A stretch of DNA of 64,000 bases from Thalassolituus hydrocarboniclasticus (lineage in GTDB: Bacteria > Pseudomonadota > Gammaproteobacteria > Pseudomonadales > Oceanobacteraceae): positions 2,324,448 through 2,388,447 of the forward strand of contig NZ_CP054475.1 in NCBI RefSeq assembly GCF_025345565.1, read 5' to 3'. Numbering within the stretch: the stretch's first letter is position 1; each line of letters begins with the position of its first letter. The notes under the pieces were generated by a model. It searched no databases. It saw only the letters and a program-made list of their open reading frames with translations, and had not been told where the DNA came from. Of the stretch, positions 1 through 64,000 are shown in pieces. The position numbers were made by a program, and so were the translations under genes.

Positions 1-52
1 TGGCCAGAGTCAGCAGCACACTGCACAGTGCTATATGAAGTCCTTTTCTCAT
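1..52 (-). CDS. N-terminal fragment of an exported protein
   Basis: Only the first 17 codons lie in the window; the gene runs off the left edge. The start ATG is at 52 on the minus strand, 6 nt after the stop of the FKBP gene, which suggests co-transcription. The visible peptide has a basic start (MRKG) followed by a hydrophobic run (IALCSVLLTLA), typical of a signal peptide or lipoprotein leader. The Shine-Dalgarno is weak, so translation may be coupled to the upstream gene. The function of the mature protein cannot be judged. Confidence 0.5.
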   Translation of the reverse strand, partial: MRKGLHIALCSVLLTLA

Positions 53-58
53 CAGCTT

Positions 59-538
59 TCAGCTCTCAATTTTTAATAATTCAACATCAAAGATCAGCAA
101 CGAGCCGGCCGGAATGGTTCCGGCGCGCTGATTGCCATAGGCCAGATCGGCCGGAATAAATAAACGTGTTTTTTCACCTTCTACCATCAGCTGCAAACCT
201 TCCGTCCAGCCGCGGATAACCTGATTCAGGCCAAAGGCAATGGGTTCGTTACGCACCACAGAGCTGTCAAACACCGAGCCATCCAGCAAAGTACCATGAT
301 AATGCACTAATACCCGGTCGCGCGGGCCTGGGTGTTTTTCACCCGTTCCCGGCTGTAATACCAGATATTGCAGACCGGATGCGGTTTCTCTCACCCCATC
401 CTGCTTTTTATTTTCCGCCAGAAATTCAGCACCCGCTGCGACATTTTCGACCGCACTTTTACCGCTGCCGACACCGGCACGACGTAATGCATAGAACAAC
501 AGACCTGCAATGATCACTACCAGCAAAATATTCAGCAT
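59..538 (-). CDS. FKBP-type peptidyl-prolyl cis-trans isomerase, membrane-anchored
   Basis: Catalyses cis-trans isomerisation of X-Pro bonds, probably at the periplasmic face of the inner membrane. The 159-residue protein starts with one membrane segment (about residues 3-18), a linker, then an FKBP domain (about 56-157) with the family signatures VLVHYHGTLLDGSVFDSS, the VIRGWTEGLQLM helix and the IPADLAYG loop. I chose ATG 538 over an in-frame start at 571 because GGGAG sits 5 nt before it, and because the longer form would put charged residues ahead of the anchor. It is followed after 6 nt by another exported protein gene, so the two probably form an operon. The family call is firm; the client proteins are unknown. 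Confidence 0.9.
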   Translation of the reverse strand: MLNILLVVIIAGLLFYALRRAGVGSGKSAVENVAAGAEFLAENKKQDGVRETASGLQYLVLQPGTGEKHPGPRDRVLVHYHGTLLDGSVFDSSVVRNEPIAFGLNQVIRGWTEGLQLMVEGEKTRLFIPADLAYGNQRAGTIPAGSLLIFDVELLKIES

Positions 539-639
539 ACGAACTCCCGGAGCAATAAAATAATCGGGCATTCTAGCGACTGGACGGCATCAGTACCATG
601 CCGTTTAATGACCTTCGGCCGAATAACAGGAATATCACT

Positions 640-1437
640 ATGCCAACCGTTCACAGCGCAGCAGAACCGCGTCCACCCATCGTTTTTATTCACGGCATGT
701 GGTGCGGGCCAGAGGTATTTGAGCCCTACCGGCAATTTTTTACTGAGCGCGGTTACCAGTGCTATACCCCGGCATTGCGTCAGCACGATATTCAGGACAA
801 CGAAAGCACAGCGCTTGGTCAACTCAGTCTGCGCGACTATGCCGCCGATCTGGAAGCTTTTATCCGCACGCTGCCACAACGGCCGGTGCTGATTGGTCAC
901 TCTATGGGAGGATTGCTGGCGCAAATGCTGTGTGCACGTCAATCAGCAACGTCTGCGGTGTTAATCTGCCCGGCATCACCGGCCGGCGTACACGCTCTGA
1001 CAGCATCCGTTGTGCGCAGCTTTTTTACGGTGATGACGCGCTGGGGTTTCTGGAAAAAGCCCAACAAACTCTCTCCGGCAGCAGCGCGTTATGCCCTCTT
1101 TAATCGCCTGCCGGATGACGCAGCACAGGATGCTTATCAGCAAATGCGTTATGAAAGCGGTCGCGCCGCCTTCGAAATTGGTTTCTGGTTGCTTGACCGG
1201 AATAAGGCTAGCCGGGTTGATGAGCGCAAAGTGATCCAGCCGTTACTGGTCATCTCCGGCGCCGACGACCACATCACCCCTGCGGCCATCAATAAAAAAG
1301 TCGCTGCGCGCTATGCCAACGCCAAATATCGCTGCTACCCGAATCATGCTCATTGGCTGATTGCCGAGCCCGGCTGGCAAAGCATTGCCGGAGATATCGC
1401 GGACTGGCTTGAGCAGCAGCACGGGCAGAACGCATAA
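640..1437 (+). CDS. alpha/beta hydrolase
   Basis: A 265-residue alpha/beta-hydrolase-fold protein. Near the start it has the oxyanion motif VFIHGMWCG, then the nucleophile elbow GHSMGG, a late acid in SGADDHITP and the catalytic histidine in NHAHW. It has no signal peptide, so it is probably cytoplasmic. An earlier in-frame ATG (598) has no ribosome site, whereas AGGA lies 9 nt before 640. It is divergent from the FKBP gene, about 100 nt away, and is closed by a strong terminator. The substrate cannot be told from sequence; esterase, lipase-like and haloperoxidase-like relatives all share this layout. Confidence 0.85.
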   Translation: MPTVHSAAEPRPPIVFIHGMWCGPEVFEPYRQFFTERGYQCYTPALRQHDIQDNESTALGQLSLRDYAADLEAFIRTLPQRPVLIGHSMGGLLAQMLCARQSATSAVLICPASPAGVHALTASVVRSFFTVMTRWGFWKKPNKLSPAAARYALFNRLPDDAAQDAYQQMRYESGRAAFEIGFWLLDRNKASRVDERKVIQPLLVISGADDHITPAAINKKVAARYANAKYRCYPNHAHWLIAEPGWQSIAGDIADWLEQQHGQNA

Positions 1438-1466
1438 AAAAACGCCGCAGATGCGGCGTTTTTTAT
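1438..1466. terminator. Rho-independent terminator, bidirectional
   Basis: A perfect 9-bp stem (AACGCCGCA / TGCGGCGTT, 1441-1460) with a 2-nt turn is flanked by an A-run on the left and a T-run on the right. It can end both the hydrolase gene (+) and the DUF599 gene (-), which converge here. Confidence 0.9.
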
Positions 1467-1490
1467 TGTCGGTGTTATTAGCTGAGCCAT

Positions 1491-2231
1491 TCAGTAACGC
1501 GACAGTTCTTTATCGTCTTTAAATAACTTATCGCCGACATTCTCAACCTTTTTCAGCGCTTCCAGCGAGTTTGACAAAAACTCCCGCTCATACAGCACCA
1601 CCACCACCAGTGCTGCTGCGGCAATAAACGCCCAGGGATGGATAAACCAGGTCAGAATGGCGAGTGAAAAATAAAAGGAGCGCAACCCGTAGTTATAACT
1701 GCGGCTGGCCTGATCAATGATTTTAGCGCCGTAAATCGCAAAGCTGCGGCGCTCGGCCGCGGTTACCGAATCATCGCCCGGTAACGGGGCTGCGCCCACC
1801 AGCACGGAGGCAAAGCCAAACTGACGCATCGACCAGGTAAAGGTGAAGAAGGCGTAAATAAACACACCGATTAAAGTCAGGATTTTCAGTTCCAGCGCCA
1901 GTAAGGTATCGACTACCGCAAACGACACTCCGGACAACATGCCCTCAACTTTATCAACGGCAGTCAGCGCAGTCAGCAAACCCGCAAGAATCAGCACACA
2001 GGAAGAGGCGAAGAAATTAACGTTACGCTCAAGATTAGCCAGCAGCGCGGCATCCCCCACCCGCACTTCGCGCTGCAGCAGGCGCCGCATCCAGTTAATA
2101 CGGTGCACGTGCAACACAGACGACAGTGAGGCCGACGTTTTCGCTTTGTACTTGGCAAACTGGGTATAGGCTACCCAACAACCGATAAACCAGGCCAGGC
2201 TGAGCCAGTTAATTAAACCAATTTCCGACAT
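1491..2231 (-). CDS. DUF599 family membrane protein
   Basis: A 246-residue integral membrane protein with about four hydrophobic segments: near the N-terminus (LINWLSLAWFIGCWVAY), the middle (FFASSCVLILAGLLTAL), LKILTLIGVFIYAFFTF, and the C-terminal AILTWFIHPWAFIAAAALVVVVLY. The pattern HVHRINWMRRLLQRE, an invariant-looking D in VGDAALLANLERNVNFFAS, and the internal TWSMRQF are typical of DUF599. ATG 2231 is preceded by GGAG at 9 nt; a longer ORF from 2276 adds an unlikely leader. It is convergent with the upstream hydrolase gene. No biochemical function is known to me for this family. Confidence 0.8.
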   Translation of the reverse strand: MSEIGLINWLSLAWFIGCWVAYTQFAKYKAKTSASLSSVLHVHRINWMRRLLQREVRVGDAALLANLERNVNFFASSCVLILAGLLTALTAVDKVEGMLSGVSFAVVDTLLALELKILTLIGVFIYAFFTFTWSMRQFGFASVLVGAAPLPGDDSVTAAERRSFAIYGAKIIDQASRSYNYGLRSFYFSLAILTWFIHPWAFIAAAALVVVVLYEREFLSNSLEALKKVENVGDKLFKDDKELSRY

Positions 2232-2446
2232 GCAGCCGCGCTCCAGATAAACAACAGAACCAAGATGCGTCAGCATAACCGGATTAAGGCCCGGTATGAA
2301 TACACCCGTACCGCAAGCCTGACTAAGTAGTTTTACCAGTCATCCAGCCCCACTGGCAGGAAAGTTCTGTGATTATAAAGATAACGATTGAACTGCGGCC
2401 GCTTTCTGCAATCATAGCGCTGCGGCAGCAACTGTCGTCTGAAGAT

Positions 2447-2476
2447 CTGAGCAGGAAAGACCTGAACAGGAAAGGC
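2447..2476 (+). repeat. 15-bp tandem repeat, two copies
   Basis: CTGAGCAGGAAAGAC (2447-2461) is followed directly by CTGAACAGGAAAGGC (2462-2476), with two differences. It lies in the leader of the small gene at 2520. The rest of 2232-2519 holds no gene that I can support. Confidence 0.6.
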
Positions 2477-2519
2477 CTGCGCAGTAATGATCAGAGCGAT
2501 CACAATAACGGAGAGCAAT

Positions 2520-2723
2520 ATGAGCAAGAAAAGCAATGCACTGGCTGGCCAGCCGGTACGGCGTAACCTGCATGCCTGTGCCGCCATTATGCGCAAAGGT
2601 GGCGTACACGAAACCACGACCAAGGCCAAACGTAATCAGGCCAAACGGCAACTGAACAAGGCAATGCGTGAGGGGGGCAACAGCTCCCCTTTTTATTGCC
2701 TGTTATTTGGCATCATTGCCTGA
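2520..2723 (+). CDS. small basic protein whose ORF contains an intrinsic terminator
   Basis: A 67-codon gene with a good Shine-Dalgarno (GGAG, 7 nt before ATG 2520). The first 50 residues are very basic, with MRKGGVHE around residues 24-31 and a lysine/arginine-rich helix after it. The last part turns hydrophobic (FYCLLFGIIA). I do not recognise the family. At codons 51-58 the message forms a perfect hairpin with a U-run, before any in-frame stop, so transcripts ending there would carry no stop codon. This is the layout known for arfA genes of several proteobacteria, where non-stop mRNA makes the ribosome-rescue factor dependent on tmRNA failure. The peptide lacks the KGKGSY core of classical ArfA, so a link to rescue is inference only. 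Confidence 0.6.
   Translation: MSKKSNALAGQPVRRNLHACAAIMRKGGVHETTTKAKRNQAKRQLNKAMREGGNSSPFYCLLFGIIA
2671..2696 (+). terminator. Rho-independent terminator inside the small ORF
   Basis: AGGGGGGC (2671-2678), loop AACA, GCTCCCCT (2683-2690) pair over 8 bp (one G-T), followed by TTTTAT. It lies inside the reading frame of the 2520-2723 gene, 33 nt before its stop codon. Confidence 0.85.
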
Positions 2724-2785
2724 ACGGCTTACCTCCCTACCCGATCCTATCCCCGAACGGCTTACCCTTCTACCCGAACGGCTTA
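2722..2785. repeat. three copies of GAACGGCTTA
   Basis: Copies at 2722-2731, 2755-2764 and 2776-2785 lie within pyrimidine-rich DNA (CCCTACC-like) between the small gene and the 3' end of the arsenic operon. No stem with a U-run was seen. The function is unknown. Confidence 0.5.
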
Positions 2786-2804
2786 TCGCTCCGCTCTGAC
2801 CTTT

Positions 2805-3344
2805 TCACCGCTCCGTTCTCTGCTTTAACCACTCAACCAAGCGCTGAATTTTAATATCCGACAACTGGCGGTAATCAAAATACGGGCACAACACCAGCCC
2901 TGACGCTTTATGCAGGGCGAAGTCGTTATCCAGCCAGATCAGCTCGCTACTTAAGCCCAGAGTCTGGGCATAGCCTTTAGCCAGTAATAAACGGATTTTT
3001 GTCGTATCCCGATTCAGCTCCGGCGGCGAAAATAACAACGCCTGGCCACTGCCCGCCTGCAATAACTGCTGATCGCGCAGATCCTGCCAGCGTGTAAAAC
3101 CAGACACTTCCTGATTGTTATCTCCGTTAATACCGGCCTGCTGCAGGGCAAAGATCAGCTTGGCGTACACATTAAAAATCTTGCGCCAATGATTGCCGGT
3201 TTCACTGGCGATACGGGCAATATCTCCGCGCTGCAGGGGCTGCATGGCCTGCAATTGCTGGTATTCCGCCAGCGGCGGACGGTTGGCGATAAATATCTGA
3301 ATACCGGCGTCAGCGTCACCGAGGCCAATTCTCTGATTACTCAT
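2805..3344 (-). CDS. conserved-looking protein of unknown function, last gene of the ars operon
   Basis: A 179-residue soluble protein with no signal peptide. Its start overlaps the arsH stop by 4 nt (ATGA), so it should be translated with the operon. Visible traits: an N-terminal segment with IFIANRPPL, a helical middle ([20 protein letters not shown]), a [26 protein letters not shown] stretch, and a C-terminal [25 protein letters not shown]. The mention of DUF6942 as a possible family is a weak recollection. Position suggests an arsenic or oxidative-stress role, but co-transcription is the only evidence; it could simply be a passenger gene. No recognisable catalytic motif. Confidence 0.7.
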
Positions 3345-4051
3345 ATTGAACGCTGATTAACCCGCTTCATTAATTCTTCCGCGCTTTCTTTGCGCTCGGA
3401 ATAACGGTCCAGCAGGTAATCATTGCGGTCGCGGGTTAGCAGCGTAAATTTCAGCAGCTCTTCCAGTACATCGACAATACGGTCGTAATACGGCGATGGC
3501 TTCATACGGTCATTATCATCAAATTCGGCCCAGGCTTTGGCCACCGATGATTGATTCGGGATAGTCAGCATCCGCATCCAACGGCCTAACACGCGCAGCT
3601 GATTCACCGCATTAAACGACTGCGAACCACCACACACCTGCATAACCGCCAGCGTTTTACCCTGCGTAGGCCGCACCGCGCCCATATTCAGCGGAATCCA
3701 GTCAATCTGTGCTTTCATAATGCCGGTCATAGCACCGTGGCGTTCCGGCGAGCACCACACCATGCCTTCACTCCAGTTCACCAGCTCGCGTAATTCCTGC
3801 ACTTTCGGGTGGCTGTCGTCACTGTCGTCCGGCAGCGGTAAACCGCTGGGATTAAATACCCGGGTTTCGGCCCCCATGGCCTCTAATAAGCGCACACTTT
3901 CTTCCACCACCAGCCGGCTGAACGAGCGACTGCGCAGTGAGCCGTAGAGCAGCAGAATCCGCGGCTTATGACTCGCTGGCTGACGGGAAAATAATTCGTC
4001 AGCGGCCGGTACTTTAAATAACTCCGGTATCAGGTTCGGTAAATCGCTCAT
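3341..4051 (-). CDS. arsH: ArsH NADPH-dependent FMN reductase / organoarsenical oxidase
   Basis: A 236-residue flavodoxin-like protein. ArsH proteins use NADPH and FMN; characterised members oxidise trivalent methylated arsenicals and reduce quinones or metals. The FMN phosphate loop is [10 protein letters not shown] near residue 37, and [18 protein letters not shown] and [16 protein letters not shown] are standard ArsH segments. It overlaps acr3 upstream and the unknown gene downstream by 4 nt each, so it is tightly coupled. Length matches the family. Its presence suggests that the host meets organic arsenicals as well as arsenate and arsenite. Confidence 0.95.
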
Positions 4052-5091
4052 AGTTTATCCTCATTCAGCTGGACTGCCGGAAACCAGTGACGGGTTTTAT
4101 TGGCAAAGGCCACCAGCGATAACATCACCGGGACTTCCACCAGCACCCCCACCACCGTCGCCAGCGCTGCACCGGAATGCAGACCAAACAGCGAGATGGC
4201 CACCGCAACCGCCAGCTCAAAGAAATTACTGGTGCCGATCATGCACGCAGGCGCGGCAATGTTATGCGCCAGACGCATTCTGCGGGCAATAAAATAGGCA
4301 ATAAAAAAGATGCCGTAAGTCTGTAGCATCAACGGAATGGCAATCAGCAGAATGTCAAAAGGCTTAGCGACAATGGTCTGCGCCTGCAGGGCAAACAGAA
4401 TCACCACGGTACTGATCAGACCAAGAACAGAAAAGGGTTTGATCGCCGCCATAAAGTGCGCCAGACGCTCGCTATGACGATCAGCCGATAACCACTTGCG
4501 GGTCAGTACCCCGGCCACCAATGGCAGCACCACATACAACAGCACCGAGATCAGCAGGGTCTGCCACGGCACCTGAATATCGGATACGCCGAGCAGGAAA
4601 GCAGCAATAGGGGCAAAGGCAAAAATCATAATCAGATCGTTAACCGACACCTGCACCAGAGTGTAATTGGCATCGCCTTTGGTTAACTGACTCCAGACAA
4701 ACACCATCGCCGTACAGGGTGCAACACCCAGTAAAATCATCCCGGCAATGTATTCACTGGCGGTCTGGGCATCGACCAGCCCGGCGAAAAAGACTTTAAA
4801 AAATAACCAGCCCAGCAAGGCCATGCTGAACGGTTTAATCAGCCAGTTAATCACCAGCGTCAGCAGCAGTCCCTGTGGCTTTTTACCGACATTTTTAATG
4901 GCCGAAAAATCAATCTGGATCATCATCGGATAAATCATCAGCCAGATTAATACCGCCACCACCAGATTTACCCGCGCCACTTCCAGCGCCGCAATACTGG
5001 CAAACAGATCAGGCAATAACAGCCCAAGTACCACACCCAATACCATGCCGGCGCCTACCCACAGGGTTAAAAAACGTTCAAAAATACCCAT
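4048..5091 (-). CDS. acr3: ACR3-family arsenite efflux permease
   Basis: A 347-residue transporter with ten hydrophobic segments, of the bile/arsenite/riboflavin transporter superfamily. It exports As(III) at the inner membrane. Diagnostic stretches are [18 protein letters not shown], the [13 protein letters not shown] loop with the conserved cysteine of ACR3 proteins, and [19 protein letters not shown]. It begins 3 nt after arsC and overlaps arsH by 4 nt. It belongs to the ACR3 type rather than the 12-TM ArsB type. The call is firm. Confidence 0.95.
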
Positions 5092-5094
5092 AAT

Positions 5095-5559
5095 TCAGAC
5101 TCCGCTCTGCTGCTGAAATACATGCTGAATATCGGCCGCTGTTTTATCCGACCAGTCGATGGCGCTGAGCGCACGGATACGCTCACGCAAAGTAGTCGCC
5201 ACCTGATTAAACGCCGCGCTTTGTTCGGCCTCCGGTAATTTTGACGGGTCGGGTAATCCCCAGTGCACTTTGATGCTGTTGCCCATCCACATTGGGCAGG
5301 CCTCTCCGGCGGCACTGTCGCAGACGGTAATCACCACATCCGGGGCGAAATCTGCAAATTCATCCCAGCTCTGGCTGCGCAGATCATCGCTGCGGATTCC
5401 CTGCTGCTGCAGAAAATTCAGCGTACCCGGATACACCACACCCGCTGGCTGACTGCCAGCGCTGCGCACCTCAAAAACACCATTGCTTTCAGCACGACAA
5501 ATGGCTTCCGCCAGAATGCTGCGGCAGCGGTTATGGGTACAAACAAATAACAGTTTCAT
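5095..5559 (-). CDS. arsC: arsenate reductase, low-molecular-weight phosphatase type
   Basis: Reduces arsenate to arsenite for export by Acr3. The 154-residue protein has the phosphatase loop CTHNRCR (Cys8 to Arg14), the SAGSQPAG segment, a second cysteine region VITVCDSAAGEACPMW (the redox relay of thioredoxin-coupled enzymes) and the WGLPDP acid loop. These identify the LMW-PTPase-like class rather than the glutaredoxin-dependent ArsC. It is second in the operon, 18 nt after arsR. The reductant (thioredoxin or mycothiol/glutaredoxin) is not directly shown; thioredoxin is most likely. Confidence 0.95.
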   Translation of the reverse strand: MKLLFVCTHNRCRSILAEAICRAESNGVFEVRSAGSQPAGVVYPGTLNFLQQQGIRSDDLRSQSWDEFADFAPDVVITVCDSAAGEACPMWMGNSIKVHWGLPDPSKLPEAEQSAAFNQVATTLRERIRALSAIDWSDKTAADIQHVFQQQSGV

Positions 5560-5577
5560 AAAAATATCCGGACAGGC

Positions 5578-5916
5578 TCAGCAGCAGGAAGACGAATTTG
5601 CCCCAGTCAGCGCGCTGCAGCGTTTGACGTAAGGGGCAATAAAATCATGATTAGCCGCCAGCGTGGTTTCGAGCACCTGCACAGCCCATTCAGGCAGTTG
5701 CGGATGCAGACGGTAATACACCCACTGGCCGCGTTTTTCGCTGCTGAGTAATTGCGCCGTGCGTAATTGCGCCAGATGGCGGGAAATTTTCGGCTGGCTT
5801 TCTTCCAGCGCCGCCATTAAATCGCACACACACAACTCGCCGTGCTGTTGCAGCAACAGCACCATCACCAGCCGGGTTTCATCATTCAGACACTTGAACA
5901 GGGTTAACGGGCTCAC
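5578..5916 (-). CDS. arsR: ArsR/SmtB-family arsenic-responsive repressor
   Basis: A winged-helix repressor that leaves DNA when As(III) binds. It has TLFKCLNDETRL, the metal-site helix ELCVCDL (the classic ELCVCDL As(III) motif), the recognition helix SQPKISRHLAQLR and a wing EKRGQWVYYRL. The C-terminus ends in a cysteine pair. I place the start at GTG 5916 (112 residues), because the upstream in-frame ATG at 5949 overlaps the -10 of the operon promoter and would lie upstream of the expected transcript start. The Shine-Dalgarno before GTG is weak (GGTAAG). It heads the operon arsR-arsC-acr3-arsH-unknown and is probably autoregulated. Confidence 0.93.
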   Translation of the reverse strand: MSPLTLFKCLNDETRLVMVLLLQQHGELCVCDLMAALEESQPKISRHLAQLRTAQLLSSEKRGQWVYYRLHPQLPEWAVQVLETTLAANHDFIAPYVKRCSALTGANSSSCC

Positions 5917-5944
5917 GGCACTTACCAGCAGAAATATCTGGAAA

Positions 5945-5973
5945 ATCATATATATGTTTTTTCATATATACAA
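5945..5973 (-). promoter_or_regulatory. ars operon promoter with embedded ArsR operator
   Basis: On the minus strand, TTGTAT (5968-5973) is followed after exactly 17 nt by TATGAT (5945-5950). Within the spacer lies a perfect inverted repeat TATATATG-N6-CATATATA (5949-5970), so a bound repressor would cover the RNA polymerase site. Expected transcription start is near 5938. Confidence 0.8.
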
Positions 5974-6143
5974 TCACCAAACGCCCCCTGACCCGGATGC
6001 CACCTTCAGCGGTCTTCCCAGCCCTTACATTCCCCCGCTTTTAGAGGTAACTTGCCTGCTTCTGATAATAAAAAGCGTTGCCGTTAGCAGGGTTTGTCGC
6101 CCCTAACGCAGCAGCCTGAAAGAAAATAACAAGGAGCCCAGCT

Positions 6144-7424
6144 ATGACAGCCACCAGCCCTGATACGGCCACACCTCATTTCGATTTGATTGTGTTTGGC
6201 GCCACCAGTTTTGTCGGCCAGATTCTGACCCGCTATCTGGCGGAAACCTACGGCCTTAATGGCGAACTGAAATGGGCCATTGCCGGCCGTTCAGAAAGCA
6301 AACTGCAGTCGGTGCGCGGCAGCCTGGTGCCGGTACTGGGAGACGAGGCCAAACACCTGCCGATTCTGCTGGCCGATGCTGCGCGCGATGAGCAGGTACG
6401 CGCCCTGTGCGAACAGACCAATGTCATTGTCTCCACCGTTGGTCCTTACGCCCTGTATGGCGAACCGCTGGTCAAAGCCTGCGCTGAAAGCGGCACCGAC
6501 TACTGCGATTTAACCGGCGAGCCACAGTGGATCAAACGCATGCTGGAAAAATACGAAGCCAGCGCCAAGGCCTCCGGTGCACGCATTGTGCATTGCTGCG
6601 GCTTCGACTCAGTGCCTTCCGATATGGGCGTTTATTTTTTGCAGGCCGAAGCGCAAAAGGCCTGGAATGGAAAAACTGCCAGCCGCATTAAAATGCGCGT
6701 AAAAGCCGCCAAAGGCGGTATGTCCGGTGGTACCGTGGCCAGTATTATCCAGCTCACTAAAGAAGTAATGGCCGATCCGGCACTGCGTAAGGAGCTGGCT
6801 AACCCCTATTCCCTTTGTCCGCCGGAGCACGGTTTCCGCGCCCGTCAGATCAACCAGAAAGGTGTTGAAAAGGACACCGACCTGCTCAGCTGGTCTGTGC
6901 CTTTTATTATGGCCGCCATTAACACCCGCGTGGTGCACCGCTCCAACGCCCTGCGCAACAAACTCTATGGCGACAATTTTATGTACGACGAAGCCATGCT
7001 TACCGGCGGCGGCGCCAAGGGTTACGCACTGGCGGCAGCACTGGTTGGTGGTATGGGCACCTTTATGATCGGTGCGGCGTTAAAGCCCAGCCGCTGGTTG
7101 CTGGAAAAATACGTACTGCCCAAGCCCGGTGAAGGCCCGACGCCAAAACAGCAGCAGGAAGGCTATTTTGATATCCGCTTTATCGGCCGCAGCGACGATG
7201 GACAGACCATCATCACCCGCGTAAAAGGCAAAGGTGACCCGGGTTATGGCTCCACCGCCAAAGTGCTGGGTCAGGCGGCCAGCGGGCTGGCGCTTGATTT
7301 TTACCGCGACGGCAAAAAATGCGATCGCGAAGGCGGCTTCTGGACTCCGGCCTCCATGTTTGACGAACGTTTTATCCAGCGCCTGCAGGATAAAGCCGAT
7401 CTGAGCTTCGAAGTTCTGGCCTGA
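6144..7424 (+). CDS. saccharopine dehydrogenase family / trans-acting enoyl reductase-like protein
   Basis: A 426-residue protein with an N-terminal Rossmann fold (LIVFGATSFVGQILTRYLAE, residues about 15-34) and a second signature TVGPYALYGEPLVKACAESGTDYCDLTGE, which is typical of the saccharopine-dehydrogenase-like family. Members include trans-acting enoyl reductases of lipid synthesis and many uncharacterised oxidoreductases. A hydrophobic alanine/glycine-rich stretch in the C-terminal half (YALAAALVGGMGTFMIGAAL) suggests membrane association. The start has AAGGAG 9 nt upstream. Lysine biosynthesis via saccharopine is unlikely in this bacterium, so lipid or quinone chemistry is a better guess. 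Confidence 0.85.
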   Translation: MTATSPDTATPHFDLIVFGATSFVGQILTRYLAETYGLNGELKWAIAGRSESKLQSVRGSLVPVLGDEAKHLPILLADAARDEQVRALCEQTNVIVSTVGPYALYGEPLVKACAESGTDYCDLTGEPQWIKRMLEKYEASAKASGARIVHCCGFDSVPSDMGVYFLQAEAQKAWNGKTASRIKMRVKAAKGGMSGGTVASIIQLTKEVMADPALRKELANPYSLCPPEHGFRARQINQKGVEKDTDLLSWSVPFIMAAINTRVVHRSNALRNKLYGDNFMYDEAMLTGGGAKGYALAAALVGGMGTFMIGAALKPSRWLLEKYVLPKPGEGPTPKQQQEGYFDIRFIGRSDDGQTIITRVKGKGDPGYGSTAKVLGQAASGLALDFYRDGKKCDREGGFWTPASMFDERFIQRLQDKADLSFEVLA

Positions 7425-7521
7425 AAATCCAGCAGCATCAACCGCTTAGCATCCTGCTGAGCGGCAGATGCTGCAGCCCCCACCGATTCCATCTGCCCCT
7501 TATCTGGGGTATAACACGGCG

Positions 7522-8382
7522 ATGAAAATACCAAAACGATTACAACCCCTGGTGGATGATGGCCTGATCGACGAAGTCATCCGCCCGCTGATGAGTGGCA
7601 AGGAAGCTTCTGTTTACGTAGTACGCTGTGGCGACGAAATCCGCTGCGCCAAAGTGTATAAAGAAGCCGATAAACGCAGTTTTAAGCAGGCTGTGCAATA
7701 TCAGGAGGGCCGTAAAGTCCGTAATTCAAGGCGTCAGCGCGCCATGGAAAAAGGCTCAAAATTCGGCCGTAAGCAGCAGGAAGATGCCTGGCACAATGCC
7801 GAAGTTGAAGCGCTGTATCGTCTGGCCCGTGCCGGCGTACGGGTTCCTGCACCTTATGGCTGTTTTGATGGCGTACTGTTAATGGAACTGGTCACGGATG
7901 AGGCCGGTAACGTAGCACCACGCCTGAACGACGTCGCCATGAGCGAAGAGCAGGCGCTGGAAGATCATTACGAAGTCATGCATTACGTTAAATTAATGCT
8001 GGTCGAAGGTCTGGTACACGGTGATTTATCCGAATTTAACGTTCTGGTCGACGATTATGGTCCGGTGATTATCGACCTGCCGCAGGCCGTGGATGCCGCC
8101 GCCAATAACCATGCCCGCAGCATGCTGCAGCGCGACGTCGACAATATGACCAATTACTACGCACAGTATGCGCCGCAATTAAGCGCTACACGTTATGCTC
8201 AGGAAATGTGGGCATTATACGAAGAAGGCGAATTACTGCCCGACACCGAACTCAGCGGCGAATTTGCCGACAGCGAAGAAAGTGCCGACGTGGCTACCGT
8301 ACTGGATGAAATCAAAGCCGTACTGGCCGAAGAAGAAGCACGCCGCGCACGCCTGAAAGAAGCCGAAGAAGGTGACGACTGA
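7522..8382 (+). CDS. RIO1-type serine/threonine protein kinase
   Basis: An atypical protein kinase of 286 residues. It has a glycine-poor nucleotide loop GKEASVY (26-32), catalytic lysine in RCAKVYK (44), the catalytic loop HGDLSEFN (166-173, Asp168) and the metal-binding IIDLPQ (183-188), as in RIO kinases. The C-terminus is an acidic, glutamate-rich helix. ATG 7522 was chosen because the protein family starts there and the longer frame (7468) adds a proline-rich leader. TATAAC at 7510-7515 ends 6 nt before the ATG, so a leaderless or very short-leader transcript is possible. Targets in bacteria are largely unknown. The gene stands alone and ends at a strong terminator. Confidence 0.9.
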   Translation: MKIPKRLQPLVDDGLIDEVIRPLMSGKEASVYVVRCGDEIRCAKVYKEADKRSFKQAVQYQEGRKVRNSRRQRAMEKGSKFGRKQQEDAWHNAEVEALYRLARAGVRVPAPYGCFDGVLLMELVTDEAGNVAPRLNDVAMSEEQALEDHYEVMHYVKLMLVEGLVHGDLSEFNVLVDDYGPVIIDLPQAVDAAANNHARSMLQRDVDNMTNYYAQYAPQLSATRYAQEMWALYEEGELLPDTELSGEFADSEESADVATVLDEIKAVLAEEEARRARLKEAEEGDD

Positions 8383-8418
8383 TAAACAGCGTTATTTTTT
8401 AAAAATATTCAGGCACAA

Positions 8419-8447
8419 AAAAAGCGAACCTAAGGTTCGCTTTTTTT
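8419..8447. terminator. Rho-independent terminator, bidirectional
   Basis: GCGAACC / GGTTCGC (8424-8440) with a TAA loop, flanked by A7 and T7. It serves the RIO kinase gene (+) and the cold-shock gene (-). Confidence 0.92.
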
Positions 8448-8499
8448 CTCTCAGATATTTAATTCTTTATCGTCCCGTCGGACAGATAAAGACAAATAC

Positions 8500-8709
8500 T
8501 TACAGAGGGATAATGTCTTCTGCCTGAGGACCTTTCTGGCCCTGAGTAACAGTAAACTTAACTTTCTGGCCTTCAGCCAGAGTTTTGAAACCAGTACCAG
8601 TGATCGCTTTGAAGTGAGCGAAAACGTCTGGACCGTTTTCCTGTTCGATGAAACCAAAACCTTTAGCTTCGTTAAACCATTTTACAGTGCCGGTGATTTG
8701 ATTAGACAT
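8500..8709 (-). CDS. CspA-family cold-shock protein
   Basis: A 69-residue single cold-shock domain that binds single-stranded RNA/DNA and melts RNA structure. RNP1 is KGFGFIEQ and RNP2 is DVFAHFKAI; one usual histidine of the RNP2 motif (VFVHFSAI) is kept while the adjacent positions differ. Codon choice is strongly biased, as in highly expressed genes. ATG 8709 has AGGA upstream; the apparent earlier start is a TTG. It is transcribed from a near-consensus promoter with an untranslated leader of roughly 180 nt, as in cold-induced csp genes. Confidence 0.95.
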
Positions 8710-8926
8710 AATCAATATTCCTGTTTTTTCAAAAGTTGGATGGCCAATTGGCCGGTATGCTGGAAGATGTACAAATAACTTATGAAAAACAAAACAGGAT
8801 GAAGAGCTTCTGCAGATTGCTCAGAGACTGAGACAACATTGCGGGGCGGACATCAAGCGGTGACCATAAATATAAGGACGAACTAACAAGCTGGGGGCAG
8901 TCTATACCTATCCCCCACCCTGTCAA
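8710..8926 (-). promoter_or_regulatory. csp promoter and long untranslated leader
   Basis: On the minus strand, TTGACA (8921-8926) is followed after 16 nt by TAGACT (8899-8904). Transcription should start near 8892, giving about 183 nt before the ATG at 8709. The leader contains a short palindrome TTGGCCAATTGGCCGG-like stretch near 8734-8753 and stop codons in all frames, so it is not coding. Long structured leaders act as cold sensors in known cspA-type genes; that role here is inferred. Confidence 0.7.
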
Positions 8927-8940
8927 CGTTTATTTTTCGA

Positions 8941-9894
8941 TCAGTTCAGAATACTGTCCGGCCCCAGCGGCACAATCCCCGATGGGTTAAGCGTCTTAAT
9001 GGAGTAATAGCCGGCCTTGATATGATCGATATTCACGGTTGCTGCCACGCCCGGCAAAGCGCCCACCCGCTGCATATAGGCATGCAAAGCGCTCATACTG
9101 GCCAGCGTATTGCGGTTGCACTTAAACAGACCGTGATAGGCCGCATCAAAGCGCACCAGTGTCACAAAAGTGCGGATATCGGTTTCTGTTAAAACATCAC
9201 CCAATAAATACGCCCTGCCATCAGACAGCTGACATTCCAGCTCATCGAGCATGGCGAACACGCGCCCATACGCCTCGTTATAAGCCGCCTGCGAGGAGGC
9301 AAAACCGGCCTGATACACACCGTTATTCAGCTCAGTGTAAATGCGCGCATTCAGCTCATCGATTGTCCCCGCCAGCGCCTGCGGATACAGATTCAGCGTA
9401 TTACCGGTCAGATGATCAAAAGCACTGTTCAGCATACGCAAAATATCAGCCGACTCATTATTCACAATGGTGCCGGTCTTTTTATCCCACAGCACCGGCA
9501 CCGTCGCCCGCCCGGTAAACTGGCTGTCAGCACGGCTGTACAGTTCATGCATATACTGCGCGCCGTTAAGCTCATCGGTATCGGCTCCCGGATAACCACC
9601 AAAGGCCCAGCCCTGCTCCGTCAATACCGGATTCACCACACTGACGCTGATCAGTTCCTGCAGTTGTTTTAACTCGCGCACCATCAGCGTGCGCGACGCC
9701 CAGGGGCAGATATAAGCCACGTACAGATGGTAACGCCCGGCCTCCGCCTTAAAGCCGCCATCACCGCTTGGCCCGGCACTGCCATCAGCGGTGATCCAGT
9801 GGCGGAATGACGATGTCTGACGGATAAAACGCCCGTCTTTATCTTTTGCCTGCACCGGCTGCCAGTCGGCAGTCCACACACCGTTCACTAACAT
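8941..9894 (-). CDS. yqjG: glutathionyl-hydroquinone reductase (Xi-class GST)
   Basis: Reduces glutathionyl-(hydro)quinones to hydroquinones with glutathione. The 317-residue protein has the nucleophile motif YICPWASRT in the thioredoxin-like part, WGFGGYPG-like WAFGGYPGAD, the VPVLWDKKTGTIVNNES site and the C-terminal GHYYSIK-type segment (AGYYSIKTLNP). These match the Xi class (E. coli YqjG, PcpF). ATG 9894 has a strong GGGAGG 5 nt upstream; the ORF from 9939 would add an unneeded leader. It lies behind doxX, with a LysR gene beyond, the same partners as yqjF-yqjG and yhaJ in E. coli. Confidence 0.92.
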   Translation of the reverse strand: MLVNGVWTADWQPVQAKDKDGRFIRQTSSFRHWITADGSAGPSGDGGFKAEAGRYHLYVAYICPWASRTLMVRELKQLQELISVSVVNPVLTEQGWAFGGYPGADTDELNGAQYMHELYSRADSQFTGRATVPVLWDKKTGTIVNNESADILRMLNSAFDHLTGNTLNLYPQALAGTIDELNARIYTELNNGVYQAGFASSQAAYNEAYGRVFAMLDELECQLSDGRAYLLGDVLTETDIRTFVTLVRFDAAYHGLFKCNRNTLASMSALHAYMQRVGALPGVAATVNIDHIKAGYYSIKTLNPSGIVPLGPDSILN

Positions 9895-9921
9895 AACGAC
9901 CTCCCGCCGCACGATTAACTG

Positions 9922-9950
9922 AAAAAGAAAGCCCGCCAAAGCGGGCTTGA
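9922..9950 (-). terminator. Rho-independent terminator after doxX
   Basis: AAGCCCGC / GCGGGCTT with a 4-nt loop, followed on the minus strand by TCTTTTT. It lies between doxX and yqjG, so it would separate or attenuate expression of the two genes. Confidence 0.8.
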
Positions 9951-9963
9951 GAATGCCTTAGAC

Positions 9964-10410
9964 TCAGCGCAGACGCTCCGCCAGCACACGGTCAACCGAC
10001 AGTGCACCACCGCCCTGAATCGCCAGCGCAACGGTTACTGCAAACAGGGTCAGCGCGTATTCGTAGCCGTTATTGCTCATAAACAGACCATTGCTGATAT
10101 GCACGCTGAAGATTGCAATCAGCATGGTAAAGGCGCTGACCAGAGCCGCCGGACGGGTAAGCAGACCAAAGACCAGCGCCAGACCACCGAAGAACTCGGC
10201 ACTGCCGGCCAGCAAGGCCATCAGATAACCCGGTTCCAGACCGATGCTGGCCATCCATTGTCCGGTGCCTTCCAGGCCGTAACCACCAAACCAGGCGAAC
10301 AGTTTCTGCGATCCGTGGGCCGCCAGAATCAGGCCAACCGGAATACGCAGAGCCAGAGCGGCCAGTCCTGCATTGGTGTTCAGTACGCGTTGAATCAGTT
10401 GAGTGTTCAT
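9964..10410 (-). CDS. DoxX family membrane protein
   Basis: A 148-residue four-helix membrane protein: ALALRIPVGLILAAHGSQKLF, GYLMALLAGSAEFFGGLALVFGLL, PAALVSAFTMLIAIFSV and YEYALTLFAVTVALAIQGG. The AHGSQKLFAWFGG segment and the polar AEF in helix 2 are DoxX signatures. Relatives include YqjF of E. coli and the subunit of thiosulfate:quinone oxidoreductase. A GGGAG site precedes the ATG. The gene is first in the row doxX-yqjG and divergent from the LysR gene. A role in quinone or aromatic stress follows from context only. Confidence 0.9.
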   Translation of the reverse strand: MNTQLIQRVLNTNAGLAALALRIPVGLILAAHGSQKLFAWFGGYGLEGTGQWMASIGLEPGYLMALLAGSAEFFGGLALVFGLLTRPAALVSAFTMLIAIFSVHISNGLFMSNNGYEYALTLFAVTVALAIQGGGALSVDRVLAERLR

Positions 10411-10507
10411 AATGTGCTCCCGCTGAGATTTGTTTGGGCTGAGGGGAATTCCTCATGGCTTGAGCTCAATGTAGTTACTTTCAGTTTGAGGATAAATGGC
10501 ACTATCA

Positions 10508-10525
10508 TTGTTTAATTATCAACAA
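10508..10525. promoter_or_regulatory. candidate LysR operator in the doxX / lysR intergenic region
   Basis: TTGTT-N8-AACAA forms an 18-nt inverted repeat in the 129-nt divergent region, 15 nt before the LysR start. The A/T-rich dyad fits a LysR box, and the position suits autoregulation plus control of doxX. No clear -35/-10 pair was identified. Confidence 0.4.
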
Positions 10526-10539
10526 AATGAAGATAAACC

Positions 10540-11439
10540 ATGGATCGCATCGACAGCCTGAAAGCCTTTGTTGCCGTCGTCAGCGAGGGTTCCTTTGCCC
10601 GCGCCGCCGAAAGACTCGATCTGAGCCCGCAGCTGGTCAGCAAATACGTGTCGCAACTTGAAGCGCATCTGAATACCCGCCTGTTTAACCGCACCACCCG
10701 TCAGGTCAGCATTACCGAGGCCGGCAGCGCCTGTTTTCAGCGCGCGCAGCAGATACTGGCCGATATGGATGATCTGGAAAATCAGCTCGGCGAGCTGCAG
10801 AACACAGCGCGCGGCGTATTACGCATCAGCGCGCCGGTATCTTTTGCCATCAGCCATCTGGCAAAACCGCTGACCGAATTTCAGGCGCAATGGCCGGATG
10901 TGCGCATCGATCTGCAACTGAACGACCGCAAGGTGGATATTATTGAAGAAGGTTTCGATATTGCCCTGCGCATCGGCCGCCTGCAAAGCTCGTCACTCAT
11001 TGCCCGGCACATCGCACCAATAAGACTGGTGACCTGCGCCTCGCCGGACTATTTAAAACAGTACGGAACCCCACAAAGCCGCGCAGAGCTGAAAGACCAT
11101 CGTTATCTGCATTACAGCTACGCCTCGGAAGAAACCATTCTGGTGCCCGGAGCCGGTTTAAGCGGCCAGCTTAACAGCGCCTTTCAGGCGAATAACGGTA
11201 ATGTATTAACCCAGGCCGCCATTAACGGCGCAGGCATTGTGGTACAGCCCACCTTTATTGCCGGGCCGGCGATACGGGAAGGAAAACTGCAGGTGATTTT
11301 ACAAGGCTCAGAACCCGCCCCCATCGGCCTGTATGCGGTGTATGCGCACCGCCAGTTATTATCCGGCAAGGTGCGCAGTTTTCTCGACTTTATCAGCGAT
11401 TATTACGGCGACATGCCCTACTGGGATGATTTTTCCTGA
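10540..11439 (+). CDS. LysR-family transcriptional regulator
   Basis: A 299-residue regulator. The N-terminal helix-turn-helix is FVAVVSEGSFARAAERLDLSPQLVSKYVSQLEAHLNTRLFNRTTR (about residues 10-54, seen here in pieces), followed by a linker helix and a periplasmic-binding-like effector domain (ARGVLRISAPVSF onward). It belongs to the large CrgA/AaeR-like group with the DIALRIG and LHYSYA motifs. It is divergent from doxX-yqjG, and in E. coli the LysR protein YhaJ controls the same pair. The effector is likely a quinone or aromatic, by analogy. Its 3' end overlaps the MBL gene by 22 nt tail to tail. Confidence 0.9.
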   Translation: MDRIDSLKAFVAVVSEGSFARAAERLDLSPQLVSKYVSQLEAHLNTRLFNRTTRQVSITEAGSACFQRAQQILADMDDLENQLGELQNTARGVLRISAPVSFAISHLAKPLTEFQAQWPDVRIDLQLNDRKVDIIEEGFDIALRIGRLQSSSLIARHIAPIRLVTCASPDYLKQYGTPQSRAELKDHRYLHYSYASEETILVPGAGLSGQLNSAFQANNGNVLTQAAINGAGIVVQPTFIAGPAIREGKLQVILQGSEPAPIGLYAVYAHRQLLSGKVRSFLDFISDYYGDMPYWDDFS

Positions 11440-12368
11440 CGGCTGAGCCAGACCTCCAGCCCCTGCGCATTCAGCCGGGCATCGGTCGCCAGCCAGCGCC
11501 GGCGGAGTGCGTCATCCAGCGCCGGGTTCAGCTCCTGCGCACGGGCCATCAGCCAGTCAAGAATGGCAGCGGCCATACGCTCAACCCGCCCTTCTTTTTG
11601 CTCTTTTTCGGCGTTAGCAATAGCCACAAAAGCATCCAGTGACGCCAGCAGTTGCGCCACATTGGTGTTATCAGCAGCAACCGGGCCGTAATGGGTGAGA
11701 TACACCGCCGCAGGTTCCAGCGCGGCAATCCGCTCAATACTGGCGCGCATCGCTTGCGGATCAAAATGCACCGGCGTGGTGGTGACAAACAACAGCACAC
11801 CACCCTCTGCGGTATCAAAAATACGGTACGACACACCAAAAGTATCGCCGCTGAACAGCGCATTACTCAGCGAATCGTGAATGCACACATGGTGCAGCGC
11901 ATGCCCCGGCGTATCGAAAAAAGTAAAGGTACGGCCATTAAAATTCAGTGTAAAACCCTCGGCCGCCTCAACCACCCGTTCTGCGGCCACCGGAATTAAC
12001 GCACCGTATAATTTGCGGTAATTGTCTTCGCCGTACACCGCCATCGTGCCGGCTTCGAGTTTTTCCGGATTAATCATATGCGCTGCACCGCGCGGATGAA
12101 CCACCAGTTTCGCGTTCGGACATTTCGCCATTAACGCCCCGGCACCGGCTGCATGATCAAGGTGAATATGGGTAAGAATAATCCAGTCCAGATGCTCCGG
12201 CGTTAACCCCTGTTCGGCAATCGCCGCCAGTACATGCGGCACCGTATGCGCGGTGCCGGTTTCGATTAATGCCAGGCGGTCGCCCTGACGGATTAAATAA
12301 ACACTGGCCAGACCGTGCGCAACGTAATCGGCGTCGATCTGCATAATGCCTGCAGCATGCTGAATCAT
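11418..12368 (-). CDS. MBL-fold metallohydrolase
   Basis: A 316-residue metallo-beta-lactamase-fold protein. The zinc motif is THIHLDHAAG (HIHLDH at residues 67-72), the third histidine is in TPGHALHHVCI, the bridging aspartate in LFSGDTFG and the last histidine in LTHYGPV. The C-terminal extension of about 80 residues is helical, as in the winged-helix or MBLAC-type hydrolases. ATG 12368 has AGGAG 6 nt upstream; the frame from 12479 would run back into the padR gene. It follows padR (103 nt) on the same strand and may be co-regulated. Substrate unknown; thioester or lactone hydrolysis are possible. Confidence 0.88.
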   Translation of the reverse strand: MIQHAAGIMQIDADYVAHGLASVYLIRQGDRLALIETGTAHTVPHVLAAIAEQGLTPEHLDWIILTHIHLDHAAGAGALMAKCPNAKLVVHPRGAAHMINPEKLEAGTMAVYGEDNYRKLYGALIPVAAERVVEAAEGFTLNFNGRTFTFFDTPGHALHHVCIHDSLSNALFSGDTFGVSYRIFDTAEGGVLLFVTTTPVHFDPQAMRASIERIAALEPAAVYLTHYGPVAADNTNVAQLLASLDAFVAIANAEKEQKEGRVERMAAAILDWLMARAQELNPALDDALRRRWLATDARLNAQGLEVWLSRQEKSSQ

Positions 12369-12471
12369 AGAGTTCTCCTGGTAAACATCGCTGGCGCTGG
12401 GGCGCAGACTAAACAACAGCGGCACAGCACACCATGCCACATTGGTTGACTGCAAAAGGGTTTGGCGGCGC

Positions 12472-13020
12472 TTAAACACCGGCGGTTTCCAGCGTCTCCA
12501 GCAGCACCAGCGCCTTTTCGCAAAAACGGATGTGCTCGCGCTCCGTGGCCAGGCCGGATTGCAGAATCAGATATTGCAGTTGCTCGGCCGCCGATAATTC
12601 ACGGCCGGTGAAATCGCGCTGTTCAATGTTTTCATACAACGCCAGCTGCGTGCGGTGCCGGGCCAGTCTGTGCAGCAGATCATTCTCAACCCCGGCGCCT
12701 GTGCCCAGCGCCGCTTCCGCCCTTAAACGCACCATCAGGGCATCGCGCAAAGGTGGCGGCTCATCTGTCTCAGCCACCCAGCGTTTAAGTTCCTGCTCCC
12801 CCGCAGGCAAGACCTCGTAGCACCGCTTCCGGCCACGCGCGCCCTCTTCTGCGCTTGAACGGACCCAGCCAGCGGCCTCCAGCTTGCCCAGCTCTTTGTA
12901 TATCTGCTGATGCGTCGCCGGCCAGAAGAAGCCGATGGAACGCCCGAAGCGCCGCGCCAGATCCATGCCCGAACAGGGCTGTTCCAGCAACGAGGTCAGT
13001 AACGCATGAGGCAGTGACAT
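12472..13020 (-). CDS. PadR-family transcriptional repressor
   Basis: A 182-residue regulator with an N-terminal winged helix (LTSLLEQPCSGMDLARRFGR ... QQIYKELGKLEAAGWV, then a wing RGRKRCYEVLPAGEQEL) and a C-terminal helical Vir-type dimerisation domain (LLHRLARHRTQLALYENIE onward). It is divergent from the 2,4-dienoyl-CoA reductase gene, and two palindromes lie in the 113-nt gap. The simplest reading is repression of that gene and perhaps itself, relieved by a fatty-acid or phenolic ligand. The start has a weak ribosome site; the ligand is unknown. Confidence 0.9.
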   Translation of the reverse strand: MSLPHALLTSLLEQPCSGMDLARRFGRSIGFFWPATHQQIYKELGKLEAAGWVRSSAEEGARGRKRCYEVLPAGEQELKRWVAETDEPPPLRDALMVRLRAEAALGTGAGVENDLLHRLARHRTQLALYENIEQRDFTGRELSAAEQLQYLILQSGLATEREHIRFCEKALVLLETLETAGV

Positions 13021-13063
13021 AGGTAACTCATCCAGGGATTTTCAACGCAGGATAATGCCTTTA

Positions 13064-15158
<2,095 letters not shown>

Positions 15159-15166
15159 TGCTGCCC

Positions 15167-15200
15167 TGCCCCCTTATCTTTTTTAAAAGATAAGGGGGCA
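15167..15200. terminator. long hairpin after fadH
   Basis: A 34-nt near-perfect palindrome with 16-bp arms (TGCCCCCTTATCTTTT / AAAAGATAAGGGGGCA) and a 2-nt turn directly follows fadH. There is no U-run after it, so it may be a 3'-end stabiliser or a Rho-assisted end rather than a classical terminator. Confidence 0.7.
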
Positions 15201-15391
15201 AATCATAAAGTGCGTTTATACGTAATGTTCTGCACTTCATTACATCCGCCTGATCTTCTCTGCGGAAACAGACGCCAATTCAGACCGGTCTGGCCGTACC
15301 ATAATGAATAAAACGTATAATCTGCGGTAATATTCGTCACCGTAACCGCCTTTATAACGGCCCCCGACAATAATAAAACGATGACACCGCC

Positions 15392-15781
15392 ATGACTCTG
15401 AATATAAACAACGCGCCTGCACTGCAACTCTCGCCGCGGCAGAAAATACTGTTCAATATCGGAGCCTTTGCTCTGCTGCTGACCGCGACGGCCTTAACCA
15501 TTATGGCTTTTGTTGGTTTTGATCAGGTGAAGCTTAACTACCTGAACTGGGTAGCCCCATCCGTTGACCTGACGGGTTTTTATCTGCTCTGGACAATCAA
15601 CCTGCTGTCCGCATTAAGCATAGCGATTTCGGGATTTTTGCTGCTGAAACAGCGCCGCTATTCAGCCTGGCTACTGGTTCCATTGGCCATCTTCGGGTTA
15701 TGGTCAGAGACTACCAGTCTTGTAGCGCTGCTGCCGCTGCTGTTTTCTGGCGTGAGTCAGGAAGGTGAGACGAATAAATAG
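15392..15781 (+). CDS. small membrane protein of unknown function
   Basis: A 129-residue protein with four hydrophobic segments: ILFNIGAFALLLTATALTIMAFVG, GFYLLWTINLLSALSIAISGFLLL, WLLVPLAIFGLW and TSLVALLPLLFSGV. The last two are joined by a short acidic turn. The ribosome site is weak. A decayed second copy of its middle part lies at 16981-17110, beyond the methyltransferase gene, so the locus has been duplicated. I do not recognise the family. Confidence 0.65.
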   Translation: MTLNINNAPALQLSPRQKILFNIGAFALLLTATALTIMAFVGFDQVKLNYLNWVAPSVDLTGFYLLWTINLLSALSIAISGFLLLKQRRYSAWLLVPLAIFGLWSETTSLVALLPLLFSGVSQEGETNK

Positions 15782-16044
15782 CTACAACGTCAATTAGGGG
15801 CGTTGGAGGGAAGCAGCGTTCAATTTTATTCTCAGTCGCTTTTTGCAACCTGAAAATCGTAAGCCTTTGTTTTAATTAGATATTACACGCCCAGATTTTA
15901 CGCGATTACAGATACAGTGGTGAGATACTTTGTTGGCTCTGCGCAACTCAATCAACCAACGAGGCTGCGCCCGATAAAAAGTTCTTTCAGCGAATATTTA
16001 GCACAGGTAGTATGCTTTTAAACATTTGAGCGAAGATAATAACA
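15782..16044. other. AT-rich intergenic stretch ahead of the methyltransferase gene
   Basis: 263 nt with no ORF that I can support. It is AT-richer than most of the window. A Shine-Dalgarno-like GCGAAGATAA lies just before the ATG at 16045. Short dyads are present (for example around 15935-15965) but no clear promoter or recombination site was recognised. Confidence 0.4.
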
Positions 16045-16974
16045 ATGAGCAAAAGAGCACTCGAATATTTTGATATCTTAGCCGCGAAAAAAGCCTACAG
16101 CGAAGGTGGCAATATCACCAGCCTTCTTCGCCAGCAGAAAAATTCAGACACAAATACAGCCGAAATAATAGAAGCCGCATACGATCTGCAAGCAGGCTCC
16201 TACATCCGTTATGTAGAAAATAATCTCGAAACATCCGCTCTCTATTCGGCTGAACTTGCACACATTCTCAGCCAATATATTAAGCCCAACAGCTCTTTGC
16301 TTGATGTTGGCACCGGAGAACTGACCACATTAAGTCTGTTACTCCCTGAACTAGAGCAAAAGCCAGATAATGTGTTCGCATTCGATATAAGCTGGTCGCG
16401 AATCCATAAAGGAATCTGTTTTGCCCAAAAAAGCATGGGGGAAGATTTTCAGCTTTTAACGCCATTTGTCGGTGAAATTGGTGAAATTCCACTGCTTGAT
16501 AAATCCATAAACATTACAACATCAAGCCATGCCCTGGAGCCAAACGGAGGGAGAGTCAAAGAGCTAATAGAAGAGCTATTCAGAGTCACTATCGACAAAC
16601 TTGTTTTATTTGAGCCTTGCTATGAAACCAACAGCAAAGAAGGCAAGGAAAGAATGGACAAACTCGGATACATTAAGAATATCGATGGTATCGTAGAAGA
16701 ACTGGGTGGAGAGGTCATTGAGAAAATAGCCCTCAACAGTATCATCAACCCATTAAATCCAACCACCTGCTTCGTTATCAAAGTGCCGACAAATAGTATC
16801 CAGCCGAACAATACGGCGGATTCCATTTTTTCTGTACCGGGAACTAATATCCCATTACAACAGGAAGATAACGTCTACCATGCAAGCCAAACAGGCCTTT
16901 CCTACCCTATTCTGAAGAACATTCCAGTACTGAAATCCAATTGCGCAATATTAACAACCGCACTGCTTGATTAA
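16045..16974 (+). CDS. SAM-dependent methyltransferase with a Trm112-like tail
   Basis: A 309-residue class I methyltransferase: SAM motif LLDVGTGELTTL (85-96), a second acidic strand VFAFDISWSRI, a motif IV-like NITTSSHALEPNGG, and helices before the C-terminus. The last 45 residues (SVPGTNIPL, YPILKNIPVL) look like a Trm112-type small domain but without visible zinc cysteines. Base composition is AT-rich with codons (AAA, ATA, AGA) unlike the neighbours, which suggests acquisition. It sits between a membrane-protein gene and the decayed copy of that gene. Such enzymes often act in polysaccharide or lipid modification; no substrate can be assigned. Confidence 0.8.
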   Translation: MSKRALEYFDILAAKKAYSEGGNITSLLRQQKNSDTNTAEIIEAAYDLQAGSYIRYVENNLETSALYSAELAHILSQYIKPNSSLLDVGTGELTTLSLLLPELEQKPDNVFAFDISWSRIHKGICFAQKSMGEDFQLLTPFVGEIGEIPLLDKSINITTSSHALEPNGGRVKELIEELFRVTIDKLVLFEPCYETNSKEGKERMDKLGYIKNIDGIVEELGGEVIEKIALNSIINPLNPTTCFVIKVPTNSIQPNNTADSIFSVPGTNIPLQQEDNVYHASQTGLSYPILKNIPVLKSNCAILTTALLD

Positions 16975-16980
16975 ACCAGC

Positions 16981-17110
16981 GTCATTGCAGCCGCTCATCT
17001 GAGTGGCCTTTACCTGCTCTGCGCAATCAACCTGCTGCCGACATTAAGCATGGATTTTTACTGCTGAAACAGCGCCGCTATTCCGTCTGTCTGATAACTC
17101 CACACGCGTT
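16981..17110 (+). pseudogene. decayed partial copy of the 15392-15781 membrane-protein gene
   Basis: It aligns with 15571-15681 of the intact gene at about four identical bases in five over roughly 100 bases, in the same orientation (for example CTGCTGAAACAGCGCCGCTA is shared exactly). A 10-nt deletion relative to the intact gene breaks the frame, and neither start nor stop is present. It begins 6 nt after the methyltransferase stop. Together these show an old tandem duplication or a recombination with a relative's locus. Confidence 0.8.
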
Positions 17111-17265
17111 ACTCTGACTTGTTAATACGGGAAAGGAAGTGAGTGCAGCAGGCTCTGATCAGCGTTTGCTCCAATCTCTGGAAACGGGCCTTATACAGAA
17201 GGTAAAACATACCCGCGCAGCGGCTACAACTCAGAGCACCACCACTCCCACCACCAAGCCACAGG

Positions 17266-17473
17266 CACTACCACGCAGAACGTGGGAGCGAGTCGTTCAA
17301 AGCACCACCGCCAAGCAGCAGGCACTACCACGCGGAGCGAGCCGGTGCGTGGGAGCGAGCCGGTGCGTGGGAGCGAGTCACTCCCGCCACCAATAAAAAC
17401 GGCAGCCGAAGCTGCCGTTTTTATTATCCCGTCATGCGACAAGCACTACCACACAGAGCGTGGTAGCGAGCCG
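17266..17473. repeat. REP-like palindromic units and an 18-bp tandem repeat
   Basis: Three units share CACTACCAC(G/A)C followed by an inverted GTGG(G/T)AGCGAG: 17266-17292, 17323 onward, and 17443-17470. The middle unit is expanded by an 18-bp tandem repeat GAGCGAGCCGGTGCGTGG at 17335-17352 and 17353-17370, with a partial third copy. Such units resemble the REP sequences of gammaproteobacteria. An ORF through here (17139-17396) is rejected as a by-product of the repeats. Confidence 0.65.
17392..17425. terminator. Rho-independent terminator, bidirectional
   Basis: A perfect 15-bp stem (AATAAAAACGGCAGC / GCTGCCGTTTTTATT) with a CGAA tetraloop, with A- and T-runs inside the arms. It lies within the repeat region with no gene ending close to it; the nearest is the decayed gene fragment. 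Confidence 0.85.
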
Positions 17474-17607
17474 TAAACCTGTCGGATTATTCCCATTGAC
17501 TCAGGGCATCCCTGCTGTTCGGCCTGCGGCCAAACTGAAGCTTGCCCAAAACATCTGTCCTGACGCTTTGTCAACGAATGGAGTAAACCTGCCGGTTTAC
17601 TCCCATT
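17473..17607. repeat. imperfect direct repeat of the guaA 3' end (possible attachment-site scar)
   Basis: 25 bp at 17473-17497 match 17583-17607 at 22 of 25 positions, 110 bp apart. The second copy covers the last two and a half codons and the stop of guaA plus 14 nt beyond. The sequence between carries no gene. Integrases of many genomic islands use the 3' end of guaA, which leaves exactly such duplications. No integrase gene is present in the window. Confidence 0.55.
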
Positions 17608-19177
17608 CTATCGTCGCTGGCGGCTTGCTCGACACATCGTAGGTCACGCGGGAAACATGCTCGATTTCGTTAATAATACGGTTCGATACTTTTTCCAGCA
17701 GCTCGTACGGCAGGTGCGCCCAGCGGGCCGTCATAAAGTCGATGGTTTCTACCGCACGCAGAGCGATAACCCACTCGTAACGGCGGGCATCACCCACCAC
17801 GCCCACGGATTTCTGCGGAATAAATACCGCGAAGGCCTGGGAGGTTTTGTGGTACCAGTCGAAGTTATGCAGCTCTTCAATAAAGATGGCATCGGCTTCA
17901 CGCAGGATGTCGGCGTATTCTTTTTTCACTTCACCCAGAATACGAACACCCAGACCCGGACCCGGGAACGGATGACGGTAAACCATATCGTATGGCAGAC
18001 CCAGTTCCAGACCGATTTTGCGTACTTCGTCTTTAAACAGTTCGCGCAGTGGTTCAACCAGTTCCATCTTCATATCGTCCGGCAGGCCGCCAACGTTATG
18101 GTGGGATTTAATCACGTGGGCTTTACCGGTTTTGGAAGCCGCCGATTCAATCACGTCCGGATAAATAGTGCCCTGGGCGAGGAAGTTTACGTCGGTCAGT
18201 TTGGTGGCTTCTTCATCGAATACTTCGATGAATTTACCGCCAATGATCTTACGCTTGGCTTCAGGCTCAGATACGCCGGCCAGTGCATCGAGGAACAGCG
18301 CTTCGGCATCGGCACGGATAACACGTACGCCCATGTTTTTGGCGAACATATCCATAACCGCGTCGCCTTCGTTCTTACGCAGCAGACCGTTATCAACGAA
18401 CACACAGGTCAGCTGGTCGCCGATAGCTTTGTGCAGCAGCGCGGCAACCACAGAAGAATCGACACCACCGGACAGGCCCAGCAGAACTTTCTGCGTGCCC
18501 ACCTGAGCGCGGACTTTTTCGATCTGATCTTCGATGATTTTTGCTGGTGTCCACAGCGCTTCACAGCCACAGATTTCCAGTACGAAATGTTCGAGCAGAC
18601 GCTTACCCTGCAGGGTGTGGGTTACTTCCGGGTGGAACTGTACGCCGAAGAAGTTTTTCTCGGCGTGGAACATACCGGCAATCGGGCAGCTTGGCGTTGA
18701 AGCCATCAGCTCGAAGCCTTCCGGCATGCGCACCACTTTGTCACCGTGACTCATCCAGACGTCAAGCAGTGCTTTACCGCTGGCGGCGTCGACATGGTCT
18801 TTGATGTCATGCAGCAGACGGCTGTTACCTTCCACCGCAATCTGGGCGTAACCGAATTCGCGGATGGTGGAGCTTTCTACCTTGCCACCCATCTGTTCGG
18901 CCATGGTCTGCATGCCGTAGCAGATACCCAGTACCGGCAGCCCCATGTTGAACACGACTTCCGGTGCGCGTGGCGAACCAGCTTCGGTAACCGACTCAGG
19001 GCCACCGGCCAGGATAATACCGGTCGGGTTGTATTCGCGGATTTCCGCTTCGTCCATATCCCAGGCACGGATTTCAGAGAACACACCAATTTCGCGCACA
19101 CGACGGGCGATCAGCTGGGTGTACTGTGAACCGAAATCCAGAATCAGGATACGTTGAGCATGAATGTCTTGAGACAT
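17597..19177 (-). CDS. guaA: GMP synthase (glutamine-hydrolysing)
   Basis: Converts XMP to GMP with ATP and glutamine. The 526-residue protein has the class I glutaminase domain ([15 protein letters not shown]; nucleophile in GICYGMQ; histidine-glutamate in [12 protein letters not shown]), the ATP pyrophosphatase loop [12 protein letters not shown], and the dimerisation domain ending [16 protein letters not shown] 19177 matches the family start and has GGGAA upstream; the ORF from 19231 extends into the guaB intergenic gap. It lies 66 nt after guaB and forms guaBA. The stop region is part of a 10-bp-arm hairpin (17580-17603). Its 3' end faces the accessory patch. Confidence 0.98.
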
Positions 19178-19243
19178 AACTAATTCCCGTAAAACGAAAG
19201 CGGGGATGCAGTGCATCCCCAGAAAAATCAAAGCCCGCCGGTG

Positions 19244-21707
<2,464 letters not shown>

Positions 21708-21708
<1 letters not shown>

Positions 21709-23600
21709 CAGAAATACCATTGCATACCAGCAGAGACTTCACTGACACCTGCGGTGCCGGCGCCGGTGGCAAACAACTGACGCTCGGCTTTTATCCGCAA
21801 CTGCAGATTCTGCCCCAGCGCATAACCACCTTCGGCACGCAGGCTGCGACGCACGGTGTCGTCGCCGACATTCAGTGGTTGCCAGTTGGCTTCGATCTGC
21901 GCCTGCACCTGCTCGTGCTGCAACAGCCAGCCCGCGCGCGGACCGAAGCTGAGCTGGTAGCCATCTTCAAACTGGTTATCCGCCAGCAACTGGGTTTCTG
22001 CCAGACCATACCAGCGCCCGAATGCAGTCTCGTAAGCCCGGCCAAAGGCCACTTTTAAATAGCCATGTAGCTCGGCCTCAGCCCCCAGAAAACGCTCGGC
22101 ACCGGCGGTTACCGCCCAGGCTACCGGACGCTGAAAATAGGTCTGATGACTGAGCGACAGCACATCCACCACTTTAAAGCGCTGCAGCTTAACGCCTTCA
22201 TCTTCCCAGACACGCAGATCCCACTGCCCCATCTGAATCTGTGAGCCGGGCACAAAACCGGACGGCAGATCGAGAATATCGTGATAGGCAATACGCCAGC
22301 TCAGATCGCTGTAGGCCTGAGTCTCACCAAATGCACTCACCTGCCCGCCCCAGAGACCGGCACGGGAAGTGAGATGGCCCTGATCATCACGCACCGCAGG
22401 CATTGGCACATCGGCAAAATCCGCCGTCGCCGGACGCTTGGCCCGGGCAGACAACAGCGCCAGCGTGCGTTTACGCAACACCGGGCTGGCCTGCTTTTTC
22501 TTAATTGCCAGATAACGGGCATAAGCGTGACTGAGCTCCAGTGCACGCACCTGATCCTGTGCATTTAAAGCGGCGATCAGGCTTTCGATATCCTCGTCGC
22601 TGTCGACCAGCGCCTGCGCCGCAGCCAGTACCTCGTCATTCACCTGAGTGCTTTTAAATTCCATATCACTGGCGGCTGAAGGACGGTATTCGGTATTTTC
22701 CACCAGATCGTTTTGCCATAACGCGCGGATGGTATCGACCGGCACAGCTTTATAGGTAAAAGCCTCGGCTAAATCGGCACGTTCTGAACTGGCATCGAGT
22801 AATGCCAGCAGACGGTAAGAACAGTTTTCATCGAAGAAAAAATAATCGTAATAGGTGTCTTTGGTTTCCCAGATGTGGCGCACAAACTGGTCAACTTCGG
22901 CTTTGCTGAAATTCAGTCGGTATTCCCACACATCGCGGTATTCCATGTGCTGATATTCATTGGTTTTTACGTAGTACGGCATCACCGATACCACACCGGG
23001 GTAACCACCGCTTAAACCTTTATAACTGAATACCAGCTCGTTATCGGTGGGGTCGGCATTGGCGGCAAAATTTACGCTGTAAGCCAGCAATTTGCTGCGC
23101 GAATCGTCGGCGCGGTCCATACGCACCAGCGTGTGGCCATACATCGACGATGGAGAATTAATATGGGAAGCGGGAAAAATAAGGGTTAATGCATGGGCGT
23201 CGAGTTCGTCGCGCCATTCTTCAAATTCCGGACAACGCTGATCGCTGAATGCAACCTCCGGCAATTGTTGTTTTAACCAATGATAACGGGCAGGAAACTG
23301 ACACTGCGCCGATTCATTATCCGCCTGACTGGTTTGTAAAAAAGCGTTCAGGTCGGCTTTTAATTCCGCCGCCGGATCTTCTTTGCCATCGGTCGCCAGA
23401 AAAAATTCCGGACTGTCATTCTGGCTCAGATAACGCCCCCTGAGCGGGTGAAGACGATAATGCAGTAAATGCGCCCATTGTGGTTTTTCAGCCAATGATT
23501 GCAATGTGCCCTCATCTGGCAGAGATGTTGCTCCAGCACGCGCTGCGAACGATGCAGCCATTAAAAATCCACAAAGCCCCAGTATCCCTGACCAGCGCAT
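21708..23600 (-). CDS. DUF4105 (Lnb-type) exported protein with a C-terminal barrel-like region
   Basis: A 630-residue protein with an N-terminal signal peptide (residues 1-25). The DUF4105 domain (about 125-290) contains the conserved histidine in MYGHTLVR (His156) and cysteine in FDENCSYRLL (Cys260), which fit a thiol-type catalytic pair of the NlpC/P60-like kind. The last third (about 410-630) is rich in alternating aromatic strands and ends in F, like outer-membrane barrels. The Shine-Dalgarno AAGGAG is strong. It is coupled to the lipoprotein hydrolase downstream. Relatives are proposed to act on lipoproteins, but the reaction of this protein is not known. Confidence 0.85.
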
Positions 23601-23644
23601 AGCGTTATCTCTCCTTCTTTGTTAATGCATAAAATTCAGACAAT

Positions 23645-23674
23645 AAAAAAGCGCGCCGGGGCGCGCTTTTTTTT
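23645..23674. terminator. Rho-independent terminator
   Basis: GCGCGCC GG GGCGCGC with A6 before and T8 after. It can end the DUF3015 gene (minus) ahead of the DUF4105 gene and would act in both directions. Confidence 0.92.
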
Positions 23675-23686
23675 CAATACCGGAAA

Positions 23687-24160
23687 TTAACCCAGGTATT
23701 TCTGCAGAGCAGCGTCTTGTGCCATTGCAGAAGTCATAGCTTCATAAGCAGTAGCAGAAGTAGCGTCAGCGTTGAACATGCTGTCGAAGTTAGACTGCAT
23801 GGTACGGTTGAAAGCAGCAGAATCCTGAGCTTCAACACCGATTACTTCAGCCAGAGCAGCCAGAGTTTCGCCCTGACCTTTAGCAGCGTCCAGAGCCAGC
23901 TGATCCATGTTGTCTTCCATGAACGCCTGAGCCAGTTTCAGAGGGCCGTTAGCGCCTTCACAACCCAGAGTACCGGAAGTCATACCGAAAGTTTGGTTAC
24001 CGGAAGTACCGTTGGTGGTAGCAGCCAGTACGTGCTCGTGCCATTCGTTAGCATCCGGGAATACAACTGCAGTACCCAGACCACAACCAGCCAGGTCGTT
24101 ACCAGCGAAAGCCAGTGTGGAAGAAGAAACCAGAATTGCACCTGCGATAAACTTTTTCAT
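23687..24160 (-). CDS. DUF3015 exported protein
   Basis: A 157-residue protein with a clean signal peptide (MKKFIAGAILVSSSTLAFA, cleavage after residue 19). The mature part starts NDLAGCGLGTAVV, then has NGTSGNQTFGMTSGTLGC, two cysteines that may pair, and an alanine-rich helical C-terminus. These are DUF3015 traits. Codon choice is strongly optimised, implying abundant product. The ribosome site AAGGA and a good upstream promoter support the start. Probably periplasmic. Function unknown. Confidence 0.9.
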   Translation of the reverse strand: MKKFIAGAILVSSSTLAFAGNDLAGCGLGTAVVFPDANEWHEHVLAATTNGTSGNQTFGMTSGTLGCEGANGPLKLAQAFMEDNMDQLALDAAKGQGETLAALAEVIGVEAQDSAAFNRTMQSNFDSMFNADATSATAYEAMTSAMAQDAALQKYLG

Positions 24161-24229
24161 GGGCTATATCCTTGTGTCAGCCTATTTAAAATTTGATTCA
24201 GCTTGCGCTGAAGTCGTTAACACTAGCGC

Positions 24230-24257
24230 GTTATAACCATTCTGTCTATGCCATCAA
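24230..24257 (-). promoter_or_regulatory. promoter of the DUF3015 gene
   Basis: On the minus strand, TTGATG (24252-24257), a 16-nt spacer and TATAAC (24230-24235). It overlaps the divergent xseA start region, giving a leader of about 65 nt for the DUF3015 message. Confidence 0.6.
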
Positions 24258-24284
24258 TAAGGATTAAAGTTTAATAGTGAACCC

Positions 24285-25787
24285 GTGCACATCCTTGATA
24301 CACAAAAGAAAATCTCTGGCCAATACGGTCTGAGCGTGGCAACCTCTGAACACATCCTACAGCCGATATCTTTCACTTTTGTGCAAGCCAACAATATTTT
24401 CACCGTCAGCCAGCTGAACCAGCGTGCCAAACAATTACTGGAAGTTTCTTTCGCCAACGTGCGCGTTGAAGGAGAAATTTCTAATTTGTCACGCCCGTCT
24501 TCCGGTCACTGGTACTTCACCTTAAAAGACAGTGGCGCCCAGGTACGTTGTGCGATGTTCCGCTCGCGTACGGCGATGCTGAAATTCATGCCGAAAGAAG
24601 GCGATAAAGTTGAGCTGCGCGCCAAGGTCAGTCTGTATGAAAACCGCGGCGACTATCAGCTGATCGTTGATGCTATGAAGCCCGCTGGTGAAGGCGCCTT
24701 ATTGCTGGCCTTCCAGCAGCTGAAAGACCGCCTGGCCATGACCGGTCTGTTTGACGACAAGTACAAACAGCCCATGCCCTCAGTGCGCCGGGTTGGCATT
24801 ATCACCTCCCCGACCGGGGCTGCCATTCATGACATGCTGACCGTATTCCGCCGCCGCTGCCCGGCGATTGAAATTGATATTTACCCGACCCCGGTACAGG
24901 GGCGTGACGCCACGGCACACATTGTTGCCGCCATTGAGCGTGCCAACCGTGATAATAATGTCGATCTGCTGATTATTGGTCGCGGTGGTGGTTCTCTTGA
25001 AGATTTATGGTGCTTTAACGAAGAGGCCGTGGCCTGGGCCATTCATCATTCGCGTCTGCCGATTGTCAGCGCAGTGGGCCATGAAGTGGACTTTACCATT
25101 GCCGACTTTGTCGCCGATGTTCGGGCACCAACTCCGTCAGCCGCCGCCGAGCTGCTCAGTCCGGATCAGAGCCAGCAGATTCGTCAGATCCAGCTGATCC
25201 ACCAGCGCCTGCAGCGTGGAATGCAACGCCAGTTACAACAGCAACAGCAGCGCTTGCTGCGTATTCAGCAACGCCTGCGTGCACCGGGACGCCTGTTGCA
25301 AAACCGGGCACAACATCTTGATCAGCTGGAAATCCGCCTGCAGCGCGCCCAGCAACAGGATCTGCAGCAGCGTTATCACCGCCTGCAGAAACTGCAGCAG
25401 GCACTGGTGCATCAGCACCCGCAACGCCTGTTGCGTGAACGCCAGCAGCAGGTCGCATTACTGGAAAAACAATTTACCCGTCTGATTCAGCAACGGCTGA
25501 CCCAGCGCCAGCAGCAACTCGCTGCTCAGGCGCATCTGCTGAACAGCCTGAGTCCGCTGAACGTTCTCGGCCGTGGTTACTCTATAACCCAGCAAACCGA
25601 TGGCCGTGTACTGCAGCAGGCCGATACGGTAACACCCGGTGAGCGCATTCACAGCCGCCTGCATCAGGGCTGGCTGGAGTCGGAAGTGATTGCTGTTCAT
25701 ACAGAACCGGCGGCCGGGCAAAACAAAGCGCCGAAGAAGCCACGCTCCCGCAAATCGCCTGCTGCCGGTAAAACCACTAAGGACTGA
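24285..25787 (+). CDS. xseA: exodeoxyribonuclease VII large subunit
   Basis: Processive single-strand exonuclease subunit (with XseB), used in repair and recombination. N-terminal OB fold begins NNIFTVSQLNQRAKQLLE and continues NVRVEGEISNLSRPSSGHWYFTLKD. The catalytic region has GIITSPTGAAIHD, LLIIGRGGGSLEDLWCFNEEAVAWAI and SAVGHEVDFTIADFVADVRAPTPSAAAEL (shown in part), then a long glutamine-rich coiled coil. At 500 residues the GTG 24285 start is long; GTG 24381 would give a typical 468-residue protein. Neither has a clear ribosome site, so the start is open. The xseB gene is not in the window. Confidence 0.95.
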   Translation: MHILDTQKKISGQYGLSVATSEHILQPISFTFVQANNIFTVSQLNQRAKQLLEVSFANVRVEGEISNLSRPSSGHWYFTLKDSGAQVRCAMFRSRTAMLKFMPKEGDKVELRAKVSLYENRGDYQLIVDAMKPAGEGALLLAFQQLKDRLAMTGLFDDKYKQPMPSVRRVGIITSPTGAAIHDMLTVFRRRCPAIEIDIYPTPVQGRDATAHIVAAIERANRDNNVDLLIIGRGGGSLEDLWCFNEEAVAWAIHHSRLPIVSAVGHEVDFTIADFVADVRAPTPSAAAELLSPDQSQQIRQIQLIHQRLQRGMQRQLQQQQQRLLRIQQRLRAPGRLLQNRAQHLDQLEIRLQRAQQQDLQQRYHRLQKLQQALVHQHPQRLLRERQQQVALLEKQFTRLIQQRLTQRQQQLAAQAHLLNSLSPLNVLGRGYSITQQTDGRVLQQADTVTPGERIHSRLHQGWLESEVIAVHTEPAAGQNKAPKKPRSRKSPAAGKTTKD

Positions 25788-25789
25788 CC

Positions 25790-26680
25790 ATGCCTGAGCT
25801 GATTCATAACACAATGCAGTTTATCGCCTCGCTGTTCGCCGCCACCGCCATCCACAGCGCAGCGCCTGCGGCAACGGCGGATCTGCTGCCGCTGCAGCAC
25901 AGCATTCCCGGCGGTCTGATGGTGATTCCGCTGACTGATGCCGTACAGGCACCCGAGGTTACCTTCAATAAGCAGCAGGTCATGGTGCTGCGCCCGGATG
26001 AGCAACAGCCCTGGATGGCGCTGGTCGGCATCCCGCTCAGCCAGAAAACAGGGCCCGCCAGCATTAACAGCGGCGATGAACAGATCCGCTTCGAGGTTCG
26101 TGATCATCCTTACCCGGAACAGCATCTGACGGTAAAAAAGAAGCATGTAAACCCCAGCGCCGCCGAACTGGCACGCATCCGCAAAGAACAGGCACAGATG
26201 GCCAGGGTATACACCAGCTTCAGCCCGGCGCGTCCATGGCAACCCATGGCCTGGCCAGTCAGTGGCACGATGAGCAGCGCCTTCGGCCTGAAACGTTTTT
26301 TTAACGGAGAGCAACGTAGCCCGCACAGTGGGCTGGACATCGCGGCCCCTACCGGCACGCCCATTCTGGCGCCAGCCGATGGCAAAGTAGTGCTGACCGG
26401 CAATTTCTTTTTTAACGGTAACAGCGTCTTTATCGACCACGGTCAGGGGCTGATCAGCATGTTCTGCCATATGAGCGCCATTGACGTGCAGGAAGGTGAT
26501 GAAGTCAGCGCCGGTAGCCTTTTGGGCAAAGTCGGCGCTACCGGCCGTGCTACCGGCCCTCATCTGCACTGGACCGTCAGTCTGAACAATGCCCGCATCA
26601 ATCCTTTGCTGCTGATGTCACCGCTGCGCGGTGGCAATCTGCTGTCGGCGGCCGCTAACGGAGGCCATCATGGCGGATAA
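25790..26680 (+). CDS. M23-family (LytM) metallopeptidase
   Basis: A 296-residue probable cell-wall endopeptidase. A hydrophobic start (MQFIASLFAATAI) acts as export signal. The catalytic domain (about 180-285) has HSGLDIAAPTGTPI, where His and Asp bind zinc, and the second pair in GPHLHWTVSLN (HLH). All metal ligands are present, so it may be active. It starts 2 nt after the xseA stop, with AAGGA before it, and overlaps the next small gene. The helical region before the domain resembles the linker of OapA/LytM proteins. Confidence 0.9.
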   Translation: MPELIHNTMQFIASLFAATAIHSAAPAATADLLPLQHSIPGGLMVIPLTDAVQAPEVTFNKQQVMVLRPDEQQPWMALVGIPLSQKTGPASINSGDEQIRFEVRDHPYPEQHLTVKKKHVNPSAAELARIRKEQAQMARVYTSFSPARPWQPMAWPVSGTMSSAFGLKRFFNGEQRSPHSGLDIAAPTGTPILAPADGKVVLTGNFFFNGNSVFIDHGQGLISMFCHMSAIDVQEGDEVSAGSLLGKVGATGRATGPHLHWTVSLNNARINPLLLMSPLRGGNLLSAAANGGHHGG

Positions 26681-26882
26681 AAAACACCCCGGCACCGCTG
26701 GTTTACTGCCGGTTAAAGGCAGCGGCTGTGGTATCCGCCCGGACCCGGATGCACTGAATGACGATACCGGCTTTGATTTCAGTGCCGCCCGTCAACTGTT
26801 GCAACAACAGGATGAACACAGCACGTCCTCCCCCGCTGAAAAGAGCAGCAGCCATCCGGATACACCCTCGCCGGTAAAATAG
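26670..26882 (+). CDS. small protein of unknown function overlapping the M23 gene
   Basis: A 70-residue ORF starting inside the last 11 nt of the M23 gene, with a strong GGAGG 5 nt before the ATG. This overlap with a good ribosome site supports a real gene. The product is polar and probably disordered at the end (SSPAEKSSSHPDTPSPVK), with a GSGCGIRPDPDALND segment. I do not recognise it. A typical XseB would be a helical acidic protein of about 80 residues, which this is not. Confidence 0.55.
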   Translation: MADKKHPGTAGLLPVKGSGCGIRPDPDALNDDTGFDFSAARQLLQQQDEHSTSSPAEKSSSHPDTPSPVK

Positions 26883-26965
26883 GCCGGCAATTACACCTTC
26901 CGATAAGCCCGCCGGCGGACGATAGCTGTCTATACTCAGGGAAGTTCCGTTTCTGAAAGTCCGTC

Positions 26966-28177
26966 ATGATCAAAAAAATCTCCGTCGACCAGCTCAAGCC
27001 AGACATGTATGTCTCAGATCTGAACTGCGACTGGATTCCTCATCACAACTATCAGAAAGAAGGCCGCATCCCCGACCAGAACATGGTTGACGAAATCCGC
27101 CGCCGCGGTATCCGCGAGGTGTATATCGACACCAGCCGTGGTCTGGATGTCGGCGATGATGCCCTGACCGCCGCCGAAGTGGAGCGGGCCAACCAGCAGG
27201 CGCTGGACAAAGCAGCCGCCCTGAAACCCGATCAGACAGCCCGCAGCGGTGTGCAGGAAGAACTGCTGAAGGCGAATAAGATCCACACTCAGGCCAAAGG
27301 TCTGGTCAGCAACGTATTAAAGGATGTGAAGCTGGGCCGTGCCATCGATGTCGGAGCCTTCGACCGCCTGGCCGATGGCATGGTCGACTCGGTGCTGCGC
27401 AATCACAACGCCCTCGCCTGCCTTGGCCGTATCCGCGAAAAAGACAATTACCTGCTCGAACACTCCATCAATCTCGCCGTTCTGATGGGCATCTTTGCCA
27501 AAAGCCTGAAGATTGACCGTGAGACCATGCACCAGGCGGTGGTTGGCGCCATGCTGCATGATATCGGCAAAGTGATGATCCCCGATGAGGTGCTGCATAA
27601 ACCCGGCAAACTGAACGACGATGAATTCGCCATTATGCGCAACCACGTGGTATTCAGCCGCGAGCTGCTGAAAAAGACACCGGGGGTGAGCGAGCTGACC
27701 ATTAAAGTCGCCGCCCAGCACCACGAGCGTATTGATGGCAGCGGCTACCCGGAAGGCCTGCACGACTGCGATATCTGCCGCGAAGGAAAGATGTGCGCCA
27801 TTGCCGATGTCTACGATGCCATCACCGCCGACCGTGTGTATCACAAAGGCTTGCCACCGACGATGGCACTGAAAAAACTGCTCGAATGGAGCGGCACCCA
27901 CCTTGACCAGACACTGGTACACCGCTTTATCCGCTCAATGGGCATTTATCCGGTGGGTTCGCTGGTGAAGCTGAAAAGTCAGCGGCTGGCGGTGGTGATT
28001 GAAGCCTCCGAAACCGATCAGCGCCTGCCATTGGTAAAGGTTATTTATAACACCAGCAGTCAGCGTTATCTGCCGGTTGAGATCATCGACCTGAGCAAAC
28101 CGACCACTCAGGACGAAATACTGCAGGCCGTAGACCCGGCCCGCTTTGGTATCCGCCTGAACGACTTTATCGCCTGA
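26966..28177 (+). CDS. HD-GYP cyclic-di-GMP phosphodiesterase
   Basis: A 403-residue protein: N-terminal DUF3391-like domain (MYVSDLNCDW, about 1-130) and HD-GYP domain (about 145-330). The metal site is complete at His198-Asp199 (MLHDIGK), HHE at 252-254 and DGSGYP (257-262), so hydrolysis of c-di-GMP to pGpG or GMP is likely. No signal peptide or membrane segment is seen. It is convergent with the thioesterase gene. A TATACT-like -10 near 26932 may drive it. The output is unknown, but motility or adhesion are usual for this family. Confidence 0.93.
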   Translation: MIKKISVDQLKPDMYVSDLNCDWIPHHNYQKEGRIPDQNMVDEIRRRGIREVYIDTSRGLDVGDDALTAAEVERANQQALDKAAALKPDQTARSGVQEELLKANKIHTQAKGLVSNVLKDVKLGRAIDVGAFDRLADGMVDSVLRNHNALACLGRIREKDNYLLEHSINLAVLMGIFAKSLKIDRETMHQAVVGAMLHDIGKVMIPDEVLHKPGKLNDDEFAIMRNHVVFSRELLKKTPGVSELTIKVAAQHHERIDGSGYPEGLHDCDICREGKMCAIADVYDAITADRVYHKGLPPTMALKKLLEWSGTHLDQTLVHRFIRSMGIYPVGSLVKLKSQRLAVVIEASETDQRLPLVKVIYNTSSQRYLPVEIIDLSKPTTQDEILQAVDPARFGIRLNDFIA

Positions 28178-28195
28178 AACAGAACCCACACAGCA

Positions 28196-28756
28196 TCAGC
28201 TGCTGCGTTCTTCTTCCGCCTGCCGTTTGGCTCCCAGCAATTCGATTTTGGCCAGCACTTCAAGCGGTGCCGGTGGCGCTTCCTGCAGTTCATCCGGCTC
28301 ATTTTTCAGACGCGCGACGGCCTGCAGCATGCTCGCTAATGAACGCACCCGGCCACCCTTCAGCACCGCAATGCGCGCCAGCGCTTTGGCATGTAAACGG
28401 CCATCGACCAGAAAACGGTGCTCCATATAGAAATACTTACGGTCCCAGTGCAGCACCCGGCTTTCCACATCCACCAGCGCCAGCGGTTTGATCTCACGCA
28501 CAAAGGTTAAAGTCTGGCTGGCCAATACCGAGCGCCAGCCCTTGCGTACAAATAATGGGCCGGTGCCCAGGCGCAGAAAAAACTCGGTGCGCGCCAGATC
28601 CAGCCAGGCCGGATAACGGGTATTGGTTAAATGCAGATTCAGATCGCAGTCCCAGGGCAAAACGCGGAAACGGGTGTGAAACACATCCAGCGCGGTTGCC
28701 GGTTTGGCCCAGGGACGGCGGGCAAACATCAGGGCCGAGCGCAACATCTGGCTCAT
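28196..28756 (-). CDS. thioesterase family protein (4HBT-type hotdog fold)
   Basis: A 186-residue single hotdog-fold protein. The active-site segment CDLNLHLTNTRYPAWLDLAR (about residues 37-56) is characteristic of 4HBT-like acyl-CoA thioesterases with an N-terminal Asp/Asn pair. The C-terminus is charged and helical. It overlaps tesB by 4 nt (ATGA), so the two thioesterases are made together. This pairing suggests broad trimming of acyl-CoA pools, but substrate length is unknown. Confidence 0.87.
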   Translation of the reverse strand: MSQMLRSALMFARRPWAKPATALDVFHTRFRVLPWDCDLNLHLTNTRYPAWLDLARTEFFLRLGTGPLFVRKGWRSVLASQTLTFVREIKPLALVDVESRVLHWDRKYFYMEHRFLVDGRLHAKALARIAVLKGGRVRSLASMLQAVARLKNEPDELQEAPPAPLEVLAKIELLGAKRQAEEERSS

Positions 28757-29646
28757 GCTTTGCCTTCGCCGGATTTGGCGTTCAGATCAATCTTGCGCAT
28801 CAGACCTTCCTGTGCAACCGAAGCCACCAGCTCGCCCTTCTGGTTAAACAGCTGACCGCGACAGAAGCCACGCGCACCACCGGCATTAGGACTGTCGATG
28901 GCATACAGCAGCCATTCATCCATACGCAGCGGACGGTGGAACCAGACGCTGTGATCAAGGCTGGCCACCTGCATGTCTTTCTGCGAGACCGATACCGCAT
29001 GCGGGTGCAGCGCTGTGGTAATCAGGTTGAAGTCGGAGGCATAAGCCAGCATGGTGGCGTGCACATTGGGGTTATCGCCCATGGGCGCATCGGCCTTCAT
29101 CCAGGCGTATTTCACCGGTTCTTTTTTCTGTGGCGCAAAAATATTCACCGGGTCGAGCACACGGATTTCAATCGGCTGGTCGGCGGTGTAAATATCGCGA
29201 ACCCGCTCCGGGAAGTAATCGCGGAACATGCGCGCCAGCTCCAGCTGCGACGGAATACCCTCCGGGCCTTTGATATCGGGCATCGGATTCTGATGCTCAA
29301 AGCCCGCTTCCGGATGCTGGAACGAACACATCATGGTCAGAATCGCCTTGCCGTTCTGGCTGGCTTTTACCTGCCGGGTGGCAAAACTGCGGCCATCGCG
29401 CAGTACATCCACTTCAAATTCAACGCTGTCGGTCACCGTACCGGGACGCAGAAAATAAGCATGCAGTGAGTGTGGAGCCCACTCGCCTTCAGTCAGCGTC
29501 TGAATGGCTGCCGATAAACTCTGCCCCAGCACCTGACCGCCGAACAAATTACGGAAGCCCAGATCCTGGCTCTGACCACGGAAACGGTTTACGCCAATGG
29601 CTTCCAGCTTTAACAGCTCAATCAATTCTGCCAATACATTGCTCAT
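28753..29646 (-). CDS. tesB: acyl-CoA thioesterase II
   Basis: Hydrolyses medium- to long-chain acyl-CoA. The 297-residue double-hotdog protein has FRGQSQDLGFRNLFGGQVLGQSL near the start, the catalytic aspartate in VASLDHSVWFHR, and the glutamine and glycine motif AQEGLMR at the end. ATG 29646 matches the family start; the frame from 29733 adds an arginine-rich leader. First of a two-gene operon. Length agrees with the E. coli enzyme (286). Confidence 0.95.
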   Translation of the reverse strand: MSNVLAELIELLKLEAIGVNRFRGQSQDLGFRNLFGGQVLGQSLSAAIQTLTEGEWAPHSLHAYFLRPGTVTDSVEFEVDVLRDGRSFATRQVKASQNGKAILTMMCSFQHPEAGFEHQNPMPDIKGPEGIPSQLELARMFRDYFPERVRDIYTADQPIEIRVLDPVNIFAPQKKEPVKYAWMKADAPMGDNPNVHATMLAYASDFNLITTALHPHAVSVSQKDMQVASLDHSVWFHRPLRMDEWLLYAIDSPNAGGARGFCRGQLFNQKGELVASVAQEGLMRKIDLNAKSGEGKA

Positions 29647-30198
29647 ACTAAACCCTGCCTTAACGGGCGGACGCGGGCGGATGCTGCTGCCCTGACGCCA
29701 CCTTTTCTTATTAAAATCATCGCTGGCGGGCACTGTTGACCGGCCTGACCAGCGTCTTTCTGTTTGTTAATGTTTCACACAATACGGATTCAGTACGGCG
29801 ACACATTGGCCGCCGTGACATCCTCTGAATGAAGCCCTGATTGGATAAACCAATCATCCATCTGCGTCTTTATCTCACAACATGGCAGTCTGGCCCAGTG
29901 CCGCATCTGACAACCAGACCTGCTAAAAGGCTGAAATTGCCATTCCCGGATCATTTGGGGGAGATTATCCGTGCCTGAGCGGCGACAAAGCGGCATCCTG
30001 AGGTTAAAACCGGCATCCTGAGGTTAAAAGATGCACAATAGCGTGCAATCCGTATAATACGCGGCCTTTTTGCAATGGGATTTTGCCTCCGCCCGCATCC
30101 GCAGATGCAACGCGATCCGGGGCCAAACCCGCGTAAACAACGATACACAGGCACAATGCACCCGACTTCCGCACAACCCGATTTCACACAGGCGACCT
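29647..30198. other. 552-nt divergent intergenic region with a 20-bp tandem duplication and a -10 box
   Basis: CGGCATCCTGAGGTTAAAA occurs at 29991-30009 and again at 30011-30029. TATAAT lies at 30053-30058 and probably starts the trmA transcript, with no good -35. No gene was supported on either strand, though short frames exist. A GGGGGAGATTATC stretch near 29955 has a ribosome-site look but no good ORF after it. Confidence 0.5.
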
Positions 30199-31338
30199 AT
30201 GCAACAGCGTGACCCCTACCAGCACCATGTAAACCCCGAGCATTATGCCGAGCTGCTGGAGGTAAAAGCACAGCGCCTGCGCGATCTGTTTGCCGACTTT
30301 AATCCGCCGTCATTACAGGTGCATGCCAGTGCCCCGAGCCACTTCCGCCTGCGCGCGGAATTCCGTCTGTGGCACGATGGCGACCGTTGTTTTTACGCCA
30401 TGTTTGAGCCGGGCGATAAGAGCAAAGTCTATGAAGTGCGTGAATTTCCCATCGCCTCGCATCTGATTAACGAATTAATGGTCCGCCTGCTGGAGGACAT
30501 CCAGCCGAACGAGCTGCTGCGCCGCAAACTGTTTCAGGTCGAGTTTTTAACCACCCTGAGCGGTGATGCCTTAATCACACTGATTTATCACAAGCCATTA
30601 GGTGATGAATGGCGCGCCGAAGCCGAAGCACTGCAGGCCCGTCTGGGCTTCCCGATTGTTGGCCGCTCACGCAAGCAAAAGCTGGTACTGGAACGTGACT
30701 ATGTGAACGAAGCCCTGCAGGTGGACGGCAAAACCCTGCACTACCGCCAGATTGAAGGGGGCTTTACCCAGCCCAATGGCGAGATGAATCAGCAGATGCT
30801 GAGCTGGGCCCGTTCTGCCGCCGCTGAGATTAACAATAGTGATAACAACGGCGAGCCGTCATCCGACCTGCTGGAGCTGTATTGCGGCAACGGTAATTTC
30901 TCCATGGCGCTGGCCGATACTTTCCGCCGCGTACTGGCGACCGAAATTTCCAAAACCTCGGTCGCGGCCGCCCAGGTCAATATTGCCGATAACCAGCTTG
31001 ATAACGTCGTGATTGCGCGTTTATCCAGCGAAGAATTTGTGCAGGCCCTGCGCGGCGAACGCACCTTTGAGCGGCTGTCCGGCGTCGATTTAAGCAGCTA
31101 CGATTTCCGTACCGTACTGGTCGATCCGCCACGCGCCGGGCTGGATGATGAATCGGTGAAACAGGTGCAGGGCTACGACAATATTATTTATATCTCCTGT
31201 AACCCCAATACCCTTTACGACAACCTGCAGGTGCTGTGCAACACCCACGAGATCAAACGCTTTGCGCTGTTTGATCAGTTCCCCTATACCGACCATATCG
31301 AAACCGGTGTGGTCCTGACCCGGAAAAACCCTTCATGA
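30199..31338 (+). CDS. trmA: tRNA (uracil-5-)-methyltransferase
   Basis: Makes 5-methyluridine (T54) in the T-loop of tRNA. The 379-residue protein has the TrmA-type start [25 protein letters not shown] (shown in part), SAM-binding [25 protein letters not shown], and the nucleophile in [13 protein letters not shown] with the general base region GHIETG-like DHIETGVVL at the end. ATG 30199 is in family register; a longer frame is unsupported. It overlaps dbpA by 4 nt, so both RNA enzymes are co-expressed. Confidence 0.96.
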
Positions 31339-32723
31339 ACAGCACCGCATCTTCATCCTTCAGTCAGCTCGATCTGCCTGCCAGCCAGTTGCAGAATCTT
31401 GAGCGCATGGGCTACAGCCAGATGACGCCGGTACAGCAGCAGACTCTGCCGGCGGCACTGGCCGGTCAGGATATTCTTGCCCAGGCCAAAACCGGCAGCG
31501 GTAAAACCGCCGCCTTTGGTCTGCCGTTATTAAGCAAAATTAATCCGCGCTTTTTTGGTGTGCAGGCGCTGGTCCTGTGTCCGACCCGCGAACTCAGCAC
31601 TCAGGTGGCGGAAGAAATCCGCAAGCTGGCACGCTTTCAGGCCAATATTAAAGTGGTGGTGCTGTGTGGCGGTGTGTCTATTGGCCCACAAATCGGCTCG
31701 CTGGAACACGGTGCACACATCGTGGTTGGTACTCCGGGGCGGATTAAAGATCACCTGCGCAAAGAAACCCTGAAAATTGATCAGGTACAGACACTGGTGC
31801 TGGACGAAGCCGACCGCATGCTCGATATGGGTTTTACCGACGATATTCATAATATTGTGGCGCACACCCCGGCCAACCGTCAGACCCTGCTGTTTTCGGC
31901 CACGTATCCGGAAAACATCAGCCAGTTAAGTGCCGAATTTCAGCACAACCCGCTGAATGTCAAAGTCGAAGCCGTGCATCAGAGCAACAGCATCGAGCAG
32001 CATCTGGTCATCTGCGAACGCAATGAAAAAGAACAGGCACTGGCACGGGTATTAAGCCACTTTGGTATTCAGCAGGCCGTGGTGTTCTGCAACACCAAAC
32101 AGGCAACCGAAGAAGTCACCCAGATATTGCGCGATATGGGGTTTATCGCCCTCGCCCTGCACGGCGATCTGGATCAGCGTGACCGTGATCAGGTCTATGT
32201 GCAGTTCAAACAGAACAGCACCAATTTTCTGGTCGCAACCGATGTCGCTGCCCGTGGTCTGGATGTCGATGATCTGCCAGCGGTAATTAACTACGAATTA
32301 CCGCGCGACCCGGAAGTCTATGTACACCGTATCGGCCGTACCGGCCGTGCCGGTAAAGAAGGTCTGGCAATCTCTATTGCTACCGAACGCGAAGACTACA
32401 AACGCGCTGCCATTGCCGAACAACAGGGCCGCGATATTCCACTGCTGCCAATCAGTGAACTCAGCGATGTGATGCTGCAGGCAGAAAAACCGGCCAACGT
32501 CAGCCTGTGTCTGGCGGCGGGTCGTAAAGATAAACTGCGCCCCGGCGATATTCTCGGCGCCCTGACCTCACCCGGCGGTATTGCCGGCAGTGCTGTCGGT
32601 AAAATTGAAGTGCTGGATTACGCCGCTTATGTTGCAGTCCAGCGCGATCAGGCCAGAATCGCCCTGAATCATCTGCAGAAAACCCGCATAAAAGGCCGCG
32701 CCATTAAAGTACGCCGGGTTTAA
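31335..32723 (+). CDS. dbpA: ATP-dependent RNA helicase DbpA
   Basis: DEAD-box helicase of 50S subunit assembly that recognises helix 92 of 23S rRNA. The 462-residue protein has the Q motif [14 protein letters not shown], Walker [28 protein letters not shown], and [10 protein letters not shown]. The C-terminal RRM-like domain (about 390-462) with [20 protein letters not shown] is the DbpA rRNA-binding domain, which separates it from RhlB/SrmB. Coupled to trmA by an ATGA overlap and closed by a terminator. Confidence 0.95.
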
Positions 32724-32746
32724 ACGGCGGGTAATAAGAGAAAAAT

Positions 32747-32772
32747 ACGGCTGCCGGTGCAGCCGTTTTTTT
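32747..32772 (+). terminator. Rho-independent terminator after dbpA
   Basis: ACGGCTGC / GCAGCCGT (32747-32766) with a CGGT loop, followed by T7. Confidence 0.92.
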
Positions 32773-32828
32773 ATGGCTCAGAAAACAGTGTCTGTAAAAA
32801 TCTGACGACTGACCGCAGCAGGATAACG

Positions 32829-32880
32829 CTGTTGTTAAATCCTGTTGTTAAATCCTGCTGTTAAACCCTGTTGTTAAACC
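32829..32880 (+). repeat. 13-bp tandem repeat, four copies
   Basis: CTGTTGTTAAATC twice, then CTGCTGTTAAACC and CTGTTGTTAAACC, end to end at 32829-32880. It lies in the leader of the acetyltransferase gene. An ORF starting inside it (32871) uses TTG and is not adopted. Confidence 0.75.
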
Positions 32881-32939
32881 CGGTTATTGATAAGATACTT
32901 TGCGGCAATAACCGTTATAACACTGCTGAGTACTCCACT

Positions 32940-33533
32940 ATGCTGCCTGACGCTTCATTTCTGCATCCTCTGTCGCTCCAGGCTGCGACAGACACCGATG
33001 TACCGGCGCTCTGTGCATTAATGAATCTGTGTTATCGCGGCAGCGAAGACGGTACTGAAGCGCAATTACGGGGCTGGACTTCGGAAGTCGGTCTGGTCGC
33101 TGGTCAGCGTATTCAGCCCGACGATTTACAGGCCTTTATTCATCGTGCGGATGTGAATTTTTTCTGCATTAAAAATAATGCCGACATTATCGCCTGCTTT
33201 TCTCTGATACAAAAAAAATTACAACCACTGGAAAGCCAACAGGTAGTGGCATGTGAATTCGGCAGCTTTGCCGTACATCCGCACTATCAGGCACAGGGAC
33301 TGGGTAAGCAGTTACTATCCTGGGGCGAAGCCTTCGCCTCTGATCTGAATTGCACCGTCATGCAGATGCAGGTACTGGCACCCCGGGAAGATTTAATTGC
33401 CTATTATCAGAGACGCGGATATCAGCTGACGTCCTCACGGGCTCCTTTCCCCAAACAACTGGCGGTCGGTACACCATTGCAGAATGACCTGAGTCTGGTG
33501 CTGATGGAAAAAGACATTTCTGTACGGAGTTAG
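32940..33533 (+). CDS. GNAT family N-acetyltransferase
   Basis: A 197-residue acetyl-CoA-dependent acetyltransferase. The N-terminal ALMNLCYRGSEDG is a family start, and the acetyl-CoA loop is AVHPHYQAQGLGKQLLSWGE (motif A with QGLGK). The C-terminal YYQRRGYQ is the usual motif B tail. Substrate unknown. I start at ATG 32940, the methionine nearest to the conserved domain. The ribosome site is weak. The gene stands alone behind the tandem repeat. Confidence 0.85.
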   Translation: MLPDASFLHPLSLQAATDTDVPALCALMNLCYRGSEDGTEAQLRGWTSEVGLVAGQRIQPDDLQAFIHRADVNFFCIKNNADIIACFSLIQKKLQPLESQQVVACEFGSFAVHPHYQAQGLGKQLLSWGEAFASDLNCTVMQMQVLAPREDLIAYYQRRGYQLTSSRAPFPKQLAVGTPLQNDLSLVLMEKDISVRS

Positions 33534-33560
33534 GCTGTTTGCAGAGCCGGAGTGCATGAA

Positions 33561-35516
33561 TTAAGCAGCGCTGATCTGCGCCGGAAAAATCAGTAATAAC
33601 GACAAGCCGCTCTTACTTTGCTGCTTACCCGGCTCTTGAGCAGATTCTTCAACGCGGATGCTGCCATGCAGAAGGTGCGTCACCCACTGGTGCACCAGAT
33701 GAAGGCCCAGACCTGTTGACCCCTGTCCACGGGCACTGGTAACGAAAGGGTCAAACAGACGACCTGCGATGTCAGCATGTACACCCTGGCCATTATCGCT
33801 GACGCGAATATTGACCATGGCTTCGTCGTCCTGCCATGCCTGCAAAGTCACCCGGCCTGCGCTTATATCGGTTAAACCGTGAATCACCGCATTCACGATC
33901 AGATTCTGTAATATTTGCGAAACAATGCCCGGATATCCCTGCAACTGAAGATCTCCGGCGATCGTTACATCAACGTTAACTCCGGCGTTATTCAGCATTA
34001 CCTGCATAGAGCGTAATAAATCATCGCATACCTGCTGAAGGGAGAAGCCGACAACTTCGTCACTGGCGCGATCAATGGCCAGACGTTTAAAGCTCTCAAC
34101 CCGGGTTTTGGCGCGCCGGAGGTTTTCGCTCAGCAACGCCAGTCCCTCGCGGTTATGCTGAATATAATCGCTCAGCGCCTGACGGCTTAACCCCTCATCA
34201 AAGGCTTTAGCCAGATCATTCAGCTGGTCTTCCAGTGTCGATGCCAGCATCAGTGCCCCTCCCACCGGGGTATTCAGCTCGTGCGCGACACCGGCCACCA
34301 TCATGCCAAGCGCCGATAATTTACGGGTTTCAACCAGCTCATCCTGTAAAATACGCTGTGCCTGCAAGCTGGTATCCAGTCTTTTATTCACGGCTTCAAG
34401 CTGCTCTTTTTCCCGCTGCAGCTGCAGGTTCAGCTGATAGCGCTGATATTGCTGCAGCAGATCATGATGCAATAGGCGGCCACCAAGCAAAATAATCACC
34501 ACCATCAGCAATACTCCTGGCCATGCAGACTGCCAGCGTATCGCTGACATATAAGCTTTATTACTGCGAACCATAAGATAAACCGGTGTGGTATTAGCAC
34601 CGGCTGCAGCCTTAGCCAGATTAATTTTCAGACTACTGATCATTTCTCCGGAAAATACCGAGGCGGAGATAACAGAGCGTGATAGCAACTCGCGCCAAAG
34701 CTCAGGCTGACTGACCTGCAGCGTATTATTCTTATGTCCCAGATCATTACCCCACTCCAGATCAGCCTGCGGATTTAAAATCCAGTAACCTTTTTCATCG
34801 GCGATCAATAACTCAGCATCGTGATCAGACAGCGTTCTCAGTTGCTTCAGCAAATTTCTGAAATCATAGTTAATCAGCAATAAACCAGCTTGCTTGCCGT
34901 CATCAACACCGGTACGGATACCCGCTCTCAGAGTCGGCTCATAAGGTTCAACAATCGCGCCATTCTCGATATTAAGATCCAGTCCGGAGAAATAGACCTC
35001 GGGGGGTACCGTCTTCATGGCATCCTGAAAATAATAGCGCTGACTTTTATTCTGCAGTTTATCTTCGGGGGTAATCATTACCTGACCTTTGTCGATATCC
35101 ACCCTAACCCGCTCCTGCCCCTGTCCATCCAGCCAGCGCAGTTGTAAAAGATTATCCAGAGAATAAACAAAGTCTGAAAATCGTCCGGCAATCAGCGATG
35201 CATCCAACATTGAGTCAGAAGATATTCCCTGCGAAATACCCTGATCGCGATACAGGATAGAAACAATATTGCGGACATCACCCAGTTCGCGGTTCAGATA
35301 AGCCGACGCGGTACCAAGAATATAATCGTGCCGGGTATTAATTTCACTGATGTATGACTGGCGAAAAAAATAGCTGACGGACATTCCGGCAGCCAGCGCG
35401 ACCACAAGCAACAGCAGCAGAAAACGCAAACCACGCTTGCGCTTGCGGGAAACTGCAAGATAAGGGAAATTTCCTGCCAGCTTTTCTGACAGGCGTTGCA
35501 GGAGAGCAAAAGGCAT
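33561..35516 (-). CDS. membrane sensor histidine kinase
   Basis: A 651-residue kinase: cytoplasmic start, TM1 (about 31-50), extracytoplasmic dCache-like sensor (about 55-325), TM2 (332-348), a coiled coil, HisKA-like helix with His412 in VAHELNTPVGG, and HATPase (N box NLIVNAVIHG, DNGQGV, GSTGLGLHLVHQ). No receiver domain follows. Its start overlaps the stop of the REC-EAL gene by 1 nt (TGATG), so the two are a signalling pair. The sensed signal is unknown; the sensor domain type binds small organic ligands in other proteins. All catalytic motifs are intact. Confidence 0.92.
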   Translation of the reverse strand: MPFALLQRLSEKLAGNFPYLAVSRKRKRGLRFLLLLLVVALAAGMSVSYFFRQSYISEINTRHDYILGTASAYLNRELGDVRNIVSILYRDQGISQGISSDSMLDASLIAGRFSDFVYSLDNLLQLRWLDGQGQERVRVDIDKGQVMITPEDKLQNKSQRYYFQDAMKTVPPEVYFSGLDLNIENGAIVEPYEPTLRAGIRTGVDDGKQAGLLLINYDFRNLLKQLRTLSDHDAELLIADEKGYWILNPQADLEWGNDLGHKNNTLQVSQPELWRELLSRSVISASVFSGEMISSLKINLAKAAAGANTTPVYLMVRSNKAYMSAIRWQSAWPGVLLMVVIILLGGRLLHHDLLQQYQRYQLNLQLQREKEQLEAVNKRLDTSLQAQRILQDELVETRKLSALGMMVAGVAHELNTPVGGALMLASTLEDQLNDLAKAFDEGLSRQALSDYIQHNREGLALLSENLRRAKTRVESFKRLAIDRASDEVVGFSLQQVCDDLLRSMQVMLNNAGVNVDVTIAGDLQLQGYPGIVSQILQNLIVNAVIHGLTDISAGRVTLQAWQDDEAMVNIRVSDNGQGVHADIAGRLFDPFVTSARGQGSTGLGLHLVHQWVTHLLHGSIRVEESAQEPGKQQSKSGLSLLLIFPAQISAA

Positions 35517-37726
35517 CAGGGGCGGGACTTTAACCAGGCAATAGCATCATCGATGGTCATTGGCCGTGCAAAAAAATAGCCCTGGCCGATACGACAACCA
35601 ACCTCCTGCAGCCATTGATTCTGTGCTTCTGTTTCGACGCCTTCAGCAACAATATGATAGCCGAAGCGCTGACCGATTTTGGCTACCATTTCAACCGCGT
35701 GGCGATCTTCTTCTGAGTTTTCAATGCCATTTATAAAGGACCGGTCAATTTTCAGGGTGGTAGCCGCCAGGCGTGTGATATGCGACAGCGATGAATAGCC
35801 GGTGCCGAAATCGTCAATACTGACCCCCATACCTGCGTCCATAAATTGCCGCAATATTTTGTCAAAATGACGATAATCAGCCATCGCCTGAGATTCCGTA
35901 ACTTCTATTTCAAGCAGTTGCGGATTGACCTGACCTCCCTCAATGGCGTTAAAAATCTCCTGAATATAATCGCGGTTTTTCAGATCAGAAACCGTCGCAT
36001 TGAAAGAAACGGGCAAGTCAAATCCGGCCGCCTTCAGCTGCTGAACCGCAGAAAACGTCGAACGTAAAACATGCAGATCCAGACTACCGATCAGACCGGA
36101 GGTTTCTGCCAGCGGAATAAATACATCCGGGGGAATAAAATTACCATCGCGTTTCTGCCAGCGTACCAGCGCTTCGAAACCCACCGGCTTCTGACTGAGC
36201 AGCTCAACTTTTGGCTGCAGCATAATAAAAAGCTCATTATTCTGCAGCGCCTGTTGAAGCTCCAGTAACAGCAGATGGCTGCTGGTAATTTTTTCACGAT
36301 ACCCCGGAGTGTAACCAATCAGATTCAGGTTGTAGCCACTGCCAACGGACAACGTAATTTCAGCCAGGTGCAGGATTTCCTGCGGCGAGCTGTCTTCAAG
36401 CAGATTAAGTTCAAGCTTGCAGAATATCAGCTGTATATGATGCTGAACGCCTGACAACATTAATACCTGTTCACACACCTGCAGCAACCGCGCTTCATCA
36501 GGCTGTGTACTGTGATTAAAAATCATGGCGAATGAATCGGTACTGCACGTGGCAAAACAACTGCAGCCCGGCAGTTGCTGCTGCAGCGCGGCGGCGGCGG
36601 CCTGCAGCAGACTTTCGCAATAGCTCTCACCAAAGGTGACCATCGCATCCTGAAAGTTTTTTATGCGGGCAAGCAACAATACCCCTTCCCGGCGCTCCTT
36701 TTCATTGAGTGTGCCAAGCTCACGCAATAAACCATTACGGTTACGTATACCCAGAAAATCATCAAAGTAGGCCAGGCGACTGACGCGATTCAGCAGTGCA
36801 ACATTAGCAAAACCACTGCGGATATTTTCACTGAACACACGCAGCAGGTTGATATGAGCTTCGGTCAGGTCAAACAAGCCATCAATCAGAACCAGATATT
36901 CGGCCCCGTCAATGGCGTGAGTTTCAAAATACAGAACGGAATGGTCATTGCGGAACTGATGACTCTGGCTGCTGGAAGCAGTGCGCAAGGTTTCCAGACG
37001 CCCAGCCGGTTCGAGATCACTGACCGCTATGTCCGGCATATTGCTGTAGTGACCGGAGCTGGCTATCACCTGTGCAGCCTCAAGGGACCTTTCCCGGAAT
37101 TGCCCCATACAGACAATGCCACCCACTCCGGCACCAATGATAAGGCTGATATTCGTCAGCACCGCCTGGGTTAATGCTCCCAGTTCCTGCTGACTGTGCA
37201 GGTTACGGGATGCGTCCAGAATCAGCTGCAAGCCACGCTGTGCCCGGCTCAGCTCCATCATGTAGTGCCAGGTGCGCAGATGGCTGCCCACCACGGAATG
37301 CAGCTTTTCGCGGTTCAGGTCCGCTTTGTTCCAGTATTCATCAATATCGTACTGACGCATGACATCGGTCTCGGGAGCCACACCCGGCTGCCCGGTCAGC
37401 AGCACGATACGGATTGAGGAATTACCCAGAACCTCGCGCACAGAGCTGACCAGCCGCAGGCCGGCGTCATCCTGCTCCATTACCACATCCAGCAGCATTA
37501 CCGCGATATCGTCGTGTTCAGCCAGTATCTCCGCCGCCTGAACCGCCGAGGAAGCAGTCAGAACTTCAACATCCTGACCTCTGAATTGCAGACCGCTCAG
37601 ACCATGCAGCAGCGAAGCCTGATAGACAGGATCATCTTCAACGCTGAGAATCTTCCAGCGGACATGGGCTTGCTGCGGGGATATATTGGATTCATCGTCA
37701 CTGAAAACGAAGGCGTCATGAGACAT
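35516..37726 (-). CDS. response regulator with REC, GGDEF-like and EAL domains
   Basis: A 736-residue protein: REC (about 24-145, phospho-acceptor Asp80), a middle DUF3369-like region (about 150-310), a GGDEF-like fold (about 320-470) without the GGDEF motif, so probably inactive, and EAL (about 480-735). The EAL site looks active: FEALVRW, EIEVTESQAMADY, DDFGTGYSSL, KIDRSF, AEGVET. It should cleave c-di-GMP on phosphorylation by the coupled kinase downstream. The Shine-Dalgarno is AAGGA, 10 nt before the ATG. Two palindromes lie upstream. Confidence 0.93.
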   Translation of the reverse strand: MSHDAFVFSDDESNISPQQAHVRWKILSVEDDPVYQASLLHGLSGLQFRGQDVEVLTASSAVQAAEILAEHDDIAVMLLDVVMEQDDAGLRLVSSVREVLGNSSIRIVLLTGQPGVAPETDVMRQYDIDEYWNKADLNREKLHSVVGSHLRTWHYMMELSRAQRGLQLILDASRNLHSQQELGALTQAVLTNISLIIGAGVGGIVCMGQFRERSLEAAQVIASSGHYSNMPDIAVSDLEPAGRLETLRTASSSQSHQFRNDHSVLYFETHAIDGAEYLVLIDGLFDLTEAHINLLRVFSENIRSGFANVALLNRVSRLAYFDDFLGIRNRNGLLRELGTLNEKERREGVLLLARIKNFQDAMVTFGESYCESLLQAAAAALQQQLPGCSCFATCSTDSFAMIFNHSTQPDEARLLQVCEQVLMLSGVQHHIQLIFCKLELNLLEDSSPQEILHLAEITLSVGSGYNLNLIGYTPGYREKITSSHLLLLELQQALQNNELFIMLQPKVELLSQKPVGFEALVRWQKRDGNFIPPDVFIPLAETSGLIGSLDLHVLRSTFSAVQQLKAAGFDLPVSFNATVSDLKNRDYIQEIFNAIEGGQVNPQLLEIEVTESQAMADYRHFDKILRQFMDAGMGVSIDDFGTGYSSLSHITRLAATTLKIDRSFINGIENSEEDRHAVEMVAKIGQRFGYHIVAEGVETEAQNQWLQEVGCRIGQGYFFARPMTIDDAIAWLKSRP

Positions 37727-37811
37727 GTGTGTGCTGTCCTTGTCTTACCGGTTCAGACAGAAGCTGAGCCGATAAACACTGAATATTGAGCTTTATATAG
37801 TTATAGGGGAT

Positions 37812-37844
37812 AGCATCAGATGCTGCCATTGATAGCTGCTATCA
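37812..37844. promoter_or_regulatory. two adjacent palindromes upstream of the REC-EAL gene
   Basis: AGCATCAGATGCT (37812-37824) and TGATAGCTGCTATCA (37830-37844) are perfect odd-centred palindromes about 85-120 nt upstream of the start. They are a candidate operator pair. On the minus strand, TATAAC/TATATAAA-like -10 boxes are close to 37797-37805. Confidence 0.5.
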
Positions 37845-37959
37845 AAAACCGCTTTCTGGCCCAACTGATGATAAATCAGGAAAAAACCGCAGATAACACG
37901 TCAATTCCCGCCATAAAGGACAGTGCAGAGCTTTTTTGAAACGCGTATTGCAGCAAAAG

Positions 37960-38715
37960 CTAATTCTTAACCATCAGGCTGATGCTCATAGCAATGCATA
38001 CCGCCACGGTCATCAGACGGACAAACACCACGCCGCGCCGTACCGCCGTTGCCGCCCCCAGACGAGCGCCCAGCGCCTGCCCCAGCGCCATGCTTAAACC
38101 AACAACCCATGCGATCTGACCCGATAAAATAAAAATCAACAGTGAAACAACATTAGTGGTGAAATTCAGGAGTTTGGCATGTGCAGTGGCCTGCAGCATA
38201 TTCATACCACGCAGCTGACAATAACCCAGGGTGAAAAAGGTGCCGGTACCCGGCCCGAAAAAACCATCATAAAAGCCAACGGCCGGAACCACACTGGCGT
38301 TAAATTGCCCGGCGCTCAGCCTTGCGTTTGTTTCCTGTTCTCCTGCTTTACGTGCCAGCAGTAAATAAAGAGCAATCATGATTAAGGCATAGGGCATAAC
38401 CGCAACCAGCAAGGCGCTGTCGAACCACTGAATCGCCAGTGCGCCGGCAGCAGCGCCCAGCGCCGTGATTGCCACACTCCAGCGCTGGAGCATGGGATCG
38501 ACCAGACCTTCGCGCACAAAAAACCGGGTTGCGGTAAAGCTGCCAAAGCACGCCTGCAGCTTATTGGTGGCAATCGCCTGCACCGGATTCAGCCCGGCGA
38601 CCAGCAGGGCCGGGATGGTCAGCAGCCCGCCTCCTCCGGCAATGGCATCAATAAAACCCGCCGCACCGGCCACCAGCGCTAACAAAAGCAACACATCAAC
38701 AGATAACTCAGGCAT
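37960..38715 (-). CDS. TSUP / TauE-SafE family permease
   Basis: A 251-residue membrane protein with about seven to eight helices. The paired motifs GFIDAIAGGGGLLTIPALLVAG and GFYDGFFGPGTGTFFTLG are the repeated TSUP signature, so it probably exports sulfite, sulfoacetate or another organic anion. No sulfur-metabolism genes adjoin it, so the substrate is open. It is divergent from the 38819 gene. Confidence 0.9.
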   Translation of the reverse strand: MPELSVDVLLLLALVAGAAGFIDAIAGGGGLLTIPALLVAGLNPVQAIATNKLQACFGSFTATRFFVREGLVDPMLQRWSVAITALGAAAGALAIQWFDSALLVAVMPYALIMIALYLLLARKAGEQETNARLSAGQFNASVVPAVGFYDGFFGPGTGTFFTLGYCQLRGMNMLQATAHAKLLNFTTNVVSLLIFILSGQIAWVVGLSMALGQALGARLGAATAVRRGVVFVRLMTVAVCIAMSISLMVKN

Positions 38716-38818
38716 AGTATTCTTTGCGGAAGATAAACATTGATTATCATACGCGAAGGCCGGGGGTGCAGACAGGGGCGCTTTCCGGCCTGCTGCGATG
38801 GCGTCAGACGGAGCCTTT

Positions 38819-39400
38819 ATGACCTCAGATATTCACCACACCCAGGACGGTAAACCGTTAAGTCACTCCGATACGGAGAAGCGACGGCTGGAACGTGATG
38901 CGGCCAAGCTCTTTATGCGGGCCTATGAGCGGGAATTTCATCAGCCAATCCGTCATATCTGGCATAACGAACCGGCCAAGCCGGATATTTCCTGTTATTT
39001 ACAGGGCGAAGCGCTGGATCTGGAAATCGCACATTTATATGCCAGCGAGAATGAAGCACGTATTGCCTCGGGCGACCACCCGCGGGAAACCGATCATAAT
39101 CACTACCATGGCGATGACCATCTGTGGAGTTATCTCGCCGACCTCGCCAGTCTGGAAAGCGGACGTAAACTGCACACTGCACTTAACCGTATTCTGGTGA
39201 ATAAAGCGCGCAAGCGTTATCACTCCAAACGCGTCTGGCTGGTCATCCGCAATGCCAGTCCGCTGTGGAACCGCGATGATTTTTTACCCATTGTCCGCCA
39301 TCTGAAACTGCCCCACCATTGTTTTGAAAAAATCTGGTTACTACCGGATTTTCCCGGCGAGCAGGAGCTGATTGAAATCAGCCATTCTGCGGCAAAATAA
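38819..39400 (+). CDS. protein of unknown function with a PD-(D/E)XK-like core
   Basis: A 193-residue soluble protein. The stretch PDISCYLQGEALDLEIAHLY (55-74) has the PD...(D/E)x(E) spacing of restriction-endonuclease-fold proteins, with D56, D67 and E69, but an I-A follows where lysine is usual. A later part with a K/R-rich helix then KRVWLVIRNASPLWNRDDFLPIV and a WLLPDFPG end resembles the same class. A His-rich run (HNHYHGDDH, 93-101) is unusual. Start ATG 38819 has CGGAG 6 nt upstream. Nuclease activity is inference; key residues may be changed. Confidence 0.5.
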   Translation: MTSDIHHTQDGKPLSHSDTEKRRLERDAAKLFMRAYEREFHQPIRHIWHNEPAKPDISCYLQGEALDLEIAHLYASENEARIASGDHPRETDHNHYHGDDHLWSYLADLASLESGRKLHTALNRILVNKARKRYHSKRVWLVIRNASPLWNRDDFLPIVRHLKLPHHCFEKIWLLPDFPGEQELIEISHSAAK

Positions 39401-39422
39401 TCAGCCATTCTGCGGCAAAATA
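39377..39422 (+). repeat. 23-bp tandem duplication across a stop codon
   Basis: ATCAGCCATTCTGCGGCAAAATA occurs at 39377-39399 and 39400-39422 without mismatch, with the start of a third copy after it. The first copy encodes the last residues and stop of the 38819 gene. Confidence 0.8.
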
Positions 39423-39461
39423 ATCAGCCGCCTTTATCAGCCAGAACAGTAGCGCGAAAAT

Positions 39462-39494
39462 AAAAAAGCCCCACTCCAATGAGCGGGGCTTTTC
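39462..39494. terminator. Rho-independent terminator, bidirectional
   Basis: AAAAGCCCC pairs with GGGGCTTTT, and an inner CTC-CAAT-GAG stem extends it. It lies between the 38819 gene (+) and the permease gene (-), which converge. Confidence 0.85.
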
Positions 39495-39511
39495 AGCACA
39501 TCAATAAATAC

Positions 39512-40909
39512 TTATTTACTTTCGGTGCTTTCCTGCGGGTCGGCGAACATAAATTCGTCTTCCGTTTTATGTTTGCCCATCAGTCTTGGGCGCTCAATCA
39601 GGAAGTACAGCAGCAGACCGATAATGACCGCATACACGGTGGATTTAGGGTCCGGCATCGCCAGAGTTACCGCCACAATACCGGCCACACCACGTTCGGT
39701 TGGGTTACGCAGTTGTTCCATACCCACCATGATGCAGATATAAGCGGTCAGGATCAGCGTCAGTGACAGCGCAATCGGCAGTACCGGTTTAAACATGGTC
39801 ACCAGTGGCAGACAGAACAGCGCGAGTAAACCGGTCAGCCAGAAGGTACCACCACCACTGTAGATAGAATCCATCGCTTTACGGCCCATGGCATAACGCT
39901 CGGCTACGGTAGCGTGAGCAGCGGTCCACAGCGGACCAGCCAGACCCGGCCACGGCGCGAAGAAGGCATGAATACCATTACGGATCGCGGTAACAACGTG
40001 CACGCGGTCAACGTTGGTTTCAATTTTTTCATCGGTACGGACCTTGTCGATACGCTCAACCAGGGTAAAACCAACAATGATGTCACCAAAGGCAATCACG
40101 TAAGCAATTAACGCAGTTGGAATGGCCAGCAGGAATACATCCCAGCCCGGGAAGCCAACAGCAAAGGTCAGGTAATTAGCCATCAGGGCGAAGTCTGGCT
40201 GAGTGATGCCCCACTGGATATCCGGCAGCGGATATTCACCGACAATCCAGCCGACAATCATCGCGATAATCATACCCGGCACCATACCGAAATTAGCGAT
40301 ACGACGGGCAATGGCTGACTGCTCAACGACGTTTTTAAACGACAGGGAAAACAGCACATAGGCTGAAACAACGGAACCGATAATCAGCGAAATCGGTGTC
40401 GCATCCACACGGCCACCGGTTTTTAATTCGCCCATTAAGGCGGCAATACCGGCACCGATAATAATGCCCGACTTCAGGGAGTTAGGAATCACCTGAACCA
40501 GTTTTGAACCCCAGCCGGTCAGACCGAGAATCAGGAAGATCAGCGTCACTTCAATCTGCAAAGCAAATAACGCTTTAATGGCATCCGGGCCCGGTTCAAA
40601 ACCGTTCAGAAACAGAATAACCACCGGAATTGCCGGCGTAATCCAGCCCGGCACCAGAGGTACACCCAGCAAAGCCGGCAGAATATAACCAAGACCCGCA
40701 ATAAAGGTAAAAGCCAGAGCCGCTTCATACGGCATGCCCAGATATTTTTCCAGCAATGGAATCATGGCCAGACCAACCACAAACATTACCAGACCCTGAA
40801 TGGTTTCAGCCATTTCCCAGCGGTAATGAACAAAAGGCAGTCGGATTTTGAACGGACCAGCCGGCCAATACGGTTGCTCGCCTCCCGGCGTACGTTGCTG
40901 CATTTGCAT
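39512..40909 (-). CDS. NCS2-like (SLC23/SulP-type) permease
   Basis: A 465-residue transporter with about 12-14 helices, including GLVMFVVGLAMIPLLEKYLG, PLVPGWITPAIPVVILFLNG, GIIIGAGIAALMGEL and a long C-terminal bundle. The overall layout and the paired half-helices (SGGGTFWLTGLLALF) suit the xanthine/uracil or sulfate/anion permease fold. The N-terminus has QQRTPGGEQPYWPAGPF, a cytoplasmic lead. ATG 40909 was chosen for the GAGAG 5 nt upstream. The substrate cannot be named; purine/pyrimidine or organic anion transport are both possible. Confidence 0.8.
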   Translation of the reverse strand: MQMQQRTPGGEQPYWPAGPFKIRLPFVHYRWEMAETIQGLVMFVVGLAMIPLLEKYLGMPYEAALAFTFIAGLGYILPALLGVPLVPGWITPAIPVVILFLNGFEPGPDAIKALFALQIEVTLIFLILGLTGWGSKLVQVIPNSLKSGIIIGAGIAALMGELKTGGRVDATPISLIIGSVVSAYVLFSLSFKNVVEQSAIARRIANFGMVPGMIIAMIVGWIVGEYPLPDIQWGITQPDFALMANYLTFAVGFPGWDVFLLAIPTALIAYVIAFGDIIVGFTLVERIDKVRTDEKIETNVDRVHVVTAIRNGIHAFFAPWPGLAGPLWTAAHATVAERYAMGRKAMDSIYSGGGTFWLTGLLALFCLPLVTMFKPVLPIALSLTLILTAYICIMVGMEQLRNPTERGVAGIVAVTLAMPDPKSTVYAVIIGLLLYFLIERPRLMGKHKTEDEFMFADPQESTESK

Positions 40910-41010
40910 AAGTGCTCTCTTCCTCAATTATTGTTGTTTGCGTCTGTTATGAGTTATCAGAGCGCGGACATTAAAGAATGGAGGAAGTATTAGCGAGAGC
41001 AGTGCACACC

Positions 41011-41037
41011 ACCTTAGTCTAAAAATTAAACCAAGGT
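41011..41037. promoter_or_regulatory. candidate operator upstream of the permease gene
   Basis: ACCTTAGTCTAA-N3-TTAAACCAAGGT is a 27-nt dyad with 10 of 12 half-site positions matching, about 100 nt upstream of the permease start. The rest of 40910-41137 holds no gene; this is the only clear signal seen in it. Confidence 0.45.
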
Positions 41038-41137
41038 CGTACGTATTTTTCGCTTGTCGGGAAATACTGACTTTATCCAGCACTTTTTAAGCAATAGTGC
41101 TGTGCCTGAGAGCCACCAAAACAACAGACAAATAAAA

Positions 41138-41166
41138 ACGCCGCAATAAACATTATTGCGGCGTTC
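41138..41166 (-). terminator. Rho-independent terminator after sbcB
   Basis: AACGCCGCAATA / TATTGCGGCGTT with a 5-nt loop; on the minus strand a T-run (TTTTTATTT) follows. Confidence 0.9.
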
Positions 41167-41190
41167 TGTCAGCCTCAGGAAAAGCGGTGA

Positions 41191-42633
41191 TCAGTAAGCG
41201 TCGTAGGGGTAAATCGATTCGGCATACACCTGCAGATCCTGAATCCACTGCAGTTTAACCGGGTCATCGGCTACCTGTTGTGCCGCCAACTGCAGTTCAC
41301 GGGCGAAGCGCTCGTAGTTCATCACCGGTGATGCCGGGTCAGTGTGCATCAGACGCGCGATACGGTGCTGCTCCCAGCGCTCACGTTCGGCCTCGTTGAG
41401 AGTATCGGGAAAATTACGCGCACGGTAACGGAACAGCATTTCCTCACCACGGCGGTCCTTAAACGGTGCCGGCCAGTCGGCCAGATCCCAGGGGGATAAT
41501 TCATGCACGGTCTGCATTGCCTGTTTATCGGCGGATGGGAAAAACGCATCGTACAGCTGGCTGTCGACATCGGTCGCCGGCGCAAATTCACGGCCGCTGA
41601 ATACCTGATGCAGCTTGGCAGTTAAATCACCATTATTTTTAATCTGCGCCAGATGACGGCGTAAGGTTTCACCGCTCAGGTTCCAGCGCGCTGCCTGATC
41701 CGGCGTCAGGGTATTGGCCGGCGCCAGCACCGGCGCTTTATTAATATGAATTTCTTTCAGCGGCAGACGGGTCATGCCCTCAGGCATATCGGCGGTACGG
41801 GTAAACACCCGCTGCTGGATCTCTTCGGCGCTTAACTCAAACAGCGGCGTCGGGTCCTGATGCAGATCGAAGGCAATAAAGGAGTTTTTATTGCTCGGGT
41901 GCCAGCACAGCGGTACAACCACCGCCATACAGCCCTGCACAACCGGAAACATACCGGAAATATGCACCAGCGGTTTATGGTTAAGCACATCCACCAGCGC
42001 GCCGACCTGGGCTTTTTGCCGCAGACCATAGAGGTAGCGATACAGCTTAGGCTGCTTATCTTTAATCAGACGCGCCAGCGCAATGGTGGCACGCACATCG
42101 GAGACCGCATCGTGCGCCTTACCATGATCCAGGCCGTTGGCCGCGGTCAGGTGCTCGAGCTTAAAGCTTTTACGGCCGTCGTCATGCTCCGGCCAGACAA
42201 TACCCTCGGGGCGCAAAGCATAGGCGCAGCGCACCACATCGAGTAAATCCCAGCGCGAATTACCGCCCTGCCACTCACGGGCGTAAGGGTCATAAAAATT
42301 ACGGTACAGACCGTAACGGGTAAATTCATCGTCAAAACGGATGCTGTTATAGCCGGCACTGCAGGTACCCGGCTGGCTGAATACGTCGTTAATGCGACCG
42401 ATAAAATCGGTTTCGCTCAGACCTTTGTTCTGACAATCCTGCGGTACGATGCCGGTAATCAGCACCGCCTGCGGATGCGGCAGATAATCGTCACTCTGCT
42501 TACAGAACAGCTCGATGGGTTCTTCAATTTCATTCAGGTCTTCATCCGTACGGATCGCGGCAAACTGTGCCGGGCGATCCCAGGCCGGACTGGCGCCAAA
42601 GGTTTCGTAGTCGTACCAGACAATCGTATTCAC
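41191..42633 (-). CDS. sbcB: exodeoxyribonuclease I
   Basis: A 3'-5' exonuclease on single-stranded DNA, active in mismatch repair and recombination. The 480-residue protein has the DEDDh motif start VWYDYETFGASPAWDRPAQF, the Exo II region YNSIRFDDEFTRY, the Exo III region with the histidine in HDAVSDVRATIALARL, and the SH3-like and C-terminal domains of ExoI (ending YAESIYPYDAY). Start and length agree with E. coli ExoI (475). It lies 26 nt after the lipoprotein hydrolase gene, on the same strand. Confidence 0.96.
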   Translation of the reverse strand: MNTIVWYDYETFGASPAWDRPAQFAAIRTDEDLNEIEEPIELFCKQSDDYLPHPQAVLITGIVPQDCQNKGLSETDFIGRINDVFSQPGTCSAGYNSIRFDDEFTRYGLYRNFYDPYAREWQGGNSRWDLLDVVRCAYALRPEGIVWPEHDDGRKSFKLEHLTAANGLDHGKAHDAVSDVRATIALARLIKDKQPKLYRYLYGLRQKAQVGALVDVLNHKPLVHISGMFPVVQGCMAVVVPLCWHPSNKNSFIAFDLHQDPTPLFELSAEEIQQRVFTRTADMPEGMTRLPLKEIHINKAPVLAPANTLTPDQAARWNLSGETLRRHLAQIKNNGDLTAKLHQVFSGREFAPATDVDSQLYDAFFPSADKQAMQTVHELSPWDLADWPAPFKDRRGEEMLFRYRARNFPDTLNEAERERWEQHRIARLMHTDPASPVMNYERFARELQLAAQQVADDPVKLQWIQDLQVYAESIYPYDAY

Positions 42634-42659
42634 ACTCTTTTCCTCAGGCGCCTGAAACC

Positions 42660-43631
42660 TCAGTCGCCGCTTGCGGTTGCTGCCGGCAGGGTAAAGATTT
42701 TGCCGGTCTGCAGGAAGCTGCGTGCATCGCGGGCGCTCTGCACCGGCAGCTCTTCCATCGGCATATGGCCGACGCCTTCGTAGGTAATCACGCTGACATT
42801 GGCCAGATCACGGCGGAAACGCTCCATAATATCCAGCGGTACCCAGTCGTCTTCTTCGCCCCAGATCAGCAGGGTCGGTACACGGATCTCCGTCACCCGG
42901 TCGCCCAGATGCGGGTTATCACTCTGTTCTTTCATCGTACGGAACACATTCACCAGCCCTTCACGGTTGCCCGGACGCAGGGTCAGATCGTGGTAACGGT
43001 GAACCAGCTTGTCGTCTACCTTGCTGTCATCGCCGTAGGCCGCACGGACATTCATACCGACCATAAAACGCGGCATCATTAATGTGCTCATCTCGCCGAT
43101 GACCGGCCAGGAAGCAAAATCCATAATAAACGGCATGTCCTGCGGGTAACCCGCCGAATCCAGCAGAATCAGTTTTTCCACCCGGTCAGGACGGTGCAGC
43201 GCATAATTCCAGCTGATATAACCACCCAGTGAATTACCGGCGAGCGACATCTTGTTCACGCCCAGCTTGTTCAGGAATTTATCCAGCTTGTCGACCATAT
43301 AGCCGATGTTATAGCGCTCCATCTTCGGGTCCGGGCCGGTCAGGCCATGGGCCGGTAGATCCAGGCGGATAATGCGGTAGCTGCCTTTCAGTTCATCCAC
43401 CCAGCCATCCCAGGTGTGCAGTGATGACGCCACGCCGTGCAGCAATACCAGCACCGGGCCCTGGCCTTCATCGCGGTAATGGATCACCAGATCATCGACC
43501 GCTAAAAATTTGGATTGTTCGTTGGTGTAGTTCTGGGTCAGCTCCGACAGCGGACGCGAGCCTACGCCCATAGATGCACAGCCAGTTAAAGCCAGCAAGC
43601 TGATCATCAGCAACAGTTGGATGGATTTCAT
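42660..43631 (-). CDS. lipoprotein alpha/beta hydrolase
   Basis: A 323-residue alpha/beta hydrolase with a lipobox (LLALTGCAS, Cys18). Motifs: oxyanion VLLHGVASS, nucleophile GNSLGG, acid GEEDDWVPLD and catalytic histidine GVGHMPMEE. The overall pattern (HYRDEGQGPVLVLLHG) is close to epoxide hydrolase and meta-cleavage-product hydrolase types. It would be held at the inner or outer membrane; Asp or Ser after the cysteine (here Ala) favours the outer membrane. No substrate known. Confidence 0.87.
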   Translation of the reverse strand: MKSIQLLLMISLLALTGCASMGVGSRPLSELTQNYTNEQSKFLAVDDLVIHYRDEGQGPVLVLLHGVASSLHTWDGWVDELKGSYRIIRLDLPAHGLTGPDPKMERYNIGYMVDKLDKFLNKLGVNKMSLAGNSLGGYISWNYALHRPDRVEKLILLDSAGYPQDMPFIMDFASWPVIGEMSTLMMPRFMVGMNVRAAYGDDSKVDDKLVHRYHDLTLRPGNREGLVNVFRTMKEQSDNPHLGDRVTEIRVPTLLIWGEEDDWVPLDIMERFRRDLANVSVITYEGVGHMPMEELPVQSARDARSFLQTGKIFTLPAATASGD

Positions 43632-43884
43632 GCGATACCCCGAGGTGATTTTCTTATTGTTTTAACCAGCGATGCCTGCGCGGTGCACGTCCTTAATGCC
43701 GACAACGCCTTGTGCCACAGCGGCGCCACACAAAGGACGACCAGCCGGGCTGAACTTTATCACAGCTGTTTTCAATCGTCTTGCGCCGCGGAGCGCGCTT
43801 TCTGCCAATAACAGCCCTTCCCTATTCAGGTGCGAAGGGTACAATGACCGCGCTTTTTTTTGTGGCAGTTTGGACGGAATCCCG

Positions 43885-46611
43885 ATGGCGTTATTCAAGA
43901 AGTTTTTCAGACCCAAAGTACGGATTGAGAAGTGGCAGGATGCAAACCCCGAAGTACGCCGACAGGCGCTGCAGGATCTTAAATCACCCGACCAACTGAT
44001 CACCTTCGTTAACAACGAATCCCAGGCTGAGCTGCGTCAGCTGGCCATTGCCCGCATTGATCAGCACAGCGCCCTTGAGCAACTGCTGCACAGCGCCCGT
44101 GACGATGTGCGCCAGGCTGCCCGCAGCCGCCTGCTGACCCAGCTGCTGCCAGCCGACAACGACCTGAGCCAGATTAAGGACTCTCGTCTGTTAGTGCAGA
44201 TCGCCGGTCTGACCGACGACAACGAACTGCGTCTGCAAGCCATTGCCCGCATCAGCGACGAACAGGAACGCCTGCAACTGGCGCGTACCCACGCTGTTGC
44301 CAAAGTGCGTCTGGCCGCCGCCGAAGGCATCGACAGCCCGGAACTGCTGCAACAATTGCTGGATCACGCGCAGGGCAAAGACAAAGCCATTTACCGTCTG
44401 TGCAAAGACCGTCTGGCCGCTCACAAAGCCGTACAACAGGAACGTCAGGCGCAGACCGATGCCATCGATAACCTGCTGGCGCAGGCGAAATATCTGAACA
44501 AGGTCGGCTATCACCCGGAATTTAACGGCAAGCTGCAATTGCTGAACAAACAATGGCAGGAACTGCAGGCTCAGGCTGACACCACAACTGCCGCCAGCAT
44601 CAATGCCGAACTAGCTCAGGCCAATGCCCTGCTCAGCGCCCACGCCGAAGAAGAACAGCGTCAGGCGGCCGCCCGTGCTGCTGCCAGCGAAGCCGCAAGC
44701 CAGCAGGAACAACTGCTGCAACACCTGAATCAGCTGGCTGAAGACGCCGCTGCTGAGCCACAAACGGATATCAGCGCTGCCTTACAGCAGCTACAACAGG
44801 ACTGGGATCAGGCCTTCCATCAGCACAAACCCGCCGCTGAACAGGCACGCCGCTTTGAAAATCAGCTGCAACAGTTACTGGCGCTGCAATCCGCCAATCA
44901 GCATTACAGCAATCAGCAGGAAAAACTGCAGAAGTGGCTGAATGCCCCCCTGGCCGATGATATGAACGGCCTGAAAAATACCGCCAGGCAGGCCCAGCAA
45001 TGGCTGAAGCAACTGGCCTGGCCACAAGCCTTACCAACCCCGGCCTGGCTGAATGCCATTCACAATAAACAGCAGCAGGCCGAAGCGGCTCTGGCGCAGC
45101 TGCAACAGCAGCAACAGGCGCGCCTGAATACCCTCGACCAGCAGCTGAGTGCACTGGAACAGGCGCTGAACGATGGTCAGCTGAAAGACGCCGGTCGCCT
45201 CAGTCAGCAGGTACAGCAGAATCTGCGTCAGGTAGACAGCCAGGCTGCGCAAAACGCTCAGCGTCAGTACCGCAACCTCAGTGCCCGCTTGCAGGAAATG
45301 CGCGACTGGCAGGGCTTTGCCACCACACCGAAAAAAGAAGCGCTGGTCAGTGCCATGGAAGCCCTGATCAATGCCGATATTGATGCCGGTATTCTGGCCG
45401 ACAAAATTCACGCCCTGCAGGAAGAGTGGAAAACCCTCGGCCACGCACCGGCCGATCAGGCACTGTGGGAGCGTTTTCAGGCCGCCGGCGATCAGGCATT
45501 TGAGCCCTGCCGTGCCTACTTTGCCGCCATTGCTGAGCAGCGTAACCGTAACATTGAGCTGCGCCAGCAACTGACCGCCGAGCTGCTCAGCTACGAAGCG
45601 GCGATGGACTGGAGCAACGCCGACTGGAAAACCGTACAGAAAACACTGGATGCCGCGCGTGAAACCTTCCGCCAGTATTCACCGGTAGAACGTAATGCCC
45701 ATAAGAGCACTCAGGAAGCTTTCCAGCAGGCCTGCGATGCCATTTATGGTCACCTGAAAGCCGAGTACGACCGCAACCTGCAAGCCAAACAGGCACTGGT
45801 AGATAATGCCGCAGCACTGATTGAGCAGGACGATCTGAGCGGCGCCATTGATCAGGTCAAACAACTGCAACAGCAATGGAAGGCCGTAGGCGTCACGCCA
45901 CGCAATCCGGATCAGAAGCTGTGGAAGCAGTTCCGCGCTCACTGCGATGCCGTATTTGCCCGTCTGGACGAAAGCAAAGCCGAACGTAAGGCACAGCTCG
46001 AACAGGTTATCAGTAACGCTGAGGTACTGGTGCAACAGGCCGCTGAACTGCTGAACGGTGCCAGCGAAGCGCAATTACCACAACTGCGTGAAGCCCTGGC
46101 CGACATCAAACAGCAGTTCTCAGCACTGGAGCTGCCACGCAGCGTCCATCAGCGCCTGAGCAAACAGCTGCAGGAGCACGAGCAGCAGCTGCAGGACCTG
46201 CGCCAGCAGCAGCAGAAACAGGCCGAACAGGCACGCTGGGCCGGCCTGATCAGCCGTCTGCAGAACCTCGGCGCCGATGAGGCACAATGGGCAGAAGCCA
46301 GCAGTGCTGCCCTGCCACAGGGATACGACGAAGCTCTGTTCAGTCAGGCCCGTGAAAACAGCGGCAAAGCCGATGAGAGCGCGCAGGATTTATGCATCCT
46401 GATGGAGATTCTGGCCGACAGCGACAGTGCCGACGCCGATAAATCCCGCCGTATGGCACTGCAGGTTCAGCGTCTGGCCGAAGGCTTGGGCAAAGGTCTT
46501 ACCCCGGCGCAGGAACGTCAGCAGCTGGTTGAGCGCTGGCTGAATGCCAGTGGCAACCGCGATGCAGCCCTGCAGCAGCGTTTTATTCAGGCACTGCAGG
46601 CCAGTCTCTGA
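43885..46611 (+). CDS. DUF349-repeat protein, long glutamine-rich helical protein
   Basis: A 908-residue cytoplasmic protein. After a HEAT-like N-terminus (VRRQALQDLKSPDQLITFVNNES, then RIDQHSALEQLL-type helices) it consists of charged, glutamine-rich helices. At least three repeats with the DUF349 pattern LQEEWKTLGHAP..LWERFQAAGDQAF, DWKTVQKTL...F and QQQWKAVGVTP..LWKQFRAHCDAVF lie at about 500-720. ATG 43885 has CGGA and a MALFKKFFRPK start typical of the family; the frame from 43672 is excluded. A TACAAT -10 lies at 43840-43845. Function unknown; DUF349 proteins are linked to ribosome or chromosome-associated roles only by weak evidence. Confidence 0.85.
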   Translation: MALFKKFFRPKVRIEKWQDANPEVRRQALQDLKSPDQLITFVNNESQAELRQLAIARIDQHSALEQLLHSARDDVRQAARSRLLTQLLPADNDLSQIKDSRLLVQIAGLTDDNELRLQAIARISDEQERLQLARTHAVAKVRLAAAEGIDSPELLQQLLDHAQGKDKAIYRLCKDRLAAHKAVQQERQAQTDAIDNLLAQAKYLNKVGYHPEFNGKLQLLNKQWQELQAQADTTTAASINAELAQANALLSAHAEEEQRQAAARAAASEAASQQEQLLQHLNQLAEDAAAEPQTDISAALQQLQQDWDQAFHQHKPAAEQARRFENQLQQLLALQSANQHYSNQQEKLQKWLNAPLADDMNGLKNTARQAQQWLKQLAWPQALPTPAWLNAIHNKQQQAEAALAQLQQQQQARLNTLDQQLSALEQALNDGQLKDAGRLSQQVQQNLRQVDSQAAQNAQRQYRNLSARLQEMRDWQGFATTPKKEALVSAMEALINADIDAGILADKIHALQEEWKTLGHAPADQALWERFQAAGDQAFEPCRAYFAAIAEQRNRNIELRQQLTAELLSYEAAMDWSNADWKTVQKTLDAARETFRQYSPVERNAHKSTQEAFQQACDAIYGHLKAEYDRNLQAKQALVDNAAALIEQDDLSGAIDQVKQLQQQWKAVGVTPRNPDQKLWKQFRAHCDAVFARLDESKAERKAQLEQVISNAEVLVQQAAELLNGASEAQLPQLREALADIKQQFSALELPRSVHQRLSKQLQEHEQQLQDLRQQQQKQAEQARWAGLISRLQNLGADEAQWAEASSAALPQGYDEALFSQARENSGKADESAQDLCILMEILADSDSADADKSRRMALQVQRLAEGLGKGLTPAQERQQLVERWLNASGNRDAALQQRFIQALQASL

Positions 46612-46640
46612 GCGAGTGTCCTGAAGCATAAAAAATAAGA

Positions 46641-46671
46641 CCTGCGGCGGTGCACCGCCGCCGCAGGCTTT
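46641..46671 (+). terminator. Rho-independent terminator after the DUF349 gene
   Basis: CCTGCGGCGG pairs with CCGCCGCAGG (46658-46667) with a 7-nt loop, then CTTTTCC. Confidence 0.8.
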
Positions 46672-46829
46672 TCCGTTATCATCCCCGCCCTGCTCTCCGT
46701 CTTACCCTGCAGCTCCCTCTCAGTCACTGTCTTTATCTGACTCCTTTTCTGGCACATCTGCCCTGCACGGAAAACGCGTTCACTGCTAACATCGGGTTCA
46801 TCTGTTTACTGATAATAAGAGACTGAACG

Positions 46830-47492
46830 ATGTCCCTGAGCGAAATCCTGAATTCCCGCTACTCTGTCCGTGCTTTTAAAAAAGATCCGGTTGAGCAAAG
46901 CATCCTCGAAGAAGTATTTACCGCCGCTCAGCGCGCGCCATCCAACTGTAATGTTCAGCCCTGGCAGACCTATGTGGTATCCGGCGCGAAAAAAGATCAG
47001 CTGAAAAACCTGTTAATCGGCACGGTCATGAAGCAACAGCAACCGGAGCCGGATTTTAACTGGAAGGTCGCTTACGAAGGCATTCACCGCGAGCGTCAGT
47101 TCGGTTCAGCCAATGCGCTGTACAGCTCAATGGGCATTGCCCGTGAAGACAAGATGAAACGCAATATGGCGATGCTGCGTAACTGGGCATTCTTTGATGC
47201 ACCGCACGTGGCTTTTTTCACCATGGATACCTATCTCGATATTATGGGTGCGGTTGATGTGGGGATTTACGCGCAAACGCTGACCTTGCTGCTGAAAGAA
47301 CGTGGTATCGACAGCTGTATGCAGGGGGCGCTGGGACAATTCCCGCAGCCAGTGCGTGAATTCCTTGAATTACCGCAAGGCCGTGGTGTGCTGTTCGGTA
47401 TGTCGTTCGGTTATGCCGATGACAATGCCGACGCCAATAAAACGCGCACCGACCGTGCCGCACTTCAGGATGCAGTGAGCTTTATCAGTTGA
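46830..47492 (+). CDS. nitroreductase family protein
   Basis: A 220-residue FMN- and NAD(P)H-dependent oxidoreductase. The FMN-binding start NSRYSVRAFKKDPVEQSILEE and APSNCNVQPWQTYVVSG are standard, and the central CMQGALGQFPQPVREFLELPQGRGVLFGMSFGY matches NfsB/PnbA-like proteins. Such enzymes reduce nitro groups, quinones or enones. It stands alone with an AAGAGA ribosome site. A short tandem repeat overlaps its stop codon. Confidence 0.92.
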   Translation: MSLSEILNSRYSVRAFKKDPVEQSILEEVFTAAQRAPSNCNVQPWQTYVVSGAKKDQLKNLLIGTVMKQQQPEPDFNWKVAYEGIHRERQFGSANALYSSMGIAREDKMKRNMAMLRNWAFFDAPHVAFFTMDTYLDIMGAVDVGIYAQTLTLLLKERGIDSCMQGALGQFPQPVREFLELPQGRGVLFGMSFGYADDNADANKTRTDRAALQDAVSFIS

Positions 47493-47530
47493 ATAAAATG
47501 TCAGCTGAATAAAATGTCAGTTGAATAAAA
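47486..47530 (+). repeat. 16-bp tandem repeat across a stop codon
   Basis: CAGTTGAATAAAATGT (47486-47501), CAGCTGAATAAAATGT (47502-47517) and a partial third copy CAGTTGAATAAAA (47518-47530). The first copy contains the stop of the nitroreductase gene. Confidence 0.8.
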
Positions 47531-47562
47531 AACCGCTGCGGTAAGCCGCAGCGGTTTATCTT
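47530..47562. terminator. Rho-independent terminator, bidirectional
   Basis: AAACCGCTGCGG / CCGCAGCGGTTT with a TAAG loop (47530-47557), then T-rich sequence; an A-run precedes it. Serves the nitroreductase and DUF4349 genes, which converge. Confidence 0.9.
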
Positions 47563-47564
47563 TT

Positions 47565-48230
47565 TTATTCAATCACAAATAATTTACTGACAGCCCAATA
47601 CAAACCGTAGCCGATATAACCCAGCGGACCCAGAGTCACTTTCTTTTCCAGTGTTACACGGATATCCGACAGTGCGACCTGCTGGCGCAGGACTTTGCGG
47701 CGGCCTTCATAGGTATCAATTTCGGTCTGCAGGCGGCTGATTTCTTTTTCAATCACCAGAATATCTTCGATTTTTTCTGCCCGGTTAAGCAGCACTTTCA
47801 TGCGTTCACGCAGGGCAATCAGGTTGGCCAGTCTGGCTTCATAATCAACAATCTCGCTGGTGACATCCTGAGTGCGGATATTCTGATCGCTGACCTCTCC
47901 CAGAGTACCCAGACGCTGAACGGTTTTATCAAACTGAGCCTCAGGTACACGCAGCGACAGACGACGGGTTTTATCGCCTTCATCGTAAGACGAATCGACA
48001 TACCCTTCAACCTCGTTCAGTACCGCCTTAACACCCGCTGATGCAGAGCTGATATCTTCAACCACCAGCGTCAGCGAAGCGGATTTGATGATCAGGCGAC
48101 CATCCACCGGCGCTTGCGCCTGCTCAGCTGCGTCATAGCTAATATGCTGATTCATCGGAGCAGCGCAGGCCGACAACAGAAAAACGAAAACAAGCAGAGG
48201 GAGTTTAAAAAACAGATCCGGATATTTCAT
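47565..48230 (-). CDS. DUF4349 lipoprotein
   Basis: A 221-residue lipoprotein (LLSAC, Cys22). After the anchor come VDGRLIIKSASLTLVVEDISSA, the conserved EVEGYVDSSYDEG and SLRVPEAQFDKTVQRLGTLGEV core, and a long coiled coil (about 130-185). It ends with a hydrophobic segment GPLGYIGYGLYWAVSKLF, typical of DUF4349 proteins. Probably an envelope protein of unknown role. Ribosome site: AAAGGACT, about 7 nt upstream. Confidence 0.88.
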   Translation of the reverse strand: MKYPDLFFKLPLLVFVFLLSACAAPMNQHISYDAAEQAQAPVDGRLIIKSASLTLVVEDISSASAGVKAVLNEVEGYVDSSYDEGDKTRRLSLRVPEAQFDKTVQRLGTLGEVSDQNIRTQDVTSEIVDYEARLANLIALRERMKVLLNRAEKIEDILVIEKEISRLQTEIDTYEGRRKVLRQQVALSDIRVTLEKKVTLGPLGYIGYGLYWAVSKLFVIE

Positions 48231-48261
48231 AGAGTCCTTTACGAATAACGGAGAAAGAATA

Positions 48262-48945
48262 TTAAGGGGCCGGGCTGCTGACCACCGGATAGGCTAACTC
48301 ACCCCAGTCCTGATGCTGAGCTTCCAGCATTATATCGACAAACACCGGCACCAGCGTCTGCAGAAGATTGGCGCCGTCGATTACCTGCTCGCGGTTAACC
48401 CGGCTTTTATAAGTCGCACCGCCACGCACCACCTGATTATGCAGAACGAATAATCGGTCGAGTACGATGGTGAGTAATTCGGGGACTTTTTTGCGGCTTA
48501 AGCAATTCAGCGCGGCAACAGAGGATTCATCAAAGGCTTTACGCCAGTCGTCGTTACCGGCGCGCTGGCTGACCCAGAACGGTGCAAACACAAAAGGATT
48601 TTTCAGCAGGGCTTTAACCGGCCCGGAATACTGATGCCAAAGGCAATGGTAGATTTTATTGTGCTGATCAAAACTGACCAGCTGCTGCACAAAACGCTGT
48701 ACCGCGTACTGATCTTCCAGCGGCTGACCGCCAACATCCACCGAACAACAGGCACTGAAGGCAATCCAGCCACTGATAAAACGCAGATCATCATCGTCCT
48801 GTTGTGCCTGTGCCGCCTGCAACCAGCTTAATGCCCGGTGCAGACGGGTCGAATGCAGCTCATTCAACAGATCGCGCTGCGCACGCAGACGTTCTTTTAA
48901 AACGTCTGCATTCATGGCGCCCGGCTCTGTGACTGAAACAGTCAT
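48262..48945 (-). CDS. helical protein of unknown function
   Basis: A 227-residue soluble, mostly helical protein. It has a coiled N-terminus (DVLKERLRAQRDLLNELHSTRLHRALSWL), then FISGWIAFSACCSVD, and a C-terminal helix pair with LFVLHNQVVRGGATYKSRVNREQV. That pattern (a histidine, then VVRGGA) has a loose likeness to Apea-type HEPN proteins, but the usual R-X4-6-H motif is not clear. It is followed by DUF4349 on the same strand (31 nt) and preceded by another unknown gene. Function unknown. An alternative start is ATG 48915. Confidence 0.65.
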   Translation of the reverse strand: MTVSVTEPGAMNADVLKERLRAQRDLLNELHSTRLHRALSWLQAAQAQQDDDDLRFISGWIAFSACCSVDVGGQPLEDQYAVQRFVQQLVSFDQHNKIYHCLWHQYSGPVKALLKNPFVFAPFWVSQRAGNDDWRKAFDESSVAALNCLSRKKVPELLTIVLDRLFVLHNQVVRGGATYKSRVNREQVIDGANLLQTLVPVFVDIMLEAQHQDWGELAYPVVSSPAP

Positions 48946-48963
48946 CGCTTTGTTAAACCCTGC

Positions 48964-49326
48964 TCAGCCGCAGCAGTTCTCATGACCATCCGGAAAATCG
49001 ATGGCCATATAGATAGAGCTTTGCGGGAATTCGGCCGGATAAGCCATATAAAAATGCGTGTTTTCATCGGTTGGCCACCAGCACGAAGCTGCACGGGGTA
49101 CATCGGCCAGAGTGATACGCTCAATGCAGTATTGCAGGTTCAGGCCCTGGGTTTCCGGGAAAATCTCAGCAAAGTCCGCTGGAAAACCGTCTTCAACGGT
49201 GTTCAGTTTGTCTTCGATTTTCAGTTCACGCAGTTTCTTTTCCCATTCCGGGTCCTGGCTGCATTCAACAAAAAAATCGGCCAGATAGCGGCTGTGGAAT
49301 TTTTTAGTGATACGACGGTTAGACAT
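48964..49326 (-). CDS. small acidic protein of unknown function
   Basis: A 120-residue soluble protein with an AGGA ribosome site. It contains a basic lead (SNRRITKKFHSRYLADFFVECS), then an acidic body, a WWPTDENTHFYMAYPAEF region and an ending HENCCG with paired cysteines. I do not recognise the family. It is 18 nt ahead of the next unknown gene on the same strand and may be its partner. Confidence 0.6.
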   Translation of the reverse strand: MSNRRITKKFHSRYLADFFVECSQDPEWEKKLRELKIEDKLNTVEDGFPADFAEIFPETQGLNLQYCIERITLADVPRAASCWWPTDENTHFYMAYPAEFPQSSIYMAIDFPDGHENCCG

Positions 49327-49394
49327 ATTCTGTTCCTGTTATTTGTGTGTGCGTTCTGTCAAAGCGGCAGAACGCAGAATCGGTTGCGCTTGTG

Positions 49395-50066
49395 TTACCA
49401 GGGCAGCGACTGGCCATTGGAATGCCAGAAACCGCCGGTATTAGACAAATTCAGTTCATCAATACGGGCTGCCAGACCTTCTGCCGCCTGTGCCGGGGTG
49501 ATGTCACCATTAAAGCCGACCATACGGGTCTGAACAAACCCCGGATGCAGTTGTGCCACGGCAATGCCGCGCGGCTCCAGATCTACGGCCAGCGATTTGC
49601 CAAAAGCGTTGAGTGCAGCTTTGGAAGCACGGTAACCGTAATAGCTGCCGGAGGTGTTATCAGCGATGGAACCCATACGACTGGTGATGTTGGCAATTTT
49701 GCTGCCTTCACCCATAAATGGCAGTAAAGCGCAGGTCAGTTTCAGCGGCACGATAGCATTAATATCCAGCTGTTGCTGAATGGTATCGAAATTCATTTCT
49801 TCCAGAGTTTCGTTACAGAACAGGCCGGCATTATTGATCAGAATATCCAGCTCGCCCTCCAGTAATTGTTCAAGAATACTGGTGACCGCAAAAATGCTTT
49901 CATCGTTGGTCAGATCGATACCACTGATGACCTGATCGGCAAGATCTTCCAGTTCATCACTGGTTTCACGGCAAATACCGGTAACCGAATCCCCGCGGGC
50001 GGCATACAACTTCGCCAGTTCCAGACCAATACCCCGGTTTGCACCGGTAATTACTACATTTGCCAT
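49395..50066 (-). CDS. short-chain dehydrogenase/reductase
   Basis: A 223-residue classical SDR. It has the cofactor motif TGANRGIG (7-14), NNAG, the catalytic serine in ITSRMGSI, and YYGYRASK (Tyr-Lys). An arginine two residues after the tyrosine and a short C-terminus match the C-factor-like or sepiapterin-type SDRs. GGAGG precedes the ATG. No partner gene gives a substrate hint. Confidence 0.93.
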   Translation of the reverse strand: MANVVITGANRGIGLELAKLYAARGDSVTGICRETSDELEDLADQVISGIDLTNDESIFAVTSILEQLLEGELDILINNAGLFCNETLEEMNFDTIQQQLDINAIVPLKLTCALLPFMGEGSKIANITSRMGSIADNTSGSYYGYRASKAALNAFGKSLAVDLEPRGIAVAQLHPGFVQTRMVGFNGDITPAQAAEGLAARIDELNLSNTGGFWHSNGQSLPW

Positions 50067-50243
50067 CAGGGCCTCCTGGTTTTAGGTGTTCGTTCGCGGT
50101 TAACAGGCGGCAATACTACCCTGTTTTGCCCCCTGTTCACACCAACGCCAGCAATACGGAGTGTCCTGTTTACCTCTCTGCCCGGACGACAGAATACACA
50201 CCTGCTGAAAATATCCGGCACATAAAGATAACGGTATAAAATA

Positions 50244-51497
50244 TCAGCGGGTCAGCGTCTTTTTATCGGCAAAACTGACAGTCCGCCCCTGCAACCGGCT
50301 GTTTACAATATAAGCCTGCCCCTTACGGCCAAACTGCTGCAGCCAACGATCAAAACGTGGCGAAACCCGCGCCAGCATGTCGGCCAGACGTAAAAACGGA
50401 AACTGCAGCAATGGCAACAGCCCCAGCAACGGAGTACGCGGTAAATCCAGCGCGCGGCGAATATCAGAGGGAATAAAAAATGTCGCGTAACTGCGGTGAA
50501 ACCAGTAAACAAAATGCTGATAAAAACGGCTGCCCGGCACCTGGCGGAAACTTTCCAGATAAGACGCCGCCAGCTGGCGACTGTCGGCATCCGGGTTTAC
50601 CCGGCTGCCGGTGGCAATGATGTACAGCCAGTCGACACCCTGCTGACGGTTTTGTGGTAGCAACTCGATATCATCGCCCATCAGATACGCCACATAGCGC
50701 CACAGGTGCAGTACGGCTTCCAGATCACGGTTACTGAACCGCCAGCCGAGCATGCTCAGGCCGGTCATCATCATCATGGAAAACGCCACATTGGTGGCCA
50801 GTGCATCACCCTGATTAATCGGCAGGCCCCACTCGTCGCTGTTCCAGTCCGGGTGTTGCAGTAAACGCCGGCGTACCAGTGCATGCATAACGCGCACATG
50901 CACGGCAGCACTGTAACCGGGCGCACCACGTTCCAGTCCGCCCGGCGTGGTGACATCAAACCAGAACGAGGTGGTTTCCGACACGCGGTCAAACGAGCTG
51001 TTGCCACTCAGGGCACCGGTAAAGGCCAGGGGTTTGGAAATATCGCTGTTGGCATAACCGCCCAGTAAGGAGAAATCCCCCAGCGCGTACATAGCAAATC
51101 GGCCGCAGCGGTGAATGACGGCACAGGCATGGCTCAGCTTGTCAGCGTCCAGCCAGTCGGGTGTTTGCTCGGCCTGCTGCAGCAGCGCTTTCAGCGCGGG
51201 GGTACGGTCATCGAGAATATGACTGCCATCGTGAATGGCTTTCTTCAGCAACTGCTGCGGATGAATGCCTGCGGCACGCAGCTCGGGATTGGCAAAAAGC
51301 TCAGCGGCGACGGCATCCCCCAACTCATCACTGCGGTAATAGCTGGCAGCAACAGCATCGGTCAGCTCTGCCGGGGGATTTGGTTTCTTCCCCATCAGCA
51401 GCTTCAGCCCCCAGGCAATTTTGCGGGATCGTCCCCGGCCCTGCTCTGCCAGATAAACAAAGCGCGGGGGATGTTGCGGGTGCGGTTGCTCGGACAT
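50244..51497 (-). CDS. oxygenase MpaB / Lcp-type (DUF2236) protein
   Basis: A 417-residue protein of the DUF2236 family, which includes the haem enzyme Lcp (latex-clearing protein) and fungal MpaB. The core includes LLKKAIHDGSH, RCGRFAMYALGDFSLLGGY, RVMHALVRRRLLQH, NQGDALATNVAFSMMMMTGLSMLG and LWRYVAYLMGDDIELLP. Some members cleave double bonds of polyisoprenoids with oxygen. The function here is unproved. Two perfect palindromes lie upstream; the nearest starts 13 nt before the ATG. Ribosome site AGAGAG is moderate. Confidence 0.87.
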   Translation of the reverse strand: MSEQPHPQHPPRFVYLAEQGRGRSRKIAWGLKLLMGKKPNPPAELTDAVAASYYRSDELGDAVAAELFANPELRAAGIHPQQLLKKAIHDGSHILDDRTPALKALLQQAEQTPDWLDADKLSHACAVIHRCGRFAMYALGDFSLLGGYANSDISKPLAFTGALSGNSSFDRVSETTSFWFDVTTPGGLERGAPGYSAAVHVRVMHALVRRRLLQHPDWNSDEWGLPINQGDALATNVAFSMMMMTGLSMLGWRFSNRDLEAVLHLWRYVAYLMGDDIELLPQNRQQGVDWLYIIATGSRVNPDADSRQLAASYLESFRQVPGSRFYQHFVYWFHRSYATFFIPSDIRRALDLPRTPLLGLLPLLQFPFLRLADMLARVSPRFDRWLQQFGRKGQAYIVNSRLQGRTVSFADKKTLTR

Positions 51498-51510
51498 AAC
51501 AGTCTCTCTG

Positions 51511-51586
51511 CTGCGGTGATTAAATGATCACCGCAGTATTTCAGAAAGCCGGAAAACTGAACAATGACAGATCGGCCGATCTGTCA
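51511..51586. promoter_or_regulatory. two perfect palindromes upstream of the MpaB-type gene
   Basis: CTGCGGTGAT-N6-ATCACCGCAG (51511-51536) and TGACAGATCGG/CCGATCTGTCA (51565-51586) are both perfect. They occupy most of the 110-nt gap before the MpaB start. They may be operators for a TetR-type repressor or RNA hairpins. Neither has a U-run, so they are not ordinary terminators. Confidence 0.6.
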
Positions 51587-51607
51587 GGGAAGCAGCTGCA
51601 CCCGGTG

Positions 51608-52360
51608 TCAGGGAGCCGTTGCCGATGCGCAGTTAGTGCCCGCTGCGGTTTCACAGTATTTCAGCAGGACATTTTCACCATTACCATCCCAGGTCATGAT
51701 GGTGTACGGATAGTCGCCATCTACTGGAAGACTGACAGCTACCGTACGGCCACTGCGGTCTGTGTTGATCTGCGTTTCGATCAGGCTATCCTGCACACCT
51801 GCGGTATAGCCCTTCAGCGTCCATTCGTATTTCGAAGATTCGAGGGCGCGCACAAGATGGCCATCTTCATACTGGTATTCGTTGTAACCACAATTTGCAG
51901 GTTGCTCCATGCGGATAGTTAGGTCGTTTTCAGCATCGTAGCCATCTTGTGTGAAAAGCCAGACTTCACCTTCGGCATTATGGCTGTAGTCCAGATATTT
52001 AGTTGGCTGATCCTGCTCGTTAGTCCAGCGCGGGCCAGGGTGCATTATTCCTTCATTGCTGCCCGACACCATCAGCAAAATGCCCAACTGAGCCATGCCC
52101 ACAAGATTCTCAGGGTCAAGTCCACCGCCAACAGGAAAATCGGAATAATCACCCTGGTAGGCCGAAAAGCTGCCGGCATATTCAGGCACCGGAATGATTA
52201 AGTTCTGACTTTTATCGGCACTGCAGTCGATCGCCTGCGGAGAGTCGCGCCCCTGATCACCGCCCGAATTACCACTATCCGCATTAGTACCGCCTGACGA
52301 ACTACCACCACCACATGCCGTTAATGCCAGCGCCAACACAGATAAATACACATGCTTCAC
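51608..52360 (-). CDS. lipoprotein of unknown function
   Basis: A 250-residue exported lipoprotein (LALTACGGG, Cys15) with a serine/glycine-rich linker (GGGSSSGGTNADSGNSGGD) and four further cysteines. It starts at GTG 52360 with GGGAG 6 nt upstream. The start at 52405 listed by open-frame logic is an extension without export features. The mature part (PVPEYAGSFSAYQGDYSDFPVGGG onward, seen in part) suits a beta-rich surface domain. I do not recognise it. Confidence 0.75.
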   Translation of the reverse strand: MKHVYLSVLALALTACGGGSSSGGTNADSGNSGGDQGRDSPQAIDCSADKSQNLIIPVPEYAGSFSAYQGDYSDFPVGGGLDPENLVGMAQLGILLMVSGSNEGIMHPGPRWTNEQDQPTKYLDYSHNAEGEVWLFTQDGYDAENDLTIRMEQPANCGYNEYQYEDGHLVRALESSKYEWTLKGYTAGVQDSLIETQINTDRSGRTVAVSLPVDGDYPYTIMTWDGNGENVLLKYCETAAGTNCASATAP

Positions 52361-52417
52361 GTCGTTCTCCCTCACATTACTGATAATTATATTCTCAATG
52401 ATCATCAGCCAATAAAA

Positions 52418-52445
52418 AACCCCGCAGGCCGAAACCTGCGGGGTT
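52418..52445 (-). terminator. Rho-independent terminator after the desaturase gene
   Basis: AACCCCGCAGG / CCTGCGGGGTT with a 6-nt loop; on the minus strand TTTTTTATT follows. Confidence 0.92.
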
Positions 52446-52489
52446 AATCACACTACAGCTTTTAATCCGCTGCGTTTTGCGTCAGAAAC

Positions 52490-53629
52490 TCAGCCAGCGG
52501 CAAATTGTGCCGTCAGTAACTTCAGTCGTTTCTGCTGCATTTTTAATGAGTATTCCAGCTCTTTGTAACGAGTATGCAGAGCTGCCTTCTCCCATTTTTC
52601 CTGCAGATGGCGACGGGTTTCCTGATACTTTTCTGATTGCAGTTCAGTCCATTCGGCCAGCATCACTTTAAATTCTTCGTATTCTTTTTCCAGCAGGTGC
52701 GACCATTTGTCAGAGTTTTTCGATTTGGCCAGACGCTCCTGAGCACGTTTAAACTGCATTTTCAGTTTGGCACGCTGAATTTTAAAATCCGGAACGACAC
52801 GCAGATTTCTCGCCAGCCCCAGCATAGAGCAGCTTTTGATCAGCCATTTTGTCGGGTCCCACTGCCACCATTTGATGCCATTACGGTAATCGGTCTGAAA
52901 AATATGGTGATAGTTGTGATAGCCCTCACCAAAAGTCAGAAAGGCAAAGAAATGATTATCGCGGGCCGTGTTTTCATCGGTGTATGGCTGTGAGCCCCAC
53001 TTGTGCGCGATGGAATTGATAAAGAAGGTAAAGTGATGCGTGGTCACAATGCGCAGTACGCCGGCCAACAGGATCATGCCCCAAAGGTCATCGAACATCA
53101 GACCCAAAGCAACCGGAATACCAATATTCATCCCCACTGCAATTGGCACGTAGTACTTGTACTGCCACATCACGATCGGGTCTTTCATCAGGTTTTTAAC
53201 ATTATCGAAATTCACTTCGCCGCTTTTATATTGGCGAACCATCCAGCCCATATGGGAAAACCACAAACCGCGCTTAGCCGAATAAGGGTCCAGATCCACA
53301 TCATCGACATGACGGTGATGCACCCGGTGACCGGAACTCCAGTGCAGAATGGTATTCTGCAGTGCCATGGCGCCGAACAGCGCATACCAGAGACGCAGGC
53401 TCCAGTGGGCTTCATAAGCATTGTGTGACCACAAACGGTGATAACCGGCGGTAATCGCAAGCTCAGTCGCTGAGGTCAGCAGGATATAAAACACCACCGC
53501 GGCCAGTGTGTAGCCATAGGTTAATCCGTACCATGGCACTAACGTCAGAGCGGCCAGGCCGGTAACTGAAAACATGATGGCGGGAACCCAGTTGATCGGG
53601 GCGGTTTCTTTATTATTGGTATCGCTCAT
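52490..53629 (-). CDS. acyl-CoA fatty acid desaturase
   Basis: A 379-residue integral membrane di-iron desaturase, probably delta-9. The three histidine boxes are HRLWSH (64-69), HRVHHRH (101-107) and EGYHNYHH (near 247), with four hydrophobic helices between. It resembles Pseudomonas DesB/DesA-type acyl-CoA desaturases. An unusual C-terminal extension (about 280-379) is a charged coiled coil. A weak AAGAAAGAG ribosome site precedes the ATG. An imperfect inverted repeat 133 nt upstream may be a FadR/DesT-like operator. Confidence 0.93.
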   Translation of the reverse strand: MSDTNNKETAPINWVPAIMFSVTGLAALTLVPWYGLTYGYTLAAVVFYILLTSATELAITAGYHRLWSHNAYEAHWSLRLWYALFGAMALQNTILHWSSGHRVHHRHVDDVDLDPYSAKRGLWFSHMGWMVRQYKSGEVNFDNVKNLMKDPIVMWQYKYYVPIAVGMNIGIPVALGLMFDDLWGMILLAGVLRIVTTHHFTFFINSIAHKWGSQPYTDENTARDNHFFAFLTFGEGYHNYHHIFQTDYRNGIKWWQWDPTKWLIKSCSMLGLARNLRVVPDFKIQRAKLKMQFKRAQERLAKSKNSDKWSHLLEKEYEEFKVMLAEWTELQSEKYQETRRHLQEKWEKAALHTRYKELEYSLKMQQKRLKLLTAQFAAG

Positions 53630-53937
53630 AAGGCTCTTTCTTTATGGATATACAGACAACACGGATACAGACCGGTTGTTAAATCTGCGTTACATGATAC
53701 CTGATTGTCGCAATTCCGGCACGGCAGGCTGCGTAAAGGCTTGCGGTAAATCACTCTGACTGGTTACTTTTTAATCAAAACATGTAACCGAAAGGCTTTA
53801 TACTGCCCATTTCTGCAGCAGAACCGGAACTGACAGTCGATTATATCGATAATGGAATAAGAGAATATCCTGAGGAAGAGGCAATATAACGACACCTGTG
53901 CGCATCACTACCCACGCCCCTTTTCATACAGACATAA
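53630..53937. other. intergenic region upstream of the desaturase gene
   Basis: 308 nt with no gene. GGTTAC-N16-GTAACC (53762-53789) is an imperfect inverted repeat and a possible operator. TATACT at 53799-53804 faces the plus strand but has no good -35. The nqr terminator begins at 53938. Confidence 0.45.
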
Positions 53938-53962
53938 AAAAACCGCGCCTGGCGCGGTTTTT
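53938..53962. terminator. Rho-independent terminator after nqrF
   Basis: AACCGCGCC / GGCGCGGTT (53941-53959) with a single-base turn, A6 before and T7 after; works in both directions. Confidence 0.9.
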
Positions 53963-53975
53963 TTATTCCGGCAGA

Positions 53976-55199
53976 TTAACCGCCGAAGTCATCCAACATG
54001 ATGTTCTCGGGTTCAACACCCAGACTCAGCAGCATGTTGATCACCGACTGGTTCATGATCGGAGGTCCACACATGTAGAACTCACAGTCTTCCGGCGCCG
54101 GATGGTCACGCAGATACTGTTCGTACAGCACGTTATGGATAAAGCCGGTCAGGCCTGTCCAGTTATCTTCAGGCTGCGGATCAGACATGGCCACATGCCA
54201 TTCGAAGTTATCATTCTCGGCCGCCAGCTGATCGTATTCATCCTGATAGAACAGTTCACGCAATGAACGTGCACCGTACCAGAAGCTGATCTTACGCTTG
54301 GAGCCCAGACGCTTCAGCTGATCGAAGATGTGTGAACGCATCGGCGCCATACCGGCACCACCACCGATGAATACCATTTCGGCATCGGTGTCTTTGGCGA
54401 AGAATTCACCAAACGGACCGTAAACAGTGACCTTATCACCTGGCTTCAGATTGAAGACATAAGAAGACATGATGCCCGGGTTAATACCCTTGCTGCCCGG
54501 AGGTGGGGTCGCAATACGGATATTAAATTTCACCAGACCACGCTCTTCCGGATAGTTCGCCATGGAGTAAGCACGGATAGTGTCTTCTTTATTAACCGCT
54601 TTCAGATCAAAGAAGCCAAAACGTTCCCAGTCACCACGGTATTCTTCCTGAATGTCGAAATCAGAGAAATTGATTTCATACGGAGGACATTCCAGCTGAA
54701 CGTAACCGCCGGCACGGAAGTCTACGTTTTCACCTTCCGGCAGCTTCAGGGTCAGTTCTTTAATAAAGGTTGCCACGTTAGGGTTGGAAACCACGGTGGT
54801 TTCCCATTTCTTAACGCCGAACACTTCTTCCGGAACTTCAATCACCATGTCCTGCTTAACCGGTGCCTGACAAGACAGACGCCAGCCTTCGCGGGCCTCA
54901 CCCTTGGTAAAGTGGGACTCTTCCGTTGGCAGCATTTCGCCGCCACCGCTTTTAATCACACACTTACACTGGGCACAGGTACCACCACCACCACAGGCAG
55001 AGGACAGGAAAATGTTATTGGCAGCCAGGGTTTGCAGCAGCTTGCCACCGGCTTCCGTTTCAATGGTTTTCTCGCCATTGATCAGAATTTTTACGTTACC
55101 AGAGCTGACCAGCTTGGCACGGGCGCCGAGAATGATGAATACCAGTGACAGTACAATCACGGTAAACATCACAACGCCGAGGATGATTTCAATATTCAA
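53976..55199 (-). CDS. nqrF: Na+-translocating NADH:quinone reductase subunit F
   Basis: NADH-oxidising subunit. The 407-residue protein has one N-terminal membrane helix ([21 protein letters not shown]), a 2Fe-2S ferredoxin domain with [12 protein letters not shown] (cluster cysteines), the FAD site [11 protein letters not shown], and the NADH site [12 protein letters not shown]. The ending NIMLDDFGG is typical. It is last in nqrABCDEF and is closed by a terminator. Start and length match NqrF of Vibrio. Confidence 0.98.
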
Positions 55200-55211
55200 A
55201 ATACCGACTCC

Positions 55212-55826
55212 TTACAGCGACACGCCAGAGAATGACATAAAGCCCAGCGACATCAGACCAACGGTCATAAAGGTAATGCCCAGTCCCTGCAGACCTGCAG
55301 GCACATCACTGTACTTCAGCTTTTCGCGGATACCGGCCAGAGCAGTGATCGCCAGAGCCCAGCCCAGACCAGCACCAACACCGTATACCGCACTCTCACC
55401 AAAGGTGTAGTCACGCTCAACCATAAACAGTACCGCACCCATGATCGCGCAGTTAACGGTGATCAGTGGCAGGAACACGCCCAGCGCGTTGTACAGGGAC
55501 GGAACGTACTTATCGAGTACCATTTCCAGAATCTGCACCATCGCAGCAATTACGCCGATGTAGGTCAGCAGGCCCAGGAAGCTCAGATCCACAGTAGCGA
55601 AATCCGGGCTGATCCAGGTCAGTGCGCCTTCTTTCAGCAGCAGACCGTAAATCAGGTTGTTAACCGGTACAGTGATCGCCAGTACCACAATAACCGCTAC
55701 ACCCAGACCAATAGCCGTCTGAATTTTTTTCGAAATCGCCAGGAAGGTACACATGCCGAGGAAGAAGGCTAACGCCATGTTCTCAACAAAGACCGCCTTA
55801 ACGAACAGACTGATATAGTGTTCCAT
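55212..55826 (-). CDS. nqrE: Na+-NQR subunit E
   Basis: A 204-residue membrane subunit of six helices that shares an iron site with NqrD. Diagnostic segments are [20 protein letters not shown] (Cys) and [25 protein letters not shown], with a conserved cysteine in both. Starts at the 1-nt overlap with nqrD (TAATG) behind GGAGG. Fifth gene of the operon. Confidence 0.98.
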
Positions 55827-56488
55827 TAATGGCCTCCGGAATGCTCAGTGTTAGGCAGAATTTTGAACTCTGCGGTTTCCACCTGATCTTTCTTCCAGGT
55901 ACGCAGTACCCAGATAAACAGACCGATAATGAAAAACGCTGACGGTGGCAGCAGCAGCAGACCGTTGGACTGATACCAGCCGCCATCCTGAATCAGCGGA
56001 AGAATTTCGAAGCCCAGCAGTTTACCGGCACCAAAGAGTTCACGAATGGTACCAACAGTGATCAGTACGACGGAGTAGCCCAGACCGTTACCGATACCAT
56101 CAAAGAAGCTCAGCACCGGACCATTTTTCATGGCAAAGGCTTCAGCGCGACCCATTACGATACAGTTGGTGATAATCAGACCAACGAATACCGACAGCTG
56201 CTTACTGATGTCATAGGCATACGCCTTCAGAATCTGGTCCACCACAATAACCAGCGAGGCAATAATGATCATCTGCACGATGATACGGATATTGTTCGGA
56301 ATATGGTTACGGATCAGGGCGATACCAAAGTTCGAAAATGCGGTTACCGAGGTCAGTGCAATACACATTACCAGCGTAACCTGCAGACTGGTGGTTACTG
56401 CCAGCGCAGAACACACACCCAGAATCTGCACAGCAATCGGGTTTTTATTAAACAACGGGTCCAGCAGGACATTTTTCATATCAGACAT
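55826..56488 (-). CDS. nqrD: Na+-NQR subunit D
   Basis: A 220-residue membrane subunit with six helices: [30 protein letters not shown], the [15 protein letters not shown] motif with the iron-binding cysteine, and a C-terminal helix. It pairs with NqrE as two homologous halves. It begins 1 nt after nqrC. Confidence 0.98.
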
Positions 56489-56489
56489 A

Positions 56490-57287
56490 TTAAGCCCCCT
56501 GTCCTTTCAATTGAGTCAGCAGCTTGCCGAACGCCATATCGCCAACCCAGAATTTCACCAGATTATCGACACCGCGACTGGTCAGAGTCGCACCGGACAG
56601 ACCATCAACCTGGTTCAGGTTGCCTTCGGCCGCACTGCCTTTCACAACGGTGATAGCCAGTTCGCCTTTGGCGTTATGCAGTTTTTTACCAATCCACATG
56701 CCTTTCCATTTTGGATTGTCGACTTCACCGCCCAGACCAGGAGTTTCTGCGTGAGCGTAGAAACCGAGACCAGCGATGGTTTCCATATCGCCCTCAAGAG
56801 CGATAAAGCCATACAGGGTCGACCACAGACCGTAGCCATGAACCGGCAGAACCAGAGTTTCGATCGCGCCGTCTTTCTCAATCATGTAAACCGCAGCGAA
56901 CTTTTCCAGACGCTTGATGCTGGCCTTGTCTTCTGCACCAGACAGCTTGCGCGACAGCGCAGGCAGTTTGGAAGACTTACGCTGATCGAAATTTTCCGGA
57001 TTCAGGTTAGCGGCACGGATCTCATCCAGTTCAGCGTCAGTCGCAAAACGACCGGCTTCCAGATTCACAATACGGGTTGTGACCTGTTTGAACTGCTCTG
57101 CAACGGGAACATCAGCCTGATACAGGCCAGCCGCCTGCAGTACTGCTGCTTTCTTGTCGTTAGCTTTGTTTTCATTCTGCTTCTGACGCAGTCCGACCGC
57201 AGCACCGGCTACGATAACGGAACACACCAGACACAGCAGAATGGCGACCAGCAGGGTCTTCTGAATGCTGTCATTATTGGCTGACAC
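56490..57287 (-). CDS. nqrC: Na+-NQR subunit C
   Basis: Covalently flavinylated subunit. The 265-residue protein has an N-terminal membrane anchor ([22 protein letters not shown]) and a periplasmic domain with the FMN attachment site SGATLTS (threonine) near residue 228. I start at GTG 57287, with GGAGG 7 nt upstream; this gives a normal NqrC start ([14 protein letters not shown]). It overlaps the nqrB end by 14 nt, which implies coupling. Confidence 0.97.
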
Positions 57288-58488
57288 GGGCAGTCCTCCG
57301 CTTAATATTTGCCTGAACCACGAAGTGGTCAATCAAAGGTGCAAACAGGTTGGCAAACAGAATCGCCAGCATCATGCCTTCCGGGAATGCCGGGTTAACC
57401 ACACGGATCATCACCACCATAAAGCCGATCAGGGCACCAAAGAACCACTTACCTTTATTGGTCATAGAAGCCGATACCGGGTCGGTCGCCATAAAGATCA
57501 TACCGAAGGCAAAACCACCCAGAACCAGATGCCAGTACCATGGCAGCGCAAACATCGGGTTGGTATCAGAACCAACAGCGTTCAGCAGCAGCGTGGTAGC
57601 AACCATACCGATCATCACACCGGCCACGATACGCGCAGAGGCAATACCCATCACCAGCAGAACAGCACCACCAATGAAAATCGCCAGTGTACTGGTTTCA
57701 CCCATAGAGCCCTGAATCGTACCGATGAAGGCATCCATCCAGCTGACGCCGTTGTCGATGATGCTCTGCACACCACCTTCGGCAGCGTTACTCAGAGCGG
57801 TCGCACCGCTGAAACCATCGGCTGCAGTCCATACCGCGTTACCGGACATGTTGGCCGGGTAGGCAAAGAACAGGAAAGCACGACCAGTCAGCGCCGGGTT
57901 CAGGAAGTTTTTACCGGTACCACCGAAAATTTCCTTACCAATCACCACACCAAAGGTAATACCCAGTGCAACCTGCCACAGCGGAATGCTTGGCGGCAGC
58001 GTCAGGGCAAAGAGTACGGAAGTTACGAAGAAACCTTCGTTCACTTCATGGCGGCGAATAGTGGCAAACAGCACTTCCCAGAAGCCACCCACAATAAAGG
58101 TAACGGCATACACAGGAAGGAAGTAGGCAGCACCAAAGACAAAGTTGTCCCAGATACTGGCGGCGTTATGAGCGCTGCCACCCAGCAGGGCGATCAGCAT
58201 TTCACGCCAGCCTTCAATCGCAGTACCGGTTCCGGCTGCCAGAGCTTCGTTAGCCTGCAGACCGATGTTGTACATACCAAAGAACATGGCCGGGAAAGTA
58301 CACAACCACACAGTGATCATGATGCGCTTCAGGTCGATACCATCACGCACGTGAGCCGTGTTGTTGGTCACGTTTGGTGGTGAATAAAGACCAGTGTCTA
58401 CCGCTTCATACAGCGGATACATTTTTTCAAACTTGCCACCCTTTTCAAACTTGGGTGCCAGGCTGTCGAGCATACTACGCAAGCCCAT
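57274..58488 (-). CDS. nqrB: Na+-NQR subunit B
   Basis: A 404-residue membrane subunit that carries riboflavin and covalent FMN and forms the sodium channel. The FMN site is FSGATALS (Thr) near residue 233, and the channel part includes [24 protein letters not shown]. The N-terminus ([29 protein letters not shown], seen in part) is the usual soluble start. It begins 2 nt after nqrA. Confidence 0.98.
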
Positions 58489-58490
58489 GA

Positions 58491-59825
58491 TTAACCCTCC
58501 GCCTGAATTCGGGTGAGATTTTTCCGCAGAATCGGACCGTATTCATATTTGCCCGGGCAAACAAAGCTGCACAGAGCCAGGTCTTCTTCATCCAGTTCCA
58601 GAGCGCCCAGATTGATGGCGGTATCCATATCTTCAACGATCAGCGCACGCAGCAGCTGGGTTGGCAGGATATCCAGCGGCATGATTTTCTCATACGCGCC
58701 CACCGGTACCATTGCACGCTCAGAACCATTGGTCGTGGTGGTGAAGGCAAAGGTTTTCTTCAGCAGTTTGGACAGGTAGATAGGCATTACCGAGAAGCGG
58801 TTAGCACCCGGAGTCAGGTAATGCAGCATCGGACGTTCACGCCCTTCGCGCAGTACAGAAACCTGATTGTGGTAACGACCCAGGAACTGGCTTTCGCCAG
58901 TGGCGGTACGGCCACCAAATACAGAACCGGAAATAAGGCGGTTCTCGCCATCGGCCAGCTCACCTTCAGTCAGCTGTGCCAGGCTGGCACCGACCTGAGT
59001 GCGGACCAGACGTGGTTGCTTAACCTGAGGACCGGCCAGAGAGATTACACGGTCAGTAAACAGTTTACCGGTGGTAAACAGCTGGCCCACAGCAATCACA
59101 TCCTGGTAACCAATGCTCCACACCACACGCTCTGCACTCACGGCAAACAGGGTATGAATATGAGTACCGGTCAGACCAGCCGGATGCGGACCAGCAAATT
59201 CTTCAGTGGTTTCAACACCAGCAGTCGGGATATTGGCTCCCGGCGCCTTGCAGACAAACAACGGACCTTCGGTCAGTTGCTTCAGCACGGTCAGACCGTT
59301 TTTAAAGGCTTCAGCCTGCTCGTTGATAAAGAGTTCCGGATTCGCCGCCAGCGGATTGGTATCCATGGCATTGACGAAAATCGCCTGTGCACGGGAGCCC
59401 GGCGCCGGAACTCGGGAAAACGGACGGGTACGCAGTGCCGTCCACAGTCCGGAATTCACCAGATTAGCCTGAACATCATCAGCAGACAGCGACGACAGTT
59501 GCTGCGGCGCATAACTCTGGAAGGTTTCTTCATCCGTGCCATCGACATCGATGACAATGGACTGGAATACCCGACGCTCACCACGGTTAATGGCTTTCAC
59601 CACACCGGCAGCAGGAGCTGTGTACTGAACACCTTCGGTTTTTTTATCGGTGAATAACACCTGGCCTTTCTTGACTCGATCACCTTCCTGTACGGCCATC
59701 GTTGGTTTCATACCAACGTAATCTGCTCCGAGTACAGCTACTTGCGTAACGGCACGCCCTGCAGAAATGACTTGTTCAGGAGTTCCGGTGATTGGTAAGT
59801 CGAGACCCTTCCTGATATTGATCAT
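58491..59825 (-). CDS. nqrA: Na+-NQR subunit A
   Basis: First subunit, involved in ubiquinone binding at the cytoplasmic side. The 444-residue protein shows the NqrA start [20 protein letters not shown] and [20 protein letters not shown], a biotinyl-like lead. Ends with [18 protein letters not shown]. Together with B-F it makes the sodium-pumping respiratory enzyme, the usual first complex in marine gammaproteobacteria. Ribosome site AGGCGT. Confidence 0.98.
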
Positions 59826-59947
59826 ACGCCTCGCCTAATCACTGTTGCTTCCAAGGTCATTGCTTCCGGCGTGCAACAAAAGACGCACAACACTCCCTCT
59901 CATCAAGATTGCGGTACGTTCAGATGCTTTTTGCACAGGAAACAAGT

Positions 59948-59988
59948 ACTTGGACTCATTTTCCAAGTTAAAAATCGCGCTAAGTATA
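59948..59988 (-). promoter_or_regulatory. probable nqr promoter -10 and leader hairpin
   Basis: Minus-strand TATACT (59983-59988) is the best -10 candidate; the -35 is weak. Just downstream the leader can fold ACTTGGA-N7-TCCAAGT (59948-59968). The full leader from about 59976 to the ATG at 59825 is about 150 nt. No gene is seen in 59826-60095. Confidence 0.5.
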
Positions 59989-60100
59989 ATGACCGCTAAC
60001 GGATTAATCCACCGGTCATCCCGGCAATTGACTACCCCTTTTGGCTTATTCGTACCAGCAGCCCAAAACTGGTTAAAGCTTAGCCAATAAGCCAATAAAA

Positions 60101-60130
60101 AAAAGCCGCTGCAGAGGCAGCGGCTTTTTT
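60101..60130. terminator. Rho-independent terminator after the GAPDH gene
   Basis: AAAAGCCGCTGC / GCAGCGGCTTTT with an AGAG loop and flanking A- and T-runs. Confidence 0.93.
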
Positions 60131-60166
60131 ATGGAGCATTTAACATCCAATCCGGCTAAAGCTGGC

Positions 60167-61615
60167 TTACACCACTTTAGGGAAAGTCGGATACTCAACG
60201 CCACACACCTGCTGAGCAATACGCACAACCTGACGGCTGTAGCCGTACTCGTTGTCGTACCACACATACAGGTTAACGTGGTTACCGTTAACGATGGTTG
60301 CTTTGGCATCCACGATACCGGCATGGCTGTTACCCACGAAGTCGGTAGATACCACTTCAGGAGAGTTCACCCAGTCGATCTGTTTCTGCACTGCAGAGTG
60401 CAGAGACTGTTCACGCAGGTAGTTGTTCAGCTCTTCGACCGTGGTTTCTTTCTTCAGGTTCAGAGACAGAATCGCCATAGAAACGTTTGGCGTCGGAACA
60501 CGGATAGCATTACCGGTCAGCTTGCCTTTCAGGGCAGGCAGCGCCTTGGCAACGGCTTTCGCAGCGCCGGTTTCGGTAATAACCATGTTCAGTGGTGCAG
60601 AACGGCCACGACGGTCACCGCTGTGGTAGTTGTCGATCAGGTTCTGGTCATTGGTGTAGGAGTGAACGGTTTCAACGTGACCGCTGTTGATGCCATAAGC
60701 ATCATCCATCACTTTCAGTACCGGAGTAATGGCATTGGTGGTACAGGAAGCAGCAGACAGAATTTTGTCAGACTCTTCGATATCACCGTGGTTAATGCCG
60801 TATACGATGTTTTTCAGATCGCCTTTACCAGGTGCAGTCAGCAGTACACGGGCAGTACCTTTAGCCTGCAGATGCTGAGCCAGGCCAGCTTCGTCACGCC
60901 ATACACCAGTGTTATCGATAACCAGCGCGTTTTTGATGCCGTACTGGGTGTAATCGATTTCAGCCGGGTTGCCAGCGTAAATGATTTTGATGAAGTTACC
61001 GTTGGCGATCAGCGCTTCGTTTTCTGCATCCACGGTCAGGGTGCCACGGAAAGTACCGTGTACAGAATCACGACGCAGCAGAGAAGCACGCTTCACCAGG
61101 TCATCGCCTTTACCGCGACGAACAACAATAGCGCGCAGACGCAGACCACGGCCGCCACCGGATTTTTCAATCAGGATACGGGCCAGCAGACGACCGATAC
61201 GGCCAAAACCGTACAGAACCACATCACGGTTCTCTCCATCCGGCAGATCTTTGCCGATCACATCAGCCAGTTCGTCCTGCAGGAAGGTATTCAGATCACG
61301 GCCATTGCCTTCAGCGCGGAATTTAACCGCCAGCTTGCCGATATCGACATGGGCACGGCCCACATCCAGTTCGCTCAGCGCAGCCAGAACCGGGAAAGTG
61401 TCGTGTACAGACAGTTCCTGCTTTTCCATATGACGCACAAAACGGTGCGCTTTCAGCAGATCGATAACAGAACGGTTAATAACAGGACGTCCATAGATGG
61501 AAGTCACAACGTTCTTCTTGCGGTACATAGTACCAACCAGAGGAATCATAGATTCGGCGATGGCTTCACGGTCCATCCAGTCCTGCAAACAGGCTTCGCG
61601 CATGTCTTGGCTCAC
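60167..61615 (-). CDS. glyceraldehyde-3-phosphate dehydrogenase, long form
   Basis: NAD(P)-dependent phosphorylating GAPDH. The 482-residue protein has an extra N-terminal region of about 130 residues before the Rossmann motif YGFGRIGR (135-142); the catalytic site is SAASCTTNAIT (Cys291), and VHSYTNDQNLIDNYH is a family signature. This is the long type found next to mfd and nqr in Pseudomonas. The GTG start at 61615 has GGAAGG upstream. It probably serves gluconeogenesis or a secondary role while a shorter GAPDH sits elsewhere; that is inference. Confidence 0.96.
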   Translation of the reverse strand: MSQDMREACLQDWMDREAIAESMIPLVGTMYRKKNVVTSIYGRPVINRSVIDLLKAHRFVRHMEKQELSVHDTFPVLAALSELDVGRAHVDIGKLAVKFRAEGNGRDLNTFLQDELADVIGKDLPDGENRDVVLYGFGRIGRLLARILIEKSGGGRGLRLRAIVVRRGKGDDLVKRASLLRRDSVHGTFRGTLTVDAENEALIANGNFIKIIYAGNPAEIDYTQYGIKNALVIDNTGVWRDEAGLAQHLQAKGTARVLLTAPGKGDLKNIVYGINHGDIEESDKILSAASCTTNAITPVLKVMDDAYGINSGHVETVHSYTNDQNLIDNYHSGDRRGRSAPLNMVITETGAAKAVAKALPALKGKLTGNAIRVPTPNVSMAILSLNLKKETTVEELNNYLREQSLHSAVQKQIDWVNSPEVVSTDFVGNSHAGIVDAKATIVNGNHVNLYVWYDNEYGYSRQVVRIAQQVCGVEYPTFPKVV

Positions 61616-61659
61616 GGGTTCACCTTCCGTAAAAATCAGTGGGCAAATTCGGGGCGCAT

Positions 61660-61688
61660 ATTATGCCTGTATGTCAGACAATGCACAA
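61660..61688 (-). promoter_or_regulatory. promoter of the GAPDH gene
   Basis: On the minus strand, TTGTGC (61683-61688), 17 nt, then CATAAT (61660-61665); expected start about 61653, with a leader of about 38 nt. Confidence 0.65.
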
Positions 61689-61731
61689 ACCTGAGCGCAT
61701 TTCGCGGCGGCGACCATTATGCAGAGGTTCC

Positions 61732-61760
61732 TTAACAGCCCCCTGCCCTTTGGTTACACT
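61732..61760 (+). promoter_or_regulatory. promoter of mfd
   Basis: TTAACA (61732-61737), 17-nt spacer, TACACT (61755-61760); the ATG follows 35 nt downstream. The two divergent promoters here share about 180 nt. Confidence 0.7.
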
Positions 61761-61795
61761 AGCGCGCTTATTTTCTGACTGCCTGAGGAACCTGA

Positions 61796-64000
61796 ATGGT
61801 CAGCCCATTCCATCCGGAACTGCCCGCCAAAGCTGCCGAACGGCGCTTCTGGGGAAATCTGCATGGCGCCAGCCAGGCTCTGGCCATTGCCAGTGCAGCC
61901 AGCCAGCAACAGGGGCTGACGCTGGTGATCAGTGCCGATCCGGCCAGTGCGTTACGGCTGGAAGAAGAAATCCGCTTTTTTGCCAGCGACCTGACCGTAC
62001 TGCATTTCCCCGACTGGGAAATTCTGCCGTACGATGTGTTCTCGCCGCATCAGGACATCGTCTCCCAGCGGATCGCCACCTTAAGCCGCCTGCACGACCT
62101 GACACAGGGCGTGCTGATTCTGCCGGTCACTACCCTGCTGCACCGTCTGCCGCCGGCCAGCTTTTATCAGGGCCAGAGTTTTGCACTAGATATTGGCCAG
62201 ACCTTTAATGTCGACAACACCCGCCTGCAACTTGAGTCGGCCGGTTACCATTGTGTCGACACCGTTTACGAGCATGGCGAATTTGCCGTACGCGGTTCGA
62301 TTATCGACATCTTTCCGATGGGTCAGGACACCCCCTTCCGCATCGAATTATTCGATGACGAGATCGAAACCCTGCGTACCTTCGATCCGGAAACCCAGCG
62401 CACACTGGATAAAGTGGAGTCCATCCGCATTCTGCCGGCGCGTGAATTTCCGCTGAATACCGGTGCCATCCGCACCTTTAAAACCCGCTGGTTTGATTTT
62501 TTTGAGCACGACCCGAAAGCCTGCCCGGTGTACACCGACGTTTCTCAGGGCATTGCGCCGGCCGGTATCGAATATTATCTGCCGCTGTTTTTCAGTGAGG
62601 ACCTGGCCAGCTTTCTCGACTATTTGCCACGTAAAACCCTGGTGATTCACGATGCCCGGCTCGAGCAGGCAACCAACCAGTTCCGTAAAGACGCCGAACA
62701 GCGCTACGAAAGCCGCCGCTACGACCGCCTGCGTCCGGTACTGTCACCGTCACAATTGTTTTTATCCGCCGAGCAGTTATTTTCCGGTCTGAACGAATTC
62801 CCGCGTATTCAGTGGCAGGCCGATGCACCTCCGGAACGCGCCGGCAGCCAGCACTTTAATACGCAGGTGTTAAGCGACATCAGCGTCGATTCCCGTCTTG
62901 AGCAACCGCTGCAGCGCCTGCAGACCTGGCTGACAGACAACAAAGATCAGCGCGTGCTGTTCTGCGCCGAATCTGCCGGTCGCCGTGAAGCATTAAAAGA
63001 ATTACTCGGCCGCATTCAGCTGCGGCCGAAAGATCAGGACGGCTGGACTGACTTTATTACCGGCAGCGAGCCGCTGGGATTAATTGTTGGCCCGCTTGAT
63101 GATGGCGTCACCGTCAGCGACGGCCAGCAAACGCTGAGCATCATTACCGAAAATCAGTTATTCGGTCAGCGCATCCGCCAGACCCGCCGCCGCAGTAAAC
63201 AGAAAACCGATTCTGAACTGGTGATCCGCGATCTGTCAGAGCTGCAACCCGGCGCGCCGGTGGTGCACCTCGATCACGGCGTTGGTCGCTATCAGGGCTT
63301 ACAGACACTGGAAGCCGGCGGTCAGGTGAATGAATTTCTGGTGCTGGAATACGCCGGTAACGCCAAACTGTACGTGCCGGTTTCTGCCCTGCATTTAATT
63401 GCCCGCTACGGTGGCGCCGAACAGGGTGCGGCACCTCTGAATAAACTCGGCACCGATAAATGGGCGCAGGCGAAACGTAAAGCCGCCGAAAAAATCCGCG
63501 ATACTGCCGCCGAACTGCTGGATATTTATGCCCGCCGTGAAGCGCGTAAGGGCTTCGCCTTCAGCGGCCCGGATGAAGAGTACGAGCGTTTTTCCGCCGG
63601 TTTCCCGTTTGAGGAAACCCCGGATCAGCAGGCCGCCATCGATGCCGTCATTAACGATATGTGCTCGCCACGCCCCATGGACCGTCTGGTCTGTGGTGAC
63701 GTTGGTTTTGGTAAAACCGAAGTCGCCATGCGCGCAGCTTTTATGGCGGTGCAGAGCGACAAACAGGTGGCTGTGTTAGTGCCCACCACCCTGCTGGCGC
63801 AGCAGCATTATCAGAATTTTGCCGACCGCTTTGCCGAATGGCCGGTGAAGGTCGACGTACTGTCGCGCTTTAATTCCGCCAAAGAAACCCAGGCTGCCCT
63901 CGACCGTATGCTCGAAGGCAAAACCGATATTGTTGTCGGCACCCATAAACTGCTGCAGAAAGATGTGAAATTCGATCATCTGGGCCTGCTGATTATCGAC
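61796..64000 (+). CDS. mfd: transcription-repair coupling factor (5' part)
   Basis: Removes stalled RNA polymerase and recruits UvrA. The 735 codons in the window (61796-64000, frame open to the right edge) include the UvrB-homology region at the start (LPAKAAERRFWGNLHGASQA), FPDWEILPYDVFSPH and GSIIDIFP, the RNA-polymerase interaction domain (VVHLDHGVGRYQG to YVPVSALHLI), and the first translocase motif GDVGFGKTEVA (about 633-643) plus VLVPTTLLAQQHY. ATG 61796 has GAGGA 8 nt upstream. The C-terminal half is outside the window. Confidence 0.97.
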   Translation, partial: MVSPFHPELPAKAAERRFWGNLHGASQALAIASAASQQQGLTLVISADPASALRLEEEIRFFASDLTVLHFPDWEILPYDVFSPHQDIVSQRIATLSRLHDLTQGVLILPVTTLLHRLPPASFYQGQSFALDIGQTFNVDNTRLQLESAGYHCVDTVYEHGEFAVRGSIIDIFPMGQDTPFRIELFDDEIETLRTFDPETQRTLDKVESIRILPAREFPLNTGAIRTFKTRWFDFFEHDPKACPVYTDVSQGIAPAGIEYYLPLFFSEDLASFLDYLPRKTLVIHDARLEQATNQFRKDAEQRYESRRYDRLRPVLSPSQLFLSAEQLFSGLNEFPRIQWQADAPPERAGSQHFNTQVLSDISVDSRLEQPLQRLQTWLTDNKDQRVLFCAESAGRREALKELLGRIQLRPKDQDGWTDFITGSEPLGLIVGPLDDGVTVSDGQQTLSIITENQLFGQRIRQTRRRSKQKTDSELVIRDLSELQPGAPVVHLDHGVGRYQGLQTLEAGGQVNEFLVLEYAGNAKLYVPVSALHLIARYGGAEQGAAPLNKLGTDKWAQAKRKAAEKIRDTAAELLDIYARREARKGFAFSGPDEEYERFSAGFPFEETPDQQAAIDAVINDMCSPRPMDRLVCGDVGFGKTEVAMRAAFMAVQSDKQVAVLVPTTLLAQQHYQNFADRFAEWPVKVDVLSRFNSAKETQAALDRMLEGKTDIVVGTHKLLQKDVKFDHLGLLIID

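Follow-up and report, generated by a model that had tools for sequence, protein, structure and literature searches.

A family of small basic proteins, many with an in-frame terminator hairpin: probable ribosome-rescue factors under ArfA/BrfA-like control

A 67-codon gene on the plus strand of the window, the 64,000-nucleotide stretch of Thalassolituus hydrocarboniclasticus DNA that was analysed, probably specifies a member of an apparently undescribed family: an RF-dependent factor for alternative ribosome rescue that follows the control logic of ArfA and BrfA. Judged by its sequence, the gene is ArfA/BrfA-like by anatomy and is not ArfA by membership. Genes that carry a hairpin and U-run like those of the window gene very likely yield mRNA without a stop codon and, given such mRNA, rescue activity of the product is quite likely.

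The small gene and its in-frame hairpin

The gene was found to consist of the following parts:

2510-2513, plus strand: GGAG, Shine-Dalgarno-like, with the start ATG six bases on (read directly)
2520-2723, plus strand: ORF of the new family, 67 codons, opening MSKKSNALAGQPVRRNLHACAAIMRKGGVHE... (sequence and relatives)
2562-2633, plus strand: conserved core from R15-N16 to R38, RN-x2-A-x4-(M/L)-RKGG-x-H-x7-R (alignments A2, A4, and A6)
2619-2672, plus strand: predicted basic helix, codons 34-51 (AlphaFold2 on alignment A6)
2670-2691, plus strand: in-frame terminator hairpin, codons 51-58, loop AACA at 2679-2682 (scans and RNAfold; identical in 7/7 genus genes)
2690-2697, plus strand: terminator T tract, with the predicted RNA 3′ end about here (from the sequence)
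2698-2723, plus strand: stop codon and a hydrophobic tail that is not conserved; transcription probably seldom reaches this far (conservation in alignment A2 ends at the hairpin)

The open reading frame and ribosome site claimed by the first-pass annotation are thus both present. The nearest long ORFs on either side of the gene are on the opposite strand, the next one 3′ of it being convergent, and a simple pattern scan of positions 1-6000 detected no promoter-like site on the plus strand upstream of the gene. Positions 2442-2484, also upstream, hold a 15-base unit repeated in a short tandem array (2.9 copies, 82% matches), and GAACGGCTTA was seen by eye three times, spaced, at about 2722-2786, starting directly past the stop codon. 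Farther on, positions 3341-5949 of the minus strand presumably form an arsenic-resistance cluster, as judged by eye (ArsH-like, ACR3-like, ArsC-like, and ArsR-like genes).

The hairpin had been described as a perfect terminator with an AACA loop and a U-run at codons 51-58, ahead of the stop codon; all of this was borne out except the word perfect, since two of the nine stem pairs are G-U. TTTTT follows at 2690-2694, and the stop codon (2721-2723) lies 29 bases from the hairpin. When positions 2655-2710 were folded by RNAfold, an energy of −28.0 kcal/mol was obtained (z −4.8), with 0/200 dinucleotide shuffles as good. A simple terminator pattern by itself means little, as the scan of positions 1-6000 returned 9 terminator-like sites versus 7.9 (sd 3.1) in shuffles; the only others on the plus strand in these first 6 kb were at 1454-1471 and 5124-5136. 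When the entire window was scanned more strictly (−12 kcal/mol and 6 T in 8; 55 ORFs of at least 100 aa as gene proxies), 24 strand-sites at 16 places emerged. Twenty-two of these strand-sites were positioned outside or at the edge of the ORFs of at least 100 aa; the other two were 19201-19221 on the minus strand, inside a sense ORF, and the window hairpin, inside the 67-codon ORF. Synonymous recoding of the window gene reached its own hairpin in 0/100 trials. With loops of up to 14 allowed, the comparison to synonymous recoding gave a P-value of 0.047 for the window gene and of 0.02 to 0.13 for its six genus mates, such that the window gene by itself is just moderately improbable and the family carries the case.

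Conservation of the hairpin in the genus and across the family

The seven genus genes were compared at the codon level, with Met excluded from all counts of synonymous codons. The hairpin DNA is identical in the seven genes found, the proteins of which are down to 64% identical. Synonymous variation was detected at 11/20 amino-acid-invariant codons before the hairpin region versus 0/10 within the hairpin and its three preceding codons (p 0.004); when the hairpin alone was considered, the counts were 0/8 versus 11/22 before it (p 0.014). The synonymous variation at amino-acid-invariant codons of these genes shows that the window ORF is genuinely coding.

Relatives were next collected as 145 loci, from which 117 distinct genes remained after removal of (i) two loci without the motif (L034 and L059) and the repeats L010-L012; and (ii) 17 duplicates, judged by eye, and six ArfA loci. 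The locus set has no entry for G351, which is among the 51 matches in the order. In 72/117 relatives the frame contains a simple hairpin with an energy of −12 kcal/mol or lower, versus 24/222 neighbouring ORF ends of the same loci (Fisher p 4e-22), and the addition of p ≤0.05 against synonymous recoding left 63/117 genes versus 12/222 controls. These counts allowed loops of up to 14, since a hairpin scan with loops up to 8 overlooks longer loops, and used 300 recodings for the family genes and 100 for the controls. Conversely, 45/117 relatives have no in-frame hairpin of −12, and 54/117 fail −12 plus p ≤0.05. An earlier recoding null had 37/117 genes beating all 100 recodings and 47 with at most one as good, while 28/117 had no hairpin of −6 within the frame. 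A more permissive count by RNAfold (95/117 at −9) was set aside because GC-rich genes easily reach that energy. The first-pass annotation, which read the gene as arfA-type (hairpin before the stop codon, with non-stop mRNA logic) and proposed asking whether homologues keep the hairpin inside the frame, is supported by its retention in all seven genus genes found and by the strong hairpins of the 72 relatives.

A T-rich tail (5 T or more per 8 bases) follows 44/72 of the hairpins. For the 28/72 below this level (e.g., L008 and L033) the RNA end may be made by RNase III or another cut, or there may be none. Compensatory changes of the hairpin arms were identified in three clades, the pairs altered on both sides numbering two in the Reinekea-Marinomonas type (6 genes), three in family f43 (8 genes), and one in the REW type (6 genes); the KET set showed no both-side pair change and one broken pair. 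In all of these sets the hairpins were chosen and aligned by eye, and the pair counts omit L026 as well as L032 and part of KET, the last two on account of length. In family f36, the stop codon comes first in 8/8 fetched genes (9 matches), and a U-tailed terminator follows it in 5/8. A stop codon upstream of the hairpin had been named beforehand as evidence against the arfA-type reading; it is thus encountered in other clades and not in the close relatives of the window gene. With 45/117 relatives lacking a strong hairpin and ordinary stops present in some clades, the non-stop design is not universal, and the in-frame terminator is, as judged from these genes, clade-specific. Among Thiotrichaceae, the hairpin of L089 is in frame, and a very similar hairpin in L104 ends about 118 bases past the stop codon; these two loci provide a natural pair for studying the gain or loss of non-stop control.

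Protein core, predicted helix, and end of the protein

The protein is small and basic (net +11). K26, G27, G28, and H30 were invariant in alignments A2, A4, and A6, and N16, A19, and R38 were mostly so. The core of the family reads RN-x2-A-x2-P-(I/L)-(M/L)-(R/K)-KGG-x-H, with a basic stretch after it; across 45 diverse members neither KGG nor the His varies, an invariance that partly reflects how members were picked, as KGG-x-H also served as a search and location pattern. A hydrophobic pair, mostly after proline, precedes RKGG-x-H and the predicted basic helix. AlphaFold2 assigned a pLDDT of about 85 to residues 31-50 and of 53-65 elsewhere (mean 67.2), and the model is uncertain outside of this one helix.

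Conservation of the protein in alignment A2 stops at the hairpin; past this point the tails are of differing length. Among the 72 hairpin genes, this tail has a median of 11 codons (range 0.7 to 87), with the hairpin ending 27.7 codons past the conserved His and the stop codon at 41. The stop codon of 26 hairpin-less members, hand-picked by clade, is found at a median of 27.0 codons past the same His, and at 29.0 codons in the full set of 45 genes that lack a strong hairpin; ordinary-stop members of only 44-52 residues exist. Based on the similar end distances after the His (27.0 and 27.7), the functional protein apparently stops at the predicted 3′ end of the RNA. The window product would be about 58-60 residues, translated from an mRNA without a stop codon.

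Distribution of the family and relationship to ArfA

The window lies in a single contig of 4,067,951 bases. A search of 55 genomes with the window protein alone produced matches in its own genome and 8 others, distributed as 6/8 genus mates, 1/25 other members of the taxonomic family, and 1/21 others of the order; by this single-protein search, 2/9 genomes of the genus had no match. Profile searches detected relatives in 51/390 genomes of the order and, with a wider profile, in 27/369 genomes of the class, where two loci are doubtful (L182 and L183, which have no credible gene), so that 27/369 may be slightly high. The 27 class loci (L158-L184) were read by eye and stand outside of every hairpin count. 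One class genome, G662, had two profile matches to the new family, L167 and L184, the latter divergent. Among named genomes, a scan confirmed 102 relatives, of which the best 80 were kept; these 80 include Reinekea, Marinomonas, Hahella, Cellvibrio, Saccharophagus, Marinicella, Leucothrix, Thiotrichaceae, Competibacteraceae, and Ketobacter, and a few are labelled as betaproteobacteria (Rhodocyclales, Burkholderiales, and Aquitalea). A consensus core searched by tblastn at E up to 0.01 matched nothing among 72,556 plasmid and 50,697 phage records.

The genome of the window encodes tmRNA (199 bits) with SmpB just upstream of it, both RF1 and RF2, and ArfB (186 bits versus a cut-off of 100), and has no match to ArfA (PF03889). 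ArfA was detected in 29/390 order genomes (28 above the cut-off of the family) and in 6/369 class genomes, and was never found with the new family in one genome in either sample (51 and 29 of 390 for the order; 27 and 6 of 369 for the class). The exclusion was of p 0.015 by genome and 0.13 by genus in the order and of p 0.63 in the class; given these weak values after merging, and with neither the family nor ArfA in 310/390 order genomes, it is only suggestive. Within genus g192, the new family occurs in one species (G596) and ArfA in two (G458 and G700). Of 12 ArfA control loci (11 shown, L190 having no motif), 3 were seen by eye to have a hairpin and T tract ahead of the stop codon (L185, L188, and L189). 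In ArfA loci L040-L045 and L186 of the order, a long hairpin seems by eye to span the stop codon instead of lying wholly ahead of it.

Comparison with known families

Matches to known families were at chance level. The window protein had no match in Pfam (E up to 10), and its best NCBIfam match had an E-value of 0.15. For 32 relatives, the best values were 0.019 (Pfam) and 0.013 (NCBIfam), to unrelated families that each matched at most two members. ArfA was not among the chance Pfam matches of these 32 (E up to 1) or of six more, and RF-1 (Pfam) was matched by neither the window protein nor the 32 relatives. Sequence searches of the PDB returned no relative (best E 0.74 and 1.1), and the two proteins compared with PHROGs had nonsignificant matches to families of unknown function (E 0.12 and 0.014). 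No description of the family was found in the family libraries or in the literature searched, which covered few subscription papers and no bioRxiv preprints. The family is thus unannotated and undescribed as far as Pfam, NCBIfam, PDB, PHROGs, and this literature extend.

ArfA, encoded by Escherichia coli and other gamma- and betaproteobacteria, in the same class of bacteria as the new family, is likewise short and basic, with an in-frame hairpin and a hydrophobic tail past it. ArfA differs, however, in its KGKGSY motif. Membership of the new family in ArfA was rejected based on (i) no PF03889 match; (ii) no KGKGSY-type motif in alignments A2 and A4, as the first-pass annotation had found for the window peptide; and (iii) no profile relation, with hhalign of 45 members versus 11 ArfA sequences giving a probability of 0.1 over one column. 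The further guess of that annotation, an unrelated rescue factor, fits this result and the ArfA-free genome. In E. coli, the in-frame hairpin of arfA is described as generating non-stop mRNA by termination or by RNase III (PMC8012679), and the basic C-terminal region of ArfA is reported to occupy the empty mRNA channel while a hydrophobic patch (Leu19, Leu24, and Phe25) lies on RF2 (PMC5378476). By analogy, the hydrophobic pair, RKGG-x-H, and helix of the new family could match these RF2-patch and channel parts. ArfB (YaeJ) also has a back-up rescue role; it carries its own RF-1 domain (GGQ), for which the new family gave no Pfam match. The tails of SmpB and ArfB are helical in the mRNA channel.

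BrfA (Bacillus subtilis YqkK) is described as having an in-frame Rho-independent terminator, a product of about 62 of 71 residues, and negative control by trans-translation; as presented there, it is conserved in a subset of Bacillaceae and unrelated in sequence to ArfA and ArfT (PMC6881298). The new family shares the in-frame terminator; BrfA was not returned by the PDB searches. The sources differ on BrfA, as one presents it as homologous to ArfA with RNase III control (PMC11633108) and the other as having an intrinsic terminator and no clear relation (PMC6881298).

Proposed function and alternatives

In the proposed mechanism, transcription of the gene would end at the in-frame hairpin or, where there is no U-run, the transcript would be cut by RNase III, leaving an mRNA without a stop codon. 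Ribosomes would reach its 3′ end and stall, and tmRNA-SmpB would tag the peptide of about 58 residues for degradation. Once trans-translation is overloaded, untagged peptide would be released and accumulate. By analogy with ArfA, its basic RKGG-x-H region and helix would insert into the empty mRNA channel. The hydrophobic P-(I/L)-(M/L) patch ahead of them, for which the window protein has A-I-M, would recruit RF2 (or RF1), and this factor would free the nascent chain. In the ordinary-stop clades, the same protein would escape non-stop control, as does ArfT.

The anatomy of the gene fixes its regulation and not its activity, and no rescue factor is matched in sequence; the product may therefore be a different protein that senses failed trans-translation through its own non-stop mRNA, such as a regulator or ribosome-hibernation factor. 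This we regard as unlikely, as the size and charge of the protein and the absence of ArfA from the same genomes suit rescue. To our knowledge, moreover, ArfA and BrfA are the only two families with the non-stop in-frame arrangement, and both are rescue factors. Their published descriptions accord with this role (PMC8012679, PMC6881298).

Possible, if doubtful, is that the family is distant kin of ArfT, some members of which have gained an in-frame terminator, a reading that overlaps with the preferred one in that the product would still be a rescue factor. The extension of ArfT by Burroughs and Aravind reportedly concerns KGG-repeat proteins; it is described as a wide one (PMC6514570). Francisella ArfT, as portrayed in the account of it (PMC6299226), has 40 residues, KKGGSTNKK near the C-terminus, and an ordinary stop; its frame contains no terminator, and there is no site for RNase III. 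ArfT is likewise very short and RF-dependent, with KKGG followed by basic residues, and in this resembles the ordinary-stop members of the new family. However, the quoted motif, through which alone ArfT was compared, lacks the conserved His after KGG and the basic core that follows, and as a DNA pattern it was found in 0/369 class genomes, among which Francisella may not be represented.

A leader peptide or attenuator could also be envisioned, in which read-through into a downstream gene is governed by translation across the hairpin: the hairpin would be melted by ribosomes that translate the ORF, and a sense ORF does follow within 300 bases in 23/88 loci. Against this, the ORF next to the window gene is convergent, on the other strand, and in 47/88 loci (at least 2,900 bases each) an antisense ORF comes first downstream, within 300 bases. 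Conservation of the protein core, moreover, speaks for a product that functions; from the orientation of downstream genes, a leader peptide is thus very unlikely. A small RNA with its terminator overlapping a chance ORF would suit the strong hairpin, U-run, and short transcript, yet is hardly credible next to the family-wide amino acid conservation with synonymous change outside of the hairpin; this codon-level conservation led us to reject the chance ORF.

Significance

More likely than not, this is a third family with independently evolved non-stop control, with no detectable sequence relation to ArfA and not known kin of BrfA. The same reading, held with the same leaning, is of a widespread back-up rescue factor of gamma- and some betaproteobacteria in which the terminator is gained or lost by clade and the end of the protein is fixed. 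According to the account of BrfA, RF-dependent rescue factors may be far more numerous than those described, sequence similarity alone cannot find them, and better search strategies are needed (PMC6881298); the in-frame terminator is one such strategy. In a 2024 survey of 15,259 genomes, ArfA is given as the least conserved rescue mechanism (PMC11633108), and the new family was detected in more genomes than ArfA in both of our samples. If the rescue-factor reading is true, the family would fill part of this ArfA gap and represent a third origin of non-stop control, and its clades with and without such control make a direct comparison possible.
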